Source: Pedobacter namyangjuensis (GTDB taxonomy: Bacteria > Bacteroidota > Bacteroidia > Sphingobacteriales > Sphingobacteriaceae). Taken from it: 64,000 nucleotides of DNA. How positions within the stretch are numbered: position 1 is the stretch's first letter; every line of letters starts with the position of its first letter. Positions 1-64,000 of the stretch are shown here, in pieces. Under the pieces are notes generated by a model. That model searched no databases, had not been told where the DNA came from, and saw only the letters and a program-made list of their open reading frames with translations. The stretch lies in the NCBI RefSeq assembly GCF_003313325.1, contig NZ_QMHQ01000001.1:372001-436000 (forward strand). The letters are read 5' to 3'. A program made the translations under genes and the position numbers.

Positions 1-755
1 ACCCAAAGTGCTGTAGATCCACCTCCATCTAGGTTAATGGCGCTTATACAGCCTAACCATTTCATTGTTTTTGTTAGCTCATGCAAGCTCATTCCGGCCG
101 AATTTTCCTGTCGGCCATCAACTGTTAATAAGATAATTTTCCCGTTTGGCTTTATACCGATTGCGCTACGTGGGTGACGCAGCTTAGTAAACGCTGTAGT
201 ATCTAAAACTTCGATATTGTTGTTAAAAATTAACAACGGACCGCTGTTCATCACATCTTTATCAGGTAAGTTTTGCTCCCAAGTGCTGGTTCCATCCCAT
301 TTCTTTAAGGTTAGCTTTCCATCGTTTATCACTACCGCTGCCTGCTGATGTCTAGCTCTTCTGTTGTTTTTTTCTAACCTATTTTCGTTAATAATTTTGC
401 CTTCAGATTTAATAAAATCTACAGAGCCACCATTTTTTATATCGAAAAAAGTACCGTTTATTGCTGCGAAAGCGTTGCGTTCCGTGCCGAACGTTGGTGT
501 TGTTTTTAATTCTTTTTCTTCATAGCCTATAGAGAATTGAGGATAGCGACCTTTATTCCTCACCTCTAGATAAGCAATGTGCTGATTAGCTGCAAACAAT
601 TCTTTATTGCTGAAATGATGCGTTAGGAGTTTCGTTTTTGGCGCAACACGCTTTTTCGCCCATTTGGCAGACTTAAAGTTAACAGAATCGATATTTTGAG
701 CTATCGCAACTTGCGAGGCTAAAATAAAACAGATAAAAAAGGATTTTTTAAGCAT
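1..755 (-). CDS. Phosphodiester glycosidase family protein (NAGPA-like), partial
   Basis: The gene runs off the left edge; about 251 N-terminal residues are visible. A signal peptide ending near AIAQ suggests an exported protein. The body carries an AAINGTFFD segment and, close to the edge, INLDGGGS, both typical of the NAGPA / DUF2233 family related to the uncovering enzyme that removes GlcNAc from phosphodiester-linked sugars. In bacteria these are periplasmic or surface glycosidases with poorly known substrates. The ATG at 755 is followed at once by the signal peptide. A strong terminator of the upstream metalloprotease gene separates the two genes, so this one probably has its own promoter. 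The family call is sound; the substrate is unknown. Confidence 0.75.
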   Translation of the reverse strand, partial: MLKKSFFICFILASQVAIAQNIDSVNFKSAKWAKKRVAPKTKLLTHHFSNKELFAANQHIAYLEVRNKGRYPQFSIGYEEKELKTTPTFGTERNAFAAINGTFFDIKNGGSVDFIKSEGKIINENRLEKNNRRARHQQAAVVINDGKLTLKKWDGTSTWEQNLPDKDVMNSGPLLIFNNNIEVLDTTAFTKLRHPRSAIGIKPNGKIILLTVDGRQENSAGMSLHELTKTMKWLGCISAINLDGGGSTALW

Positions 756-763
756 GGTTTAAA

Positions 764-797
764 CATAAAAAAACCCGCTCAAATTATTGAGCGGGTT
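764..797 (-). terminator. Rho-independent terminator after the metalloprotease gene
   Basis: A perfect 11-bp inverted repeat (772-782 with 787-797, 4-nt loop) is followed, reading on the minus strand, by a run of seven T. It lies 10 bases past the stop codon of the 807-3305 gene. Confidence 0.9.
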
Positions 798-806
798 AAT
801 GTTAAA

Positions 807-3305
807 TTATTTCTTCGGGTTTAGAATGTCGTTAATTCTAATTGCCAAATCATCATAATGTGCTTTAGTAATTGCATCGCCAGCAACTGCTCTTGCTTTT
901 GCGGCTGCATATAAGGTTTTAAGCTCTACTCTTACCAACGGTCTAATATCGGTGACACCCACATTAATCGGTGTAAAAGAAAAACCTGGAGGCAATCCGG
1001 TTGGCATAGGCGCATCTACCATTAAACTACCTAATCTATCAACATAACCACGTTGTAAATTACGTTTAAATCCGTCTGGTCTACCTGCAGCAAAAATTGA
1101 ACTTCTTAAGTCGGTAAACAATTCGGGAACGGTATAAGCCGTAGCTCCATTTTTAGCTTCATTATCAATTAAACGAAGCAATCTTGATGAAGTTAAAATG
1201 CTGTTTACCGTATTTGTTTGTGCAGATTTGATTCTGGTTAACATAGAGCCGTTATCAAATTTGTTTAACAAATCGCTATTAATTAACCAAAGCGGAGATG
1301 TAAATAATTGTTTGTTTAAGAAGGCAACCGCTTCTTTTTGCGTTGCTTTAGAAACGTACTTGTAAACTGCGCCAGCTTGGTCGTAAGTTTTATAATTTTC
1401 GCTTAAACCGCCAATATTAAACGTAACGTGGCCCATATAACGGCTAAACTGACCAATAATTTCGCCATAAATTTCAGATAAGTTGCCATAATCCTTACCA
1501 GCTTCGTAAGTCCATTTTTCTACGTTAGGCAAAATGCGTTTTAAGTTAGCAATACCGTAAGTACTTGCTTTCATTGCATTATCACCTAAATCTTCACTTT
1601 GGTCACGCGGATCGTAAGCATTGCCTTGGCGACCGTAAAAATATAGTGGATTGCCGGCTTTTTCTTTTACCCAAGCGTCAAGCTTAAGTTTTTCTTGCTG
1701 AACAGTAAGGTTGCCTGGAAACCAAGTGTAGCCCCATTTTACCGCCCATTTATCGTATTCGCCAATGCCTGGAAACATTCTAACCACACCATCTCCGGGT
1801 TGCGCAACGTAGTTAAAACGAGCGTAATCCATAATAGAAGGAGCAGTTGCATATTTATCTGTAAATGCTTTAGAACGTAAAGAATCTACCGGATAAGCAT
1901 AACTAGAACCGAAATTGTGAGGTAAACCTAAAGTATGTCCTACTTCGTGAGATGATACAAAACGGATTAACTCGCCCATTTGATGATCGCTAAATTTAGC
2001 TTTACGAGCCTCTGGATTAATAGCCGCGGTTTGCACAAAGAACCAGTTTCTCAATAAGTTCATCACATTGTGGTACCAACCGATGTGCGTTTCTAAAATT
2101 TGACCTGTACGAGGATCTGAAACGTGTGGCCCATAAGCGTTAGGAATATCAGAAGCGAAATAACGAACAACTGAATAACGAGAGTCGTCTACGCTAAATT
2201 CTGGATCTTGCTGTGGAGTTGGTGCTTCTTTACCGATAATGGCATTTTTAAAGCCAGCGGCTTCAAAAGCTGTTTGCCAATCGTTAATACCGTTAATTAA
2301 GTAAGGCACCCATTTTTTCGGCGTAGCCGGATCAATATAAATTACAATAGGTTTTATTGGCTCAACCAATTCGCCACGTTTGTAAGCTGCGGTATCTTTT
2401 GGAACTAAATTCCAACGGTGAATGTAAGCGGTACGTTCTGCTTTTTGAGCATCTGTACCATAATCCGTTTGTCCTTGACCAAAATAACCTACTCTTGGAT
2501 CCATTAAACGAGCTTTAACAGGCGTTTTTGGTAATAGCAACATCGAAGTGTTAAACTCGAAAGTGATAGCACCGATGCTATTGTCTATTGGAGATTCTGC
2601 AGAGCGATAAGTTTTAGCCGTTGCAACCTCAATGTTTAGTGGGTAGGTTTTAATTGTGTCTATGTAAGATCTTGTTGCATCGTACATGGTTGTTTTATAG
2701 GCCTTTCTCAATGCATCAGATGCACCAATTGCCATAATATCGCCATTGTAAAAATCAGTTGCATCAATAATTACACCTGTAGTATCTTTATTGTAAGCTT
2801 TAATTTCAAATGAAGCTAAAATGCTTGATAGGTTTGAGTTCTTAACCGATTGATACATATCGGAATTTTCGTCGGCACGAACAGAATAGCTAGGCACGCG
2901 AACAAAAACCTGTTTACCGCGACGTTCCCATTGCCAAACCTGCTCGTTTAATTGCTCTCCACCATATTGTTGGTTGCCAACTTTAACGCCCGATGGCACT
3001 TTAGCTAAACGTGTAACCACTAACATTTCGCGGTTTAAAACAGAGTCAGGAATCTCAAAATACCATTTGTCATCCACTTTGTGTGTTTTAAAAAGACCGG
3101 TTTTGCTTTTTGCCTTAGCGGTAATTACTTCAGAATAAGCTTTAATACCTTCTTTTTTAGGAGCTGCACCTGCAGCGGGTGTAGCCGGTGTTGTTGCAAC
3201 AGGAGTTGTTGCCTTTTTTTTCTTTTGCGCTAGGGCATCATTGGTGCCTATAGCACAAAGAAAAACCATACTTGCAAGCGCCAGTACTTTTGGGTTCTTA
3301 ATCAT
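807..3305 (-). CDS. Zinc-dependent metalloprotease (DUF5117/DUF5118/DUF4953 type)
   Basis: An 832-residue exported protein. A signal peptide (residues 1-27, ending ALAQ) is followed by a Lys/Ala/Thr/Pro-rich linker to about residue 52. The extended metzincin zinc motif HEVGHTLGLPH is at 453-463, with H453, H457 and H463 as expected zinc ligands and E454 as general base. The layout (DUF5118 near 55-100, DUF5117 to about 300, catalytic domain, then a long C-terminal DUF4953 region) is that of the large uncharacterised metalloprotease family common in Bacteroidota. The N-terminal signal and absence of a lipobox suggest periplasmic or outer-membrane-associated proteolysis. The gene is monocistronic, with its own terminator. 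Family assignment is confident; substrates are unknown. Confidence 0.88.
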   Translation of the reverse strand: MIKNPKVLALASMVFLCAIGTNDALAQKKKKATTPVATTPATPAAGAAPKKEGIKAYSEVITAKAKSKTGLFKTHKVDDKWYFEIPDSVLNREMLVVTRLAKVPSGVKVGNQQYGGEQLNEQVWQWERRGKQVFVRVPSYSVRADENSDMYQSVKNSNLSSILASFEIKAYNKDTTGVIIDATDFYNGDIMAIGASDALRKAYKTTMYDATRSYIDTIKTYPLNIEVATAKTYRSAESPIDNSIGAITFEFNTSMLLLPKTPVKARLMDPRVGYFGQGQTDYGTDAQKAERTAYIHRWNLVPKDTAAYKRGELVEPIKPIVIYIDPATPKKWVPYLINGINDWQTAFEAAGFKNAIIGKEAPTPQQDPEFSVDDSRYSVVRYFASDIPNAYGPHVSDPRTGQILETHIGWYHNVMNLLRNWFFVQTAAINPEARKAKFSDHQMGELIRFVSSHEVGHTLGLPHNFGSSYAYPVDSLRSKAFTDKYATAPSIMDYARFNYVAQPGDGVVRMFPGIGEYDKWAVKWGYTWFPGNLTVQQEKLKLDAWVKEKAGNPLYFYGRQGNAYDPRDQSEDLGDNAMKASTYGIANLKRILPNVEKWTYEAGKDYGNLSEIYGEIIGQFSRYMGHVTFNIGGLSENYKTYDQAGAVYKYVSKATQKEAVAFLNKQLFTSPLWLINSDLLNKFDNGSMLTRIKSAQTNTVNSILTSSRLLRLIDNEAKNGATAYTVPELFTDLRSSIFAAGRPDGFKRNLQRGYVDRLGSLMVDAPMPTGLPPGFSFTPINVGVTDIRPLVRVELKTLYAAAKARAVAGDAITKAHYDDLAIRINDILNPKK

Positions 3306-3403
3306 GTGTGTATATAAAAATTAGTTGATTGGTTTTTTTGGAGGGTAAAAATAGGCTTGTGTTACAGCAAAGCATACACGTAAAAGAAATGTTACATTTG
3401 GGC

Positions 3404-4651
3404 TCAAATTCGGCGTTTTAACTTTAAAAGTTTTACAACTAGCTTATCGTTTCTGGCCAGCTCTATAATTACGGTTTTACTATCATATGATTTGAAAAAT
3501 TTTGAAATATCATCTAATGAATATTGCTCAATTGGTTTGAGGTTTAATGATAGGAGCTCATCATTCTCCAATATTCCCGCCTTAGCCGCAGGCGAGCCAG
3601 GCTCAATTCTTCCAATAAAATATCTATCATTTTCAATATAGGTTTCAATTCCCGACATGTCGTAATCAAACGGTTCTTTATAGTAGTTGTTCGGTTTTAA
3701 GTAAATGTTGTTTTGAAGATAGTCGTACGTTACATTGAAACGCCTCAGAAATTCTGCTCCTAAATTTCCATCTTGCATTTTATATCCTGTTTTAGCTGCC
3801 ACAGATTCGAATGCTGGAAAACCAGATAACATATTTTTAAAATGATATTTTCCGAAGTTGAACATAGCTATTCTACCTATGTGACCATCAATGAGGCCAT
3901 TTAATCCAACACCTAAATTTGCTACTATAGTAGAATCTGGCAAAGGAAATGGTTTTTCATCCAGCGCCTGCATTGAAAGAGCGTGGCTTGCCCCGCAATC
4001 CAATAAAAGCTTCACTGTATGTTTTGCCTTATTATCTAGGATTAGATCGGCCAAAACATAAGGCCTATTATTAATTAATTCAATCGTAAATTTTGCACCT
4101 TTTTTTAGCGGGTTAGTATTTGGGTCTAAAAAAACTAATCGTTTTGTTGAGTAGTTAATTTTAACCACAAAACTATTAAAGAAATAGTAACCTATAATGC
4201 CATGAATTTTAACGCCTAAATAGTTGGAGAGATTAAAAATATCTTTCTTTAAAATTGCTGTAGGAATGTGTTTTATACTAGCATCTTTTATATCAACGTT
4301 GATTTCACTTGAAAGAAATGCCTCAACTTCCTCTCCCTTTCCTAGCCCATAAATCTTCGTATTTCTTAACACTTTAAGACCTAAAGTATCAACCATGGTG
4401 GGTTCAGTAATAATAAGCGGGCCAACACCGGTATCTAGAATAAAGTTGTAAGGACCTTTCCCATTAATTGTTAGTGGTATAATGATAAGGTTTTTAACCA
4501 TCTCAAAATCCATAGCATTTTTTTTCTGCTTACCAGAAAACGAAAAAGATTGAGCTAAACAGTTGCCAAAAACAGCAAATTGAAACAATATTACACCCAC
4601 AAGTAGGGCAATAGTTGTAACTTTTATACTTTGTTGGCCAATTTTCATCAA
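3404..4651 (-). CDS. Bilobed retropepsin-like aspartyl protease with C-terminal PDZ domain
   Basis: A 415-residue protein with an N-terminal hydrophobic segment (about 12-34), likely a signal peptide or anchor. Two clan AA lobes are visible: the first has D73-T-G inside FILDTGVG, the second has D218-C-G inside LLLDCGASH, each followed by hydrophobic strands. A PDZ domain covers roughly 340-410, with the typical GSPAAKAGI and L-x-x-N-D-E-L stretch. Bacterial aspartyl proteases of this type are predicted periplasmic enzymes. The second motif is DCG rather than D[T/S]G, so full catalytic competence is uncertain. Transcribed divergently from the PBP4-type gene, with only 49 bases between start codons. 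Confidence 0.8.
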   Translation of the reverse strand: MMKIGQQSIKVTTIALLVGVILFQFAVFGNCLAQSFSFSGKQKKNAMDFEMVKNLIIIPLTINGKGPYNFILDTGVGPLIITEPTMVDTLGLKVLRNTKIYGLGKGEEVEAFLSSEINVDIKDASIKHIPTAILKKDIFNLSNYLGVKIHGIIGYYFFNSFVVKINYSTKRLVFLDPNTNPLKKGAKFTIELINNRPYVLADLILDNKAKHTVKLLLDCGASHALSMQALDEKPFPLPDSTIVANLGVGLNGLIDGHIGRIAMFNFGKYHFKNMLSGFPAFESVAAKTGYKMQDGNLGAEFLRRFNVTYDYLQNNIYLKPNNYYKEPFDYDMSGIETYIENDRYFIGRIEPGSPAAKAGILENDELLSLNLKPIEQYSLDDISKFFKSYDSKTVIIELARNDKLVVKLLKLKRRI

Positions 4652-4700
4652 ACTAAATTAATAAATTAGAAGGCATATTTCATTAACCTAACCACGTGTC

Positions 4701-6035
4701 ATGCAAAAAACTTTACCCAATAAATTTCATTTGTTAATAGGATTGTTTTTTATGCTGTCTATAGGGTTGTTAGCTTGTTCCCCAAATAAAATTATCGCGA
4801 AAAAAGTTAGTAGGGAATTCACCAATTCAGAAGTGATTAATAAATATCAGGTTGGATTTGCCCTTTTTGATTTGGAAAAAAAGGAGATGATTTACCAAAA
4901 AGATGCAGACAAATACTACACGCCCGCATCAAACACAAAACTGTTTACTTTTTACGCAGGAATAAAAGTTCTAGGAGATTCTATTCCGTCGTTACGTTAC
5001 ATAGAAAAAAGCGATTCGTTAATTTTTTGGGGTACCGGAGATCCATCTTTTCTTCACTCTGTGCTAAAAGGAAGTAATGCCTTTAATTTATTGAGGCAAA
5101 CGAACAAAAAACTTTTCTTCGCCCCAGGCAGATATACTGGTGATTTTTATGGAAATGGCTGGCAATGGGACGATTATAATGCTTACTATCAGGCCGAAAT
5201 AAACGAATTGCCGCTTTTTGATAATATGGTATTAGTAAACTCGGCAACTGACGGAAATATGAAAATTACGCCAGAAACTTTTGCCACCTGTTTTATTACC
5301 GATAGCGCAAAAATAGCGGGAACTTTTCGGGTAACAAGGGATTTTAATAGTAATGTTTTTAGCAAGCCAAATATTAATATACCAACTAAATTCGAACAAC
5401 AAATTCCTTATAAAGTTAGTACTGCTTTAACCGTAAATTTATTGGCCGATACATTAAATAAATATGTGGGCATTGTGAATATGGCAATGCCGAAAGATGC
5501 CAAAACCATTTACAATATTAAAAGTGATTCTGTTTTTAAACAATTGATGTTACCAAGCGACAATTTTGTTGCCGAGCAATTACTTTTAGTTTATGCAGAT
5601 AAACTTGGTCTGCCAATGAATACCGCCACGGTTATAAACCATGTAGAAAAAAACTACTTGGCCACATTGCCAGATAAACCTAAATGGATAGATGGCTCTG
5701 GGCTTTCTAGAGGAAATTTATTTACGCCAAGAACCATGGTAAAACTGTTGGAGCTGATCTATGCAGAATATCCGGATAAGCAAAAACTCTACAGCTTGTT
5801 GCCGGCCGGGGGTAAAACCGGAACGCTAAGAAATGCTTACCCAAAAACAGATACTCCGTTTGTTTTTGGTAAAACCGGAAGCCTTACAGGGGTACACAAC
5901 CAAAGTGGTTACATGACTACAAAAAAGGGTAAAACCTATATTTTTTCTTTCCTTAACAACAATTTTGTTTTGCCTACGGCAGATGTTAGAAAGGAAATGG
6001 TAAGGATAATGACCTTAATTCACGATAAATTTTAA
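4701..6035 (+). CDS. D-alanyl-D-alanine carboxypeptidase/endopeptidase, PBP4 family (S13), lipoprotein
   Basis: A 444-residue penicillin-binding enzyme that removes terminal D-Ala or cleaves cross-links in periplasmic peptidoglycan. All three active-site motifs of the S13 family are visible: SNTK (nucleophile S77, K80), SDN (286-288) and KTG (391-393), plus the family stretch DGSGLSR at 331-337. A lipobox LLAC ends at C26, so the protein is probably a lipoprotein. It is about as long as E. coli DacB. First gene of a run of six (gaps of 10, 5, -1, 0 and 3 bases), so it is probably co-transcribed with the esterase, chitinase-like and PLP-enzyme genes. Confidence 0.88.
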   Translation: MQKTLPNKFHLLIGLFFMLSIGLLACSPNKIIAKKVSREFTNSEVINKYQVGFALFDLEKKEMIYQKDADKYYTPASNTKLFTFYAGIKVLGDSIPSLRYIEKSDSLIFWGTGDPSFLHSVLKGSNAFNLLRQTNKKLFFAPGRYTGDFYGNGWQWDDYNAYYQAEINELPLFDNMVLVNSATDGNMKITPETFATCFITDSAKIAGTFRVTRDFNSNVFSKPNINIPTKFEQQIPYKVSTALTVNLLADTLNKYVGIVNMAMPKDAKTIYNIKSDSVFKQLMLPSDNFVAEQLLLVYADKLGLPMNTATVINHVEKNYLATLPDKPKWIDGSGLSRGNLFTPRTMVKLLELIYAEYPDKQKLYSLLPAGGKTGTLRNAYPKTDTPFVFGKTGSLTGVHNQSGYMTTKKGKTYIFSFLNNNFVLPTADVRKEMVRIMTLIHDKF

Positions 6036-6045
6036 TGATACAACG

Positions 6046-6831
6046 ATGAAATTTTACCTAGCCTGTGTACTTTTTGTTTTGTGTTTATCGGGCTTTGCCC
6101 AAGAGCAACACGTTTACAACAGTAAAAATTTGCCTAAGCCAGATACAACCTGGGTTTTTGCTCCTAAGACGTTTGATAAAACGCAAAGCTTGGCAGTAAT
6201 TTTTCTATTGCATGGCTATAGCGGAAATTATAAGCAGTGGAACGGAATTATGGATGCTCAAAAATACGCCGACGAGTATAATATGGTTATTGTTTGTCCG
6301 GATGGGATGTTTAGCAGTTGGTATTTAAACAGTCCTGTTAAGCCAGATTGGCAATACGAAAACTTCTTTTTCGACGAGCTGTTTCCGGATATTAAAAAAC
6401 GATATAACTTTGATGATAAAAAGGTTTTTATAACAGGATTAAGCATGGGCGGGCATGGCGCCTTACATCTTTTTATAAAAAAACCTGAGTTATTTACCGC
6501 AGCAGGGAGTACTAGTGGCGGTGTAAAATTGGCCGAAAGTTTTGGCAAATTTGGGTTGCCAGATTTATTGGGAAACCCGCCACAAGAACACGAATTATGG
6601 AAGACTTTTTCGGTATTACACAACATTGAAAAGCTTAAAGGAAATAACAAACCAATTTATTTCGATTGTGGCGCCTCAGATTTTTTCTATGTGGGCAACA
6701 ACGAACTAAAGCTGAAATGCGACGATCTTAAATTAAATGCTACTTACCTCTCTCAACCAGGGAGCCACAATGGGCAGTACTGGAAAAAGTCTATCAAACA
6801 GCAATTTGAATTCTTTAAAAACCTAAAGTAA
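6046..6831 (+). CDS. Secreted alpha/beta-hydrolase esterase (feruloyl/acetyl esterase-like)
   Basis: A 261-residue exported esterase of the esterase D / putative esterase family. Residues 1-19 are a signal peptide ending FAQ. The oxyanion-loop motif LLHGYSG is at 54-60, the nucleophile elbow GLSMGG at 131-136 (S133), and a C-terminal GSHNGQYW stretch holds the probable catalytic His. Such enzymes hydrolyse acyl esters on sugars or small molecules; the substrate cannot be read from sequence. It starts 10 bases after the PBP4-like gene and ends 5 bases before the GH18 gene, suggesting a shared role in envelope or glycan turnover. Confidence 0.82.
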   Translation: MKFYLACVLFVLCLSGFAQEQHVYNSKNLPKPDTTWVFAPKTFDKTQSLAVIFLLHGYSGNYKQWNGIMDAQKYADEYNMVIVCPDGMFSSWYLNSPVKPDWQYENFFFDELFPDIKKRYNFDDKKVFITGLSMGGHGALHLFIKKPELFTAAGSTSGGVKLAESFGKFGLPDLLGNPPQEHELWKTFSVLHNIEKLKGNNKPIYFDCGASDFFYVGNNELKLKCDDLKLNATYLSQPGSHNGQYWKKSIKQQFEFFKNLK

Positions 6832-6836
6832 TACGC

Positions 6837-7880
6837 ATGAAATTAAAATTCCTATTTAGTTTATTGGCTATGGTAATGGCCTTAAGCGCATGTAAAAAAA
6901 GCAATGTAATGCCAACACCCGAGCCCGAACCTCCAATTACTACACCTTACGTACCCGATAATAGTTTTAAAATTGTGGCCTACATGCCCAGCTATCGCGA
7001 CCCAAATACGGTAGCAGATGCGAAATACAAAATGATTACCCATTTGTTTTACGCATTTTTGAATCCAAGTGCTACAGCAGACGGTTCTTTTCAGGCATTG
7101 GCAAATCAACCTAGGTTTCTTGCCTTGCAACAGAAAGCAAAAGCCAACAACGTAAAATTTGGAATCTCTATAGGCATAACTTCTGGACTTACCGAGGCAA
7201 CTTTTGCAGCCATAGCAGCATCGCCCACGGCAAGAGCAAATTTTGTTAAAAACGTAGTTGATTTTGCCAACACCAATAATTTAGATGGTGTAGATATGGA
7301 CTGGGAATACCCAAGGACGAACGGAGGCAACCCAAACAAAGATTTTACTGCGTTAATGAAAGCACTTTCTACAGAATTGCATAAGGCAAACAAGTTTTTA
7401 AGCGCCGCAATAACACCAGCGGTTTATACTTCTACCAACAAAGATGCCATTGAGCCGGAAGTTTATAATTATGTAGATTTCTTTAATATTATGCAATACG
7501 ACGGTGCCGGATACGATACTGCAGAGCCCTTAAATCATGCCTCTATGAAAATGACAGATGCAAGTTTAAATGTTTGGCTTACTACGAAAGGGATGCCAAA
7601 AGAAAAAGCCATTTTAGGAATGCCATTATACGGAAAAGATAACGCAGGGGCATCCCTCGGTTATAGGGATATTGAAAGTTCTGGTGCAGATGTAAATTTG
7701 AATGTGGCAACAGTGGGCGGAAAAACCTATGGCTACAATGGTATTCCGTTAATTAAGGCAAAAACACAATTAGCAAAAGAACGTTGCAACGGAATTATGT
7801 TTTGGGAGTTTTCTCATGATACAAACAACGATAAATCGCTGATTAAGGCAGCCAACGATCAACTAGGAAGAGCATATTAA
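6837..7880 (+). CDS. GH18 glycosidase (chitinase/endo-N-acetylglucosaminidase-like) lipoprotein
   Basis: A 347-residue GH18-family protein. The lipobox LSAC ends at C19, indicating a membrane-anchored lipoprotein, and a Pro/Glu-rich linker follows. The GH18 catalytic signature DGVDMDWE lies at 150-157, with D150, D153, D155 and the acid/base E157 all present, so it should be active. An SxGG-like strand is replaced by ISIGIT. Related enzymes cut beta-1,4-linked N-acetylglucosamine polymers (chitin, peptidoglycan glycan or N-glycan cores). Within a run of genes that includes a peptidoglycan DD-peptidase, a role in amino-sugar polymer turnover is likely. It overlaps the next gene by one base (TAATG). 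Confidence 0.87.
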   Translation: MKLKFLFSLLAMVMALSACKKSNVMPTPEPEPPITTPYVPDNSFKIVAYMPSYRDPNTVADAKYKMITHLFYAFLNPSATADGSFQALANQPRFLALQQKAKANNVKFGISIGITSGLTEATFAAIAASPTARANFVKNVVDFANTNNLDGVDMDWEYPRTNGGNPNKDFTALMKALSTELHKANKFLSAAITPAVYTSTNKDAIEPEVYNYVDFFNIMQYDGAGYDTAEPLNHASMKMTDASLNVWLTTKGMPKEKAILGMPLYGKDNAGASLGYRDIESSGADVNLNVATVGGKTYGYNGIPLIKAKTQLAKERCNGIMFWEFSHDTNNDKSLIKAANDQLGRAY

Positions 7881-8917
7881 TGATAGATTTTACCAAACTT
7901 TCATCGCCTTTGGCAAATACGATAAATGTTAACGGCGATGAATATTTATATTTCGGTGGAACTGCTTATTTGGGCATTCCGCAAAGCGATGATTTTCTGA
8001 AACTTTATATAGAAGGAATAAAAAAATATGGACTAAATAACGGTACTAGCAGAACCAACAATGTTCAGCTGGGGATTTACGATGAAGTAGAAGCTTATGC
8101 CAGCGCAAAATTTGGCGCACAAGCAGCCTTAATTACCTCTAGTGGTTATTTGGCAGCTCAGTTATTAGTGCAAAACTTGTCGGGTTCCAGAGAAATTAGC
8201 TATGCGCCAGCTTCGCATCCGGCATTGTGGTTAACGGAAGATCCGAAAATAACGGGAACATTTACTGAATGGTCTGCCAATTTAGTTGATGAAATTAATA
8301 ACAGTGATAAGGAAAATTGGGTAATTGTAACAAATAGCATGAACAACCTTTTTCCGGAAATTTATGATTTTTCTTTTGTTAGCAAGCTAAATAAGCAGGT
8401 TATTCTTATTGTTGATGATTCTCATGGTATTGGTATAAATAATAATGGCCTAAGCGCTTTATCCATTATTCCGCAAAGCGAAAATTTAAAAACTATTTTG
8501 GTAGCCTCAATGGCAAAAGCGCTTGGCGTGGATGCCGGTTTGGTGCTCGGACCTTCAGATTTAATCCAAGATTTGAAGAGAAGCAATATGTTTTTAGGAG
8601 CGTCACCACCTTCTGCAGCGGGTTTGTATGCATTCAAAAATGGGTCGGAAATTTACGAGAGCCAATTATCAAAACTTAAAAACAATACGGCAAAAGTTGC
8701 CGAAGTATTGGCTAAAAGTAATAATTGGCATTTTGTTGATCAATTTCCGGTGTTTCTAGCTAAAAATGCAGACCTTAGCGCTCGGCTTTTGCAACAAAAG
8801 ATACTTGTTTCCTCTTTTCCTTATCCAGACAAAAACGGGCCTAAAGTAAACAGAATTGTATTGAGTAGTTGGCATAGCAGAGCTGATATAGAAACATTAT
8901 TACAAGCAATAACTTAG
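7880..8917 (+). CDS. PLP-dependent aminotransferase-fold enzyme, alpha-oxoamine synthase-like
   Basis: A 345-residue cytosolic fold-type I PLP enzyme most like 8-amino-7-oxononanoate synthase / glycine C-acetyltransferase. Visible signs are an N-terminal YFGGTAYLGIP stretch, the VDDSHGIG motif at 178-185 (cofactor-stacking and Asp residues) and the Schiff-base lysine K213 in ASMAKALGVDAG. It is clearly shorter than typical BioF, mainly at the N-terminus and C-terminal domain, and no biotin genes are nearby, so I do not call it bioF. It is embedded with no gap between a chitinase-like and a phosphatase gene. Its reaction (acyl-CoA plus amino acid condensation or transamination) is open. Confidence 0.78.
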   Translation: MIDFTKLSSPLANTINVNGDEYLYFGGTAYLGIPQSDDFLKLYIEGIKKYGLNNGTSRTNNVQLGIYDEVEAYASAKFGAQAALITSSGYLAAQLLVQNLSGSREISYAPASHPALWLTEDPKITGTFTEWSANLVDEINNSDKENWVIVTNSMNNLFPEIYDFSFVSKLNKQVILIVDDSHGIGINNNGLSALSIIPQSENLKTILVASMAKALGVDAGLVLGPSDLIQDLKRSNMFLGASPPSAAGLYAFKNGSEIYESQLSKLKNNTAKVAEVLAKSNNWHFVDQFPVFLAKNADLSARLLQQKILVSSFPYPDKNGPKVNRIVLSSWHSRADIETLLQAIT

Positions 8918-9442
8918 ATGAAAAATATTTTACTTATTCTATTGGTAGTTTTCTTCGGACAACAAACCGTTTTAGCACAAAAACCAGTTAAAATTTGGGT
9001 GGTAAGGCATGCCGAGAAAGATGTAACAGACCCGAAAGATAAAGACCCAGAATTATCTGATTTAGGTGCAGAAAGAGCAACTGCTTTAATGAAGTATTTA
9101 AAAGGTGATAGAATTGATTCTATTTACACCACAAACTATAAACGAACAAAACTAACGGCTTTTCCTTTAGCGGATATTATAGGAATTGCTATGAAAACCT
9201 ATGAGCCTACCGAACAAAAACAACTTGCCAAACAACTAATTGCAAATGCACAAGGCAAAAAAATATTAATTGTTGGCCACTCTAATACGGTTTTAGACGT
9301 TGTTGAAGCTTTCGGCGCAGAAAAACCGGTTAAAGAATTAACAGATGAAGATTACGACTACATTTTTGTGATAACCGTTAAAGGCGATAAGGCAGAGGTA
9401 AAAGCAGAACGTTTCGGTAAAGAACACCGAAGCAAGGAATAA
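8918..9442 (+). CDS. Exported histidine phosphatase family protein (SixA/phosphoglycerate mutase-like)
   Basis: A 174-residue protein with a signal peptide (1-20, ending VLAQ). The phosphate-accepting histidine lies in the RHAEK motif of WVVRHAEKD (about residues 27-35), and the second catalytic His is in IVGHSNTV. This two-histidine arrangement is that of the branch 2-like small phosphatases. The protein acts outside the cytoplasm on an unknown phosphorylated compound. Its start codon directly follows the stop codon of the preceding gene, so translation is probably coupled. Confidence 0.85.
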   Translation: MKNILLILLVVFFGQQTVLAQKPVKIWVVRHAEKDVTDPKDKDPELSDLGAERATALMKYLKGDRIDSIYTTNYKRTKLTAFPLADIIGIAMKTYEPTEQKQLAKQLIANAQGKKILIVGHSNTVLDVVEAFGAEKPVKELTDEDYDYIFVITVKGDKAEVKAERFGKEHRSKE

Positions 9443-9445
9443 AAA

Positions 9446-10630
9446 ATGGATAAATCATCACCCAGTATTTACAATTTACAATTTGGGTTAGTCTGCTTAA
9501 GTTCCTTTCTCTTCTCGGCTAGCTTTAACATGCTTATTCCAGAATTACCGGCTTATTTAACAAGCTTGGGTGGTGCCGAATACAAGGGCTTAATTATTGC
9601 CCTTTTTACATTAACAGCAGGAATTTCGAGGCCTTTTAGTGGTAAACTTACCGACACGATTGGCCGTGTACCGGTTATGGCCGTAGGTTCTTTAGTATGT
9701 TTCGTGTGTGGCTTTTTATATCCAGTTCTTACTAGCATTGCAGGTTTTCTATTGCTCAGATTGGTTCATGGGTTTTCCACCGGCTTTAAACCAACGGCTA
9801 CCTCAGCTTATGTAGCAGACTTAGTCCCGTCTGATAGGTGGGGAGAAGCAATGGGTGTGCATGGCGTATGTTTTAGTACAGGATTGGCAATTGGCCCAGC
9901 CATTGGCAGCGCAATAACCGAACACTTTTCCATAGATATTCTTTTCTATTGTTCATCGTTATTTGCTTTGCTATCCATCGTGATTTTGGCAAATATGAAA
10001 GAAACCCTGCCTAACAAACAAAAGTTTAAAGCAAAGCTCCTAAAGATCAAAAAGGAAGATATTATAGAGTGGCAGGTAATCCCCGCTGCGGTAATAACTT
10101 TGCTCAGTTACATTAGTTATGGAGTTATCCTAACTGTAATATCAGACTGGAGTGCGCATTTAGGCACAAGCAATAAAGGTTTGTTTTTTATGGTTTTTAC
10201 GCTATCGTCTTTGTTGATAAGATTTGTTGCAGGAAAAGTTTCGGACAGGTACGGGCGAACCTTGATTTTAAGAATTTCGCTAGCAATTTTAATGGTATCG
10301 TTGCTTGGTATAGGCTTTGCAAAATCATCTATGGTATTAATGATTTCTTCAGCAATTTATGGTGTTGCCACCGGTATGTTATCGCCTACGGTAACTGCTT
10401 GGACTATAGATTTAAGCAAACCTGGACATAGAGGTAAGGCAGTAGCAACCATGTACATTTTCTTAGAGATTGGAATTGGAGCAGGAGCCTTATTGGCAGG
10501 GCAAATGTTTGTAGAAGATACATCGGTTATACCAAGCATTTTTTACACATGTACAGGAATTACTTTTCTGGCACTAATGTACTTGCAGTTTTTTTACAAG
10601 GCGAAGGAAAGCGTAGAAAAGGAACTATAA
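9446..10630 (+). CDS. MFS transporter, 12 transmembrane segments
   Basis: A 394-residue inner-membrane carrier of the major facilitator superfamily. The loop 2-3 motif is visible as GKLTDTIGRVPVM, its C-half repeat as GKVSDRYGRTLIL, and hydrophobic segments alternate in a 6+6 pattern. The substrate is not recognisable; it may export or import a small product linked to the upstream enzymes. It ends the six-gene run. Its last six bases overlap the 3' end of the convergent VanX-like gene. Confidence 0.85.
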   Translation: MDKSSPSIYNLQFGLVCLSSFLFSASFNMLIPELPAYLTSLGGAEYKGLIIALFTLTAGISRPFSGKLTDTIGRVPVMAVGSLVCFVCGFLYPVLTSIAGFLLLRLVHGFSTGFKPTATSAYVADLVPSDRWGEAMGVHGVCFSTGLAIGPAIGSAITEHFSIDILFYCSSLFALLSIVILANMKETLPNKQKFKAKLLKIKKEDIIEWQVIPAAVITLLSYISYGVILTVISDWSAHLGTSNKGLFFMVFTLSSLLIRFVAGKVSDRYGRTLILRISLAILMVSLLGIGFAKSSMVLMISSAIYGVATGMLSPTVTAWTIDLSKPGHRGKAVATMYIFLEIGIGAGALLAGQMFVEDTSVIPSIFYTCTGITFLALMYLQFFYKAKESVEKEL

Positions 10631-11314
10631 TTTCTCGAACGGAATATCCATCAAATCGTAGTTTTGCCAGCCATTAAAGTCGAAATGCCACCATTCGTTG
10701 TAAATAACCTTAAAGCCGTTTAACTGCATAGTAGAGATTAAGAGATCTCGATTTTCTTTTATTTTCGCAGGAAGCTTGTCGTAATGCGGTGCGGCCGCTG
10801 CTTCAAAACTATCGTAAGGCGTTGGCATAGGAATATCCTTTCCTGTTTTTAAATCTATTATTGTTAAATCTACCGCACAACCACGATTATGTTTTGATCC
10901 TTTCGCTGGGTTTGCCACAAAATTTTTATCGCTTGCTTTTTGCCAAAAAGCTACTGTAATTTGATAAGGTCGATAAGCGTCGAAAATTTTTAATCCGTAG
11001 CCTTTTTTATTAAGAATGGATTGTATTTTCTTCAAATGCTCAACAACGGGTTTTCTCGCAAAAGCTTTTCCTTGCTTGTACATAACCTGCTTCATAAAGT
11101 TGTTTTTTGTTGCATAGCGGATATCCAAAACAACAGAGGGGATAACTTTTTTGATTTCTACAAGCTCATTGTTGGGATTAGACTTTATGGTTGCTTGGTA
11201 AGCTTCAAAATCATTTACAACTTTTAGTCCATAGGGATTTTGCGCATTTTTTTGTGCGCAAGATGAAAAAGAAATGCTGATTAATAGAATAAATAATAAG
11301 TTCTTCATCAACAT
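10625..11314 (-). CDS. D-alanyl-D-alanine dipeptidase, VanX/DdpX family (M15D), lipoprotein
   Basis: A 229-residue zinc dipeptidase that should hydrolyse D-Ala-D-Ala. The M15 signature SKHNRGCAVD at 140-149 supplies H142 and D149 as zinc ligands, and EWWH at 207-210 supplies the catalytic E207 and ligand H210. An upstream Arg in YRPYQ matches the substrate-binding Arg of VanX. A lipobox FSSC ends at C19, so it faces the periplasm, unlike cytoplasmic VanX. Its start overlaps the stop of the upstream alanine dehydrogenase gene by one base, suggesting co-transcription and a joint role in D-Ala / L-Ala use. This is not evidence of vancomycin resistance: vanH- and vanA-type genes are absent here. 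Confidence 0.86.
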   Translation of the reverse strand: MLMKNLLFILLISISFSSCAQKNAQNPYGLKVVNDFEAYQATIKSNPNNELVEIKKVIPSVVLDIRYATKNNFMKQVMYKQGKAFARKPVVEHLKKIQSILNKKGYGLKIFDAYRPYQITVAFWQKASDKNFVANPAKGSKHNRGCAVDLTIIDLKTGKDIPMPTPYDSFEAAAAPHYDKLPAKIKENRDLLISTMQLNGFKVIYNEWWHFDFNGWQNYDLMDIPFEKL

Positions 11315-12540
11315 TACTGATTAGAAACCATTAATAATTCTAAATCTTTAAATGGCAGATTGTACATGTTAGCCAAATCTTTGTTAGTTAAATGCCCTTG
11401 GTAAGTGTAAAGTGCTTCTCGAATTCCTGGACGTTTCCAAACCAAATTCATTAACCCGCCCATATCGCCAATATCCACCAATATTGGGGCAAAGATATTT
11501 GTTAGCGCATACGAAGCTGTTCTAGGAACTCTAGAAGCAATATTCGGTACACAATAATGGATCACATCGTGTTTTCTAAAAACCGGATCTTTATGGTTTG
11601 TAACTTCAGAAGTCTCAAAACAACCACCTTGGTCGATGCTAACATCAACCACAACAGAGTGCGGTTTCATTTTAGCCACTGTTTCTTCCATTACTAAACA
11701 AGGGCTACGGCCATGCTCAGCCCTAATTGCGCCAATAACAACATCGCAAGTAGTAACGGCTTTTGCTAATACAATAGGTTGCATTACAGAGGTAAATACC
11801 CTGCTTCCCAAATTGTTTTGCAACCGGCGAAGCCTAAAAATTGAACTATCGAAAACTTTAACTTCTGCACCTAATGAAAGCGCTGTTCTTGCGGCATATT
11901 CGCCTACAGTTCCGGCACCTAAAATTACAATCTCTGTTGGCGGAACACCGGTAAAACCACCTAACATTAGTCCTTTTCCGCCGAAGGCGCTACTTAAATA
12001 TTCTGCTGCGATAAATATAGATGCCGAGCCTACGATTTCGCCCATGGCACGCACTACACTTAAAATATTTCCTTCGTCTCTTAAATGTTCGAAACAAAGG
12101 GCATTAATTTTTTTGTGTAATAGTGCTTTTAATATGGAGTCTTTTAAGGTGCCCACCTGTAGAGCCGAGATTAAGGTTTGGCCTTTGTGCATCAATCCGA
12201 TCTCTTCTAACGTGGGGGGCGCAATCTTTACAATAATATCCGCAGCGTAAACGTCTTTTTTATTAAAGGAAATTTGTGCGCCTTGCTCACTGTAATCTTT
12301 GTCGCTGAAATTAGCCCCAACGCCAGCGCCGGTTTCTATTACAACTTTATGCCCATTGTTAACCAAAAGTGCTACAGAGAGTGGTGTTAGGGGGATTCTG
12401 CACTCCTGAAAAGATACTTCTTTAGGGATACCAATGTACAAGCTGTTGCTTTTGTTACTGGTTTCCAACATCTCTTCCTGGGTTTGCATTAAACCTCTCT
12501 GCGCAATAGCAGCCATTCCTTCTCGTAATCCTGTGGCCAT
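11314..12540 (-). CDS. ald: Alanine dehydrogenase
   Basis: A 408-residue cytosolic NAD-dependent enzyme that converts L-alanine to pyruvate and ammonia. The conserved N-terminal block GIPKEVSFQECRIPLTP begins near residue 37, followed by a VIETGAGVGANFSD segment and the nucleotide-binding loop VILGAGTVGEYAA. The NPH/VWKRPG-like C-terminal block (MNLVWKRPGIREALYTYQG) is characteristic of this family. About 36 extra residues precede the usual start, as in other Bacteroidota homologues; an internal Met could also serve. It lies directly upstream of the VanX-like dipeptidase with a 1-base overlap. Confidence 0.88.
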   Translation of the reverse strand: MATGLREGMAAIAQRGLMQTQEEMLETSNKSNSLYIGIPKEVSFQECRIPLTPLSVALLVNNGHKVVIETGAGVGANFSDKDYSEQGAQISFNKKDVYAADIIVKIAPPTLEEIGLMHKGQTLISALQVGTLKDSILKALLHKKINALCFEHLRDEGNILSVVRAMGEIVGSASIFIAAEYLSSAFGGKGLMLGGFTGVPPTEIVILGAGTVGEYAARTALSLGAEVKVFDSSIFRLRRLQNNLGSRVFTSVMQPIVLAKAVTTCDVVIGAIRAEHGRSPCLVMEETVAKMKPHSVVVDVSIDQGGCFETSEVTNHKDPVFRKHDVIHYCVPNIASRVPRTASYALTNIFAPILVDIGDMGGLMNLVWKRPGIREALYTYQGHLTNKDLANMYNLPFKDLELLMVSNQ

Positions 12541-12607
12541 TTTAAAAGGTAGTTTTTAGATGTTTGAAGATAAGAAAATTAAACGAATAGCTAAAAATTA
12601 ATCAATG

Positions 12608-13027
12608 TTACTGTCTGCTGAAAGTGAACGATCTTCCCGTTTCGGCGGTTATGGCTATATCAACTTTTATGTAGGATTCTGGTAAAAGTTCCTCAACTTT
12701 CGATGGCCACTCTATTAAGCAGTAATCGCCACTGTAAAAGTATTCTTCATAACCGATATCGTATGCTTCTTGAATGTTTTTTAGTCTATAAAAATCAAAA
12801 TGATAAACAGGACCAAACTTACTTTCGTACTCGTTTACAATCGAAAAGGTTGGGCTACTAACTACATCTGTTATGCCAAGTTCTTCGCAAAATGATTTAA
12901 TAAAGGTTGTTTTGCCAGCTGCCATTTCTCCCTCAAAAACGAAGAATTTGTCGCCATTGGCGAAACTTAATAATTCTTCAGCAACTTTGGGTAATTCAGT
13001 GATGCTATTAATTGAAATAGATTTCAT
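12608..13027 (-). CDS. tsaE: tRNA threonylcarbamoyladenosine biosynthesis ATPase TsaE
   Basis: A 139-residue cytosolic P-loop ATPase that works with TsaB and TsaD to make t6A37 in ANN-decoding tRNAs. The Walker A loop GEMAAGKTT is at 33-41, followed by the TsaE marks SPTFSIVNEY (58-67), HFDFYRL (76-82) and IEWP (105-108). I start at 13027 (MKSIS...) rather than nine codons upstream, because this matches the family start and a perfect -7 box (13033-13040, minus strand) sits five bases before it. It lies between ald and porX on the same strand. Confidence 0.9.
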   Translation of the reverse strand: MKSISINSITELPKVAEELLSFANGDKFFVFEGEMAAGKTTFIKSFCEELGITDVVSSPTFSIVNEYESKFGPVYHFDFYRLKNIQEAYDIGYEEYFYSGDYCLIEWPSKVEELLPESYIKVDIAITAETGRSFTFSRQ

Positions 13028-13032
13028 TAACA

Positions 13033-13040
13033 CAAAGATA
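13033..13040 (-). promoter_or_regulatory. -7 box of the tsaE promoter
   Basis: On the minus strand this reads TATCTTTG, an exact match to the Bacteroidota -7 consensus TAnnTTTG. It ends five bases before the tsaE ATG, implying a leaderless or near-leaderless message. No convincing -33 TTG was found at the right distance. Confidence 0.5.
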
Positions 13041-13044
13041 AACG

Positions 13045-13095
13045 TTAACCACATAGCTACATAGTTAACATTAAATTATGTGTCTATGTGGTTAA
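13045..13095. repeat. 12-bp inverted repeat of the CTATGTGG family between porX and tsaE
   Basis: TTAACCACATAG (13045-13056) is exactly complementary to 13084-13095, with a 27-nt loop that itself holds further CATAG/CTATG copies. It lies just after the porX stop codon. It could act as a hairpin, but no T-run follows on the minus strand, so it looks more like a dispersed palindromic repeat than a terminator. Confidence 0.6.
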
Positions 13096-13107
13096 AAAAT
13101 TTTGAGC

Positions 13108-14661
13108 TTATCTAGAACTATAAGTAACTACCGGAATGATCATTTCTTCTAACGAAATACCGCCGTGTTGGAAAGTTTCGTTATAGTAGTTTACAAATTG
13201 GTTGTAGTTGTTCTGATAAACGAAATATTGGTCTTCCTTGGCAAAAATATAGTTAGAGCTGATATTTATTTTCGGCAATTGGGCTTCGTGAGGATTCTTA
13301 ATTAAAAATACTTCTTTAGGATTGAAATTTAAGTTTCTTCCTTGTTTATAGCGAAGATTGGTGTTCGTACTTCTATCGCCAATCACCTTGCTCGGATGTT
13401 TAACTCTAATTGTACCGTGGTCCGTAGTAATAATGAGTTTTACGCGTTTCTGCGAGATTTTTTTCAATAAATCCAATAATGGAGAATGTTCGAACCAAGA
13501 TAGGGTTAGCGAACGGTATGCTGCATCGTCATTTGCTAGCTCACGTATCATTTGCATATCTGTTCTAGCATGAGAAAGCATATCAACAAAGTTAAAAACG
13601 ATAGCATTAAAATCGTTTTCCATTAAGTTGTTAACCTTGTCGTTTAGGTCTTTCCCTTGGTCAAAAGTTAAAATTTTATGGTAGCTAAATTTGCAATCTT
13701 TACGCAAACTTCTTTTAATCTGCTCTGCTAAAAAAGTTTCTTCATGCAGGTTTTTCCCGCCCTCGTCATCGTCGTTTTGCCAAAGCGAAGGAAACTTTTT
13801 TTCCATTTCTAAAGGCATTAAACCAGAAAAAATTGCGTTACGTGCATATTGCGTTGCAGTAGGTAAAATACTGGAATACGTATCTTCCTCATCTAACCTA
13901 AAATACTCAGAAATTAATGGATTTATAATCTTCCACTGGTCGTAACGTAAATTATCTATCAAAATAAAAAATACCGGCGTAGTATCATTTATTAAAGGAA
14001 ACGCTTTTTTCTTTAACAATTCGTTTGATAAAAGCGGTGCTTTTTCCTTGCCGTTAACCCAACCCAAATAATGTTCTTCAATAAATTTAGAGAACTGCGT
14101 ATTGGCTTCAGATTTTTGCATGGTTAAAATTTCATGCATTTGCGGGTCGTCTAATTTCTCAAGTTCAAGCTCCCAGAACACCAATTTTTTATAAACCTCA
14201 ACCCATTCTTCATAGCTCAGCTTATCGTTTAGGGTCATTCCGATATTCCTAAAATCTTGCTGATAGGCTGACGAAGTACGTTCGCTTACCAAACGCTTGT
14301 TGTCTATAATTTTTTTAATGGTTAACAGCACCTGTTTTGGGTTTACAGGTTTTATCAGATAGTCGTCTATTTTAGAACCGATGGCATCTTCCATCAAGTT
14401 TTCTTCTTCGCTCTTAGTAATTAATACTACAGGCACATCGGTGCGGATGTTTTTTATAGCCGTTAAAGTCTCCAAACCACTTAGTCCAGGCATATTTTCA
14501 TCTAAAAAAACAAGGTCAAAATGTTCCTTGCCAAAAGCTTCTAGCGCATCGTTCCCGTTAGTAAAAGTGGTAACAGCGTAGCCTTTTTCGTTCAGTAGTA
14601 ATATGTGTGGTTTTAATAGGTTAATTTCGTCATCGGCCCATAAAATTTTAGTTTCCTGCAT
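13108..14661 (-). CDS. porX: Response regulator with PglZ/alkaline-phosphatase-like output domain (PorX)
   Basis: A 517-residue two-domain protein. The N-terminal receiver domain (1-120) has the acidic pair in LWADDE and the phospho-acceptor D54 in VFLDENMPG. After a helical linker, a PglZ-type alkaline phosphatase superfamily domain occupies about 205-517, with metal-site motifs FFILIDNLRYDQW, SILPTATQYARN and ITTDHGT. This is the architecture of PorX, which with kinase PorY regulates the type IX secretion system and gliding/secretion genes in Bacteroidota; the output domain cleaves oligonucleotides in the characterised homologue. No porY gene is adjacent. It lies upstream of tsaE and ald on one strand and divergent from the HD-domain gene. 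Confidence 0.88.
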   Translation of the reverse strand: MQETKILWADDEINLLKPHILLLNEKGYAVTTFTNGNDALEAFGKEHFDLVFLDENMPGLSGLETLTAIKNIRTDVPVVLITKSEEENLMEDAIGSKIDDYLIKPVNPKQVLLTIKKIIDNKRLVSERTSSAYQQDFRNIGMTLNDKLSYEEWVEVYKKLVFWELELEKLDDPQMHEILTMQKSEANTQFSKFIEEHYLGWVNGKEKAPLLSNELLKKKAFPLINDTTPVFFILIDNLRYDQWKIINPLISEYFRLDEEDTYSSILPTATQYARNAIFSGLMPLEMEKKFPSLWQNDDDEGGKNLHEETFLAEQIKRSLRKDCKFSYHKILTFDQGKDLNDKVNNLMENDFNAIVFNFVDMLSHARTDMQMIRELANDDAAYRSLTLSWFEHSPLLDLLKKISQKRVKLIITTDHGTIRVKHPSKVIGDRSTNTNLRYKQGRNLNFNPKEVFLIKNPHEAQLPKINISSNYIFAKEDQYFVYQNNYNQFVNYYNETFQHGGISLEEMIIPVVTYSSR

Positions 14662-14695
14662 TATATATACTTTTTATGTAAATTAAAGGTTTTAA

Positions 14696-14718
14696 GAGAG
14701 TAGGTCTTTTATACTCTC
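14696..14718. repeat. Inverted repeat in the porX / HD-gene divergent promoter region
   Basis: GAGAGTA (14696-14702) and TACTCTC (14712-14718) are perfect complements with a 9-nt spacer, in the 101-bp gap between divergent start codons. This is a possible regulator site; no regulator can be named. Confidence 0.35.
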
Positions 14719-14762
14719 AATAAAAATAGCAATTTTTGTACCGTATAATTTATTTTTAAGAA

Positions 14763-15989
14763 TTGAACAAAAAGAAAATAATAAATGATCCGGTATATGG
14801 ATTCATTACCATTCCATCTGCATTAGTTTACGATTTAATTTCTCATCCCTATTTTCAGCGATTAAGGTACATTAAGCAGTTGGGAATGACACATTTGGTT
14901 TACCCAGGAGCGCTGCATACCCGCTTTCACCACGCTTTGGGCGCAATGCACCTGATGAGTTTAGCTTTGGAGGTGTTGCGTGCAAAAGGAAATCAGATAT
15001 CTGCCGAGGAGGAAGAGGCTGCAACCATCGCTATTTTATTGCACGACATTGGCCATGGTCCGTTTTCTCATGCTTTGGAGCACAGTTTGGTAAATGGAAT
15101 TAAGCACGAAGACATTTCATCGTTAATGATGGACAAACTAAACGAAGAGTTTAATGGACAACTTACAACAGCCATCAGCATTTTTAAAGGACAATATCAT
15201 CGTAATTTCTTCTGTCAACTAATATCTGGCCAGTTAGATTTAGATAGGATGGATTACTTAAATCGCGATAGCTTTTTTACAGGAGTAAGCGAGGGCGTAA
15301 TTAGTTTTGATAGAATTATTAAGATGTTTAATATAGTTGATGACCAGTTGGTTATTGAAGAAAAAGGCATCTACTCTATAGAGAAGTTTTTAATTGCCCG
15401 CAGATTAATGTATTGGCAGGTTTACTTGCATAAAACAGTAATTGCCGGAGAACAATTGTTAGTTAAAATTTTAGCTAGAGCAAAATCGTTAACCGTTAGC
15501 GGATTTTCTCTCTTTGCAACGCCAGCTTTGCAACATTTTTTAAAAAAAGATGTAAACGAGCAAACGTTTTTTAAGGATGAATATCACTTGCTACAGTTTT
15601 CTAAATTAGATGATCAGGATATTTACGCATCGGTTAAGGTTTGGGAGAATAGCGAAGACGTTATTCTTTCTAAGCTGTGCAAAATGCTAAACTCACGTAG
15701 TTTGTATAAAGTAGAAATTAGCAATGCCGAGCCAGAGGCAGATAGGGTTAACCGTTTAAAAGTTCAAACAGGTTTAGCCTTAAATTTGCAAAACGATGAG
15801 GATATAGCCTATTTTATTTTTACAGATTCGATAAGAAACAGGGCTTATAACGCAGGCAACAGCAATATTAATATTTTAATGAAAAATGGTTCGCTGGTAG
15901 ACATTGCTTCTGCGTCTGACCTTTCCAATCTTTCATCGTTAGATAAAACCGTAAAGAAATATATTTTATGCTATCTCCGAGATATTTAG
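14763..15989 (+). CDS. HD-domain phosphohydrolase (dGTPase/SAMHD1-like)
   Basis: A 408-residue cytosolic HD superfamily protein. Metal-ligand residues are visible as RFHH (H56/H57) and LLHDIGHGPFSHALEH (H94, D95), followed by a helix-rich C-terminal region with LDRMDYLNRDSFFTGV, typical of the YwfO/SAMHD1-like group that hydrolyses dNTPs. I use a TTG start at 14763: the conserved family start (NDPVYGFI) begins only nine codons in, and the first in-frame ATG (residue 42) would cut into the HD domain. It precedes the lpx operon on the same strand with a 113-bp gap that holds the lpxD promoter. Confidence 0.83.
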   Translation: MNKKKIINDPVYGFITIPSALVYDLISHPYFQRLRYIKQLGMTHLVYPGALHTRFHHALGAMHLMSLALEVLRAKGNQISAEEEEAATIAILLHDIGHGPFSHALEHSLVNGIKHEDISSLMMDKLNEEFNGQLTTAISIFKGQYHRNFFCQLISGQLDLDRMDYLNRDSFFTGVSEGVISFDRIIKMFNIVDDQLVIEEKGIYSIEKFLIARRLMYWQVYLHKTVIAGEQLLVKILARAKSLTVSGFSLFATPALQHFLKKDVNEQTFFKDEYHLLQFSKLDDQDIYASVKVWENSEDVILSKLCKMLNSRSLYKVEISNAEPEADRVNRLKVQTGLALNLQNDEDIAYFIFTDSIRNRAYNAGNSNINILMKNGSLVDIASASDLSNLSSLDKTVKKYILCYLRDI

Positions 15990-16068
15990 CATATTTTAAC
16001 AAAAAATATCCCTCAAAATAAGTTTTACAACCTAATTCTTGTACAATATTTAACAGATGTTGATTATT

Positions 16069-16098
16069 TTGTTCATATCAATTTAACATTTAACTTTG
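16069..16098 (+). promoter_or_regulatory. Promoter of the lpxD-lpxC/fabZ-lpxA operon
   Basis: A -33 TTG (16069-16071) and an exact -7 box TAACTTTG (16091-16098) are spaced by 19 bases, matching the sigma-ABfr-type consensus. The ATG of lpxD starts only four bases after the box, so the transcript is expected to begin at or next to the start codon. Confidence 0.65.
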
Positions 16099-16102
16099 TA
16101 AG

Positions 16103-17173
16103 ATGCAATTTACTGCCAAGCAGATAAGCGAATTTTTGAACGGAACTATTGAGGGCGACGAAAACGTAAAAGTTGGCGAGCTTTCTAAAATAGAAAACGG
16201 TACCGTTGGTTCGCTAAGTTTTTTATCTAATCCTAAGTACGAGAGTTACTTATACACAACCAGTGCTTCGGTAGTTATTGTGTCTAAAGATTTTGTGGCA
16301 ACACAACCTTTTACATCAACGTTGGTTCGCGTACAGGATCCTTACAGTGCGTTTTCGGTACTTTTAGAAAAGTATAACGAAGCATTAAATTTTGATGGCG
16401 GAAAATCTGGTATAGATGAGCCAAGTTTTATCCATCCGACAGCAAAAATTGGCAAAAACGTTTTTATCGGTGCGTTTTGCTCTATAGAAGAGAACGTAGT
16501 TATTGGCGATAACACCAAAATTTATACGCAAATATATATTGGCAAAGATTCTGTAATTGGTGCAAATGCTACCATTTTTCCCGGAGTAAAAATTTATAAC
16601 AGAACCCAAATTGGCGATAGAGTGACGATTCATTCTAATGCTGTTATTGGTAGTGATGGATTTGGTTTTGCGCCACAAAAAGATGGCACTTACAATAAGA
16701 TTGCACAGATTGGAAACGTTGTTATAGAAGACGATGTTGAAATTGGCGCCAACACCACTATAGATAGGGCTACAATGGGCTCAACTTTTATTAGAAAAGG
16801 AGCAAAATTAGATAACCTGATTCAAATAGCACATAATGTTGATGTTGGTGCGCATGCTGTAGTTGCAGCACAAACCGGTATTTCTGGCAGCACAAGGTTA
16901 GGTGATAATTCTGTAATTGGTGGGCAAGTTGGTATCGCCGGTCATCTAAACTTGGGTAAAGGCACCCAAATTGGTGCGCAAGCCGGTATTAATTTCGACA
17001 CAGAGGAGAACAAACAGTGGCACGGTAGTCCGGCGCAACCCTTAAAGGAATGGATGCGAGCTACCGTTATTTTTAAAAAATTGCCAGAAGTAGATAAGCG
17101 AATTAGAGATTTAGAAGCAAAGATTGCACAGCTAACCGCTGTAATAGAACAAATTAGTACAACACAAAAATAA
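16103..17173 (+). CDS. lpxD: UDP-3-O-(3-hydroxyacyl)glucosamine N-acyltransferase
   Basis: A 356-residue cytosolic enzyme of lipid A synthesis: it transfers a 3-hydroxyacyl chain from ACP to the 2-amino group of UDP-3-O-acylglucosamine. The N-terminal uridine-binding domain (1-100) is followed by many hexapeptide repeats (IGxxxxI/V) forming a left-handed beta-helix from about 108 to 310. The catalytic His is H244 in QIAHNV. The C-terminal helix (330-356) suits trimer packing. It heads a tight operon with lpxC-fabZ (3-base gap) and lpxA. Confidence 0.95.
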
Positions 17174-17176
17174 AGA

Positions 17177-18586
17177 ATGAACGTTAAGCAAAAGACCATT
17201 AAAGGCGAAATTTCTGTACATGGAGTTGGGTTACACACAGGAGCTAATGTTACACTAACATTTTGTCCGGCACCGGATAATCATGGTTTCAAGTTTCAAA
17301 GGATTGATGTAGACGGACAGCCGATAATTGACGCTGATTGTGATAATGTTACCGATACCGCCAGAGGTACAACCATTACGCAAAATGGTGCAAGCGTTAG
17401 CACTATTGAGCATGTAATGGCCGCTATGGTAGGTATGGATTTGGATAACGTTCTTTTGAAACTTAACGGACCTGAAGTGCCTATAATGGATGGTAGTTCG
17501 ATTAAATTTATCGAAATACTAGAAGAAATTGGCATCATCTCTCAAGATACTGATAGAGAATATTACACCATTCCGCACAACATTACTTACACAGAAGAAG
17601 AGAGACGGGTAGAAATTGTAGCAATGCCGCTAGACGACTATCGTTTTACTTGCATGATTGATTACAATTCTCCGGTACTAGGTAGTCAGCATGCCGGCAT
17701 TTCTAGCATTACCGAGTTTAAAAAAGAGATTGCATCTTGCCGCACTTTTTGCTTTTTGCACGAGTTGGAATATCAACTACAAAACAATTTAATTAAGGGA
17801 GGCGATTTAAATAACGCTATTGTTATTGTAGATAAAGAGGTAACAAAGGATGAATTAGATCACCTAGCTAAAATATTTAATCGCAGTGCGATAGAAGTTG
17901 CTCCGCAAGGTATTTTAAACAATATGGAGTTGCGCTACCAAAATGAGCCTGCTCGCCATAAGTTGTTAGATATGATTGGTGATTTGGCTTTAGTTGGAGT
18001 GCATTTAAAGGGGCATATCATGGCGGCCAGACCAGGCCACGCAGCTAACGTTGCTTTTGCCAAAAAAATTAAGGCTGCCATTAAAAAAGAGAAAAGCAAG
18101 AAAATACAGAAAGTATATAATGCTGATGCTAAACCACTTTACGATGTAGTGCAGATAATGGATATTTTACCGCACAGACAGCCATTTTTGTTTGTAGATA
18201 AAGTGTTGGAATTATCTAAAACCCATGTTGTGGGCCTTAAAAACGTTACCATGAACGAGGACTTTTTTAGAGGTCACTTTCCTGGAGCTCCGGTCATGCC
18301 TGGCGTAATTCAAATTGAGGCTATGGCCCAAGTTGGCGGTATTCTGGTGCTAAGCACTGTTCCAGATCCTAGAAATTACTTAACGTATTTCTTGAAGATT
18401 GATAATGTACGTTTTAGAGCACAAGTTTTACCTGGCGATACCATTATTTTTAGGTGCGATTTGATGGAGCCGATAAGAAGAGGTATTGCTCAAATGAAAG
18501 GTATCGGAATGGTGGGCGATAAAATAGTAGTAGAAGCCGAAATGATGGCTCAAATTTCAAGAGTAAAAGAAAACGAAACAGCATAA
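17177..18586 (+). CDS. lpxC-fabZ: Fused LpxC deacetylase and FabZ 3-hydroxyacyl-ACP dehydratase
   Basis: A 469-residue bifunctional protein. Residues 1-305 are LpxC, the zinc deacetylase that commits UDP-GlcNAc derivatives to lipid A; zinc ligands are visible as H79 (STIEHV), H261 and D265 (HKLLDMIGD), and H288 (RPGH) is the catalytic His. Residues 320-469 are FabZ, which dehydrates 3-hydroxyacyl-ACP in fatty-acid synthesis: LPHRQPFL at 331-338, catalytic H367 in RGHFPGAPVMPG, and E381. The fusion couples two enzymes that compete for or share the 3-hydroxyacyl-ACP pool and is widespread in Bacteroidota. The stop overlaps the lpxA start by one base. Confidence 0.96.
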   Translation: MNVKQKTIKGEISVHGVGLHTGANVTLTFCPAPDNHGFKFQRIDVDGQPIIDADCDNVTDTARGTTITQNGASVSTIEHVMAAMVGMDLDNVLLKLNGPEVPIMDGSSIKFIEILEEIGIISQDTDREYYTIPHNITYTEEERRVEIVAMPLDDYRFTCMIDYNSPVLGSQHAGISSITEFKKEIASCRTFCFLHELEYQLQNNLIKGGDLNNAIVIVDKEVTKDELDHLAKIFNRSAIEVAPQGILNNMELRYQNEPARHKLLDMIGDLALVGVHLKGHIMAARPGHAANVAFAKKIKAAIKKEKSKKIQKVYNADAKPLYDVVQIMDILPHRQPFLFVDKVLELSKTHVVGLKNVTMNEDFFRGHFPGAPVMPGVIQIEAMAQVGGILVLSTVPDPRNYLTYFLKIDNVRFRAQVLPGDTIIFRCDLMEPIRRGIAQMKGIGMVGDKIVVEAEMMAQISRVKENETA

Positions 18587-19371
18587 TGATACAACCACTA
18601 GCATATATACATCCACAAGCAAAAATTGCAGATAATGTTGTAGTTGAGCCGTTTGCTGTTATACATAAAGATGTTGAAATTGGCGAAGGAACTTGGATTG
18701 GTTCTAACGTAGTAATAATGGATGGTGCGAGAATTGGCAAGAACTGCCGTATTTTTCCTGGCTCTGTTATTTCTGGTGTGCCACAAGATTTAAAATTTGC
18801 GGGCGAGGTTACTACTGCCGAAATTGGAGATAATACAACCATCCGCGAATGCGTAACCATTAACCGTGGTACTAGAGATAAATGGAAAACAGTAGTGGGT
18901 AAAAACTGTTTAATACAGGCTTATTCGCATATTGCACACGACTGCGAAGTTGGTGATCACTGTATATTTTCTAACAGTACAACATTAGCCGGCCATGTTA
19001 CCATAGGTGATTACGTTGTTTTGGCGGGTTTGGTTGCTATTCATCAATTTGTAAAAGTGGGTTCGCACGCTTTTGTTACTGGCGGATCTTTAGTGCGTAA
19101 GGATGTTCCTCCGTATGTTAAAGCTGCAAGAGAGCCTCTTTCTTACGTGGGTATTAACTCTGTGGGTTTGAGAAGAAAAGGTTTTTCGGCAGAAAAAATA
19201 AACGAAATACAAGAAGTTTACCGCGTTTTGTTTGTTAAAAACAACAACGTAACCAAAGCATTAGATATAATAGAAGCTGAGTTTCAGCCAACTGAAGTTC
19301 GTGATGAAATTGTAGATTTCATTCGCAACTCTAGTCGCGGTGTTATGCGTGGTTTTGGTACCGGAAGTTAA
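18586..19371 (+). CDS. lpxA: UDP-N-acetylglucosamine O-acyltransferase
   Basis: A 261-residue cytosolic trimeric acyltransferase that performs the first step of lipid A synthesis. A left-handed beta-helix of hexapeptide repeats fills residues 5-180. SHIAHDC holds H115 and the catalytic base H118, equivalent to H122 and H125 of the E. coli enzyme. The helical C-terminal domain carries GLRRKGFS, the usual nucleotide/pantetheine-contacting stretch. It is translationally coupled to lpxC-fabZ through the TAATG overlap. Confidence 0.95.
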   Translation: MIQPLAYIHPQAKIADNVVVEPFAVIHKDVEIGEGTWIGSNVVIMDGARIGKNCRIFPGSVISGVPQDLKFAGEVTTAEIGDNTTIRECVTINRGTRDKWKTVVGKNCLIQAYSHIAHDCEVGDHCIFSNSTTLAGHVTIGDYVVLAGLVAIHQFVKVGSHAFVTGGSLVRKDVPPYVKAAREPLSYVGINSVGLRRKGFSAEKINEIQEVYRVLFVKNNNVTKALDIIEAEFQPTEVRDEIVDFIRNSSRGVMRGFGTGS

Positions 19372-19431
19372 TTAAGTTCAGGTTTTAAGGGTGGGATTGT
19401 TTCTGCCATATTATTAAATACTAAAACTTAG

Positions 19432-20046
19432 ATGAATATCAGCCTTAAAAATATTGGAAGAAGATTTAACCGGGATTGGATTTTTAGGGGAATTGATTTT
19501 GAATTTAAAAGCAGCCAAAAATATGCTATTCTAGGGCCTAACGGCTCTGGAAAATCAACTTTGTTAAGTGTAATTTTAGGAAGTTTAACGCCATCGGAAG
19601 GGGAGATCCTATACGCAAATGGCACTGAAGTTAGGGTCGAAAATATTTATCAGCATATCAGCTTTGCTGCCCCATATTTAGATTTGGTAGAGGAATTTAC
19701 ACTGCAAGAAACGATAGACTTTCATTTTAAGTTTAAGCCTTATGCCGATGGTTTAGACGCCAAAGAAGTATTAAACCTACTCGGCTTGCAAAAATCGCAG
19801 GACAAAGCTTTAAAACATTTTTCATCTGGAATGAAACAACGCACCAAGTTAGCATTGGCTTGTTGCGCAAATACACCAATTTTAATGCTAGATGAGCCTA
19901 CATCTAATTTAGATGCGCAAGGTGTAGATTGGTATTTATCATTAATAGAGAAATTTGCTGTCAATAAAATGGTATTCGTAGGGTCTAACCAAGCTCACGA
20001 ATATTCTTTTTGCAACCAGGAAATATTAATCTCTCAGTACAAATAG
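19432..20046 (+). CDS. ABC transporter ATP-binding protein
   Basis: A 204-residue stand-alone ATPase: Walker A GPNGSGKST at 35-43, signature SSGMKQR at 131-137, Walker B LMLDEP at 151-156. No membrane component lies beside it, so the partner permease must be encoded elsewhere. It is small, close to the CcmA / lipoprotein-exporter ATPase size class. It follows lpxA by 60 bases on the same strand, which makes a link to lipid A or envelope transport attractive but unproven. Confidence 0.85.
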   Translation: MNISLKNIGRRFNRDWIFRGIDFEFKSSQKYAILGPNGSGKSTLLSVILGSLTPSEGEILYANGTEVRVENIYQHISFAAPYLDLVEEFTLQETIDFHFKFKPYADGLDAKEVLNLLGLQKSQDKALKHFSSGMKQRTKLALACCANTPILMLDEPTSNLDAQGVDWYLSLIEKFAVNKMVFVGSNQAHEYSFCNQEILISQYK

Positions 20047-20116
20047 AATAAAAATATCATATAAAAGCCTTTATTTCTGTTTAAAACGACCTTAAAAAAT
20101 TATTTTCATTTTGCTA

Positions 20117-20147
20117 TTGTTTTATTAAAAAATAGTTCGCACCTTTG
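20117..20147 (+). promoter_or_regulatory. Promoter of a non-coding transcript upstream of efp
   Basis: TTG at 20117-20119, then 20 bases, then CACCTTTG at 20140-20147 (one mismatch to TAnnTTTG, followed by CGC). The expected start is near 20153. Only a short ORF-free stretch and a strong terminator lie downstream. Confidence 0.55.
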
Positions 20148-20152
20148 CGCCA

Positions 20153-20337
20153 CGAAAAAGGGACTGATTTTTGGTTTTCAATTTCGAAATGCAATAGCAT
20201 AAAAATACGAATCAATTGTTATTTGATAGAGATTAAGCGCATTGCATAATTAAATAGCAAAATAAAAATTTTCATAGTTTAGTTTTAGGTTTAGGTTGAT
20301 TGTAGCTTCGGAGTGGTTCCCGAAGCTATCTTTTTTT
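20153..20337 (+). ncRNA. Candidate small RNA of about 185 nt, family unknown
   Basis: The stretch lies between a good promoter and a strong intrinsic terminator and has no ORF (the first ATG meets a stop after one codon). Internal pairing is possible: ATGCAAT near 20190 with ATTGCAT near 20240, enclosing ATCAA with TTGAT, making one long interrupted hairpin. The size and rod-like fold recall 6S RNA, but I recognise no conserved 6S sequence. It could also be an untranslated leader cut short before efp. Start and end are inferred. Confidence 0.45.
20303..20337 (+). terminator. Rho-independent terminator upstream of efp
   Basis: A perfect 9-bp stem, TAGCTTCGG (20303-20311) with CCGAAGCTA (20320-20328) and an 8-nt loop, is followed by TC and a run of seven T. 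Confidence 0.88.
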
Positions 20338-20412
20338 ACAAGCATTTTGAAAAAATTATTTACCTTGCGCCTTCATAAAAAAGACCAAATAATTAGTGAT
20401 TTTTAAAACATC

Positions 20413-20973
20413 ATGGCAAAAGCATCAGAAATAAAAGTTGGTAACATTCTTCGTATTAATAACGAATTGGTTACTGTTGAAGAGTGGAATCACCGCACAC
20501 CAGGTAAAGGTGGTGCATTTTACACAGGTAAATTTCGTAACATTAAAACTACTAGACTTATCGAAGCTCGTATGAATACGGATGAGGTGGTAGAAATTTG
20601 TCGTGTGGAAACTAACGACTACCAGTACTTATATGAAGATGGTGATTATTTAGTTGTAATGGATAACACTTCTTACGAACAATTTAACGTGCCTAAGTCG
20701 CTTTTCGGACCATCGATTAAGTTCTTAAAAGAAGGAATGAGCATTTTAGTGGCTATGGAAAGCGAAGAGCCAATTCAAGCAAGTTTGCCAAACTTTGTAG
20801 AAATGGAAGTGGTTTACTCTGAGCCAGCAGTTAAAGGCGATACTTCTACAAACGCTTTAAAGGCAGCTACAGTAGAAAACGAAGTAGAAGTTAAAGTTCC
20901 TTTGTTCGTAAACCAAGGCGATAAAATTAAAATCGATACACGTACAGGTGAGTACGTAGAGCGTGTAAAATAA
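20413..20973 (+). CDS. efp: Translation elongation factor P
   Basis: A 186-residue, three-domain cytosolic factor that rescues ribosomes stalled at polyproline stretches. The domain I loop PGKGGAF is visible with K32 at the tip, the position modified in proteobacteria; here it may be unmodified or modified differently. Domains II and III end in KIDTRTGEYVERVK, the usual C-terminus. It is monocistronic, bounded by terminators at 20337 and 21014. Full length and intact. Confidence 0.96.
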   Translation: MAKASEIKVGNILRINNELVTVEEWNHRTPGKGGAFYTGKFRNIKTTRLIEARMNTDEVVEICRVETNDYQYLYEDGDYLVVMDNTSYEQFNVPKSLFGPSIKFLKEGMSILVAMESEEPIQASLPNFVEMEVVYSEPAVKGDTSTNALKAATVENEVEVKVPLFVNQGDKIKIDTRTGEYVERVK

Positions 20974-21013
20974 GAACAAGGATTTCTTTATTTCCTTTTT
21001 TTAAATAATATTG

Positions 21014-21045
21014 ATGGCTTTGGATAGATTCCAAGGCCATTTTTT
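21014..21045 (+). terminator. Rho-independent terminator after efp
   Basis: An 11-bp stem with one G-T wobble (21014-21024 with 21030-21040, 5-nt loop) is followed by a T-run. Confidence 0.88.
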
Positions 21046-21070
21046 ATAGCTCGATATGCGGCTTCTTTTT

Positions 21071-21078
21071 TAACTTTG
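21071..21078 (+). promoter_or_regulatory. -7 box three bases before the folate cyclo-ligase ATG
   Basis: TAACTTTG is an exact TAnnTTTG match followed by C. The ATG at 21082 begins three bases after it, predicting a leaderless message. No clear -33 TTG is present. Confidence 0.5.
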
Positions 21079-21081
21079 CTC

Positions 21082-21651
21082 ATGCTAAAATCAGACTTGA
21101 GAAAACAGGCGCTAAAGCAACGAAGAGAGCTAGACGATCAAACGTTCAGCCAGCTCAACAATTTGCTCTTAAAACAGTTTAAAACGCTTAATTTCTCTAC
21201 GGTTAAAAGTATTCATGTTTTTCTTCCGATACTGGAAAACAATGAGCCAAATACTTTTCTCATTATCGATTGGTTACAGGCGCAATATCCTGCAATTAAA
21301 ATTGTAGTGCCCAAGGCAGATTTTGCCACAAGTTTAATGAGCAGTTACCTGTTTGCTGGCAAAGCCGATTTGCAAAACAATCGCTATCAAATCCCTGAAC
21401 CTCAAAAAGCGATTTTGTTCGATGGCGTACCAGATATGGTTCTGGTACCGCTTTTGGCATTCGATAAAAAAGGCTACAGAGTTGGTTACGGTAAAGGATT
21501 TTATGACCGATTTCTTCAAAATATTGAAACGCAAAAAATAGGCTTATCTTTGTTTGAAGTAATTGACGAAATTAATGACGTACATTTAAACGATATTCGT
21601 TTGGATAAATGCATTACCCCAAATGGAATAGTTAAATTTGACGCTGTCTAA
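21082..21651 (+). CDS. 5-formyltetrahydrofolate cyclo-ligase
   Basis: A 189-residue cytosolic enzyme that uses ATP to convert 5-formyl-THF to 5,10-methenyl-THF, returning storage folate to use. Family features are the basic N-terminus KSDLRKQALKQRR, the central VPLLAFDKKGYRVGYGKGFYDRFL stretch (nucleotide/folate site, given here as key residues K, G, Y, G, K, G, F, Y, D) and the terminal DIRLDKCITPNG. I start at the ATG at 21082 rather than an in-frame TTG two codons earlier. No downstream partner on the same strand except a small ORF. Confidence 0.9.
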   Translation: MLKSDLRKQALKQRRELDDQTFSQLNNLLLKQFKTLNFSTVKSIHVFLPILENNEPNTFLIIDWLQAQYPAIKIVVPKADFATSLMSSYLFAGKADLQNNRYQIPEPQKAILFDGVPDMVLVPLLAFDKKGYRVGYGKGFYDRFLQNIETQKIGLSLFEVIDEINDVHLNDIRLDKCITPNGIVKFDAV

Positions 21652-21682
21652 AATCGCGTGCTTACCATAAAACACTTGCAAA

Positions 21683-21844
21683 ATGGAAAAAGAATATAAA
21701 ATAACTTCGCCCAAGCATTACGAAGAAACCATGATCGCCATTTTTGAGATGCAAGAACAAGAAGAGCCTTTAACCAAAGCCCAGCAAGCAGAAATTGAGT
21801 TGATGCTTAAAGCTGCGGATAAGTATGAGGCCGAAGAGCTTTAA
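21683..21844 (+). CDS. Small hypothetical protein, 53 residues
   Basis: An ATG-started ORF of 53 codons beginning MEKEYKITSPKHYEE and ending ADKYEAEEL, 31 bases after the cyclo-ligase gene on the same strand. The composition is highly charged, Glu-rich and predicted helical, without Cys, signal or membrane segment. It overlaps the convergent hutG 3' end by 38 bases. Its composition looks like that of a genuine protein, but I recognise no family. It could be co-transcribed with the cyclo-ligase gene. Confidence 0.5.
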   Translation: MEKEYKITSPKHYEETMIAIFEMQEQEEPLTKAQQAEIELMLKAADKYEAEEL

Positions 21845-22838
21845 TAAAATCGCTGATCAAATACGCAATTGTTTTTCCTGTGGTAACGTCTTCTCTACCA
21901 TCTGCAAGCGCTACAGAACCCTCGCAAATGTGCAAGTAGCTAAATGGCTTTTTGTTATCTAAAAGGATTGTTCTAATATCGTTAAGTTTAAATCCGCTAG
22001 GGCTTACGGCGCTTGATAATACATTTTCTATACTATCTAAATCTATTTCCAGTCCGCAAGGATTTGGTAGATCGGCAGTAAAGTCAACCCATAGCTGAGT
22101 GGTATTCCTATCGTCCATTAAAATATCCTCGAAGAAGACAGCATTTATATTTTCTGACGATTGAATTTGTTGAGATATTTTCTCGTTTAAGTAGTTTTGG
22201 TGCAAGCCAAAAATGCGGTATTGACCTAGGAAACCTTGTTCAATCGCATTACTAAATCCGTTTCCGCTGTGCCTGCCTTCGGCAATATTTCTTAAATCGG
22301 TATGCGCATCAACATTTACTACATTTATCGCTGTGCTGAAAGCTTTTGATACGCCAGAAATTATTGGAAATGCATTGTTATGACCACCACCAATAACAAT
22401 CGGGATTTTGCCAGCGCTTATTATTTTTTCAATTATTGGCGCAACAAGTTTGTCTATTACAGCAGTTTTTTCTCGCAGTGTCTCTATGCGTTCATCAGTA
22501 GGCTCCTCAATTTCAAAATGCCCCAACAGTAAAATTTCATCGCCCTGCAAAAATGAATTGCTTTGGATATTTAAAAAAGCTTTTAAGGTAGCATTCCAAG
22601 CATTCTTTGCGCCACCTATGCCATAATTAGCCCGTACACCAATGTCTTCTGGAATACCCAACAATACAAACTTTGCGTTACTTTGCGCTAAGCCATAAGT
22701 AGATATAGCCACAGGCGATGAAGGATCACTGTCGGAAATCCCATACAAATCAATCTTTTCGCCCAGTTTGGTTTCTCCATCCCGTTGGTTTACAAACGAA
22801 AGTACATCGCTTTGCGAGTAAATTTTAAAGCTATCCAT
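21807..22838 (-). CDS. hutG: Formimidoylglutamase (ureohydrolase family)
   Basis: A 343-residue cytosolic binuclear manganese enzyme of histidine degradation, converting N-formimidoyl-L-glutamate to glutamate and formamide. Metal-binding motifs of the arginase fold are in order: GGGHNNAF, NVDAHTDLR and EIDLDSIEN. Downstream of hutI with an 8-base overlap, so the pair form one operon. hutH and hutU are not in the window. The arginase family includes several related reactions; the hutI neighbour decides the call. Confidence 0.87.
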   Translation of the reverse strand: MDSFKIYSQSDVLSFVNQRDGETKLGEKIDLYGISDSDPSSPVAISTYGLAQSNAKFVLLGIPEDIGVRANYGIGGAKNAWNATLKAFLNIQSNSFLQGDEILLLGHFEIEEPTDERIETLREKTAVIDKLVAPIIEKIISAGKIPIVIGGGHNNAFPIISGVSKAFSTAINVVNVDAHTDLRNIAEGRHSGNGFSNAIEQGFLGQYRIFGLHQNYLNEKISQQIQSSENINAVFFEDILMDDRNTTQLWVDFTADLPNPCGLEIDLDSIENVLSSAVSPSGFKLNDIRTILLDNKKPFSYLHICEGSVALADGREDVTTGKTIAYLISDFIKALRPHTYPQL

Positions 22839-24069
22839 TGTAAATTTCGCCGTTTAAAATAATAGTTTCTGCTTGTGTTTGACCAAAGCTGTAAGGTAAA
22901 AAAGCTAAGGATGACATTGGTCTGGTCATAAAAATATTCGCCTTTTTACCAATGGCGATACTGCCGAATTCGGAACTAATTTCCATAGCTGCGGCGCCGT
23001 TCATCGTAGCGGCGTTTATAGCTTCATTAGGCATCATTTTAAGTTTTATGCAAGCTAAAGAAACCACTAAATTCATGTTTCCTGATGGGGTAGAGCCAGG
23101 ATTATAGTCGGATGCTAGCGCAACCTTTGCATTATTTTTTAATAATCCTCTGGCGTTTGCGAAAGGAATGTTGATGTAAAAAGAACAAGATGGCAATAGG
23201 GTAGCTATGGTTTCGCTGTGCCCTAAAGCATGCAAAACTTCTTCATCAGTTTCTTCTAGATGGTCTACCGAAACAGCTTGATGTTTAATGCCGACCTGCA
23301 CCGCTCCGGAAACCGACAGTTGGTTGGCATGGATTTTTGGTTTCAGTCCGTATTTGGCGCCTGCGATTAATATTTCATCCGTTTCGGTAGTCGAAAAAAA
23401 TCCTTTTTCGCAAAATACATCGATGTAATCCGCTAAATTTTCTTGGGCTATAATAGGCAACATCTCCTCAATAATTAGCTTGATGTAGCCTTGGTGATTT
23501 TCTTTAAATTCCGTCGGGTAAGCATGCGCCGCTAAAAACGTGGCTTTTATAGGAATAGGAAAAGTGTTTTTGAGCCTTTTTATCACTCTAAGCATTTTTA
23601 GCTCGCTCTCTACGCTTAAGCCGTAGCCACTTTTAATTTCTACAGCGCCTGTGCCTTGCAAAATCATTTCGTTAAGCCTAATGGCTGCTTGCTCGAAAAG
23701 ATAATCTTCTGTGGCAGATTTTAATTTATTAGCAGAGTTTAATATACCACCGCCAGCTTGGGCAATTTCCTCGTAGCTTTTTCCGGCAATTTTCATTACA
23801 AACTCTTCTTCTCTTGGTGCAGCAAATACAATATGCGTGTGGCTATCGCACCAAGAAGGGAAAACAAACCTGCCTTCAGCATTTAGCGTTTGATGCATGG
23901 CGTTTAAAGAGGGAAGGTTCTCCATTGAGCCAAAATCTTTAATCAATCCATCTTCCAGGAGCAACCAAGCATTTTCTAAAACCGGTAAATTGGCCATCTC
24001 ATTACCACGAAGCGATAAGATTTCTTTTGGATGAATACCTACAAGACCTTTGATATTTGTGATTAGCAT
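22831..24069 (-). CDS. hutI: Imidazolonepropionase
   Basis: A 412-residue cytosolic metal-dependent amidohydrolase that opens the imidazolone ring in histidine breakdown, producing formimidoylglutamate, the substrate of the next gene. Visible motifs are DSHTHIVFAAPREEEF (metal-binding HxH and substrate Arg), the KSGYGL segment, HANQLS and the DHLEE and ASDYNPGS blocks. Full length and intact. Overlaps hutG by 8 bases. The lipoprotein gene upstream (24-base gap) may share the transcript. Confidence 0.93.
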   Translation of the reverse strand: MLITNIKGLVGIHPKEILSLRGNEMANLPVLENAWLLLEDGLIKDFGSMENLPSLNAMHQTLNAEGRFVFPSWCDSHTHIVFAAPREEEFVMKIAGKSYEEIAQAGGGILNSANKLKSATEDYLFEQAAIRLNEMILQGTGAVEIKSGYGLSVESELKMLRVIKRLKNTFPIPIKATFLAAHAYPTEFKENHQGYIKLIIEEMLPIIAQENLADYIDVFCEKGFFSTTETDEILIAGAKYGLKPKIHANQLSVSGAVQVGIKHQAVSVDHLEETDEEVLHALGHSETIATLLPSCSFYINIPFANARGLLKNNAKVALASDYNPGSTPSGNMNLVVSLACIKLKMMPNEAINAATMNGAAAMEISSEFGSIAIGKKANIFMTRPMSSLAFLPYSFGQTQAETIILNGEIYNG

Positions 24070-24093
24070 AGTTGGTTTTTCGAATTTATTCTA

Positions 24094-24672
24094 TTACCAG
24101 TTTGGCGCAAGATAGGTTAGCCCGTTTATAGGCGTTTTTTTATAAATTTCTGGGCTAAATGGCGACTTATCAATTAGCCTTCTGATCTTCTTTTCATTAT
24201 AGCCGATGTTAAAATCCACTCTTGGATTGTCGTGCATTACGATTAGGGTTCCATTTTCGTCTATGTAGCCGTATTCAAGTTGTATCGAACCGGCGTCTAT
24301 GTCTGTATAAATTTGCATTTTTACTGTGTTGCCTTGTGTAATGTAATAACCAACAACACCAACATCTGGGTTGTTTATATCCGCTAGCTCTGGAGGCGAT
24401 TTTTTTAAACCCTGCAACTTAAATCTTCCATCACCATAAAAACGAATGTATTTATCGCTTAATTTAGAACCTTTGTCGTTTTTGTAGAAATATCCGTTTG
24501 AAGAGTAATAGATGGAATTTGTATCAATTAAAGCAAAATTTAAAGAGGCTGATTTCTTTTTATAGGAAAACTTCTGACTTTTCGGCGGTCGGATATATCC
24601 CGCATCATTTAAAACGTAATGCGTACAGCTTGAAACCAAAACTGCCAAAATGATACAAAAGTAAATTTTCAT
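24094..24672 (-). CDS. Hypothetical lipoprotein
   Basis: A 192-residue protein with a signal peptide and lipobox VSSC ending at C16, so probably a membrane-anchored lipoprotein. The mature part is rich in beta-strand-forming and aromatic residues (KFSYKKKSASLNFALID, DKYIRFYGDGRF), without a domain I recognise. Set between exonuclease III and hutI on the minus strand with gaps of 9 and 24 bases, suggesting one transcript, but this gives no clear functional hint. Confidence 0.65.
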   Translation of the reverse strand: MKIYFCIILAVLVSSCTHYVLNDAGYIRPPKSQKFSYKKKSASLNFALIDTNSIYYSSNGYFYKNDKGSKLSDKYIRFYGDGRFKLQGLKKSPPELADINNPDVGVVGYYITQGNTVKMQIYTDIDAGSIQLEYGYIDENGTLIVMHDNPRVDFNIGYNEKKIRRLIDKSPFSPEIYKKTPINGLTYLAPNW

Positions 24673-24681
24673 CTAATGAGA

Positions 24682-25449
24682 TTAATCTAATTCCAATAAA
24701 ACCGGACAATGATCCGAGTGTAAAGCATCGGGCAAAATTTTAACGTTTTTAAGTCTATTTTCCATAGGCTTGCTTACCAAATGATAATCGATGCGCCAGC
24801 CTAAGTTTTTGCCTCGAGAACCGGCTCTGTAGCTCCACCATGTGTAATGGTGCGGATCTTTGTTAAAATGTCTAAAGCTATCTATAAAGCCGTTGTTTAT
24901 GAAGAGCTCCATCCACTCGCGTTCCTGTGGCAAAAAGCCAGATGAGTTGGCGTTTGATTTTGGATTATGGATATCAATCGCCTGATGGCATATATTATAA
25001 TCACCAGAAATAATTAAGTTGGGATGAAGTCTGCGCAACTCGTCAATATAAACATCAAAAAATCGCATAAACTCATATTTTTTGATTTGTCTTTCATCGC
25101 CACTAGAACCCGATGGCATGTATAAGCTCATTAAAGAAAATCCATCGAAATCTGCTCTTAAAACTCTTCCTTCTGCATCAATCCAAGGTTCTCCACATCC
25201 ATAGGCTACATTATTGGGTTTGATTTTGGTTAATATGGCAACGCCACTGTAGCCTTTTTTCTCTGCCGGAAACCAATAATGATGGTATCCCAATTGTTCA
25301 ATCAGCGCAATTATTTCGGGAATTTGCACGGCCAAAGCTTTAACTTCCTGCAAACAAATCATGTCTGCATCTGTAGCTTGCAACCAGTTAAACAATCCTT
25401 TTGTAGATGCGGCTCTAATGCCATTAACGTTGTATGATATAATTTTCAT
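24682..25449 (-). CDS. xth: Exodeoxyribonuclease III (AP endonuclease)
   Basis: A 255-residue cytosolic EEP-fold nuclease that cuts DNA 5' to abasic sites and degrades one strand from 3' ends in base-excision repair. Motifs in order: ISYNVNGIRAA, CLQEVKA (metal-binding Glu), SLYMPSG, ISGDYNICH (Asp and Asn) and SDHCPV (catalytic Asp-His). Intact and of normal length. It abuts the cyclophilin gene end to start with no gap. Confidence 0.92.
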   Translation of the reverse strand: MKIISYNVNGIRAASTKGLFNWLQATDADMICLQEVKALAVQIPEIIALIEQLGYHHYWFPAEKKGYSGVAILTKIKPNNVAYGCGEPWIDAEGRVLRADFDGFSLMSLYMPSGSSGDERQIKKYEFMRFFDVYIDELRRLHPNLIISGDYNICHQAIDIHNPKSNANSSGFLPQEREWMELFINNGFIDSFRHFNKDPHHYTWWSYRAGSRGKNLGWRIDYHLVSKPMENRLKNVKILPDALHSDHCPVLLELD

Positions 25450-26166
25450 TTACTTATTTGCTTTCTTATCAATTTTCTTCATCTCTCTTTCCAATCTTCT
25501 CACTTCTTTTTTGCTTAAAACGGTAACCGTCATTTTTACATCTTCTGTTGGCCTGTCACCTTTGCCTGTGGGCATTGCTGCAATGTTATCTACCATTTCC
25601 AAACCTTTAACTACTTCGCCGTAAACGGTATAATTTCTGTCTAAATGTGGTGTACCTCCTATGGTTTTATAAACAGTCCTATGCGATTCTGGAATTTTAA
25701 ATTTCAATCGTTTTGCCTCTGTAACATTTAATGTCGAATCTGTCCACACTTTGCCTTGCACAATATAAAATTGCGTACTGCTCGAGGCTTTAGTCGGATT
25801 CTCGGCATCACCTTCTCTGGCAGCAGCCAAAACCCCTTTTTTATGGAATAAACTGTCTCTAAACTCAGCCGGAACGGTGTAAGGAAGGCCACCGTTTCCA
25901 AGTGTAGCCTCAGGTGTTGCATTTTTAGAATCGGGATCGCCACCCTGAATCATAAAAGCTTTTATCACCCTGTGAAAAATTGTACCGTTATAAACACCTT
26001 CTTTTGCTAGTTTTAAAAAATTATCTCTATGCAAGGGCGTTTCGTTGTACAGCCTAACTATTACTTCACCTTTATTGGTGCTAATTTTTACATAGTGATT
26101 TTTAGGTTTAGCGGCAAAAGCGCTTAAAAAACAAAGACTTAAAAAAAGGGTTAGGAGTTTTTTCAT
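25450..26166 (-). CDS. Peptidyl-prolyl cis-trans isomerase, cyclophilin type, exported
   Basis: A 238-residue cyclophilin with a signal peptide (1-18, ending AFA), so it acts outside the cytoplasm on protein folding. The catalytic region FHRVIKAFMIQGGDP and the later STQFYIV and YTVYGEVVKGLEMVD blocks match the family. A long insertion between the two halves (roughly 135-175) is common in Bacteroidota cyclophilins. The basic C-terminus (RRLEREMKKIDKK) is helical. It precedes xth on the same strand without a gap. Confidence 0.9.
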   Translation of the reverse strand: MKKLLTLFLSLCFLSAFAAKPKNHYVKISTNKGEVIVRLYNETPLHRDNFLKLAKEGVYNGTIFHRVIKAFMIQGGDPDSKNATPEATLGNGGLPYTVPAEFRDSLFHKKGVLAAAREGDAENPTKASSSTQFYIVQGKVWTDSTLNVTEAKRLKFKIPESHRTVYKTIGGTPHLDRNYTVYGEVVKGLEMVDNIAAMPTGKGDRPTEDVKMTVTVLSKKEVRRLEREMKKIDKKANK

Positions 26167-26404
26167 GTTTGAATTGGTTTACGCTAAGGTATTTAAAAAA
26201 AGCAAGAGATTAATAACCTAAAAATGATGTTCTTCTTGCTTTTCTCGCAACATTGCGCAACAAATTATAATTGCTGAACCCGCAGATTTAACTGCAATAT
26301 TTAGTTTACGCACCTATTTACGATTAAAATACGGCCCTATGCTTCAAAAAATCATTTTACCAATCTTTAACAATTACTAAAAATCATATATGAAAATTTA
26401 TCTA

Positions 26405-26412
26405 TAGCTTTG
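26405..26412 (+). promoter_or_regulatory. -7 box of the metal-cluster leading gene
   Basis: TAGCTTTG matches TAnnTTTG exactly, five bases before the ATG at 26418, so the mRNA is expected to be leaderless. No good -33 TTG is present, which fits a promoter needing an activator. Confidence 0.45.
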
Positions 26413-26417
26413 TAATA

Positions 26418-26819
26418 ATGAAGCTGAAACAAAAATTTGCAATAGGGCTATGTGCTTTCTACGTGTTAAGCGTAGTAGGTATTGCGCTAAGCATGCATTT
26501 TTGTGGAGGCAAATTGGCGTCTGTTGCGCTTTACAGCAATAAGCTAGCTTGTAAATATTGTAAAACAGAGCCAGTTGAGAAAAAAGACGACGATTGTTGC
26601 AAAAACAAACAAGTAGACGTTAAAGTAAAAGACAGCCATAAAGCAGAAACTGGGTTTAAACTGCCTAAGCTTTTCGAGGTTGAAACCACACTTCCGCATC
26701 GCATTGCAAACTTTATAGAGCCTGTTATTACTTTTTTCTCTAATAAGTTAAGCAATAAAGCCCCACCAAATACCAGCAGTATTTCCAAGCAGGTATTAAA
26801 CTGCGTTTTCAGAATATAA
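26418..26819 (+). CDS. Cys-rich membrane-anchored protein, HYC_CC_PP type
   Basis: A 133-residue protein with an N-terminal hydrophobic segment (8-26), then MHFCGG (C29), LACKYCK (C45, C48) and DDCCKN (C60, C61), and a Lys-rich tail. This pattern is that of a small Bacteroidota family found beside heavy-metal genes; function is unknown, but the paired cysteines suit copper or other soft-metal binding in the periplasm. First gene of the cluster running to 29377. Confidence is good for the family resemblance, low for a specific metal. Confidence 0.7.
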   Translation: MKLKQKFAIGLCAFYVLSVVGIALSMHFCGGKLASVALYSNKLACKYCKTEPVEKKDDDCCKNKQVDVKVKDSHKAETGFKLPKLFEVETTLPHRIANFIEPVITFFSNKLSNKAPPNTSSISKQVLNCVFRI

Positions 26820-26909
26820 GATTATTGTCGACAAGCCATTTAATTGTGGGTTGCATCCTTCGTTTCCCCAAAAGGGGACGATTTGACTATACATTTTAAA
26901 ATTCTGAAC

Positions 26910-27446
26910 ATGAAAACGACAAAAATCATATTAAGTTTTTTGATGCTTTTTGCAATTAATAAAGTATCCGCACAACAGATTGTTAGCGCCGAGTTGCAGG
27001 CAACAGGCTTAACCTGTTCTATGTGCTCTCAAGCCACCGAAAAATCTTTACGTACCATTGGTGCCATTAGCGATGTAACGCCAGATTTAAACAAAAATGT
27101 TTTTCTGTTAACCTTTAAGAAAAATCAAAGCGTTTCTTTTGATCAGTTAAGCAAAAAAGTTAAAGATGCAGGTTTTTCGGTAGGGAAATTAGAAGCTGTT
27201 GTAAACTTTAATCAGGTTAAAATAGACCAAAACGGGCAAGCCATAGTTGACGGAAAAGTGTTCCGTTTTGTAAATGCAAAAGACAAGGTTTTAAACGGTC
27301 TGGTTAAAGTGAGCATTTTAGACAAAGGTTTTCTTTCTAATAGCGCTTTTAAACAAAAAGCGGCAAGTATCCAGCTTGATTCTTACGCTACCGGAACTGG
27401 CCTTATCAATGGTAAAAAAACTAGAATTTATCATTTAAGTATCTAA
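26910..27446 (+). CDS. Secreted heavy-metal-associated (HMA) domain protein
   Basis: A 178-residue protein with a signal peptide (1-21, ending VSAQ), an HMA domain (about 27-95) with the metal pair in LTCSMC (C36, C39), and a separate C-terminal beta-rich half (100-178). HMA domains carry Cu(I) and similar ions; placed outside the cytoplasm it may pass metal to the neighbouring outer-membrane or DUF3347 protein. I start at the ATG at 26910, directly before the signal peptide, not at an upstream in-frame TTG. It overlaps the next gene by one base. Confidence 0.82.
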   Translation: MKTTKIILSFLMLFAINKVSAQQIVSAELQATGLTCSMCSQATEKSLRTIGAISDVTPDLNKNVFLLTFKKNQSVSFDQLSKKVKDAGFSVGKLEAVVNFNQVKIDQNGQAIVDGKVFRFVNAKDKVLNGLVKVSILDKGFLSNSAFKQKAASIQLDSYATGTGLINGKKTRIYHLSI

Positions 27447-28306
27447 TGAAGTTTAGGAAAATATTTTGGTTTGTGCTGGCAGTAGTTTGCACAACCAATA
27501 CCTTAACAGCACAAGAGCTTTACGTTTTTACCGAACCTGCTAGTAACATGCCGAGTAAGTCAATCGGTGTAAGGGTTACTAATGAGGGCATGTTTAATCC
27601 TGAATTTAGAAGTAGAACCATGGCCGAAGTGATGGTAGGAATTGATAAAAACCTAATGGTACACGGCCAAGGATTTTTTTCTGATATGGATGGTAAATAT
27701 CGCCTAGATGGCGCAGCATTTTACGCTAAATACAGATTTTTATCTTTAGATGATGCGCAAAGCCATTTTAGGGCTGCGGTTTACGGTAAAATAGCAACCA
27801 GTAAACGTCGTGCTTTTTCTGAGGATGTAAATTTAGGTGGCGATAACTCTGGCGTACAAGGAGGCCTGGTTTTTACACAGCTGATACACAAACTTGCCTT
27901 GTCTGGTACTATTGGTTATAGTAAAGCTTTTGATAGAGAACGTACTTTTGTGAATGCCATCGACTGGCACATGCCAGTTTCTGTAGACATTACCGAATTG
28001 GCGCCAAATCAAATGGTTAACTACAGTTTATCGTCGGGTTATTTGTTGTTGCCTTTTGTTTACAAAAACTACAATCAGCCTAATTTTAATTTATATTTTG
28101 AGGTTTTGGGCAAAACCAATCCAGAAAATGGGAATTCTTATTTAGACTTTGCCCCAGCCCTGCAATTAATTGTAAACAGTAGAACCCGTTTCGATTTGGG
28201 CTACCGTTTTCAGGTTGCCGGCAACATGTATAACCGTTACATGAAGAACATGTATCTGGCTAGAGTAGAGTTCAATTTTTTTAACGCATTAAATAAAAAA
28301 TCATAA
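27446..28306 (+). CDS. Probable outer-membrane beta-barrel protein of the metal cluster
   Basis: A 286-residue protein with a signal peptide (1-22, ending LTAQ) followed by many alternating polar/hydrophobic strands ending in aromatic residues, for example LDGAAFYAKYRFLSL, HFRAAVYGKIATS and LARVEFNFF at the C-terminus, the usual terminal beta-signal (final Phe near the end). It is typical of transporter-like outer-membrane proteins encoded in metal-resistance loci of Bacteroidota. It overlaps the HMA gene by one base and precedes the DUF3347 gene by one base, so the three are translationally coupled. Confidence 0.65.
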   Translation: MKFRKIFWFVLAVVCTTNTLTAQELYVFTEPASNMPSKSIGVRVTNEGMFNPEFRSRTMAEVMVGIDKNLMVHGQGFFSDMDGKYRLDGAAFYAKYRFLSLDDAQSHFRAAVYGKIATSKRRAFSEDVNLGGDNSGVQGGLVFTQLIHKLALSGTIGYSKAFDRERTFVNAIDWHMPVSVDITELAPNQMVNYSLSSGYLLLPFVYKNYNQPNFNLYFEVLGKTNPENGNSYLDFAPALQLIVNSRTRFDLGYRFQVAGNMYNRYMKNMYLARVEFNFFNALNKKS

Positions 28307-28307
28307 C

Positions 28308-28811
28308 ATGAAAAAACTAATTATCTGCTTTGCTTTATTAAGCATCGTAATATCAACTGTAAAAGCTCAAAGCGTAGTTGCAAAAAGAGAGTTTAATAAT
28401 ACCTTAAAAGCTTATTTTGAAACAAAAAATGCATTGTCTAAAGACAACGCTACGCAGGCAAGCGCAAGCGTAAAAAACTTAATTACAAACATAGAGCGTT
28501 TCCCGGTAAAAACCTTGTCTACGGCTCAGCAATCGTTATGGGCAAAAGAATCAGTTGTAATTACCAAAGCGGCCAAAGCAATTTCTACAGAAAAGGAGAT
28601 AAAGGAGCAACGCAAAAGTTTTTGGTCGCTTTCAACCGCGATGGTAAAATTGGCTAAAGATTTTAATATGAATAGTAGTGAGGTTTATGTGCAATACTGC
28701 CCTCATGCTAAAAAGAGCTGGTTAAGCGAAGTTGAAGCTATTCAAAACCCATATTATGGCAGCATGATGTTTGCTTGTGGCGAGGTAACAGAAACCATTG
28801 AAAAGAAATAA
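28308..28811 (+). CDS. DUF3347 domain-containing exported protein
   Basis: A 167-residue protein with a signal peptide (1-20, ending VKAQ), a four-helix-like central part and a C-terminal YCPHAKKSW ... NPYYGSMMFACG motif. The Cys/His/Met pair of motifs is the DUF3347 mark, also found fused to CusB-type copper efflux subunits, and suggests a periplasmic metal site. It lies in the metal cluster between the outer-membrane protein and the HMA-AraC regulator genes. Confidence 0.83.
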   Translation: MKKLIICFALLSIVISTVKAQSVVAKREFNNTLKAYFETKNALSKDNATQASASVKNLITNIERFPVKTLSTAQQSLWAKESVVITKAAKAISTEKEIKEQRKSFWSLSTAMVKLAKDFNMNSSEVYVQYCPHAKKSWLSEVEAIQNPYYGSMMFACGEVTETIEKK

Positions 28812-28813
28812 TT

Positions 28814-29377
28814 GTGAAATTGTATATCAAAAATATGGTATGCGACCGATGTAAAACGGCGGTTAAATCAGCGTTTTTAGAACTTGGTTTTAGTCCCGTT
28901 TCGGTAACTCTTGGCGAAGTAGAAATTGCTTCGCCAAGCATTACCGTTGCGCAAAGCGATAAACTTAAATCAGCTTTGCAACAACTTGGTTTCGAACTTT
29001 TAGAAGATCGAAAGAAGCAAATTGTAGCACAAATAAAGGCAACCATTGTTGAGTTGGTTCATTATGCAACCGAACCATTAAAAATAAACCTGTCAGATTA
29101 TTTGAGCAATAAGCTCGATACAGAGTACAGTACTTTAAGCGCTATTTTTTCTGAAAACGAACCGCTAACTATCGAAAAGTTTATCATTAAACAGAAGATA
29201 GAAAAGGCAAAGGAACTGTTAACCTATGGAGAAAAATCACTTAGCGAAATTGCTTTTTTGCTAAACTACAGCAGCGTAGCACATCTATCAGCACAGTTTA
29301 AAAAAAATACCGGTCAAACTACCTCGGCATTTAAACAAAGCAAACTTGCCGGTCGAAAAACATTAGACAAGTTTTAA
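28814..29377 (+). CDS. HMA-like domain fused to an AraC-type DNA-binding domain
   Basis: A 187-residue cytosolic protein. Residues 1-70 form an HMA-like ferredoxin fold with MVCDRC (C10, C13), the same Cys pair used by metal chaperones. Residues 90-187 are an AraC/XylS helix-turn-helix module (KIEKAKELLTYGEKSLSEIAFLLNYSSVAHLSAQFKK marks the second helix pair, key residues L, S, E, I, A, L, N, Y, S, S, H, L, F, K). The fusion points to direct metal sensing by an AraC-type regulator of this cluster. Starts with GTG, two bases after the DUF3347 stop. The metal and its operator are inferred, not shown. Confidence 0.78.
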   Translation: MKLYIKNMVCDRCKTAVKSAFLELGFSPVSVTLGEVEIASPSITVAQSDKLKSALQQLGFELLEDRKKQIVAQIKATIVELVHYATEPLKINLSDYLSNKLDTEYSTLSAIFSENEPLTIEKFIIKQKIEKAKELLTYGEKSLSEIAFLLNYSSVAHLSAQFKKNTGQTTSAFKQSKLAGRKTLDKF

Positions 29378-29426
29378 CAAAATCTATTTCTTATCATACA
29401 TCAACTTTAGTGAGCTTAACTTGTTT

Positions 29427-29434
29427 TAGTTTTG
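29427..29434 (+). promoter_or_regulatory. -7 box of the YceI-family gene
   Basis: TAGTTTTG followed by C matches TAnnTTTG exactly, 20 bases before the ATG used at 29455. This supports the shorter start rather than a GTG at 29410. Confidence 0.45.
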
Positions 29435-29454
29435 CACTATTAAACAGCATGATT

Positions 29455-30054
29455 ATGAAAAGATTATTTTTATTCCTTTTGGCAACAACTTTAAGTGTTG
29501 CAACGTTTGCACAAACCAAGTGGACGGTAGATCCGATGCACTCGTTTGTAAATTTCCAGGTTAAACATTCGGGCATTTCCTTTGTTGATGGCTCTTTCAA
29601 AAAATTTGACGGTACAATTATAGCAAGCAAAGCGGATTTGACGGATGCGAAAATCAATTTTACGGTTGATGTGGCTAGTATTAATACAAGCGTTGAAATG
29701 CGTGATAACCACTTAAAATCTGATGATTTTTTTAACGCGGAAAAATATCCGAAAATGACTTTTGTGAGCACTTCGTTTAACAAGAAACCTCAAAAAGGGG
29801 CAAAACAGATGGCTAATTCGAATACCTACTATTTAACAGGTGATTTGACGATAAGAGATGTAACTAAAAAAGTGGCCTTCGTTGTTACTTATGGTGGAAC
29901 GGCTAAAGATCAACAAGGAAACACCAAAGCGGGTTTTATGGCTACCACAACCATTAATCGTTTAGATTATAACATTAAGTATGATCCAACCGGTGCAGGT
30001 GTTGCTAAAGACATTAAAATTACGTTGAATTTGCAATTTGCGCAAGCAAAATAA
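29455..30054 (+). CDS. YceI family exported lipid-binding protein
   Basis: A 199-residue protein with a signal peptide (1-19, ending TFAQ) and a full YceI lipocalin-like barrel: KWTVDPMHSFVNFQVKH at the N-terminus (20-36) is the family hallmark, followed by FDGTI, a NHLKSDDFFNAEKYP segment and a final ITLNLQFA strand. YceI proteins bind polyisoprenoid or amide lipids in the periplasm. It has its own promoter box and a terminator at 30071, so it is transcribed alone. Confidence 0.9.
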   Translation: MKRLFLFLLATTLSVATFAQTKWTVDPMHSFVNFQVKHSGISFVDGSFKKFDGTIIASKADLTDAKINFTVDVASINTSVEMRDNHLKSDDFFNAEKYPKMTFVSTSFNKKPQKGAKQMANSNTYYLTGDLTIRDVTKKVAFVVTYGGTAKDQQGNTKAGFMATTTINRLDYNIKYDPTGAGVAKDIKITLNLQFAQAK

Positions 30055-30070
30055 ATTTGATTGGATAAAT

Positions 30071-30119
30071 AAAAACTTACGAAGTCTGGTTCGATGTTAA
30101 GAGATGTCGTAAGTTTTTA
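30071..30119 (+). terminator. Rho-independent terminator after the YceI-family gene
   Basis: A 12-bp stem (30071-30082 with 30107-30118) encloses a 24-nt loop and ends in a T-run, 17 bases after the stop codon. Confidence 0.75.
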
Positions 30120-30137
30120 TAATATTCTTCTGCTAAA

Positions 30138-30962
30138 ATGAATACCTTAAATCAGTTCAAAAACTTCAGTTCAAGTTTATCGCAAAGCGATTTGATGCCT
30201 GTACTTTTTATGGGGCATGGCTCGCCAATGAATGGTATTGAGGATAATGAATTTAGCAGGACATGGGCAGAAGTTGCGGCAAAAAATCCGATTCCAACAG
30301 CTGTTTTGGTAATTTCGGCACATTGGTTTACTAAAGGTACCAGAATTACCGCCATGGATTTGCCTCCAACAATTCACGATTTTGGCGGATTTCCTCAAAC
30401 ACTTTTCGATGTGCAATATCCCGCTCCGGGAAGCCCAATATTAGCGCAAGGAACAGCGCAGTTAATTCATAGCACAAATACCATTTTAGACCACGATTGG
30501 GGTTTAGATCACGGCGCTTGGACGGTGATTAGGCACATGTATCCGCAAGCGAATATTCCTGTTTTGCAACTTAGTATAGATTATACCAAAGGTGCACAAT
30601 ACCATTATGATTTAGCAAAAGAATTATCCGCTTTGCGAAAAAAAGGCGTGTTAATTTTAGGTAGTGGCAACATGGTGCACAACCTACGTATGGTAAGCTG
30701 GGAGATGATAAATGGAGGTGGCTACGACTGGGCTATAACTGCGAATGAAAAATTCAAACAAGCGATTTTAAATAAAAACCATAAGTCGTTAATCAATTAT
30801 CATACTTTAGGAAGCGAAGTGATGTTGGGTATCCCAACGCCAGAACATTATCTACCCTTGCTTTACACCATCGGCTTGCAAAATGAAAAAGAAGAAGCTA
30901 CGTTTTTTAACGATAAGGCTGTGGGCGGTTCGTTAACCATGACTTCCGTTCAGGTGGGTTAG
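30138..30962 (+). CDS. ygiD: 4,5-DOPA dioxygenase extradiol / class III ring-cleaving dioxygenase
   Basis: A 274-residue cytosolic enzyme of the DODA family. FMGHGSPMNGIEDNEF near the start, SAHWFTKG (metal His) and GSGNMVHNLR (second metal His) are the zinc/iron-binding blocks, and HDFGGFPQTLFDVQYPAPG is diagnostic of YgiD-type proteins. The E. coli homologue opens L-DOPA and related catechols. It stands alone downstream of the YceI terminator; no catechol pathway genes are near. Confidence 0.9.
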   Translation: MNTLNQFKNFSSSLSQSDLMPVLFMGHGSPMNGIEDNEFSRTWAEVAAKNPIPTAVLVISAHWFTKGTRITAMDLPPTIHDFGGFPQTLFDVQYPAPGSPILAQGTAQLIHSTNTILDHDWGLDHGAWTVIRHMYPQANIPVLQLSIDYTKGAQYHYDLAKELSALRKKGVLILGSGNMVHNLRMVSWEMINGGGYDWAITANEKFKQAILNKNHKSLINYHTLGSEVMLGIPTPEHYLPLLYTIGLQNEKEEATFFNDKAVGGSLTMTSVQVG

Positions 30963-31101
30963 TTGTCATTCCGACTTTGGAAAAATCTGAGCAACTTAAT
31001 TAAGCTAATAGATGCTTCGCTTGATCTGAATTGTAAGTTTTATCCTAAAATTATATAAATCTTTCTTGTTATTGTATAACATTAGCGCCTTTTGCTTGTT
31101 G

Positions 31102-31109
31102 TAATTTTG
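31102..31109 (+). promoter_or_regulatory. -7 box upstream of the HMA-MauE-like gene
   Basis: TAATTTTG, an exact TAnnTTTG match, ends 18 bases before the ATG at 31128. It supports that start over an upstream in-frame codon; no clear -33 element. Confidence 0.4.
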
Positions 31110-31127
31110 TGCTTAAAATTATCACAA

Positions 31128-31847
31128 ATGACACATACATATCAAGTTACAGGCATGACCTGTTCTGGATGCGAGAATAAAGTTAAAAGCAGTTTGCTTG
31201 TTTTACCGGAGGTTACTGGTGTGGAAGTTTCAAAAGATGCCAATACTGCAACTATTGCAATGGATAAGCATATCGGTATTAGTGAATTGCAAAAAGCATT
31301 GGGCGGAAGCGATTCGAAGTACCAAATTACGGCAAATTCGCACAGCGAAACTTTAGAAGAAACCAAATCTTTCTTCGCTACCTACAAACCCGTATTACTG
31401 CTGTTCGCCTATGTTTTTGGCTTTTCTGTAATAGCCAGCTGGCATAACGAAGGCATAAATTGGATGGAATTTATGCGCTTTTTTATGGCTGGATTTTTTC
31501 TTTCCTTTTCATTCTTTAAGTTAATTAACCTAAAAGGATTTGCAGAAAGTTACGCGATGTACGACGTTGTAGCCAAAAAAATCCCTGCATGGGGGTATGT
31601 GTACGCATTTATAGAATTGGGGTTGGGAGTTGCTTTCGCTGTTAATTTTAACCCGGTAGTTACAAATTGGATAACTTTAATTGTAATGACGATTAGTATT
31701 GTTGGCGTTTTGCAAAGCGTTTTAAACAAGCGAAAAATACAATGTGCATGTTTGGGTGCGGTTTTTAATTTGCCTATGAGCACATTAACCATAATTGAAG
31801 ATTTATTGATGATTGCCATGAGTGCGGCAATGCTTATTTTAATGTAA
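31128..31847 (+). CDS. HMA domain fused to a MauE/DoxX-like membrane domain
   Basis: A 239-residue inner-membrane protein. The N-terminal HMA domain (1-68) has MTCSGC (C12, C15). About four hydrophobic segments follow (roughly 80-100, 112-132, 150-172 and 212-236), with a CACLG motif before the last, as in MauE- or MerT-like proteins, so metal could pass from the HMA domain to a membrane cysteine pair. I start at the ATG at 31128, where the HMA fold begins. It is one base upstream of the DUF305 gene, suggesting a two-gene operon. Confidence 0.8.
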   Translation: MTHTYQVTGMTCSGCENKVKSSLLVLPEVTGVEVSKDANTATIAMDKHIGISELQKALGGSDSKYQITANSHSETLEETKSFFATYKPVLLLFAYVFGFSVIASWHNEGINWMEFMRFFMAGFFLSFSFFKLINLKGFAESYAMYDVVAKKIPAWGYVYAFIELGLGVAFAVNFNPVVTNWITLIVMTISIVGVLQSVLNKRKIQCACLGAVFNLPMSTLTIIEDLLMIAMSAAMLILM

Positions 31848-31848
31848 T

Positions 31849-32472
31849 ATGAAAAGAGTAATCATAACTTTATTAGTAGTTACGGCAATATTAACAGCCT
31901 GTAACCAAGCAGAACAAAAGAAACAAGTAAATGAACACGCCGCAATGGAGCATGGCAGTAGTAAACCTACAAACATGATGATGCAGGCAATGGACGTTAG
32001 CATGATGGCCATGCATAAAGCCAAAATGACCGGAAATGCAGATTACGATTTTGCGTCGATGATGATTCCGCATCACGAAGGTGCGGTGGTAATGGCTAAG
32101 GCGGTTGTAGCAAATGGAAAATCTCCAGAACTTATAGCCTTCTCTAAAAAAGTTATTGAAGCTCAACAAAAAGAGATAAAAATGCTAAGCGAATTTTTAA
32201 AGACGGCAAGCGAAGAACCTACAGAAAACGCTGCTCAATTTAAAAAAGACCTAAACGCATCTATGGTTCCGATGATGAAAGGAATGGAAAAGACAACATT
32301 AACCAATAACGTAGATAAAGATTTTGTAGCGTTAATGATTCCGCACCATCAAAGTGCCGTAGATATGGCAATTGCTTATTTGCCATATTGCAATAACGAT
32401 AAAATTAGAGCAATTGCAGAACAAATTTTGTCATCTCAGCAAGAAGAAATAGCTTGGTTAAAAACACAATAA
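31849..32472 (+). CDS. DUF305 domain-containing lipoprotein
   Basis: A 207-residue lipoprotein (lipobox LTAC ending near C17). The ferritin-like DUF305 fold is duplicated: MMIPHHEGAVVMA in the first half and LMIPHHQSAVDMA in the second, each with an HH pair. Met- and His-rich stretches (MMMQAMDVSMMAMHKA) near the N-terminus suit copper or silver binding. DUF305 proteins are often encoded with copper-resistance genes, as here next to an HMA membrane protein. Only one base separates its stop from the convergent DUF6265 gene. Confidence 0.87.
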   Translation: MKRVIITLLVVTAILTACNQAEQKKQVNEHAAMEHGSSKPTNMMMQAMDVSMMAMHKAKMTGNADYDFASMMIPHHEGAVVMAKAVVANGKSPELIAFSKKVIEAQQKEIKMLSEFLKTASEEPTENAAQFKKDLNASMVPMMKGMEKTTLTNNVDKDFVALMIPHHQSAVDMAIAYLPYCNNDKIRAIAEQILSSQQEEIAWLKTQ

Positions 32473-32473
32473 A

Positions 32474-32941
32474 TTATTTTACTCTGGCGTAAGGGAATTC
32501 AGATTTTATTTTTTTTCCATCTATTTCTCCTTCAATCCATGCTAATAATTGCGCTTTTCCTTTATGCTGATAAAAGATTCGTTGCGGGAAATCATGCGCT
32601 TTGTTTTCGAAAATCAAAGTGTTACCGGCAGTAGAAATAAGTTTAAAGTTGGTTGTACCTAAATTATTTTGCTCAAATCCGGTTACGCAATAATGGAAAA
32701 CATTGTTAATCTTTTTGATGACCACCTTTTCTGTTAAAATGCTGTCGCCATTTAAACTGTAGCGATAGCTTTTCCCATTTAAGCTATCTTTATTTTTAGT
32801 CCAACTTTCGGTAACCTTACCTTTTTGCGTTGTCAGTTGCCAAGTTCCTACTAAGAAATTGAATTGGTTTGTGTTTACTTTTTGCGCATTGGCGGATAGT
32901 TGTGCTATCGCAAGAGCGAATAAGATTAAATATTTTTTCAT
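32474..32941 (-). CDS. DUF6265 family exported protein
   Basis: A 155-residue protein with a signal peptide (1-19, ending ANAQ). The rest is a small beta-barrel-like domain with FLVGTWQL, ESWTKN and FENKAHDFPQRIFYQ, the pattern of the DUF6265 (lipocalin-like) family. Function unknown; probably periplasmic. Convergent with the DUF305 gene and not obviously part of an operon. Confidence 0.72.
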   Translation of the reverse strand: MKKYLILFALAIAQLSANAQKVNTNQFNFLVGTWQLTTQKGKVTESWTKNKDSLNGKSYRYSLNGDSILTEKVVIKKINNVFHYCVTGFEQNNLGTTNFKLISTAGNTLIFENKAHDFPQRIFYQHKGKAQLLAWIEGEIDGKKIKSEFPYARVK

Positions 32942-33021
32942 TTAAAATTGATTTAATATGTGATGACGCTGAACCAAATTTAGCATAACGAGCGCTTTAA
33001 AAAGAAATGCAAATACCACAT

Positions 33022-34422
33022 TTACATCAGCTTCTTTAATAGTTTCAAAACCCATTCTTTGCCATGGTAAGGCGGATAGATCATTTTGTTAAAGTTAATG
33101 CTACTTTGAAAAACAACCGATCTTTCGTGAGAAAAATTTTTAAAGCCGTAAAAACCATGACTGCTACCCACACCACTTCCATTTACACCGCCAAAGGGAA
33201 GTTTTGGATTTGAAATGTGTATCAAAACATCATTTACACACGTGCCGCCAGCACTGGTATTTTTAATGATATGTTTAACGTTTTTTTCGTTTTTGCTGAA
33301 AATATATAAGGCCAAAGGTTTGCTACCGTTATTAATTTGCTCAATAACTTTATCCAAATGGGTGTAGGTTATTATGGGTAAAATGGGGCCGAATATTTCA
33401 TCCTCCATTACCTTTGAACCAGTTTGTACATTAGTTAAAATAATTGGGTTAATGGTATGGTTTGCATCATCGAAAGTTCCGCCAAAATCAATTCTTGCGC
33501 CTTTTTCTATAGCTTCGTTGCTCAGATTTTTTAACCGTTCGTAATTTTTTTGGTTGATGATTTTTCCGTAAACAGATTTGTCGATATCGCCTTTGGCATT
33601 AAAATACATTTTATTAACGGCAGTTTTATACAAGCCAATAAAATGATCGCGTAGACTTTCGTGAATAAAAACATGGTCTGGCGCTATACAAGTTTGGCCA
33701 CTATTTACCAGTTTTCCCCAAGCAATTTTGGTGGCGGCGCTTTCTAAGTCTACTTTTTCGTCGATAATTGTTGGTGATTTTCCACCCAATTCCAAAGTAA
33801 CAGAAGTTAGGTTTTTGGCTGCCGCTTCCATTACAATTTTTCCAATTGCGGTACTACCGGTAAAAAAGATATGATCAAAAGGGAGTTTTAACAAAGCTGT
33901 AGAAACATCGGCGTTGCCTTTTATACAAGCAACCTCTTTTTCATCGAATACTTCTTTCAAGATGTCTGCAACAACGTCTGCCACTGCAGGGCTCATTTCA
34001 GAAGGTTTTATGATGGCGCAATTTCCTGCTGCAATAGCTGAAACTAATGGGCCGACTGTAAGCTGAAATGGGTAGTTCCACGGAGAGATGATTAAACAAG
34101 TCCCTTTTGGTTCGTAATAAATTCTGTTTTTAGCGAAAAAGCTACTTGCCGTTTTGCCAACACGTTTTGGGCGCATCCAAGAGTTTAGGTTTTTTATGGC
34201 AAAATCTATTTCTCCATAAGTAAAAATAACCTCAGTAACAGCAGTTTCAAATTCACTTTTGCGTAAGTCTTGTTTAAATGCCTGGTATATTTTTGCTTCG
34301 TTTTTTTCAATAACGTCTTTTAGTCTCCTTAATTTAGCAATTCTTACAGACGCATTATTTGTTCTAAGTGTATATTTGTAAGCTTGTTGCGCTTTAAATA
34401 TGAAGTCGATTTGTTGTTCCAT
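33022..34422 (-). CDS. NAD(P)-dependent aldehyde dehydrogenase (class 3-like)
   Basis: A 466-residue cytosolic enzyme that oxidises aldehydes to acids. The catalytic Cys is C245 in SGQTCIAPD and the general base E211 in TLELGGKSP; the cofactor loop FTGSTAIGK is at 187-195 and the PWNYPF block at 114-119. The length and absence of a long N-terminal tail match class 3 / YwdH-type enzymes that handle long-chain or aromatic aldehydes. I start at the ATG at 34422, where the family begins, not at an upstream codon. Divergent from the FAD-like gene. Confidence 0.9.
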   Translation of the reverse strand: MEQQIDFIFKAQQAYKYTLRTNNASVRIAKLRRLKDVIEKNEAKIYQAFKQDLRKSEFETAVTEVIFTYGEIDFAIKNLNSWMRPKRVGKTASSFFAKNRIYYEPKGTCLIISPWNYPFQLTVGPLVSAIAAGNCAIIKPSEMSPAVADVVADILKEVFDEKEVACIKGNADVSTALLKLPFDHIFFTGSTAIGKIVMEAAAKNLTSVTLELGGKSPTIIDEKVDLESAATKIAWGKLVNSGQTCIAPDHVFIHESLRDHFIGLYKTAVNKMYFNAKGDIDKSVYGKIINQKNYERLKNLSNEAIEKGARIDFGGTFDDANHTINPIILTNVQTGSKVMEDEIFGPILPIITYTHLDKVIEQINNGSKPLALYIFSKNEKNVKHIIKNTSAGGTCVNDVLIHISNPKLPFGGVNGSGVGSSHGFYGFKNFSHERSVVFQSSINFNKMIYPPYHGKEWVLKLLKKLM

Positions 34423-34535
34423 TTTGTGGCAGACTTGTCCATTAACTTTGTTAAATATAGTTAAATGACTTACAATCGAACGATAAAACACATCCGTTTA
34501 AAGCATATTGCGTATATATTCTATATTTTGCACAG

Positions 34536-35735
34536 ATGATTAGAAGACTGATTTTTACCTTTCTTTTTGTAGGATACTTTTTAGGGCTTAGTGCCCAAAC
34601 GTCCAAACCGGGCGTGCTAGTTGTGGGCAATGGAAATGCGGCTACGGCAGCGGCATTACAATCGGCTATTTCAGGAGTAAAAACCACTATTGTGTTGCAA
34701 GCTGGCGGTTTTGATATTTCTCCTATCGTGAACAACTTAAGCTCGGGGTTAGAAGCTACATTTTTACAAAAAATTCGCGATGCAAAAGCAATCAAAGACA
34801 GTACGCAAGCAGTTACGTTTGATAAACAATTGGCAAATGAAGTGCTTTTAAAATGGGCCGACAGCTTAAAAAACTTAACGATAGTTAAAAACCTGCTTTG
34901 GGTAAAGGCCGAAAATAATTCAAATTCTTGGGTGCTTAAACTAAGTGATGGAAGTTCGATTAGGGCTAAAGTATTAATAAATCCTAGCGATGTTAAGCTG
35001 AGCGAAGCGATGAAATTAAGCGTGCAAAACGCATCTGGTTTTACCAAACTGGATTTCTCGAATACACTATACAGAACAAGCGTTGCATCTGGCAAAAATA
35101 TAGATGGTACAGCGAGTGTTTTTTCATTATACAACTTTCTTATTCCGGCTCATGATAATTTGATTTGGATTGAGGATACACAAAGTATGCTTGTAGGTCA
35201 GGCTGCGGGTGCTACTGCTGCATACGCTGCTTTTTTCAGCACTAAAACTTCCCAGTCTAACTTAAAGAAAATACAGGGAGAGCTGATAAATTACAAGCTT
35301 AACATAATGCCATTTGCTGATATTAAGCTAAACGATACGAACTGGAAAGCAATACAGTTTGTTGGGCTAACAGGAGTTTTAAAGGCTAATCTGGTTAATG
35401 GAAATGCAAATTTCTCTCCCAATCAATTGGTAACTACTGCCGAAATTAAACAGCCTTTTAAAGATTTTTACTACAAAGCACAAATTTGGTTTGATGACTA
35501 TAAAAGCGAGCAAATGACCATTGGCTCTGCTTTGGATATGATTTGTTACGTAGGTAATAAGGCTTTAGATAATACCAAAAAAGAAATTCTTAAAAAGTGG
35601 AAAACCAATTACCAGTTTAAAACCGAGTTTGATTTGGAAAGACAGATTAACAGAGTTGAATTTGCCGTAATGTTGCAAGACTACATGCCTCCGTTTAATG
35701 TAAATGTAGATAAAACTGGCAAGGTGGTTAGATAG
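34536..35735 (+). CDS. Exported degenerate FAD-oxidoreductase-like protein with SLH-like C-terminus
   Basis: A 399-residue protein with a signal peptide (1-21, ending LSAQ). A Rossmann-like start VLVVGNGNAATAAA (27-40) has GxGxxA rather than GxGxxG, and the segment SMLVGQAAGATAAYAAFF (about 225-242) matches the terminal FAD-binding helix of xanthan-lyase-type FAD proteins. Most of the middle substrate domain is missing. From 258 a stretch beginning PFADIKLND with later W, A-I, G-V-L, F-x-P and T-A-E fits an S-layer-homology-like repeat. It looks like a shrunken relative of FAD-dependent oxidoreductases; FAD binding is doubtful. Confidence 0.55.
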   Translation: MIRRLIFTFLFVGYFLGLSAQTSKPGVLVVGNGNAATAAALQSAISGVKTTIVLQAGGFDISPIVNNLSSGLEATFLQKIRDAKAIKDSTQAVTFDKQLANEVLLKWADSLKNLTIVKNLLWVKAENNSNSWVLKLSDGSSIRAKVLINPSDVKLSEAMKLSVQNASGFTKLDFSNTLYRTSVASGKNIDGTASVFSLYNFLIPAHDNLIWIEDTQSMLVGQAAGATAAYAAFFSTKTSQSNLKKIQGELINYKLNIMPFADIKLNDTNWKAIQFVGLTGVLKANLVNGNANFSPNQLVTTAEIKQPFKDFYYKAQIWFDDYKSEQMTIGSALDMICYVGNKALDNTKKEILKKWKTNYQFKTEFDLERQINRVEFAVMLQDYMPPFNVNVDKTGKVVR

Positions 35736-35789
35736 TTCCCCCTTCCAAGCTTGCCAAAAATGGGAGGGAGTATAAAAATGCCGGTATCA

Positions 35790-35805
35790 TGCTACGCAGG
35801 TAGCA
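35790..35805. repeat. Short perfect palindrome in the gap before the M14 pair
   Basis: TGCTAC and GTAGCA flank a 4-base GCAG centre. It lies in a 152-bp gap that also holds imperfect C-rich/G-rich arms near 35737-35770. It may be part of a dispersed repeat or a weak terminator; no T-run. Confidence 0.3.
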
Positions 35806-35887
35806 CTGTAACATTTATAAAATCTTGTTAATGCTTTAGTTTAGGTCATTGCTTTTTTCTATAAATTGCATCCATAACCTAAACAAA

Positions 35888-37531
35888 ATGAAGAAACTAT
35901 ACTTTTTTAAGCTGTTTTTTCTGCTATTGCTATGCAATTCATTTGCACAAAATCAGCAAGATTACAGTAGCCATGCTACCCTAACACAACGGATTAAGTT
36001 GCTTGGCGACAAATACCCGCAGTTTGTTAAGAGCAGAATTTTAACTCAAACCCTTGGCGGTAAATCTATCTGGATGATTACCATTGGTACGGGTAGCACC
36101 GACAAAAAACCAGCTGTAGCAGTTGTTGGAGGCGTAGATGGAAAACATTTGCTTGGTGTAGAAATGGCCATCGGCTTTGCCGAAAAATTATTAGCTAAAG
36201 CAAACACAGATAGCGTTAAAACTTTGCTAAATAAGCAGACTTTTTACGTTTTTCCTAACATGAGTCCGGATGCTACCGAGCAATATTTTGCAAAACTAAA
36301 ATACGAGCGCAGTGGCAATGCAACAAAAACCGATGATGATAGGGATGGAAGGGATAACGAAGACGGTTTTGACGATTTGGATGGAGACGGGAAGATTACT
36401 TGGATGAGAATTATCGATCCGACCGGAAAATATAAGCTGAATTCAGATGATCCAAGATCCTTGTTACTGGCCGATGCAACTAAAGGCGAAGCTGGTAAAT
36501 ACATTCTGTTAACCGAAGGATCGGATAATGATAAAGACGGTAATTTTAACGAAGACGGAGAAGGTGGCGTTGCTTTTAACAGAAATAATAGCTATAACTT
36601 TAAGCCTTTTGTAGCCGGTGCTGGAGAGTATGCAGTTTCTGAAAAGGAAAATAGAGCAATGTTCGATTTTCTTTTTGATGCTTTTAACGTATACGCCGTG
36701 GTCACATTCGGGCCTACGAACAATCTGTCTACACCAGTAACATTTAACCCGCAAGCAATTTCGAAACGAATTATTACCGGCTGGTTTGATGCTGATGCAA
36801 AAGCTAATGCATTAGTTTCTGAGCGTTACAACAAAATAACTAAAACCAAAGATGCGCCAAAAACGGTAACCGAAAGCGGAGATTTTTCTCAATGGGCATA
36901 TTTTCATTATGGACGGTTAAGCTTCAGTACACCGGGTTGGTGGATTCCTAAAGTTGCGCCAGATTCATCACGCAAGGAGAAAAAATTTACAACCGAAGAT
37001 AATGTAGCATCTTACTTGCGTTGGGCAACGAGCCAGGGGATTACCAATACTTTTACACCTTGGAAGCCGGTTAACTATCCAGATTTTCCAGGTCAGACGG
37101 TAGAAGTTGGTGGACTAGATCCTTTCGTTTTACAAAACCCGCCTTACAAAATGGTTGATGCAATTGTGGCTCAACACACAGACTTTTTAATGGAGCTGAG
37201 CAATATGGCTCCGAAGTTGGATTTGGTGAATGTAAAAACCGAAAAAGTTGCTGACGGACTTACGCGTATCACATTAAAAGTTATGAATATTGGAGATTTA
37301 CCGACATATACAAAGGTGGGCGACAGAAGTTATTTCCTTAAAAAGATTGTAGTTAAAGTAAATACTAATGCAAACCAAACCTTTGTAAGTGGCAGAAAAG
37401 TGCAGACTTTAGAAAGTATTCAAGGTAAAGATGCCACAGAATTAACATGGTTAATTAAGGGCGGCGGAAAGGTTACTATTGAGGCTGATAGCCCAACTAC
37501 AGGAAGTAAATCAATTGAAGTATCATTATAA
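35888..37531 (+). CDS. Catalytically dead M14 carboxypeptidase-like protein
   Basis: A 547-residue exported protein (signal peptide 1-20, ending SFAQ) that is clearly a paralogue of the next gene's M14 zinc carboxypeptidase. The zinc motif HxxE is replaced by D84-G-K-H87, and the third zinc His is missing (FGPTNN at 274-279 where the paralogue has YHNNGG). The substrate-binding NR (231-232) and the Glu-Gly-Gly region (VEVGG) remain. Two Ca-binding-like DxDxDG loops sit near 149-170 and 212-225. It may bind peptides or a partner without cleaving. I start at the ATG at 35888. Thirteen bases precede the next gene. Confidence 0.82.
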   Translation: MKKLYFFKLFFLLLLCNSFAQNQQDYSSHATLTQRIKLLGDKYPQFVKSRILTQTLGGKSIWMITIGTGSTDKKPAVAVVGGVDGKHLLGVEMAIGFAEKLLAKANTDSVKTLLNKQTFYVFPNMSPDATEQYFAKLKYERSGNATKTDDDRDGRDNEDGFDDLDGDGKITWMRIIDPTGKYKLNSDDPRSLLLADATKGEAGKYILLTEGSDNDKDGNFNEDGEGGVAFNRNNSYNFKPFVAGAGEYAVSEKENRAMFDFLFDAFNVYAVVTFGPTNNLSTPVTFNPQAISKRIITGWFDADAKANALVSERYNKITKTKDAPKTVTESGDFSQWAYFHYGRLSFSTPGWWIPKVAPDSSRKEKKFTTEDNVASYLRWATSQGITNTFTPWKPVNYPDFPGQTVEVGGLDPFVLQNPPYKMVDAIVAQHTDFLMELSNMAPKLDLVNVKTEKVADGLTRITLKVMNIGDLPTYTKVGDRSYFLKKIVVKVNTNANQTFVSGRKVQTLESIQGKDATELTWLIKGGGKVTIEADSPTTGSKSIEVSL

Positions 37532-37544
37532 AATCAGTAAAACA

Positions 37545-39275
37545 ATGAGAAAAAATATAACTCTTTTGGCTGCACTGATTTTTTGTGCAGGAATTTTAAA
37601 GGCTCAAAAGGCAGAAAATATATTGGCTGCGGTTGGTACGCCACCAAATCCTAAAGTGCAGGTAAGTTGGAACAGGTATAACGATTATGCTGCCATAACC
37701 GATATTTGCAAAAAACTGGCGGCAGCACATCCTAATTTGGTTAAGCTAGAGTCTATGGGAAAATCTTACCAAGGCAAAGATCTTTGGGTAATGACCATAA
37801 CTGATACTAAAGTTGGCAATGCCGATAAAAAACCGGCAATGTACATTGATGGTAACATCCACTCTAACGAGATACAGGGAAGCGAATTTGCGCTTTACAC
37901 CGCATGGTATTTGGTAGAAATGTACTCCACTGGCAATAAAACCATTACTGGTTTACTGGCGGATAAAACCTTTTATATTGCGCCAACTATCAATCCAGAT
38001 GCTCGCGATCATTTCATCCATCAAGCAAATACGGCTCACTCTCCGAGAACGGGTTTAGTGCCTATAGACAATGACAGGGATGGTTTAACAAACGAAGATG
38101 GTTTTGATGATTTGGACGGCGATGGACACATTGTAATGATGCGCAGAAAAAATGTTAATGGTCGCTATAAAGTTGATCCTACAGATGCCAGACGAATGAT
38201 TATGATTGGCAACGAAGAAAAAGGAGAATACGAGTTGCTGGGTTCTGAAGGAATTGACAATGATGGAGATGGTTTCGTAAATGAAGATGGCGAGGGTGCG
38301 TACGACCCAAACAGAGATTGGGGATGGAACTGGCAACCGAATTATATACAAAGTGGGGCTTATAAATATCCATTTTCTATTCCAGAAAACAGAGCAATTG
38401 TTGATTTTGTAATGAAACATCCAAACATCGCAGCAGCGCAGTCTTATCACAATAACGGCGGTATGATTTTGCGTGGTCCTGGCGCTTTAGAAGATTTGGA
38501 TACTTACAACGCCCAGGATGTAAGAGTTTATGATGCGTTAGGTAAAAAAGGCGAGGAGATGCTTCCCGGGTATAAATATTTGGTGGTTTATAAAGATTTG
38601 TACTCTGTTTTTGGTGGCGAGTTAGATTGGTTTTATGGCGGAAGAGGAATTTATACTTTCTCTAATGAGTTGTGGACAGGTTATTCTATGTACAACAAAG
38701 CCGATGGTGAAGATAGCCAAGGGCAACTTTATACCTTTGACAAGGATTTGTTAATGAAAGACGCTTTTGTAGATTGGCATCCTTACAAACACCCAACTTA
38801 TGGCGATATCGAAATCGGCGGATTTAAGAAAACCTATACGCGTTTGCATCCGGGGTTTTTGCTAGAAAGCGATGCGCATAGGAACATGGCTTTTAGTGTT
38901 TTTCATGCCTACAATACACCAAAACTTAGCGTGGGCGAAATAGAGGTTAAGGAAATTGGCAATGGTCTAACACAGGTTACGGCTATTGTAAATAACGAAA
39001 GAATGATTCCTACACACTCAAGTCAGGATGTGAAGAACAACATTGAAATACCAGATATTATTTCCTTGTCTGGCGGTACTGTTTTAGCCGGAATGGTGGT
39101 AACTAATCGCGATATGAACTTTACAATAGAGCAGAAATTAGATCCCACAAATATTAAAGTAGCTAATATTCCGGGCAACTCTTTTGTAACGGTTCGCTGG
39201 ATTGTAAAGGGAGGGACTAAGTTTACCGTAAATGTAAGTAGTAAAAAAGGTGGCTTAGCAAGTAAATCTAATTAA
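37545..39275 (+). CDS. M14 zinc carboxypeptidase, exported
   Basis: A 576-residue protein with a signal peptide (1-20, ending LKAQ). The zinc motif H106-S-N-E109 and third ligand H302 (SYHNNGG) are present; NR at 256-257 is the substrate carboxylate-binding motif, and a conserved EIGG near the end of the domain supplies the likely catalytic Glu. DxDxDG loops (near 176-194 and 238-250) resemble calcium-binding repeats, as in its neighbour. A C-terminal Ig-like domain follows (about 475-576). I start at 37545, directly before the signal peptide. Transcribed with the pseudo-enzyme and the S9 peptidase, all three for extracytoplasmic peptide processing. Confidence 0.88.
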   Translation: MRKNITLLAALIFCAGILKAQKAENILAAVGTPPNPKVQVSWNRYNDYAAITDICKKLAAAHPNLVKLESMGKSYQGKDLWVMTITDTKVGNADKKPAMYIDGNIHSNEIQGSEFALYTAWYLVEMYSTGNKTITGLLADKTFYIAPTINPDARDHFIHQANTAHSPRTGLVPIDNDRDGLTNEDGFDDLDGDGHIVMMRRKNVNGRYKVDPTDARRMIMIGNEEKGEYELLGSEGIDNDGDGFVNEDGEGAYDPNRDWGWNWQPNYIQSGAYKYPFSIPENRAIVDFVMKHPNIAAAQSYHNNGGMILRGPGALEDLDTYNAQDVRVYDALGKKGEEMLPGYKYLVVYKDLYSVFGGELDWFYGGRGIYTFSNELWTGYSMYNKADGEDSQGQLYTFDKDLLMKDAFVDWHPYKHPTYGDIEIGGFKKTYTRLHPGFLLESDAHRNMAFSVFHAYNTPKLSVGEIEVKEIGNGLTQVTAIVNNERMIPTHSSQDVKNNIEIPDIISLSGGTVLAGMVVTNRDMNFTIEQKLDPTNIKVANIPGNSFVTVRWIVKGGTKFTVNVSSKKGGLASKSN

Positions 39276-39324
39276 CAAATTTTGTCATCCAACGCAATGC
39301 GAAGGATTTATAATAAAACATAAA

Positions 39325-41709
39325 ATGAAAAAATACTTATCTCTCTTCTTGTTGGTTTCGGCTTATGCACAAGCGCAAGATGTTGCGCCATTAACCGTTC
39401 AGAAAATAATGAGAGACCCTAAATGGATGGGCGTATCGCCATCAAATTATCGTTGGTCTGAAGACAGTAAAACCGTATTCTTTAATTGGAATCCCGAGAA
39501 TAAGGAAAAAGACCAATCCTATAAAATTACAGTTGCCAATATTAAGCCTGTAGTAGCTGATGATAAGGCCGTAGAAACGGCTTTAGGCACAAATTATGTT
39601 TATAACAAGGATCGTTCCTTAGGTTTATATGAAAAAGGGGGTGATATTTATTTCTACAACTTTAAGACTAAAAAAGAAACGAGACTAACCAATACCGTAG
39701 AACGAGAAAACGGCGCTAAGTTTCTTTTTAATAACGATGTTGTTTTTCAGCGTGGCGATAACGTTTACCAATTTAGTTTAGCATCTAACGAACTAAAGCA
39801 GTTAACCAATTTTGTTAAAGGAAAGCGTCCAGGTTCAGAAGCTCCCCAAAGAATGTCGCCTGTTAAAAACGAGCAGGATAATTGGCTACGAACAGATCAG
39901 ACAAATTTATTTGATATTATAAAAAAACAGAATAAACAGGGTGCTAGCAGGTTTGCAGGTGGAGGTAGACGTTTTGGAGCCACAACAGATGCCCCGCAAA
40001 AAGTTTTAAAGCCAATTTATTTAGAGGATAAGTTTTTAACAAGCTTGGTGGTTAGTCCAGACGGCAAGTTTGTAAGTTACCGTTTGATAACTCCGGTTAC
40101 AACGAATCACAACACCATTGTACCAAATTACGTAACGGCATCTGGTTATACAGAGGATATTCCAGGCAGAACGAAGGTAGGCGAAATGTTAACCACTTCT
40201 GAAACCTTTATTTTAGATGGCGAAAAAGATAGTGTTTATGTAGTTAAAGCTAGCCAGATACCTGGGATAAAAGACTTGCCAGATTATGTAAAGGATTATC
40301 CTAAGCAGTTAGAGGAGCGCACCAAAAAGAACGAAGATAGAAAAGTAGGTTTTGGTGCTCCAATTTGGAATGAGAACGGTACTACAGCGATTATTACCGC
40401 AAGTGCACAAGACAACAAAGACCTTTGGATTTTGAAATTGGATGCAAAAACCGGAAACGTTAGTATTTTAGATAGGCAAAGAGACGAAGCTTGGATAGGA
40501 GGTCCGGGTGTTGGCCGTGGCATACAATGGATAGACAACAACCGTTTTTACTATCAAAGCGAAGCCACTGGTTACTCGCATTTGTATGTTTTTAACATTG
40601 CCACAGGTGATAAAAAGCAATTAACTTCTGGAAAATGGGAAGTGCAGAGAGTGCAACTTTCAAAAGATAAAACCACATTTTACATTTCTGGAAATAAAGA
40701 ACATCCGGGCATTACCCACTTTTATAAAATTGGCGTAAATGGTGGCGAGTTGGTTCAAATTACTTCTATGAAAGGTGGTAACGAAATTACCCTATCGCCA
40801 GACGAGAAATGGTTGGCTATTAATTACTCTTACATGGATAAACCTTGGGAGTTGTATTTGCAGCCAAATAAACCAGGGGCCAAGGCAGTACAAGTAACTA
40901 AGTCTACTACTAAAGAGTTTGATAGTTATAAATGGCGCCAACCGGATTTGGTTTCTTTTAAAAATAGATACGGAGCCGATGTTTATGCAAGAGTTTATCC
41001 TGCAACAAATCCGCATCCGAGCAAGCCGGCAGTAGTTTTTGTACATGGTGCGGGCTATCTGCAGAATATCCATTTCTGGTGGAGCCAATATTTTAGGGAA
41101 TACATGTTTAACAATATGCTAGCGGATAATGGTTACACCGTTATTGATATAGATTATACAGCGAGCTCTGGTTACGGTAGGGATCACCGAACTGGGATTT
41201 ACCGAAATATGGGCGGAAAAGATTTAACCGATCAGGTTGATGGTGTTAAAATGTTGGTAGACAAGTATGGCGTTAACCCTAAAAATGTTGGGCTTTACGG
41301 CGGGTCTTACGGCGGGTTTATTACGTTGATGGGATTATTTAAGGAGCCAGAAGTTTTCGCCTCTGGAGCTGCTTTACGCTCGGTTACAGATTGGGCGCAT
41401 TACAACCATGGATATACTTCAAACATTTTAAATGAGCCTTATAATGATCCTTTGGCTTATCAACGTAGTTCGCCAATTTACCATGCAGATAAGTTAAAAG
41501 GTAATTTGGTAATGTTGCATGGTATGGTGGACGTAAATGTTCATTTTCAGGATATTGTTAGGCTATCGCAACGTTTTATAGAATTAGGAAAGGATAATTG
41601 GGAGTTAGCGGTATATCCGGTAGAGGACCACGGCTTTGTAGAGCCAAGCAGTTGGACAGATGAATACAAGCGTATTTTTAAACTTTTTGAAACAACGTTG
41701 AAGAAGTAA
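39325..41709 (+). CDS. S9 family peptidase (dipeptidyl peptidase IV-like)
   Basis: A 794-residue exported serine peptidase. A signal peptide (1-18, ending AQAQ) is followed by a DPP IV-type beta-propeller (about 40-530) and the alpha/beta-hydrolase domain. The triad is visible: S661 in GGSYGG, D736 in GMVDVNVHF, H769 in VEDHGF. Such enzymes release dipeptides from peptide N-termini in the periplasm. It follows the two M14 genes by 49 bases and precedes a strong terminator, closing the peptide-use unit. Confidence 0.9.
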   Translation: MKKYLSLFLLVSAYAQAQDVAPLTVQKIMRDPKWMGVSPSNYRWSEDSKTVFFNWNPENKEKDQSYKITVANIKPVVADDKAVETALGTNYVYNKDRSLGLYEKGGDIYFYNFKTKKETRLTNTVERENGAKFLFNNDVVFQRGDNVYQFSLASNELKQLTNFVKGKRPGSEAPQRMSPVKNEQDNWLRTDQTNLFDIIKKQNKQGASRFAGGGRRFGATTDAPQKVLKPIYLEDKFLTSLVVSPDGKFVSYRLITPVTTNHNTIVPNYVTASGYTEDIPGRTKVGEMLTTSETFILDGEKDSVYVVKASQIPGIKDLPDYVKDYPKQLEERTKKNEDRKVGFGAPIWNENGTTAIITASAQDNKDLWILKLDAKTGNVSILDRQRDEAWIGGPGVGRGIQWIDNNRFYYQSEATGYSHLYVFNIATGDKKQLTSGKWEVQRVQLSKDKTTFYISGNKEHPGITHFYKIGVNGGELVQITSMKGGNEITLSPDEKWLAINYSYMDKPWELYLQPNKPGAKAVQVTKSTTKEFDSYKWRQPDLVSFKNRYGADVYARVYPATNPHPSKPAVVFVHGAGYLQNIHFWWSQYFREYMFNNMLADNGYTVIDIDYTASSGYGRDHRTGIYRNMGGKDLTDQVDGVKMLVDKYGVNPKNVGLYGGSYGGFITLMGLFKEPEVFASGAALRSVTDWAHYNHGYTSNILNEPYNDPLAYQRSSPIYHADKLKGNLVMLHGMVDVNVHFQDIVRLSQRFIELGKDNWELAVYPVEDHGFVEPSSWTDEYKRIFKLFETTLKK

Positions 41710-41730
41710 ATATGCAAAGCTGATATTTAA

Positions 41731-41771
41731 AAGCCCACAAATATTTTTACAACATTTGTGGGCTTTTTTTT
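41731..41771 (+). terminator. Rho-independent terminator after the S9 peptidase
   Basis: A perfect 12-bp stem (41731-41742 with 41754-41765, 11-nt loop) runs into eight T, 22 bases after the stop codon. Confidence 0.92.
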
Positions 41772-41837
41772 GCATTTGATAAATCACAAACCAGAAGCAT
41801 TGCCGTTAAATCTAAACCCGACAATAGCGGAAATCCT

Positions 41838-41925
41838 TTTTGTCATCCCGAGCGTAGTCGAAGGGCAAAAAGATTGAAGCGCATGGCGGGGCTAACTGGC
41901 CAGTAGCATTAGCGCTAATTTTCAG
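41838..41925. repeat. Composite dispersed repeat with two palindromes
   Basis: Begins with a GTCATCCCGAGCGTAGTCG block typical of Bacteroidota intergenic repeats, then holds two perfect palindromes: ACTGGCCAGT (41895-41904) and ATTAGCGCTAAT (41908-41919). Confidence 0.55.
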
Positions 41926-42024
41926 AAAAAAATATCAATAGACAAAAACTAATTATTTTTTTAATGATATAGGTGTTGTCTATAGGGCTATCAATATTAA
42001 GTATGCAAGATAAGTTTGTCTGGA

Positions 42025-42055
42025 TTGTTTTTGAGGTCAATTAGCCGTATCTTTG
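42025..42055 (+). promoter_or_regulatory. Promoter of the peroxiredoxin operon
   Basis: TTG (42025-42027), 20 bases, then the exact -7 box TATCTTTG (42048-42055) followed by CGCC. The expected start near 42060 leaves a 5' leader of about 19 nt before the ATG at 42079. Confidence 0.75.
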
Positions 42056-42078
42056 CGCCATTAAAAAACAATAAAATT

Positions 42079-42711
42079 ATGGCAATAGTAGGCAAAAAGT
42101 TCCCTAACGTTAGCATTGATGCGATGTCTGAAATGGGCGATGACTTGAAAATCAATGTATTTGAAGAAGCAGTAAACAAACAAAAAAAGGTTTTATTATT
42201 CTGGTACCCAAAAGATTTTACTTTTGTTTGCCCAACAGAATTACACGCTTTCCAAGCAGCATTACCTGATTTTGAGAAAAGAAATACAATTGTTATAGGC
42301 GCATCTTGCGACACAAACGAAGTACACTTTGCATGGTTAAACACAGCAAAAGATAACGGTGGTATCGAAGGCGTAACTTATCCGCTTTTGGCAGATACGC
42401 ACAGACACTTATCTGGCATTTTAGATATTTTAGATCAAGAAGTACAGTACGATGAAGACGGAAACGAATCTTTTACAGGTTCTAATGTTTCTTTCAGAGC
42501 TACTTACTTAATTGATGAAACAGGTAAGGTTTTCCACGAAAGTGTAAACGATATGCCTGTAGGTAGAAACGTGAAAGAATATTTGCGTTTAATTGATGCC
42601 TATGCTCACGTACAAAAACACGGCGAGGTTTGCCCGGCGAACTGGGAAGAAGGAAAAGAAGCGATGAACGCAAACAGAACTGGTGTTGCTGAGTATTTAA
42701 GCGCAAACTAA
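42079..42711 (+). CDS. 2-Cys peroxiredoxin (AhpC/Prx1 type)
   Basis: A 210-residue cytosolic peroxidase that reduces hydrogen peroxide and organic peroxides. The peroxidatic C51 lies in FTFVCPTE, and the resolving C185 in GEVCPANW, as in typical 2-Cys enzymes. I use the ATG at 42079, 24 bases after the -7 box; the upstream in-frame codons lie inside the promoter. It is followed by a thioredoxin-like gene (14-base gap), a natural electron donor, and a DUF6952 gene. Confidence 0.93.
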   Translation: MAIVGKKFPNVSIDAMSEMGDDLKINVFEEAVNKQKKVLLFWYPKDFTFVCPTELHAFQAALPDFEKRNTIVIGASCDTNEVHFAWLNTAKDNGGIEGVTYPLLADTHRHLSGILDILDQEVQYDEDGNESFTGSNVSFRATYLIDETGKVFHESVNDMPVGRNVKEYLRLIDAYAHVQKHGEVCPANWEEGKEAMNANRTGVAEYLSAN

Positions 42712-42725
42712 TTTAAATTAAAATT

Positions 42726-43034
42726 ATGTTTTTAGAATTAACTGAAGATAACTTGCAACAACACCTTACTGATAACAGTAAAGTAATGGTGCAATATGCG
42801 GCTTCGTGGTGTGGTAACTGCAGAATTATGAAGCCTAAGTTTAAAAAAATGGCTGCTGAAAACGAAGATGTAGCTTTTTTAATTGTAGATGCGGAGAAAT
42901 ATCCTAATTCTAGAAAGTTTGCAAACGTTGATAATTTGCCAACTTTTGCTGCTTTTGAAGGTGGATCTTTAGTTGATCAGGTGCAAACAAACAAGGTTGA
43001 AGGTTTAACGGCGTTGTTCACCAAAATTAAATAG
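42726..43034 (+). CDS. Thioredoxin-like protein
   Basis: A 102-residue cytosolic protein with a thioredoxin fold. The active site is C29-G-N-C32 in SWCGNCR, and the cis-Pro lies in LPTFAAF. The CGNC centre differs from the classic CGPC, which should shift its redox potential. Placed between a peroxiredoxin gene and a DUF6952 gene on one transcript, it is the probable reductant of the peroxiredoxin. Confidence 0.9.
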   Translation: MFLELTEDNLQQHLTDNSKVMVQYAASWCGNCRIMKPKFKKMAAENEDVAFLIVDAEKYPNSRKFANVDNLPTFAAFEGGSLVDQVQTNKVEGLTALFTKIK

Positions 43035-43036
43035 CC

Positions 43037-43285
43037 ATGAAGATTCCAGTAATCAGACAGTTTTTTCAAACCACTACGCCTGAGCAATTAGAAGCAACCT
43101 TAGAAGTTTTGGAAGCTTTCTGCGAGTTTAGAGGCGTAAACGAAAGTGAAGTTGACGTTGCAGGAGAATTGATTACCAATATTTGCGGAGCCTTAGAAGT
43201 TCACCAAATGGTAAAAGAAGGAACTGCGGAAAAAGATGCGTTAAATGCATTCGGACAGAAAGTAATGGGTTCGATTGATAGATAA
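43037..43285 (+). CDS. DUF6952 family small protein
   Basis: An 82-residue cytosolic protein, mainly helical, beginning MKIPVIRQFFQ, with two Cys (in EAFCEF and NICGAL). It belongs to the small family regularly encoded after the peroxiredoxin-thioredoxin pair in Bacteroidota; function unknown. Two bases separate it from the thioredoxin gene; a strong terminator follows. Confidence 0.8.
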   Translation: MKIPVIRQFFQTTTPEQLEATLEVLEAFCEFRGVNESEVDVAGELITNICGALEVHQMVKEGTAEKDALNAFGQKVMGSIDR

Positions 43286-43304
43286 TTCGGCAACTTAGGA
43301 ATAA

Positions 43305-43335
43305 TAAAAAATCCCCGATTTCGGGGATTTTTTTG
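43305..43335 (+). terminator. Rho-independent terminator after the peroxiredoxin operon
   Basis: ATCCCCG (43311-43317) pairs with CGGGGAT (43322-43328) over a 4-nt loop, flanked by an A-run upstream and seven T downstream, so it may work in both directions. Confidence 0.92.
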
Positions 43336-43459
43336 TTTTAAGATTAACAGAAGTATAAGTTTGAAAATACTAAAAATTAGGTATTTTTTTTATGTAGAAA
43401 ACAGCTCATATTTGATTATCGAATGATTTAAAATCTAATTAGCGATAAATAAAACAGAT

Positions 43460-43633
43460 ATGATGAAAAAGATTAAACTCTTAGGTATAGCTATTTTGGC
43501 AATATGTTTTTACGCCTGCGAACCCGATCCAGTGGTAGAGGCTGGACCAGAAACGACATCCTCGCCATCAGCAACACACCCCTATTGTTATACAGAGAAC
43601 GGAAAACAGGTTTGCTACAAATACGCGAAGTAG
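43460..43633 (+). CDS. Small Cys-containing lipoprotein, 57 residues
   Basis: A 57-codon ORF starting MMKKIKLLG with a classic lipoprotein signal: hydrophobic stretch then FYAC, the lipid-anchored Cys being C20. The mature peptide is only 38 residues, Pro/Thr/Ser-rich, and ends with PYCYTENGKQVCYKYAK, in which C43 and C52 could form a disulfide-closed hairpin. Bounded on both sides by near-identical intrinsic terminators (43305-43335 and 43663-43691), which supports an independent small gene. No family recognised. Confidence 0.7.
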   Translation: MMKKIKLLGIAILAICFYACEPDPVVEAGPETTSSPSATHPYCYTENGKQVCYKYAK

Positions 43634-43662
43634 CTGTATTTCCGGCTGAAATTTGAGATAAA

Positions 43663-43691
43663 AAAAATCCCCGTTTTTCGGGGATTTTTTT
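43663..43691 (+). terminator. Rho-independent terminator after the small lipoprotein gene
   Basis: ATCCCCG (43667-43673) pairs with CGGGGAT (43679-43685) over five T, followed by a T-run; an A-run precedes it. It is nearly identical in stem to the terminator at 43305. Confidence 0.9.
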
Positions 43692-43702
43692 GGTTAGTGC
43701 GT

Positions 43703-43742
43703 TCGTCATTGCGAGCAAAGCGAAGCAATCTTTCTCGCGAGA
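43703..43742. repeat. Dispersed repeat, GTCATTGCGAGC family
   Basis: The block GTCATTGCGAGCAAAGCGAA followed by GCAATC is the well-known short repeat found many times between genes in Bacteroidota genomes. It sits between a terminator and the 3' end of the convergent membrane-protein gene. The call rests on recognition of the motif; other full copies lie outside the window. Confidence 0.55.
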
Positions 43743-43743
43743 G

Positions 43744-44097
43744 TTAATCAAAGAAACCAATTATTGTATCGCCTATTGATAGCCTAAAAAGGTATAAAAT
43801 GAAAATGAGGATAAAAGTCATTACATAAGATTTGGCATTGCTAAATCTTTTTCGACTTCGGTTATTTAAGGTTCCAAGAAGGCAAATAAGAAATATAGGA
43901 ATCAAAGCGCCCCAATTACCAATAAAAATGTTGATTGGTAGTTCGCTAATTTTAGTAGCCATTTGTCCCTCGCCGAAAGCGAGCCAGTAAACCAACGGTA
44001 TAGCTAAAAACCACAGGAAAGCACACAACAGAAAAGCCGTTGCAAAAACTATAGAAAAGTGTACAGCCGAGATTTTAGATTTTAATATTTCTCTCAT
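43744..44097 (-). CDS. Hypothetical membrane protein
   Basis: A 117-residue protein with three likely membrane segments (about 14-38, 58-78 and 92-110) and a short polar loop. No family recognised. I start at the ATG at 44097; the longer frame from 44139 would begin MLNLFQHL, which is a read-through of the GCTGAA-TTCAGC dispersed repeat and not real protein. It is on the same strand as the GNAT gene but separated by the repeat. Confidence 0.6.
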   Translation of the reverse strand: MREILKSKISAVHFSIVFATAFLLCAFLWFLAIPLVYWLAFGEGQMATKISELPINIFIGNWGALIPIFLICLLGTLNNRSRKRFSNAKSYVMTFILIFILYLFRLSIGDTIIGFFD

Positions 44098-44105
44098 GTT
44101 AACGT

Positions 44106-44146
44106 ACTTGAAAGTCAGATGCTGAAACAAGTTCAGCATGACGAGC
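44106..44146. repeat. Dispersed palindromic repeat, GCTGAA-TTCAGC family
   Basis: ATGCTGAA (44119-44126) and TTCAGCAT (44132-44139) form an 8-bp stem with a 5-nt loop, followed by GACGAGC. This is a common Bacteroidota intergenic repeat. A degraded relative is at about 32955-32995. Confidence 0.6.
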
Positions 44147-44598
44147 TACACTTTAGAAAACACCATTTCAATATGCGGAATCCCGTCTTCTAAAAACTCT
44201 TCGCCTTCGGCTATAAAACCCAAATTTTCGTAGAATTTTTTAAGGTAAAGTTGAGCCCCAATTCTAATTTTATTTGTGTTATAAATGTTTAAAGTATACG
44301 CAATGCTTTTTTCCATTAGCGTTACACCAATTCCTAACCCTCTGTAGCGTGGCGAAGTAATTACTCTTCCAATGCTTGCTTCTGCAAAAGAAATGCCTGC
44401 CGGAACTAGCCTAGTATAAGCCGCTAAGTTTTTGCCATCCCAAGCCATTAAATGTGTCGATTCTAAATCCTTTCCGTCTACATCTTGATAAACGCAGTTT
44501 TGTTCCACAACAAAAACTTCAGATCTTAACTGTAGTATGGTATAAAGTTCTTCGGTAGTAAGCTCTTCAAAAGGTTTTAACGCCCAGTTTAGTTCCAT
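44146..44598 (-). CDS. GNAT family N-acetyltransferase, ElaA-like
   Basis: A 150-residue cytosolic acetyltransferase. The N-terminal LYTILQLRSEVFVVEQNCVYQDVD region (key residues L, R, F, V, V, E, Q, Y, D) is diagnostic of the ElaA group, and the acetyl-CoA loop is SPRYRGLGIGVTLM. The substrate is unknown. It lies seven bases upstream of nothing in frame and six bases after the small membrane gene at 44605 on the same strand, suggesting co-transcription. Confidence 0.85.
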   Translation of the reverse strand: MELNWALKPFEELTTEELYTILQLRSEVFVVEQNCVYQDVDGKDLESTHLMAWDGKNLAAYTRLVPAGISFAEASIGRVITSPRYRGLGIGVTLMEKSIAYTLNIYNTNKIRIGAQLYLKKFYENLGFIAEGEEFLEDGIPHIEMVFSKV

Positions 44599-44604
44599 TG
44601 AAAA

Positions 44605-44910
44605 TTACATTAACGAAAAAATTTGCCAAAACGCGAAGAGGAAACTTAAAACCAATCCAGAGGTTGCCGGAATTTTAAAGCCTTTTTGAGATCTACTTTG
44701 AATAAACAGTACAGCAGCCGTTACCAAAATAGCAGTTACTACTAGAGATTGCAAAATGCTATTTTGTAGAAACGAAGGAAAAGCACTACTGTATTCTGCC
44801 TGCATAGCTTCAAAACTAATGTCTTTAGCGGTAATGCTAAACCAGTAAATAAAACTTGATAACCCGGTTGCAAATAACACGCAAGCAACTGTAAATTTTA
44901 ACTTTTTCAT
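44605..44910 (-). CDS. Hypothetical three-segment membrane protein
   Basis: A 101-residue protein with hydrophobic segments near 5-26, 52-72 and 82-100, an arrangement of short inner-membrane proteins. The loop between the first two carries charged residues (ITAKDISFEAMQAEY). No family recognised. Precedes the GNAT gene by six bases on the minus strand, with 63 bases to the PEP carboxylase stop. Confidence 0.55.
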   Translation of the reverse strand: MKKLKFTVACVLFATGLSSFIYWFSITAKDISFEAMQAEYSSAFPSFLQNSILQSLVVTAILVTAAVLFIQSRSQKGFKIPATSGLVLSFLFAFWQIFSLM

Positions 44911-44973
44911 AATTAATAAGTTTTTACTAATGTTGAGACAGTCAGTTTATTAGGTTGTTACAAAACGTAAATT

Positions 44974-47565
44974 TTAGGCTAAGTTTCTACCAGCATTTAC
45001 AATACCATAAACCGTACGAATAGCTAATTTTTCGTAAGCCTGGCGCTTTTCGTCAGATAATTCATGTTGCAATTTTTCTAAGGCGTAATGCTGTATTAAA
45101 ACCAAAGGCAATATAATTTTCTCTCTCACGGCAATAGAGCGCTTCTCTACAGGATAATTCTCCATTAAGCTTTGGTGATTAGCTAACTTTAATAACATTG
45201 CCTTAGAAAGCTCAAATTCGTTGTGCAACACTTTCCAGAATTCTCCAAATTTTTTGTCCTCTGCCAAATAAGCGGTAATTGAAAAATCAGATTTGCTCAT
45301 AGACATCATACAGTTATCAATTATCGTTTTAAAATAACCCGACTCTTGGTAGGTTTTCACCACTTGCTCCCAATTACCTGCATCTTCTTGGTTTTTTAAG
45401 GCTGTGCCAACGCCATAAAAGCCCGGAATATTTTGTTTTAATTGACTCCAAGAGGTCACAAAACTAATTGCCCTTAAGTCTTCTAATTTTAAGGCTTCGC
45501 CCGAATTTCTTTTAACCGGTCTGCTGCTAATTGTAATTTTAGAAAGTAAACTTAATGGCGATAAGGTTTCCAAGTAAGATAAAAACAAATCATGCTTACG
45601 TAAGGCCAAAAACGCATCGTAACTGTCCTTTGCCATAATTTCTAATGTGTCGAAATTTGCCTTATCTAAAAGTACATTGTGCTTTTCTTTAACACCAGAT
45701 GAAATACCCGCATTAATTAATTGCTCTATGTTAAAAGCCGCACTGTCTACAGAGCCATATTGCGAACTAATGGTTTGACCTTGTATAGTTAACTGGATAT
45801 TTTTGTTGGCAATTTCTTTACCCATTGAAGCATAAAAACGGTGTGTTTTACCGCCACCACGAGAAGGAGGACCGCCTCTGCCATCAAAAAATGCTAATTT
45901 GATGTTATGCTTTTCTGCCATTTCGGTAAGGCCAACTTTAGCTTTAAATATAGACCAGTTTGCCATTAAATAACCACCGTCTTTAGTGCTGTCAGAAAAG
46001 CCTAGCATAATATCTTGTTTGTTGCCACGACTAGCCAAATGTTTTTTGTAAAACGGATGGGTATATAGTTTTTCCATTATTTCGGCTGCGCCGGATAAAT
46101 CATTTACCGTTTCAAAAAGCGGCACGAAATCAATTGTAAGTTCGTCTGCTTCCCAACCGTTCCATAAAAATAACTCTATCAACTGAAGGATATCGCTTGC
46201 TTGTTGGCAATTACTGATAATGAAGCGATGGCAGGCCATTTCGCCATTACTTTGCTGCATTTCCTTTATTTGGCTAATGGTTTGCAACGTATCTTTCACT
46301 AAATCATCCTGCTCGTCAGTATAACTGATTTTGGCATTTCTGAAGGAGATCGTTTTAAGTTTTTCTTCCTCAGTAAAACTATCATAATCTTCTGTGTAAA
46401 GCGAGTTTATTGGTTTTTGCTTACGACAATAAGCGTGCACATCTCTTAAAATTCTGCTGTCTTGTCTAATATCCAAAGAAGCAAAATGACTTCTGTAAAG
46501 CTCAACTTTTCTTGTTAAATCGTTTACCAGGTTCACAAATAAACCATCATGGTCTTGGTTTAAGATTTGTTCAATTTCACTTAGCTTTTCCAATATAAAA
46601 CCAGAAATATCTCTTGGCTCGATATTGGTATCAAAAGCGTTTTTATAAAGCACATCTTGCAAGGCGATAATACTATCTTCTACACCACGAAAGGTAATAC
46701 GTCTTTTTATATTCCTAAAATCACGATAGTAACACCTAAACAAAATTTGGCGCAACATTTTTGAAACTTGCAATGTAGTTTCTGCATGTACATTCGGGTT
46801 TCCATCTCTATCGCCCCCTGGCCAAAAACCTAATTCAATAATTTTTTTAGGATCGATGTTGTATTCGCTTAACAATTGGTTTAAACCCGATTGTATATTT
46901 GCCGCGGCGAAATAAAATACGTTTTCTAGGTACCAAGCCAAGTTAAAAGCTTCATCAACAGGTGTTGGCGATTTTTTATTAAAAAACGGTGTTTTGCCCA
47001 ATTGTTGCAACAACTGGTTTATGGTGGTAATATCGTTGTTTTTTATTGCTAGGGTTAAATCATTTATAATAGCTAAAGCGCTACCAGGATAAAACTGCGT
47101 TGGATGTGCTGTTAAAACTAATCTTAAAGAAAAATCTTCAACTAATTGATCAACTTTTTGATGCAATTTTTTGTCGTCGTTGGCTTTGAGAAATAATGCC
47201 CTAAGCGAACTTTGCTCGTCTGTAACATTTAGCTTGTTAAAAGAGGCATCCTCAACTGCATCAAAAAGCACAACTTGACGCTCTATATACTGTATAAATC
47301 TAAATAATAAATCAATTATTCCTTGTTCATCGTTGTCTTGCGCATATTTTGCAAAAAAGCTTTCTATGAGTTGTGCAGGTGTTTGGCTATTCTTTACGCC
47401 ATCTTCGCAACTCTTTATAAATAAAGGCAATAACGTTCCGGTATCCTTAATTTTATAGAATGGAAGCGTTAGAAATAAACTGTTATAGAGCTCAAAACGA
47501 GCTATTACCTCGTTATTAAAGATGAGTTCTCTCTGCGTGGTTGGATGAAGTGCTTGCATGCCCAT
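44974..47565 (-). CDS. ppc: Phosphoenolpyruvate carboxylase
   Basis: An approximately 863-residue cytosolic enzyme that carboxylates phosphoenolpyruvate to oxaloacetate, feeding the TCA cycle. Catalytic blocks are visible: LVLTAHPTQ (catalytic His), FWPGGDRDGNPNV, LGFSDSTKDGGY and FFDGRGGPPSRGGG. The C-terminus GIVNAGRNLA replaces the usual RNTG ending, as in the short Bacteroidota form. I start at the ATG at 47565; another ATG lies two codons later (47559), and a longer frame from 47610 starts in promoter-like sequence. Confidence 0.92.
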   Translation of the reverse strand: MGMQALHPTTQRELIFNNEVIARFELYNSLFLTLPFYKIKDTGTLLPLFIKSCEDGVKNSQTPAQLIESFFAKYAQDNDEQGIIDLLFRFIQYIERQVVLFDAVEDASFNKLNVTDEQSSLRALFLKANDDKKLHQKVDQLVEDFSLRLVLTAHPTQFYPGSALAIINDLTLAIKNNDITTINQLLQQLGKTPFFNKKSPTPVDEAFNLAWYLENVFYFAAANIQSGLNQLLSEYNIDPKKIIELGFWPGGDRDGNPNVHAETTLQVSKMLRQILFRCYYRDFRNIKRRITFRGVEDSIIALQDVLYKNAFDTNIEPRDISGFILEKLSEIEQILNQDHDGLFVNLVNDLTRKVELYRSHFASLDIRQDSRILRDVHAYCRKQKPINSLYTEDYDSFTEEEKLKTISFRNAKISYTDEQDDLVKDTLQTISQIKEMQQSNGEMACHRFIISNCQQASDILQLIELFLWNGWEADELTIDFVPLFETVNDLSGAAEIMEKLYTHPFYKKHLASRGNKQDIMLGFSDSTKDGGYLMANWSIFKAKVGLTEMAEKHNIKLAFFDGRGGPPSRGGGKTHRFYASMGKEIANKNIQLTIQGQTISSQYGSVDSAAFNIEQLINAGISSGVKEKHNVLLDKANFDTLEIMAKDSYDAFLALRKHDLFLSYLETLSPLSLLSKITISSRPVKRNSGEALKLEDLRAISFVTSWSQLKQNIPGFYGVGTALKNQEDAGNWEQVVKTYQESGYFKTIIDNCMMSMSKSDFSITAYLAEDKKFGEFWKVLHNEFELSKAMLLKLANHQSLMENYPVEKRSIAVREKIILPLVLIQHYALEKLQHELSDEKRQAYEKLAIRTVYGIVNAGRNLA

Positions 47566-47751
47566 AAGGTAAGAAAAATGAATCTTACCCGCAAAATTTA
47601 TGCAAGGCAATAATATTTTGAATTTAAAAGTTTTGAATTTTTCTAAATTAACCTTACCTTGTATCTTATTAAAGGTTAAACAAATCTTTTAAAAGTATCG
47701 CAAAGTTAAATGTAAGAGTGGCTTTGTAAAATTGTTAATTTTTTGGGAAAA

Positions 47752-47785
47752 AAACAGCCACGGTTTTAATCGTGGCTGTTTTTTT
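47752..47785 (-). terminator. Rho-independent terminator of the efflux operon
   Basis: ACAGCCACG (47754-47762) pairs with CGTGGCTGT (47771-47779) over an 8-nt loop; the minus-strand T-run comes from the A-run at 47747-47754. It begins directly after the EmrB-like stop codon. Confidence 0.9.
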
Positions 47786-49331
47786 AGTGGGCATCTACCG
47801 GAATATTTACATTCTTTTTAAACTTTTGCAGGTACAGCAAAGGGATAGAACATAAAAGCACCATACCAGCTACCCAATAGGCGTCGCTGTAAGTAAGCAA
47901 CATGCTTTGTTTTATAATAGAACCTTCGATAGCTTTCATAGCCATAAGTTTGGCATCTAAATAACTAGCGCCTTTAGCCATAAAGTTATGGATAAAGCCA
48001 TTTAGCCTTTCGGTAAATGCGGGGTTATATTCGTTAACGTTAGTTAGAAGATTGTTACGGTGAAAACCTTGGCGAGTGTGAATTAAAGTTGTTAGCGCTG
48101 CGATGCCAAATGAACCGCCCAATTGGCGCATCATATTATTTAAACCAGAACCTTGGCCAATTTCAATGCCTTTTAAATCTTGCATGGCCAACGTTGTTAG
48201 CGGTACAAAAAGTAAAGCCATACCAATTCCTCTAATTACCAGAGGCCAAAAGAAATCGTCTGTGCCGGAGGCTAGGGTAGATTTACTTAGCATAAAACAG
48301 AACACAAAAAACAAAGCCATGCCTCCAGTTGCCATAAATTGTGCTGGTACACCTTTTTTAAGCATGATACCTATAAAAGGCATCATTACAATGGTGCAAA
48401 TACCGCCTGCAATAAAAAGCTCGCCGGTTTGTAGTGGCGTAAAGCCCAGTAAATTTTGTGCAAAAACGGGGAATACGAAAACTGAGCCATATAAACCGAA
48501 ACCTAAGATAAATGAAGTTACCATACCGATGGAAAAACTTCGGTGTCGCATAATTTTGAAGTTTACGATAGGGTGGTCGGTACTTAACTCTCGCCAAATA
48601 AATAAAAGCAATCCGAAAAGCGAGGTTACTCCTAAGGCAACGATGTAAGGGGTAGCAAACCAATCTTCGCTCTCGCCTTTTTCCAGTAGCGTTTGTAAAC
48701 TCCCAATAGAAATGGCAAGCAATAAAATTCCCCACCAATCTACAGGCTTACCTTGCCCGTCTTTTGGGGTTGTTTTTATAAAAGTAATAGTACAGTATGC
48801 GGCTAAAATCCCGACAGGAATGTTTACGTAGAATATCCAAGGCCAATCTGTAATTTCTAAAATATAGCCACCAATTGTTGGTCCCACTGTTGGCCCAACA
48901 ACCGCACCCAAACCAAATAATGCAGTTGCTATACCAACATCTTCTCGTGGCCAAGTTTCTAAAAGGATAGATTGTGCGGTAGAAATTAAACCTCCGCCAG
49001 CTAAACCTTGTAAAATCCTAAATAAGATTAGCTCTTCTAACGAAACAGCATTACCGCACAAAAAAGAAGCGATGGTAAAAATGATAATTGAAGTTAGGAA
49101 ATAGTTCTTTCTTCCAAAACGGCTCCCTAACCAGCCCGACATGGGCAATATAATAACGTTGGCTACAGCGTAACCAGTAGATAACCAGGCTACATCTTCT
49201 AAAGTAGCACCTAAATTACCTTGTATTTGCGGAATGGCAACGTTTACAATCGTGGTATCGATTAGCTCCAGTAATGAAGCCGTGATAACCGTAAACGTGA
49301 TAATCCACTTTTTAAAACCTACTTCGGCCAT
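47784..49331 (-). CDS. DHA2-family efflux MFS permease, EmrB/QacA type
   Basis: A 515-residue, 14-segment inner-membrane drug:proton antiporter. DHA2 marks are visible: the first-helix LLELIDTTIVNVAIPQIQ (aspartate motif), SGWLGSRFGRKNYF (loop motif A) and GPTVGPTIGGYI (motif C of antiporters). Together with the HlyD-type adaptor and TolC-type channel genes upstream it forms a tripartite pump that can expel toxic compounds across both membranes. Last gene of the operon, 10 bases after emrA-like. Confidence 0.92.
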   Translation of the reverse strand: MAEVGFKKWIITFTVITASLLELIDTTIVNVAIPQIQGNLGATLEDVAWLSTGYAVANVIILPMSGWLGSRFGRKNYFLTSIIIFTIASFLCGNAVSLEELILFRILQGLAGGGLISTAQSILLETWPREDVGIATALFGLGAVVGPTVGPTIGGYILEITDWPWIFYVNIPVGILAAYCTITFIKTTPKDGQGKPVDWWGILLLAISIGSLQTLLEKGESEDWFATPYIVALGVTSLFGLLLFIWRELSTDHPIVNFKIMRHRSFSIGMVTSFILGFGLYGSVFVFPVFAQNLLGFTPLQTGELFIAGGICTIVMMPFIGIMLKKGVPAQFMATGGMALFFVFCFMLSKSTLASGTDDFFWPLVIRGIGMALLFVPLTTLAMQDLKGIEIGQGSGLNNMMRQLGGSFGIAALTTLIHTRQGFHRNNLLTNVNEYNPAFTERLNGFIHNFMAKGASYLDAKLMAMKAIEGSIIKQSMLLTYSDAYWVAGMVLLCSIPLLYLQKFKKNVNIPVDAH

Positions 49332-49341
49332 TGTGTTTTTT

Positions 49342-50379
49342 TTAGATAGAAACCGAAACTTTTACACTCATTCCTGGGCGTAATTTTTCTAAAATAGCTT
49401 TCTCTTGATTTTTGATTTTGATTTTAACAGGCACACGTTGTACAACTTTTACAAAATTTCCGGTTGCATTATCAGGAGGCAGTAACGAGCTTTTTGCGCC
49501 AGTAATAGGTGCAAAATTGTAAATCTCACCTTCAATTGCTTCATCAGGGTAAGCATCTACTTCTATGTTCACTTTTAATCCGGGACGAAGTTTTTCTAAC
49601 TGCGTTTCTTTAAAGTTCGCCGTTACATATAAGCTGTTTTCATTTACAATGGCAAATAACGATTGTCCGGCTTGCACCAATTGCCCTTTTTGTACATTCT
49701 TTTTAGAAACAGTTCCAGTTGCAGGTGCCTTGATTGCGGTGTAAGATAGTTGCAGTTTAGCAAAATCAACATCAGACTGACGTTGCGTTACGCCAGAATT
49801 ACTAACTCTCAACTGTGATTCTGTGGTGCCTACCTGTTTTACTGCTGCATTATATTGGTCTACAGCTGCGGTGTAAGAAGCTTGTGCGGTTTCTTTTTGC
49901 GCTTTTGCCTGGTCAAATGCTTGTTGGGTTATAGCACCATCTTTAATCAAGTTCGCAAAGCGATCAAAATCTTTTTGAGCTAAATTTAGCTTAACCCTGG
50001 CTGCTTCTATATTTGCTTTTGCCGTGCTGGTATTTGCTGCAGTTGCTGTAATTTGCGCTTGCGAAACGCCAACGCCTGCGCTAGCGCCAGTTTGCGAAGC
50101 CATTGCCTGCTCTAATTTGATTTTATAGTCGCTATCGTCTAAAGTAACCAAAACCTGATCTTCGTTTACCTTGGTATTTTCTTCAAAATTGATGTCTTTC
50201 ACATAGCCACCCACTCGTGCAACAACCGGGCTTATGTCGCCATCAATCTGCGCATCATCGGTATCTACATGTTTGCTATAATAGTTGTATTTGGTGTAGC
50301 CAAAAATTGAGCCTCCAATAAGCAGTACAATTAATATAATAGGAAGAATTTTATTCTTCTTTTTTGCTTCTGTTGTCAT
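49342..50379 (-). CDS. HlyD/EmrA-family membrane fusion protein
   Basis: A 345-residue periplasmic adaptor. One N-terminal membrane segment (about 10-28) is followed by the lipoyl half-motif HVDTDDAQIDGDISPVVARV, a long coiled-coil hairpin (about 85-195) rich in Ala/Gln, then a beta-barrel region ending LRPGMSVKVSV. It links the EmrB-like permease to the TolC-like channel. Intact. The gap to the upstream TolC gene is 23 bases. Confidence 0.92.
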   Translation of the reverse strand: MTTEAKKKNKILPIILIVLLIGGSIFGYTKYNYYSKHVDTDDAQIDGDISPVVARVGGYVKDINFEENTKVNEDQVLVTLDDSDYKIKLEQAMASQTGASAGVGVSQAQITATAANTSTAKANIEAARVKLNLAQKDFDRFANLIKDGAITQQAFDQAKAQKETAQASYTAAVDQYNAAVKQVGTTESQLRVSNSGVTQRQSDVDFAKLQLSYTAIKAPATGTVSKKNVQKGQLVQAGQSLFAIVNENSLYVTANFKETQLEKLRPGLKVNIEVDAYPDEAIEGEIYNFAPITGAKSSLLPPDNATGNFVKVVQRVPVKIKIKNQEKAILEKLRPGMSVKVSVSI

Positions 50380-50402
50380 TATTTTATGTTGTTATGGTTT
50401 TC

Positions 50403-51719
50403 TTATTGAGTAACTTTTCCGGTAGATTTTAGTAGCGTGTAGTAAGCTAAACTTGCATCAGCTTTTGCTAACTCTAAATTTATTTTTGCTTGATAAAGCA
50501 AAGTTTCTGCATCAATTCTGTCTGTAACAGAGGCAATATTGTTTTTATATTTTGAAGCCAAAAGGCGATCGTTTTCCGTTGCTTGTGCTATTGATGTTTC
50601 TAACACATTAATCTTTTGCACGGCTAAATTGTAGTCTTGATAGTTTTTATTCAACTCTGTTTTTACTCGGTCTGATAAGATGTCCTTTTGCAAGCCTATT
50701 TCATGTTGCTGAATTTTGGCTTCTGCAACTTTGTTTTTATTATTCCATAACGAAGCTACGTTCCAAGAAACAGTTGCGCCGACTGTTATAGGCATAATGT
50801 ATTGTTCTGCACCAGGGAAGAAATTTCCACTTGGATTGATGTAGTATAAGTTTGCCCCTAAACCAACCGTAGGTTTTACGTTAGCTTTAACGCTTTTAAT
50901 ATTATAATCCGCCACTTTTGTTTGCATGTCTAACTGCTGCAATTCTTGTCTGTTTGCCAAGGCAAGATTTAGGTAAGATGATAAAGGCTCAATATTTTTA
51001 ATTGGCAATTCGGTTTCGGCAAGTTCAATGTTTGTATCTTCAGGTAATCCTAAAAGAATATCAAGATTGTAGTTGATGATTTTTCTGTTGTTTTCTATTT
51101 CCAAATCGGTTAGCGAAACATTGGCTTTTTGCAATTGAAATCGCAATACATCATTTTTGGTAACTATTCCCTGGTCGAAAAAACGTTGCGCTTGTTTTAA
51201 CTGGCTTTCTATCGAAGCTATGTTTTGCGCTACAACTTTTTTGCTTTGCATTACTTTGTAAAGTGCGTAATAGGTATTAATTACAGCATAGCTGATTTCT
51301 TCCTTATTTTTATCGGCATCTAACCTGGCCACATCGGTTAATAGCTTAGTGGAAGCTTGTGCATATTTGTATTTACCACCGGCATACAAAACTTCTTGTA
51401 CTGCCGCTGTACCAACAAAGGCATCAGCTCTGCTTGGTAAATGAATGGGGTTTCCACCTCCAATAGATAGCGTGTTAGTTGGAATTTCTGCGTGGTTGTA
51501 TAAAAAGCTGGCAGATGCACTTGGTAGGGCGTTGTCTTTAACTACGGCTAATCGGGCTACTGCTTCGTCTATTTTGCTTTGTGATAGTTTTAAGTTCTTG
51601 CTATTTGCTACTCCTAAATCTATAGCTTCTTGCAAACCTAGCTGTTTAGTAGTTTGTGCACTTAAAATTGCAGGGAGCAATAAAAAGGCAAAGCCGATTT
51701 TTAATTTATTGGTGATCAT
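50403..51719 (-). CDS. TolC family outer-membrane efflux channel
   Basis: A 438-residue protein with a signal peptide (1-21, ending LSAQ). Long amphipathic alpha-helical hairpins (for example about 120-215 and 340-430) and the internal repeat with GLQEAIDLGVANSKNLK and LNLALANRQELQQLD are the TolC/outer-membrane efflux protein pattern. It provides the exit duct for the EmrAB-type pump. Its start overlaps the end of the TetR gene by 14 bases, so translation may be coupled. Confidence 0.92.
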   Translation of the reverse strand: MITNKLKIGFAFLLLPAILSAQTTKQLGLQEAIDLGVANSKNLKLSQSKIDEAVARLAVVKDNALPSASASFLYNHAEIPTNTLSIGGGNPIHLPSRADAFVGTAAVQEVLYAGGKYKYAQASTKLLTDVARLDADKNKEEISYAVINTYYALYKVMQSKKVVAQNIASIESQLKQAQRFFDQGIVTKNDVLRFQLQKANVSLTDLEIENNRKIINYNLDILLGLPEDTNIELAETELPIKNIEPLSSYLNLALANRQELQQLDMQTKVADYNIKSVKANVKPTVGLGANLYYINPSGNFFPGAEQYIMPITVGATVSWNVASLWNNKNKVAEAKIQQHEIGLQKDILSDRVKTELNKNYQDYNLAVQKINVLETSIAQATENDRLLASKYKNNIASVTDRIDAETLLYQAKINLELAKADASLAYYTLLKSTGKVTQ

Positions 51720-52332
51720 TTTTTGGTGCTGTTAAATGCGTTATAATAAGGTCTTGCAGGTGTGTTACTAACCTTTTCCTTAAAACCTCTTTTTGTTTTT
51801 CATCATTAATATCGATGTCGTCTGTAGCTTTAAATGGCGAGTGTGCAACCATGCTAATAGTTCCCATTATGGTTAAAATGCTCAGTCTAACATCAACTTG
51901 TCTAAAAACTCCTTCGGCAATACCTTTTTCGATAATATTCTCAATAACCAATCTATTCTTGGTCATCGCTTCTTTAATTTGATTAAATACCTCCGGACGC
52001 TGAGTTAAGGAAAACTCCCTGTGCATCATTTTATGAAAGCTAACGTTGGATAAAATACGGGTAGCATACCGATCAACTACTTTAAGCAATTTCTCTTTTG
52101 CAGAAATCTTTTCTTCATTAATTAAGTCTAATTGAGATTTAAACCCAGCGATTTTATCTTCCATAATTTGAAGAAAAACACCTTCTTTACTACCGAAATA
52201 ATAATTAATCATAGCCATATTGGCACCAGCTTCTTTTGCTATTTGACGGGTAGAAGTACCTTCGAAGCCTAATTCTGAAAACAGCATCGTCGCAGCATTC
52301 AGTATATCGGTCTTTTTATCAGTTTTTTCCAT
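51706..52332 (-). CDS. TetR/AcrR family regulator of the efflux operon
   Basis: A 208-residue cytosolic repressor. The N-terminal helix-turn-helix (about 10-55) includes LNAATMLFSELGFEGTSTRQIAKEAG and MINYYFGSKEGVF, the TetR hallmark; a large helical ligand-binding domain follows. I start at the ATG at 52332, 18 bases after the -7 box. It is the first gene of the operon and overlaps the TolC gene, so it should repress its own operon through the palindrome at 52352-52377 and be released by a pump substrate. Confidence 0.92.
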   Translation of the reverse strand: MEKTDKKTDILNAATMLFSELGFEGTSTRQIAKEAGANMAMINYYFGSKEGVFLQIMEDKIAGFKSQLDLINEEKISAKEKLLKVVDRYATRILSNVSFHKMMHREFSLTQRPEVFNQIKEAMTKNRLVIENIIEKGIAEGVFRQVDVRLSILTIMGTISMVAHSPFKATDDIDINDEKQKEVLRKRLVTHLQDLIITHLTAPKNDHQ

Positions 52333-52349
52333 AGTTGTTTTTGACGACG

Positions 52350-52380
52350 CAAAATTAATCAATCGATTGATTAATTTCAA
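52350..52380 (-). promoter_or_regulatory. Promoter with embedded 26-bp TetR operator
   Basis: On the minus strand a -33 TTG (52378-52380) and the exact -7 box TAATTTTG (52350-52357) are spaced by 20 bases. A perfect 26-bp palindrome (52352-52377, centre ATCGAT at 52362-52367) fills the spacer and enters the -7 box. Binding of the TetR protein would block RNA polymerase directly. Confidence 0.85.
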
Positions 52381-52474
52381 AACTAATTTGTTTCTGTTTA
52401 CAAAAGGATGATAATAGGATGTTTTAAAAGTGTAGTGTCTAATCGATCAATGTTGTAAAAACAATTTGATTTTA

Positions 52475-54679
52475 CTAGGCCACAGCACTTTCAAAATAGG
52501 GAAGAAAAATTGAAGCGATTGTTCCAGTTTCAGGTTTTGATGTTATTTTAAAGCTGGCAACATTTTCGTTTTTCTGCGCATTAATAACCGCAATGCGTTC
52601 TTTTATGGAGGCCAATCCCATTGATTTTTCCTTAATCCCAAATTTGATATTAGCCTTTGGCTCATTAACTATCCCTGTTCCATTATCTTCTACGGTAATG
52701 TTAATTCCATTATCGTGCTTTTTTAACCTAACCTCTAAATGCGAATCAGGCTTTCTGCTACCTATTAAACCATGCAAGATTGCATTTTCAATTAGGGGCT
52801 GTACCAGCATTGGAGGCAACAAAAGCGTGTTCAACTGCAAATCCTCGTCGGCATAAAAATTAAATGTAAAAGAATCGTTGTAACGCATAGCTTCCAATTC
52901 GGTATAAAGTTTTAGTGCCTTCCATTCTCTGTCGGCGCTAACTAAACTTTTGGTAGAATTTTCGAGTATCAATCGTGTTAAGGAAGCAAACTTTTGTATA
53001 AGCCTAGATGCTGTTCTTTTATCGTTATCCATTACATAACTTTCTATAGAATTAAGTACGTTAAAGATAAAATGAGGATTCATTTGCGACCTAATTGCTT
53101 TTAATTCGCTTTCGGTAAGTTGAAACTGGTGCTTTAACAGAAGCTCATTTTGTAATGCTTCTTGTTTTTGCAAGGTGTTTTTAAATCGCAGTTGCCTAAT
53201 TCTATATAAATTAATTAAATAAACAATAACTGACGCTAAAACAAGAATCGCTAATGCACCATAAAGCCAAAGCTGCTTTAACTCCAGTTTATTTAGTTTT
53301 TGCGCTTGAGAAAGTGCGTTAACCCTGTTAGCTTGTAGTTTTTCTTTGTTTTTAGCAATGATAAGTTGCTTTTCTTTTTCTTGATTTATCAGCTTTTCAT
53401 TCTCTAACGAAATTCTTTGCAAATCTCTAAGTTGAATTGTTTTTTGTAGTTCGGCGTTGTTTAAAGCAAGTTGTAACGACTGTTGCTTCAGCTGCGCATC
53501 GGCTAGTGATTGTTTTTGTTGATAGGAGAGTTCTTTTTTGTCAAAATCATATTGTATACCCATTCTGGTAATCTCAGTTTTCTTTTTATCACTTCCTATG
53601 CTATCTGCAAATTTGTAAAACGCCTTATGGTAAAAGAGCGCACTGTCTGGCATTTTTACTGCCTCATAAACTTCGCTTAAACCTAAACTAGCGTCTCTCG
53701 TTATTTCTGTAATGTTCAGTTCTTTTCCAATGTTATATGCCATTAGCCCGTATATTTTAGATTGTTTGTAATCTTCCTTTTTATAATAGGCTGATGACAC
53801 GTTTACATAATTGTAAGCGAGACTTCTTTTGTTTTTTAACTTTTTATTTATCTCTGTAGCTTTTAAACCGTATGTTAATGCCAAATCTGGTTGCATTTGA
53901 TGGGAATAGTAACCTGATAAATTACCGCTTTCTCGGGCAATCGCTCCCAAGTCTGCAATTGAATCTGCTAATTTTAGAGATAGCTTACTATATTTAATGG
54001 CTTCATTTAAGTCTTTCTTTTTATAAAAGATCGAAGCCATATTAGTTAGCGTATTAACTTGGTTGATATAATTTTTGTGCTTTTTGTGTATCACGTAAGA
54101 CTTTTGATAGTTCTCCATAGCTTGGCTAAGATTGCCCATTTCGTTGTATATCGTACCAATGTTTGAATTAGTGGCGGCTATATCAAGTTCATCTTTTTTA
54201 GCATCGAATTTAGTTAAGGCTGCTAAATAACACCTTAAAGCCTCGGGAAATTTAGATTGCGCCATATAGACTAAGCCCATCGTTGATAAATCTTTTCCAA
54301 TTCCAGAGTTATCTTTTAGTGCGTTATCTATTTTTAACGCATTATTTAATGATTCTAATGCTTCAGGAAATTTTGAAGTAAAATATTGCAATATTGCTTT
54401 AACCCTGTACGTATTTGCAACCAGCTTTTTCTTTGCAATTTTATCCTGAAATGAAATGATTTCGTCGATGTGATCAAAGGACTTGTTTATATCAATCCTC
54501 ATCTTTGAAACGGCTAAATCATATAAAATGGATGCCCTCTTTTCATCTTTATTCGAATGCTGGTTTAGCAAATTGTTAAGCGAATCGATTTGCCTATTTT
54601 GTGCAAACGTACAGTTCGTTACTAAGGTGGCAAACAATATAATTGTGGTTATTACTATTGTTTTAAGCGTTATTCTCAT
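52475..54679 (-). CDS. TPR-containing LytS/YehU-type sensor histidine kinase
   Basis: A 734-residue membrane kinase. A signal/anchor (1-27) is followed by about seven tetratricopeptide repeats in the periplasm (85-350), a coiled coil (380-468), one membrane segment (470-491), then a LytS-type histidine kinase domain with the phospho-acceptor H536 in MNPHFIFN, and an ATP-binding domain (QPLIENAILHGL, DNGTGI, GLASIKERI). No LytTR response regulator lies next to it, so it is orphan here. Its partner and signal are unknown. Confidence 0.9.
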   Translation of the reverse strand: MRITLKTIVITTIILFATLVTNCTFAQNRQIDSLNNLLNQHSNKDEKRASILYDLAVSKMRIDINKSFDHIDEIISFQDKIAKKKLVANTYRVKAILQYFTSKFPEALESLNNALKIDNALKDNSGIGKDLSTMGLVYMAQSKFPEALRCYLAALTKFDAKKDELDIAATNSNIGTIYNEMGNLSQAMENYQKSYVIHKKHKNYINQVNTLTNMASIFYKKKDLNEAIKYSKLSLKLADSIADLGAIARESGNLSGYYSHQMQPDLALTYGLKATEINKKLKNKRSLAYNYVNVSSAYYKKEDYKQSKIYGLMAYNIGKELNITEITRDASLGLSEVYEAVKMPDSALFYHKAFYKFADSIGSDKKKTEITRMGIQYDFDKKELSYQQKQSLADAQLKQQSLQLALNNAELQKTIQLRDLQRISLENEKLINQEKEKQLIIAKNKEKLQANRVNALSQAQKLNKLELKQLWLYGALAILVLASVIVYLINLYRIRQLRFKNTLQKQEALQNELLLKHQFQLTESELKAIRSQMNPHFIFNVLNSIESYVMDNDKRTASRLIQKFASLTRLILENSTKSLVSADREWKALKLYTELEAMRYNDSFTFNFYADEDLQLNTLLLPPMLVQPLIENAILHGLIGSRKPDSHLEVRLKKHDNGINITVEDNGTGIVNEPKANIKFGIKEKSMGLASIKERIAVINAQKNENVASFKITSKPETGTIASIFLPYFESAVA

Positions 54680-54979
54680 CAGGATAGAAGTTAGTTTTTC
54701 GGCTATATAAATTTAACATATAATAATTTAATAAGTAGTCAAAACTCACTAACCCATAAGCCCAATTCGCTCAATAAACAGGCGTGCTTGCTCAATCTCC
54801 CAAAATACTAGCTAAAAGGCGCTTAAGTTTAGCTTAGAAACAGAAGGTTCTGGTGAGAAAAAGCCAATTCATTTTTACAAATGCAACGCAATATTTTGTG
54901 CTATTGGTCTCGCAGAAAATATCCTTACATATTTTAAAACTTGAAAGAAAATTGATTTACCAATTTAAAACCTAAAGTC
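54680..54979. other. 300-bp intergenic region without recognised features
   Basis: The gap lies between the divergent kinase gene and the 111-residue gene. I see no ORF, terminator, strong palindrome or clear TAnnTTTG promoter in it. Confidence 0.5.
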
Positions 54980-55315
54980 ATGAATTACAATCAGAATATC
55001 ACTCGGTATTATTACGGGATAAATGCTGTTTATCCGCACTTTACCACAATTTTTTTATACAATGGAAATAAGTTAGCTGGCAGAATATATTTTGAACCAT
55101 CCAATAAACCTAAATTAACGCCGCATAGGTTTGAAAGTGGTCATCCGGTATTGTATTTCCGCCAGTCTATGATGGTTCAAATTGTAGATATGCTAAGGAA
55201 CGAGGCACCAATTTGGTTATGGGCAATAGTTAATGGCACCCAAATTAGTAATGCAGTTTTAGGTACTGATTATGCCGAGCCAATTGGAGAAGGAGAACAA
55301 ATCAGACCAAACTAG
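54980..55315 (+). CDS. Hypothetical protein, 111 residues
   Basis: A small cytosolic-looking protein, rich in Tyr and Asn at the start (MNYNQNITRYYYGIN) with a hydrophobic core (ITLFLYN-like, GRIYFEP, PVLYFRQSMMVQIVDML, APIWLWAIV) and an acidic end (EPIGEGEQIRPN). No signal peptide, membrane segment or Cys. No family recognised. It stands alone between the kinase and the GH9 gene. Confidence 0.6.
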   Translation: MNYNQNITRYYYGINAVYPHFTTIFLYNGNKLAGRIYFEPSNKPKLTPHRFESGHPVLYFRQSMMVQIVDMLRNEAPIWLWAIVNGTQISNAVLGTDYAEPIGEGEQIRPN

Positions 55316-55407
55316 CAACCTTAACAATCTAAGTATTTGTAATGCTTCCTATTGTTTACTAGCAAAATACATTATGTATATTTATTCATCAACTATTAAC
55401 CAAATTC

Positions 55408-57960
55408 TTGATGAAAAAGCTAACCATTTTTAAAGCCTGTTTGTTAATACTTATTTTCAGCTCTTTTTTACCTAAAACAGCAGTAGATCCAAGTAACAGC
55501 TGGGTAAGGATAAACCTTTTAGGCTATCAACCAGAAGCAAGCAAAGTGGCAATTTGGGCCAGTAAAACCAATACTCTTCCTAAAAAGTTTGAGCTTGTTA
55601 ACATGCAAACGGGCAAAGTGGTATTCTCCTCTACCAAAATCCAAACCTATGGCGCTTATGGACCATTTAATGCAACGGCAAGGTTAAATTTTTCGGCATT
55701 TAAAACACCTGGTAAGTATTTTATTCGCATAGCGGAAGTAAGATCTCCAGAAATCATAATAGCAGATGATGTTTACCGAAATACAGCAGACTTCGCCCTG
55801 CGCTATATGCGGCAGCAAAGGAGTGGCTTTAATCCTTTTTTGCAAGACAGTTGCCATACCCACGATGGTTTTGTTTTGTATGGCGAGAAGGCTGGAATTA
55901 AAGACAGTACTTTTTTTGATGCAGCTGGCGGATGGCATGATGCGAGTGACTATTTGCAATATTCTACTACATCGGCTAATGCAACCTACCATTTGTTAAT
56001 GGCCTACCGAGATTTTCCACAAGTTTTTGCAGATACAAAACAAGCAAACGGTTTAGAAGGCAAAAATGGCATGGCCGATGTTTTAGACGAAGCGAAATGG
56101 GGATTGGATTGGCTGTTGAAAATGCATCCGAAAGATAATATTATGTTTAACCAAATTGCCGATGATCGGGACCACAGTTCCATGCGAATCCCTAAAGAAG
56201 ATAACCAATACGGGAAAGGATTTGAACGACCACTATATTACATTTCTGGCGAGCCACAGCAACGAGGTAAGTTTATGAATAATACCAAAGGCACAAGTTC
56301 TACGGCTGCAAAATTTGCAAGTGCTTTTGCGTTAGGAAGCACTTTATTTAAAGGCGTAAATGAAAATTATGCCGAAAAGTTATTTGAAAAATCTAAGTCT
56401 GCCTACAAATATACTTTACTAAAGAAAGGTGTTACGCAAACTGCATCTGTAAAATCGCCCTACATTTATGCAGAGGATAATTGGGTTGATGACATGGAAT
56501 TAGCTTTGGCTAACCTAACATTCAGCCCAACAATCGATGACTTAAACGCTACTAAAAAACCTAGGCAAACCGCCCTGGATTCTGCTTTTTATTATGCCAA
56601 ACAAGAACCAATTACACCTTGGCTTACAAAAGACACCGCTAATCATTATCAATACTACCCTTTTGTAAATATTGGCCATTACGAGTTGGCAAAACAAACC
56701 AGCGGAAATACGAAAGCACAACTTATTGATTTTTACAAACAAGGTATTGAGCAAGTTTGGGCTAGAGCAAAACAAAATGCATTTTACAGAGGCGTACCTT
56801 TTATTTGGTGCAGCAACAATTTAACCGTTGCATTTGCCCAACAATGTATGTGGTATAAAGAACTAAGCGGAGACGCTGGTTTCACCGAACTTGAACAAGC
56901 AAATTTCGATTGGCTTTTTGGTTGTAATCCCTGGGGTACAAGTATGGTTTACGGCTTGCCAAATTGGGGCGATACCCCTACGGATCCGCATTCTGCTTTT
57001 ACACATTTAAAGCAGTATCCTATTGACGGTGGTTTGGTTGACGGACCGGTTTATACTAGTATTTACAAGAATCTGATAGGAATACAACTTACTAAACCAG
57101 ATAGCTATGCAGATTTTCAAAGCGATTTGGCTGTTTATCACGATGACTATGGAGACTACAGTACTAACGAGCCGACTATGGACGGAACGGCATCTTTAGT
57201 TTATCTTCTGGCAGCTTATGATAGCAGAACGAAAACAAAACGTCAAAAAAATACGGTAGAGCTAGGGGCAATAACCAGAGGGGATAAAACAAAAAAGAAA
57301 ATTGCGCTTGTTTTTACTGGCGATGAATTTGCAGATGGCGGAGATTTTATTGGAAAAACCCTAAAGAGAGAAAATGTAAAAGCGTCATTTTTCCTGACGG
57401 GAAGATTTTACGCTCAACCCAAATTTAATAGTTTGATAAAAATGCTTAAAGCGAACGGGAACTATTTGGGTGCTCATTCTAACAGTCATCTACTGTACAA
57501 CGATTGGAAAAACAGAGATTCGCTTTTGATAACCGAAAACCAGTTTAAAACGGACCTAAGCCAGAATTATATCGCAATGCGGAAATTTGGTATAAAGAAA
57601 AGTGATGCAACTTATTTTCTGCCACCTTACGAATGGTATAATCAACAAATTGCAGATTGGACCAATGATATGGGTTTAAAACTCGTCAACTTTAGCGCTG
57701 GAACACGGTCAAATACAGATTATACTTATCCAGAGATGGGAAAAAGCTATAAATCAAGCAATGAAATTTATAGTTCAATCACCATGTTCCAAAAAACATC
57801 GCCCGATGGCCTAAACGGTTTTATACTCTTATTACATATTGGCACCGATAAAAGAAGGAAAGATAAGTTTTACAATAAGTTGCCAGAATTGATAAAGTTT
57901 TTAAAAAATGCAGGCTACGACTTGGTTAAAATCAACGAATTGTTGCAAAACGGGCATTAA
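55408..57960 (+). CDS. GH9 glycoside hydrolase fused to a NodB-like polysaccharide deacetylase domain
   Basis: An 850-residue exported protein. After a signal peptide (1-25) comes a CelD_N-type Ig-like domain (about 30-120), then a GH9 (alpha/alpha)6 domain with the nucleophile-region aspartates D178 and D181 in GGWHDASDY and the acid E588 in TNEPTMDG. A C-terminal deacetylase-like domain (about 628-850) has FTGDEFADGG (636-645) and the metal-site H690-S-N-S-H694. GH9 enzymes cut beta-1,4-glucans and related exo substrates such as chitobiose/glucosamine oligomers; the deacetylase domain suggests an acetylated or amino-sugar substrate, but that is inference. Stands alone. Confidence 0.86.
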   Translation: MMKKLTIFKACLLILIFSSFLPKTAVDPSNSWVRINLLGYQPEASKVAIWASKTNTLPKKFELVNMQTGKVVFSSTKIQTYGAYGPFNATARLNFSAFKTPGKYFIRIAEVRSPEIIIADDVYRNTADFALRYMRQQRSGFNPFLQDSCHTHDGFVLYGEKAGIKDSTFFDAAGGWHDASDYLQYSTTSANATYHLLMAYRDFPQVFADTKQANGLEGKNGMADVLDEAKWGLDWLLKMHPKDNIMFNQIADDRDHSSMRIPKEDNQYGKGFERPLYYISGEPQQRGKFMNNTKGTSSTAAKFASAFALGSTLFKGVNENYAEKLFEKSKSAYKYTLLKKGVTQTASVKSPYIYAEDNWVDDMELALANLTFSPTIDDLNATKKPRQTALDSAFYYAKQEPITPWLTKDTANHYQYYPFVNIGHYELAKQTSGNTKAQLIDFYKQGIEQVWARAKQNAFYRGVPFIWCSNNLTVAFAQQCMWYKELSGDAGFTELEQANFDWLFGCNPWGTSMVYGLPNWGDTPTDPHSAFTHLKQYPIDGGLVDGPVYTSIYKNLIGIQLTKPDSYADFQSDLAVYHDDYGDYSTNEPTMDGTASLVYLLAAYDSRTKTKRQKNTVELGAITRGDKTKKKIALVFTGDEFADGGDFIGKTLKRENVKASFFLTGRFYAQPKFNSLIKMLKANGNYLGAHSNSHLLYNDWKNRDSLLITENQFKTDLSQNYIAMRKFGIKKSDATYFLPPYEWYNQQIADWTNDMGLKLVNFSAGTRSNTDYTYPEMGKSYKSSNEIYSSITMFQKTSPDGLNGFILLLHIGTDKRRKDKFYNKLPELIKFLKNAGYDLVKINELLQNGH

Positions 57961-57988
57961 TAGCTTAACGGTTTTTAAAATAAATATT

Positions 57989-57996
57989 TACCTTTG
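57989..57996 (+). promoter_or_regulatory. -7 box upstream of the small membrane protein gene
   Basis: TACCTTTG is an exact TAnnTTTG match, 20 bases before the ATG at 58016. No -33 TTG, only TTA at the expected distance. It supports the short start and not a frame beginning inside the GH9 gene. Confidence 0.45.
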
Positions 57997-58015
57997 GGCA
58001 CAAATTGTAAAAAAG

Positions 58016-58195
58016 ATGAGCACAGAAAATAAAAACAGTTTTGATTGGGTTTGGTATGTAATCGGTATGATTGCTGGTATGTTAGCAGTTGTAGCTGTTA
58101 CGCCTAGTTTTGGTTATGTTCTTTTAGGCGGTATCGTTGGCTTTATTATGGGCGCTTTGTTCCTACATAACATCGTAAAAGGTCGCCAATACTAA
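58016..58195 (+). CDS. Small two-segment membrane protein, 59 residues
   Basis: Beginning MSTENKNSFDWVWYVIG, the protein has two hydrophobic segments (about 12-31 and 33-52) rich in Gly, joined by a short turn, and a basic tail (VKGRQY). It resembles small Bacteroidota inner-membrane proteins of unknown function. A -7 box 20 bases upstream marks its start. It precedes the DUF2911 gene by 17 bases. Confidence 0.6.
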   Translation: MSTENKNSFDWVWYVIGMIAGMLAVVAVTPSFGYVLLGGIVGFIMGALFLHNIVKGRQY

Positions 58196-58212
58196 TCTTC
58201 TAAAACATCTTT

Positions 58213-58773
58213 ATGAAAAATTTAGGTTTATGCTTACTGCTAGCGCTGTTTGTGCTGGGGGCTAAAGCCCAAAATGCTACGGTAAAATTTGCTAATGTAG
58301 ATGCAAGCCCTATGGATGCACTATATTATCCTTTAAATGTAGTTAAAGCAAAAGATAACTCTACACCGGTTATAAAAGTTATCTATTCTCGCCCTGCAAA
58401 AAAGGGAAGAGAAGTTTTTGGCGTTTTAGAGCAGTTTAACAAAGTTTGGAGATTAGGTGCTAACGAAAACACAGAAATTTCATTCTATAAAACAGTTACT
58501 ATTGGCAACAAAAAAATAAAAGCAGGTACTTACTCGCTTTTTGCTATTCCTAATAAAGACAAATGGACAATTATTGTAAATAAACAAACCGATAAATGGG
58601 GCGCTTTTAGTTACGATCAAGCCAAAGATGTGGTTAGGGTAGACGTTTCTGTAAGTAAATTAGATAAACCAATAGAAAATTTCTCTATGACGTTTACTGA
58701 TTTGGTAGGCGGTACGAACTTAGTAATGGCTTGGGATGCTACCCAAGTAATGTTGCCGATCTTAATTAAATAG
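58213..58773 (+). CDS. DUF2911 domain-containing exported protein
   Basis: A 186-residue protein with a signal peptide (1-20, ending AKAQ) and the DUF2911 domain: IKVIYSRPAKKGREVFG, WRLGANENTEISFYKTV and KAGTYSLFAIPNKDKWTIIVNK are its hallmark strands. Function unknown; probably periplasmic. A terminator shared with the convergent anti-sigma gene follows. Confidence 0.88.
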   Translation: MKNLGLCLLLALFVLGAKAQNATVKFANVDASPMDALYYPLNVVKAKDNSTPVIKVIYSRPAKKGREVFGVLEQFNKVWRLGANENTEISFYKTVTIGNKKIKAGTYSLFAIPNKDKWTIIVNKQTDKWGAFSYDQAKDVVRVDVSVSKLDKPIENFSMTFTDLVGGTNLVMAWDATQVMLPILIK

Positions 58774-58796
58774 AGTTAACTATACTAAAATATATG

Positions 58797-58823
58797 AAGG
58801 GAGTTTTTAAGCTCCCTTTTTTT
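58797..58823. terminator. Bidirectional terminator between convergent genes
   Basis: AAGGGAG (58797-58803) pairs with CTCCCTT (58812-58818), with a T-run on the plus strand and flanking A residues for the minus strand. One arm lies inside the last codons (KKGA) of the minus-strand gene ending at 58807. Confidence 0.7.
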
Positions 58824-59304
58824 GTGGTTGATGTTTCCCTTTTCTTAAAAAGCTATCTAGGTAAAGTAATAGCAAAACTACATCAACAAAAATAAATGCC
58901 TGTAAAGCTAGCGGACTAAACAATTTTCCGGTGTCAAAAGAGAAGTTAAATTTCGATGTGTCTAGCGTAAAACTAGCATCGCTAACGTAAATGGCATAAG
59001 CGAAAATACCTAAAATAGATGCTAAGAAAAATCCAGCGATGGTATAAATAATTCTATTATCAACTTTGGTTTTTAGCGCAACAGGCTTAAGCTCCAAATT
59101 AACCTTATCCATTACATTACGCGTAAAAGACATAGATGGTTCTTCAAAATCCAGGGTGTTAAGCTGTGCGTTAACCGCCAATAGTTCCTGATAAATTTCT
59201 TTCCATTTTAAATCTGTTGCTAAGTTAGCATCAATAACAGCTTTTTCTTCGGCGGTAGAAATGCCATCAATATAGTCCCAAAGTTGTTCTTCTATTGTTT
59301 TCAT
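58807..59304 (-). CDS. Probable anti-sigma factor membrane protein
   Basis: A 165-residue protein with an N-terminal cytosolic helical part (1-75, MKTIEEQLWDYIDG..., as in zinc-less anti-sigma domains) and two membrane segments (about 86-107 and 133-149). Its start overlaps the ECF sigma gene by four bases (ATGA), the usual layout of a sigma/anti-sigma pair. The function as anti-sigma factor rests on this context and on the domain shape. Confidence 0.65.
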   Translation of the reverse strand: MKTIEEQLWDYIDGISTAEEKAVIDANLATDLKWKEIYQELLAVNAQLNTLDFEEPSMSFTRNVMDKVNLELKPVALKTKVDNRIIYTIAGFFLASILGIFAYAIYVSDASFTLDTSKFNFSFDTGKLFSPLALQAFIFVDVVLLLLYLDSFLRKGKHQPQKKGA

Positions 59305-59882
59305 ATCAGTTCCTTAACTTCATCCTTTAACAAATATTGTAATTTTTCTTTTAAACGTGTTCTGGCTCTATGCAGTTTTACTTTTACCGTATTGGGTTCC
59401 ATGTTTAAAGTTTCTCCAATCTCTTCTAAACTTTGCTCTCCTTTATAAAATAGGGTTATAATAGCCGCGTCGTCTGGTAAAAGCAAGTCTATAGCTTGGT
59501 TTAAATAAACGTAACCTGCTTTTTTTTCGTAAATATTGGCGTCTAATCCTGTGCCAGCATTCGCAATTTGCAATACATGCTCATCGTCATTTATCGATTG
59601 CGTATCTAGCCTCTTCTTACGCAAAAACGTCATTGAAGTAGTATATACGATACTATATAGCCAAGTACTAAATTTAGAGGTCTGCTTAAAAGTGCCTAAG
59701 GCCCTATACGCCTTCACAAAACAATCTTGGGCAATTTCTTCTGCGTCTTCTCGGTTTTTTGCAAAACGCATGGCAAGTGTAAACACAAAACGCTGGTGCC
59801 GTTTTACCAGCTCCGCATAGTTAGCGGTTTCGCCGGCAAGTACTCCCGTAATTAGATCCAAGTCTGTGTGCTGTTGCTGCAT
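59301..59882 (-). CDS. ECF-type RNA polymerase sigma factor
   Basis: A 193-residue cytosolic sigma-70 family factor. Region 2 is recognised in FVFTLAMRFAKNREDAEEIAQDCFVKAYRAL (key residues R, D, A, E, E, Q, D, F, K, Y) and region 4 in LEEIGETLNMEPNTVKVKLHRARTRLKEKL (helix-turn-helix). It should direct polymerase to a stress or envelope regulon. The next gene overlaps by four bases and encodes its probable anti-sigma factor. Confidence 0.92.
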   Translation of the reverse strand: MQQQHTDLDLITGVLAGETANYAELVKRHQRFVFTLAMRFAKNREDAEEIAQDCFVKAYRALGTFKQTSKFSTWLYSIVYTTSMTFLRKKRLDTQSINDDEHVLQIANAGTGLDANIYEKKAGYVYLNQAIDLLLPDDAAIITLFYKGEQSLEEIGETLNMEPNTVKVKLHRARTRLKEKLQYLLKDEVKELI

Positions 59883-59989
59883 TTATAGAGGTAAGACAAC
59901 AAGAATTAACACAAGGTTACACCAAATTAAGCAAAGAATTTAGGACAATCATTTTTTAGAAAAGCAATGGCATGCAAAAATGATAGGCA

Positions 59990-60050
59990 AGTCCTGCTAT
60001 CCGTTTTATCCCGATAAATCGGGATGCCCACTACTATCAGGTTTATATTA
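59990..60050. repeat. Dispersed repeat with TCCCGATAAATCGGGA hairpin
   Basis: The block has CTGCTATCCG, then a hairpin of seven pairs (60008-60014 with 60019-60025), then GCCCACTACTATCAGG. I recognise this pattern as a common Bacteroidota intergenic repeat; it lies in the 225-bp gap between the sigma and SMR genes. Confidence 0.55.
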
Positions 60051-60107
60051 CAAAATTCTGTACAACTATGTTAAGTTGCAATACGCCAATTAGCTTTGCG
60101 TTAAAAG

Positions 60108-60434
60108 TTATCCTTTTCCTTCTGCCATAAACTTCAACCCCAAAATAGAAAGGATTAAAGTGGTTATAAAAAACATCCGCCAGAAACTAAAGGGCTCTTT
60201 AAAAAATATAATGCCAACCAAAACAGTTCCAACGGCTCCAATGCCAGTCCAAACGGCGTAAGCTGTGCCCAGCGGTAAAACTGTAGTAGCTTTATTTAAA
60301 AACACGAAACTTAAAACTGCGCAAACCAAAAATCCGGCTCCCCATTTTAGGTTGGTAAAATTGTCTGATAGTTTTAAACAGGTGGTAAAGCCAATTTCTA
60401 AGCAACCGGCAATAATTAGGTAAATCCAGCTCAT
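60108..60434 (-). CDS. SMR-family exporter, SugE/Gdx-like (guanidinium type)
   Basis: A 108-residue inner-membrane protein with four membrane segments. The motif LPLGTAYAVWTGIGAVGTVLVG matches the Gdx/SugE subgroup (guanidinium exporters), and the membrane-embedded Glu in AGCLEIG (E13) is the proton/substrate site. I start at the ATG at 60434, where the first segment begins. Functions as an antiparallel or parallel dimer. No guanidine riboswitch is seen upstream. Confidence 0.85.
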   Translation of the reverse strand: MSWIYLIIAGCLEIGFTTCLKLSDNFTNLKWGAGFLVCAVLSFVFLNKATTVLPLGTAYAVWTGIGAVGTVLVGIIFFKEPFSFWRMFFITTLILSILGLKFMAEGKG

Positions 60435-60498
60435 GATTTTTATTTTTTTGCAAAGATGGGGCAAGCGCCCGAAACCACACTTTACAAATGTTAAGAAA

Positions 60499-61059
60499 TC
60501 ACTTTATTTCTGCTCTAATTCTGCTTAGCGTAACTGGCGTAACACCCAAGTAAGAGGCAATATAAGTTAGTTGTACGCTGTTTAATAAACTTGGCGAAGT
60601 TTTCATCAAATCTTCGTAGCGTTCGGTTGCCGTTTTAAACATTTGGTTTACATACCGTTCTTCTGTTTTTACAAGCTCTAATTCTGCCAATTTCCTGCCC
60701 CAATTTGCTAAGCCAACGTGTTTGGTATACAAATCTTGTAATACTTTATGAGAGAACCGCCAGAGTGTGCTGTCTTCTAACAGCTCTATGTTCTCATATC
60801 CGGGTTTTTCGTTAATGTAACTGTTAAAAGAAAACACAACATCGCCCTCCAAGCCAAACCAAAAAGTAAGTTGTTGCTTTTCGGTATTAGAGTAAGCCCT
60901 TGCAATCCCTTTTTCTATGATATAGATATATTTTTCTACTCGTTCTGTTGTAATAAGCAAATGATTTTTCGGAAAATCCAATCGCTCCGCGGCGTTAAGC
61001 AACAAGTTAAGTTCATCGCTTTGCAATTTATAAATGGCATTTATTTTATCGGCTAACAT
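60499..61059 (-). CDS. Crp/Fnr family transcriptional regulator
   Basis: A 186-residue cytosolic regulator with an N-terminal cyclic-nucleotide-binding-like barrel (about 20-120) and a C-terminal helix-turn-helix (about 145-186; YIASYLGVTPVTLSRIRAE). No Cys cluster for Fe-S and no full cAMP-site motif, so the effector is unknown. It is upstream of the SMR gene on the same strand with a 64-bp gap and could control it. Confidence 0.88.
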   Translation of the reverse strand: MLADKINAIYKLQSDELNLLLNAAERLDFPKNHLLITTERVEKYIYIIEKGIARAYSNTEKQQLTFWFGLEGDVVFSFNSYINEKPGYENIELLEDSTLWRFSHKVLQDLYTKHVGLANWGRKLAELELVKTEERYVNQMFKTATERYEDLMKTSPSLLNSVQLTYIASYLGVTPVTLSRIRAEIK

Positions 61060-61200
61060 TGCATTTGCTCTATTTTTTGCTAAATATAGCTGATTGTAAA
61101 AATTTTTGTACCAGCCTGTAACCTAATTTTTTTTGCTGTTGTCAAAGTATGCAGAACACGGTTCAAATAACAGAAAGTATTTACATAAAAACATAAGATC

Positions 61201-61560
61201 ATGAGCGGCATATTAGTACCCATCACATTTTTCATTTGCACGTTTGCAATGATATTCGGAATTAGATATTTCTCTAACAAAGAGAAAATGGCAATGATAG
61301 AACGAGGCATAGATCCTGGCGTTCGTAAGAGTACACCACAACCTTTTTTAAGCCTAAAATTTGGATTATTATTAGTTGGCCTAGGTTTGGGGTTAATCGT
61401 AGCTTTATTTGCCGTAAGAGGCATTTTTGGCGCCGATATGAATTCTGGCGAACGCGGTCAGGCGGTAGCAATGTATTTCGGCTGCATCGGTATCTTCGGC
61501 GGATTTGGCCTAATTATCTCTTACATCATCGAGAAAAAATGGTTGGATAAGCAGGGGTAA
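61201..61560 (+). CDS. DUF6249 domain-containing membrane protein
   Basis: A 119-residue inner-membrane protein with three hydrophobic segments (about 4-24, 51-71 and 88-110), with a conserved NKEKMAMIERGID stretch after the first that marks the DUF6249 family. Function unknown. A terminator follows directly. Confidence 0.78.
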   Translation: MSGILVPITFFICTFAMIFGIRYFSNKEKMAMIERGIDPGVRKSTPQPFLSLKFGLLLVGLGLGLIVALFAVRGIFGADMNSGERGQAVAMYFGCIGIFGGFGLIISYIIEKKWLDKQG

Positions 61561-61574
61561 GTCAGTAAAAACAG

Positions 61575-61607
61575 AAAGTCTGGGAGTTAATAGCTCCTGG
61601 ACTTTTT
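61575..61607 (+). terminator. Rho-independent terminator after the DUF6249 gene
   Basis: AAAGTC (61575-61580) with GACTTT (61600-61605) and GGAG (61583-61586) with CTCC (61594-61597) form an interrupted stem, followed by T residues. Confidence 0.75.
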
Positions 61608-61650
61608 GATTCCATATCTTCGGAATTACGGTATTCAAGACTTTTCCGAC

Positions 61651-62076
61651 TCACAAAGGTTTTGGTAAAATTGCAACCGTAAGTCTGCTAACGCAACTCA
61701 TTTTGCCTTTGTCATTATAAATTTTTATTTCCCAGATATGTGTTTTGCCACCAATGTGCAAAGGTTTGCAAATTCCGGTAACATGGCCAGAACTTACGGG
61801 CCGAAGGTGGTTTGCGTTAACTTCCAAGCCAACGGCAATATATTTTTCTGGGTTTATGCACATGTAGCTGGCAATGCTGCCCAAGGTTTCTGCTAAAACT
61901 ACCGAGGCGCCACCATGCAAAATTCCAGCAGGTTGATGTGTACGTTCGTCAACCGGCATGGTTGCAGACACGCTATCATCAGTAATTTCTGTAAACTCAA
62001 TCCCCAAAACAGCGCCTATGTGATTTTTTGGTCTGTTGTTTAACATTTTGGGAGTAAACGGTTTAAACCAAATCAT
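61651..62076 (-). CDS. Hotdog-fold thioesterase (PaaI/YdiI-like)
   Basis: A 141-residue cytosolic acyl-CoA thioesterase of the hotdog fold. The DERTHQPAGILHGGASVVLAETLGS segment (key residues H, Q, G, H, G, G, E) is the active-site block, and EVNANHLRP the usual strand. Substrate unknown; similar proteins act on phenylacetyl-CoA, DHNA-CoA or other acyl-CoA. The gene overlaps the DinB gene by four bases. Confidence 0.9.
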   Translation of the reverse strand: MIWFKPFTPKMLNNRPKNHIGAVLGIEFTEITDDSVSATMPVDERTHQPAGILHGGASVVLAETLGSIASYMCINPEKYIAVGLEVNANHLRPVSSGHVTGICKPLHIGGKTHIWEIKIYNDKGKMSCVSRLTVAILPKPL

Positions 62077-62576
62077 AAATATCTTTCGTTAATAATATTT
62101 GTGTGATGCTGTACGTGTCCGGCAAGTATAAAAACCAGAGCCCTAACGGTAATATGTTGGTTGTTTGAATGGCCATTTCTGTTTAACTCATCTTCGGTTA
62201 AAGAATTAATTAAAAACATGTTTGCCTTTCTAAGCAAAGCGAATTCTTCGCCTAAGCTAAACAAACTTCTGTCCTTAAAATGTGCGTTTAAAACATACGC
62301 ATCTTCGTCAAAGCTATTTAAATTGGCCTTCTCATTTCTAGCGAAGCTCGTAAGGCGAAACACCATAATTCTTTCGGTATCTATTATATGGCCAACCATT
62401 TCTTTAATGGTCCATTTGCCAGGCGCATAAGCATAATCGCCTTTTTCTACTAGCGTATTAATAAAGTTTGGAAAACTTGTAGCCTGTTGCTCAAGCATTT
62501 CGGCCACATCGCCCTCAACTAAACTGATATAACCTTTATACCACTCTGGGTAATCCTGTGTTTGTGGTCGGTTCAT
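62073..62576 (-). CDS. DinB superfamily protein
   Basis: A 167-residue four-helix bundle protein. The YAPGKWTIKEMVGHIIDTERIMVFR block with His near 66 and the later ILAGHVQHHTNII block (HxxxH) give the three His metal site of the DinB/YfiT fold. Some relatives are thiol- or damage-related enzymes; the role here is unknown. It overlaps the downstream thioesterase by four bases and the upstream kinase end by 41 bases, so all three are one transcript. Confidence 0.87.
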   Translation of the reverse strand: MNRPQTQDYPEWYKGYISLVEGDVAEMLEQQATSFPNFINTLVEKGDYAYAPGKWTIKEMVGHIIDTERIMVFRLTSFARNEKANLNSFDEDAYVLNAHFKDRSLFSLGEEFALLRKANMFLINSLTEDELNRNGHSNNQHITVRALVFILAGHVQHHTNIINERYL

Positions 62577-63765
62577 AAGTAATACTGCTTTTTAATATAA
62601 TTCTAAAAGTTGTGCCTTTCCCTATTTCGGAATCCTTTACAAATATTTGCCCGCTATGGTAATTTTCTACCATTCTCTTGGTTAAAGATAAACCCAAGCC
62701 CCAACCGCGTTTTCTGGTGGTGTAGCCTGGCTGAAAAACGGTATCGAATTTAGATTTTGGTATGCCTCTTCCAGTATCGCTAACATCTATAAAAACCTCT
62801 TCTTTGGCTAAGTTTTCTATAATGTTAACCGAAATTGTACCTTCATTTTCAATCGCGTTAGCCGCGTTTTTAAGTAGGTTTTCTATTACCCAATCAAATA
62901 GCGGAATGCTGAGCATTGCCCTAACTTGCGCATCGCCGGTTATGTTAAAAACAATTTTATCCGAAGTTCTAATTTTAAAGTAGTTGATGAAATTTTCGAT
63001 AACTACATAAACCACATGATCTTCCAATATTGGTTTCGAACCTATTTTTGAGAACCTGTCGGTAATAATTTCCAATCGATGGATGTCGTTTTGCATCTCT
63101 CCAATTAACGGATCGTCTTCGGCGTCGAATTTAGCTTTCATTAGCTCTACCCAAGCCATTAAGGAAGAAATTGGCGTGCCCAATTGGTGCGCTGTTTCTT
63201 TGGCCATGCCCACCCAAACCTGGTCTTGCTCTGCACGGCGAGCCGAGCTAAAAGCTACATAAGCTGCTATGATAAAAAGCCCTATGACGCCCAATTGTAT
63301 ATAAGGAAAAAACCTCAATTGTGTTAAAATAAAAGAGTCTTTGTAGTACGCAATCAGTTTTTCATCGTCTATTCCTTGCATTACCAATGGTTTATGTTGC
63401 TCTTTCATCTTTGCCAATTGCCTAACAAAATATAGGGAGTCGTAAACCTTTGTGTCATTAGAACTGTAGAAAGTCTTATTGGTATCCAACCCATCCCAGA
63501 TAAATATAGAGCCATCGGTTTTGGTAACGATTACATCCATCTTGGCATTTTTCTTAATGGTTTCGAAAATTTCAGAAAATTGCTCGTTATCGTACATGCG
63601 CATTTGCTGTTCTGCCACTTTAACCCAAAGTTGAAACTGGGCTGCTTCCTCACGCTCCATCTTTTTAACAAAGAAACCAGAGTAAAATACAGAAGCTCCG
63701 CCAATTACGATTGCAAAAATTAATAGGAAGAATTTCCAGCGACGCTTTTTTTGGTATGGATTCAT
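62536..63765 (-). CDS. Membrane sensor histidine kinase
   Basis: A 409-residue inner-membrane kinase. Two membrane segments (about 12-34 and 150-172) enclose an extracytoplasmic sensing domain. The phospho-acceptor H193 lies in AKETAHQLGTPIS, an H-box of the HQLGTP type, and ATP-binding boxes N (VIENLLKNAANAIE), G1 (DTGRGIP) and G2 (GWGLGLS) follow. No HAMP domain is evident. No response regulator gene is adjacent. Its 3' end overlaps the DinB gene. Confidence 0.92.
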   Translation of the reverse strand: MNPYQKKRRWKFFLLIFAIVIGGASVFYSGFFVKKMEREEAAQFQLWVKVAEQQMRMYDNEQFSEIFETIKKNAKMDVIVTKTDGSIFIWDGLDTNKTFYSSNDTKVYDSLYFVRQLAKMKEQHKPLVMQGIDDEKLIAYYKDSFILTQLRFFPYIQLGVIGLFIIAAYVAFSSARRAEQDQVWVGMAKETAHQLGTPISSLMAWVELMKAKFDAEDDPLIGEMQNDIHRLEIITDRFSKIGSKPILEDHVVYVVIENFINYFKIRTSDKIVFNITGDAQVRAMLSIPLFDWVIENLLKNAANAIENEGTISVNIIENLAKEEVFIDVSDTGRGIPKSKFDTVFQPGYTTRKRGWGLGLSLTKRMVENYHSGQIFVKDSEIGKGTTFRIILKSSITYEPTTNTGLPRVV

Positions 63766-63863
63766 ATCAGATTAGGGCAAATTACAAAATAGCTTTCAAA
63801 AATCTACAACTAGAAACATAATCAGCTTATGATTTTTTGTTGTGACTAAAAAAATGATGATAG

Positions 63864-64000
<137 letters not shown>

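Follow-up and report, generated by a model that had tools for sequence, protein, structure and literature searches.

A conserved palindrome on the -7 box of a TetR-efflux operon in Pedobacter, probable operator of the adjacent repressor

The tetR-efflux locus and its promoter

The window (the whole 64-kb stretch of DNA that was analysed) contains four genes in the order tetR-OEP-HlyD-EmrB, all on one strand, and a perfect palindrome lies at the start of this series. The features are as follows, with the promoter consensus and the transcription start rule taken from excerpts of the cited papers.

47784..49331, minus strand: EmrB-like DHA2 MFS efflux pump (TIGR00711, 423.1 bits; cut-off 230.2)
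49342..50379, minus strand: HlyD/EmrA-like periplasmic adaptor (PF13437 and PF16576, above cut-off)
50403..51719, minus strand: TolC-type outer-membrane efflux protein (PF02321, 149.4 bits; cut-off 22)
51706..52332, minus strand: TetR-family regulator, 208 aa (PF00440, 55.1 bits, cut-off 24; PF17932, 38.4 bits, cut-off 26.4)
52344..52345, minus strand: predicted transcription start (4-5 nt rule of PMC6847099)
52350..52357, minus strand: -7 promoter box TAATTTTG (TAnnTTTG consensus from PMC6847099 and PMC9723704)
52352..52377, no strand: perfect 26-bp palindrome AAATTAATCAATCGATTGATTAATTT, proposed TetR operator (sequence inspection, chance tests)
52356..52373, no strand: conserved operator core TAATCAATCGATTGATTA (55/55 orthologues)
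52378..52381, minus strand: possible -33 box TTTG, 20 nt from the -7 box
52398..52412, minus strand: second conserved element ATCATCCTTTTGTAA, RTCA-N7-GTMA, 11-bp period (54/55 orthologues)

The first protein carries a TetR_N helix-turn-helix at residues 10-55 (PF00440) and a C-terminal ligand-type domain (PF17932, TetR_C_24), both above cut-off, which place it in the TetR family, as does, judged by sequence, the proposed palindromic operator at its own promoter. Its best named relatives by sequence are Bacillus RefZ (NCBIfam NF037937; 89.1 bits, cut-off 180) and FadR (NF053878; 66.7 bits, cut-off 200; PDB 3whb, E 3.5e-13). Because both scores fall below the curated cut-offs, the window TetR is not the same protein as either, and the operator and targets of the Bacillus regulators are unlike its own. 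The frame of the adjacent outer-membrane efflux protein overlaps the end of tetR on the same strand; it scores 80.3 bits with the TIGR01844 TolC model, below that model's cut-off of 225. The adaptor follows after a gap of 23 nt and the pump after 10 nt. For the adaptor, the best model is the EmrA model TIGR00998, and since its score of 249.4 bits is under the cut-off of 390.8, we call the protein only EmrA-like. The DHA2 (EmrB) MFS permease and the linked TolC-type channel characterize an EmrAB-TolC-type pump. The same four-gene order and orientation recur in 52 of 54 other orthologous loci, and in the remaining two the fetched stretch (L039) or the contig (L092) ends first. Upstream of the operon in the window, and co-oriented with it, lies a gene for a 734-aa protein with TPR and His_kinase (PF06580) domains (52475-54679). 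In several relatives the upstream gene is divergent and GH9-like by eye, with a Pfam check made in L190 only.

The original prediction described a mismatch-free 26-bp palindrome centred on ATCGAT at 52352-52377, and this is what we find: arms AAATTAATCAATC and GATTGATTAATTT of 13 + 13 nt, 100% complementary, with no loop. Its promoter geometry also holds. The minus-strand TTG at 52378-52380 and TAATTTTG at 52350-52357 are 20 nt apart as claimed, the palindrome covers all 20 of these plus six of the eight bases of the -7 box, and 17 nt separate the box from the tetR ATG (52330-52332), whose first base is thus the 18th, again as claimed. The palindrome is the longest perfect one in the window by 12 bp, with runners-up at 14 bp. 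Palindromes of at least 26 bp are expected 0.002 times per 64 kb and 0.15 times per 4.33-Mb genome, and none of 40 first-order Markov replicas reached that length (largest 24). The 26-mer has one match in the window at up to 3 mismatches, against a mean of 0.00 in 100 shuffles. Its central 20-mer occurs exactly once in the 4.33-Mb genome; at 3 mismatches it finds one further place, a level which the reversed control also reaches (2/2).

The -7 box fits the Bacteroidota sigma-A consensus TAnnTTTG, which 54/55 orthologues carry at this register. As for a -33 box, 33/55 orthologues have a TTG that lies 17-23 nt from the -7 box (TTG background 14%) and 22/55 lack one, and TTTG is found in the -33 region in the window and in 30/55 orthologues. 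This pattern agrees with promoters of Flavobacterium johnsoniae, for which an excerpt of the source describes TAHHTTTG as strong and the -33 motif as “much less evident” (PMC6847099). The same excerpt puts the transcription start 4-5 nt past the -7 box, which predicts a start at 52345 or 52344 here; by that rule, the position suggested earlier, 52343, would be close.

Conservation of the core within the genus

Of 60 genus genomes, counting that of the window, 55 have a TetR orthologue (~55% identity or more). The core CAANCGNTTGATTA lies upstream of tetR in 55/55, with the variant CGATCGATTGATTA in L047 and L084, and is placed identically relative to the -7 box in all of them, despite TetR identities down to ~55%. 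The core was sought by pattern in these 55 loci; any locus without the pattern would have been shown, and none appeared. Shared ancestry means that the 55 orthologues are not 55 independent cases. Counted from the centre, positions +3 to +9, -6, -5, -3, -1, and +1 are invariant in 55/55, and the half-site that overlaps the -7 box is the more constrained half. Position 2 on either side of the centre is variable (A/T, with G once on the left). Symmetry is already lost at the second pair, through a change of one central W base, in 29/55, which counts against an operator, as does the reading TAATTTTA in L048.

The conserved unit is shorter than the palindrome of the window. It spans ~18-20 bp, and a perfect length of at least 26 bp is reached in 9/55 loci; the exact filling of the spacer by 26 bp, one of the original claims, describes the window strain and a minority of its relatives. 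The named relatives are almost all Pedobacter. An independent retrieval of loci with organism names, largely from the same species as the 55, gave the core and -7 box in 52 of 53 loci. The exception, L095, keeps the core and has lost the standard -7 box, which also counts against the operator reading. In a wider set of 145 genus genomes, 115 contain the exact pattern TAATCAAWCGWTTGATTA and none its reversed control.

The palindrome as an operator

We think it very probable, judging from these sequence comparisons, that the palindrome serves the neighbouring TetR repressor as its operator, through which this protein shuts the promoter of its own tetR-pump operon. A TetR dimer (or dimers) bound to the 18-20 bp core, which takes in bases one to six of the -7 box, would block sigma-A RNA polymerase. 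The tetR gene and the three genes that follow it on the same strand (outer-membrane protein, adaptor, and DHA2 pump), presumably co-transcribed, would then stay off until a ligand, perhaps a substrate of the pump, released the repressor and turned the operon on. The self-repressing promoter proposed originally is favoured by a core locked to the -7 box at 55/55 tetR-efflux loci and tracking tetR; the word “complete” in that proposal is doubtful, for reasons that the second element supplies below.

Such an arrangement is ordinary in kind and strongly conserved among relatives. The autoregulated efflux operons of the TetR family (TtgR, AcrR, QacR) pair a local repressor with a palindromic operator overlapping the promoter, and differ from the window in promoter type and operator sequence, the window promoter being TAnnTTTG. 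To our knowledge, few operators have been defined in Bacteroidota; the site would offer a precise, testable one for an efflux repressor in a genus-wide family. Since the -7 box and the operator share bases, mutations could be used to tell their two constraints apart. Among described Bacteroidota cases, the closest that we found is BmeR5-bmeABC5 of Bacteroides fragilis, where, according to an excerpt of a review, a TetR-family regulator is likewise proposed to bind beside the gene that encodes it and to keep a three-part efflux operon repressed (PMC4790292). The pump there is of the RND type, and the excerpt locates binding in the bmeR5-bmeC5 intergenic region rather than at a palindrome on the -7 box (PMC4790292). 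No paper on the operator of the window appeared among those listed by our literature searches, and none of the papers searched contained its literal 16-mer.

It is improbable, in our judgment, that the palindrome is instead the site of another regulator, standing before tetR through shared ancestry only. Two observations lend themselves to that idea, namely the additional core that some genomes carry in front of usp and a second conserved element, which implies that another factor probably acts at this promoter. The site count argues the other way, with one site in the window genome and one or two in most other genomes. So do the five genus genomes that lack a tetR orthologue. Four of them (G033, G039, G040, G045) contain no exact site of the literal core pattern. 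The fifth, G026, has one only at a remnant locus (L190, site 4001-4018), where the operator sits beside a 40-residue piece of tetR, the pump genes do not adjoin, and the -7 box is no longer TAnnTTTG. This site is flanked by a GH9/deacetylase gene and by one which we take, from its sequence, to be carboxylase-like. The locus is apparently the deletion scar of the whole operon.

Homologues from outside the genus also speak against another regulator, as they bear TetR-type palindromes at the same place with the sequence changed. The same register is kept in 23 of 30 by a shifted sequence, mostly AAACGTTTGTTTA-like; a half-site ACNNNTGWT stands immediately before a TA(2-3)TTTG box in 23/30, and an AAACG-type core occurs somewhere in the 130 nt upstream in 28/30. 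A tandem second half-operator is found upstream in 20/30, by a pattern drawn up after viewing. Counting against the operator among such homologues, the palindrome lies off the -7 box in L157, L161, and L063, and none is recognisable in L060. Among the six class-level homologues (L058-L063), L060, L061, and L063 are outside the count of 30; L060 is a paralogue in a genus genome, and L061 has the site in the same register. Residue 37 of the TetR recognition helix is Ala in 55/55 genus proteins and Val or Met in 30/30 others, and the operator differs between the two groups as well. This covariation may represent one evolutionary event, and we do not use it as proof. In Chitinophagaceae-type homologues (L146-L172), there are often two tandem palindromes at a spacing of ~17 bp, the second of which lies on the -7 box.

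The second conserved element, RTCA-N7-GTMA, is found on the upstream side of the palindrome in 54/55 orthologues, and in 27/28 once similar upstream sequences are removed. Its spacer is always 7 where 6-8 was allowed. The chance level is 2.9% per sequence, a figure that is not a blind test because the element was spotted by eye before it was counted. Its distance to the palindrome takes two main values, ~8 bp apart. The element is present in 52/53 of the named loci and in 0/30 non-genus homologues. A genome-wide search for further regulon members with the window-like form returned 7 matches where the reversed control had 14, and so no excess. We regard it, from its sequence pattern, as a putative site of an activator or second regulator; it may resemble the direct repeats of OmpR/PhoB-type proteins. 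With this element conserved upstream, it is doubtful that palindrome and promoter alone form a complete self-repressing unit.

A role as terminator or attenuator hairpin for the kinase gene upstream is very improbable. The palindrome does come after that gene, which runs in the same direction as the operon, and its arms could pair without mismatch, but its stem is A+T-rich, without a loop or T run, the terminator scan returned 0, and the predicted transcription start is downstream of it. In addition, the site follows tetR and not the upstream gene, being kept where that neighbour is different: divergent in many loci, and co-oriented and unrelated-looking in several. Least tenable of all is a coding role in a longer tetR frame, which is indeed open for 224 aa from TTG 52380, as the DNA is symmetric and contains the -7 box, and each of the three reading phases is represented among the box-to-ATG spacings (20, 19, and 16 of 55 orthologues), so the site is not coding.

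The regulon and a second copy before usp

A search for the palindrome at other loci, suggested originally as a way to reveal the regulon, gave a small one. With a single exact site in the window genome, the regulon there looks, by sequence, like the tetR-efflux operon alone; in relatives, it appears to be one operon plus a stress-protein gene in one subclade. Two exact sites are present in 30 genus genomes. We examined the second site in 29 of these (all but G157, whose site is at a contig end) and in G010, where the tetR site is variant. In 30/30, it lies upstream of a gene for a tandem universal stress protein (Usp) of ~276 aa.

L173-L181, L183-L189, L191, L196, L197, L215, L217, L219, L220, L222, L225-L229, and L231: usp-copy loci, with the site upstream of usp

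An orthologue of this usp gene (at least 82% identity) occurs in 9 of 36 genus genomes searched, with the site in 9/9. The site is absent at five distant Usp proteins (identity 37% or less), and the window genome has no usp match at the 82% threshold.

At 17 of the 30 loci, all in a Pedobacter subclade and outside the window, a perfect 48-bp palindrome is centred on the core; in L225 and L231, the palindromes are imperfect, at 28 and 30 bp. The 17 perfect palindromes have ten different arm sequences, each fully symmetric, and the close relatives L173, L175, and L222 bear different perfect arms. The covariation score of the arms is 0.194, against 0.071 ± 0.013 for shuffles (0/500 as high) and 0.011-0.052 when slid. 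This test is biased towards symmetry because its alignment holds 24 of 28 loci (17 distinct), and the four omitted (L178, L183, L184, L188) are all imperfect. Further pair types, 14 against 12.7, are not unusual (150/500 shuffles). Mapped onto a tree built from 28 usp genes, the split into perfect and imperfect palindromes takes 6 changes, of which starred branches force at least 4. An RNA hairpin was considered for the usp palindrome and is made less likely by the scarcity of G-U pairs, with 4 such cells across 24 pairs in 21 distinct sequences (all 28 loci). The covariation test, the tree, and the G-U count all exclude L225 and L231.

These patterns suggest that the usp arms change in concert, via template switching or selection for symmetric DNA. 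Homogenisation of palindromes by template switching is a process known elsewhere (PMC8794818, PMC7202029). It could explain the symmetric, species-specific arms at the usp copy, as distinct from the window's own site. We tentatively propose, as a possibility rather than an expectation, that the operator acted as a seed for palindrome growth: the subclade copy would place usp under the efflux repressor, its 48-bp arms would evolve in concert by template-switch homogenisation or cruciform selection, and the 26-bp perfection in the window would perhaps be a milder trace. The usp palindrome is the one surprising lead, and it lies outside the window. As a natural example of a repressor site extended to a long, perfect palindrome whose arms appear to change in concert, it would open the template-switch evolution of regulatory DNA to direct tests. 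At one of these loci, L228, the usp frame is disturbed by 20 stops.
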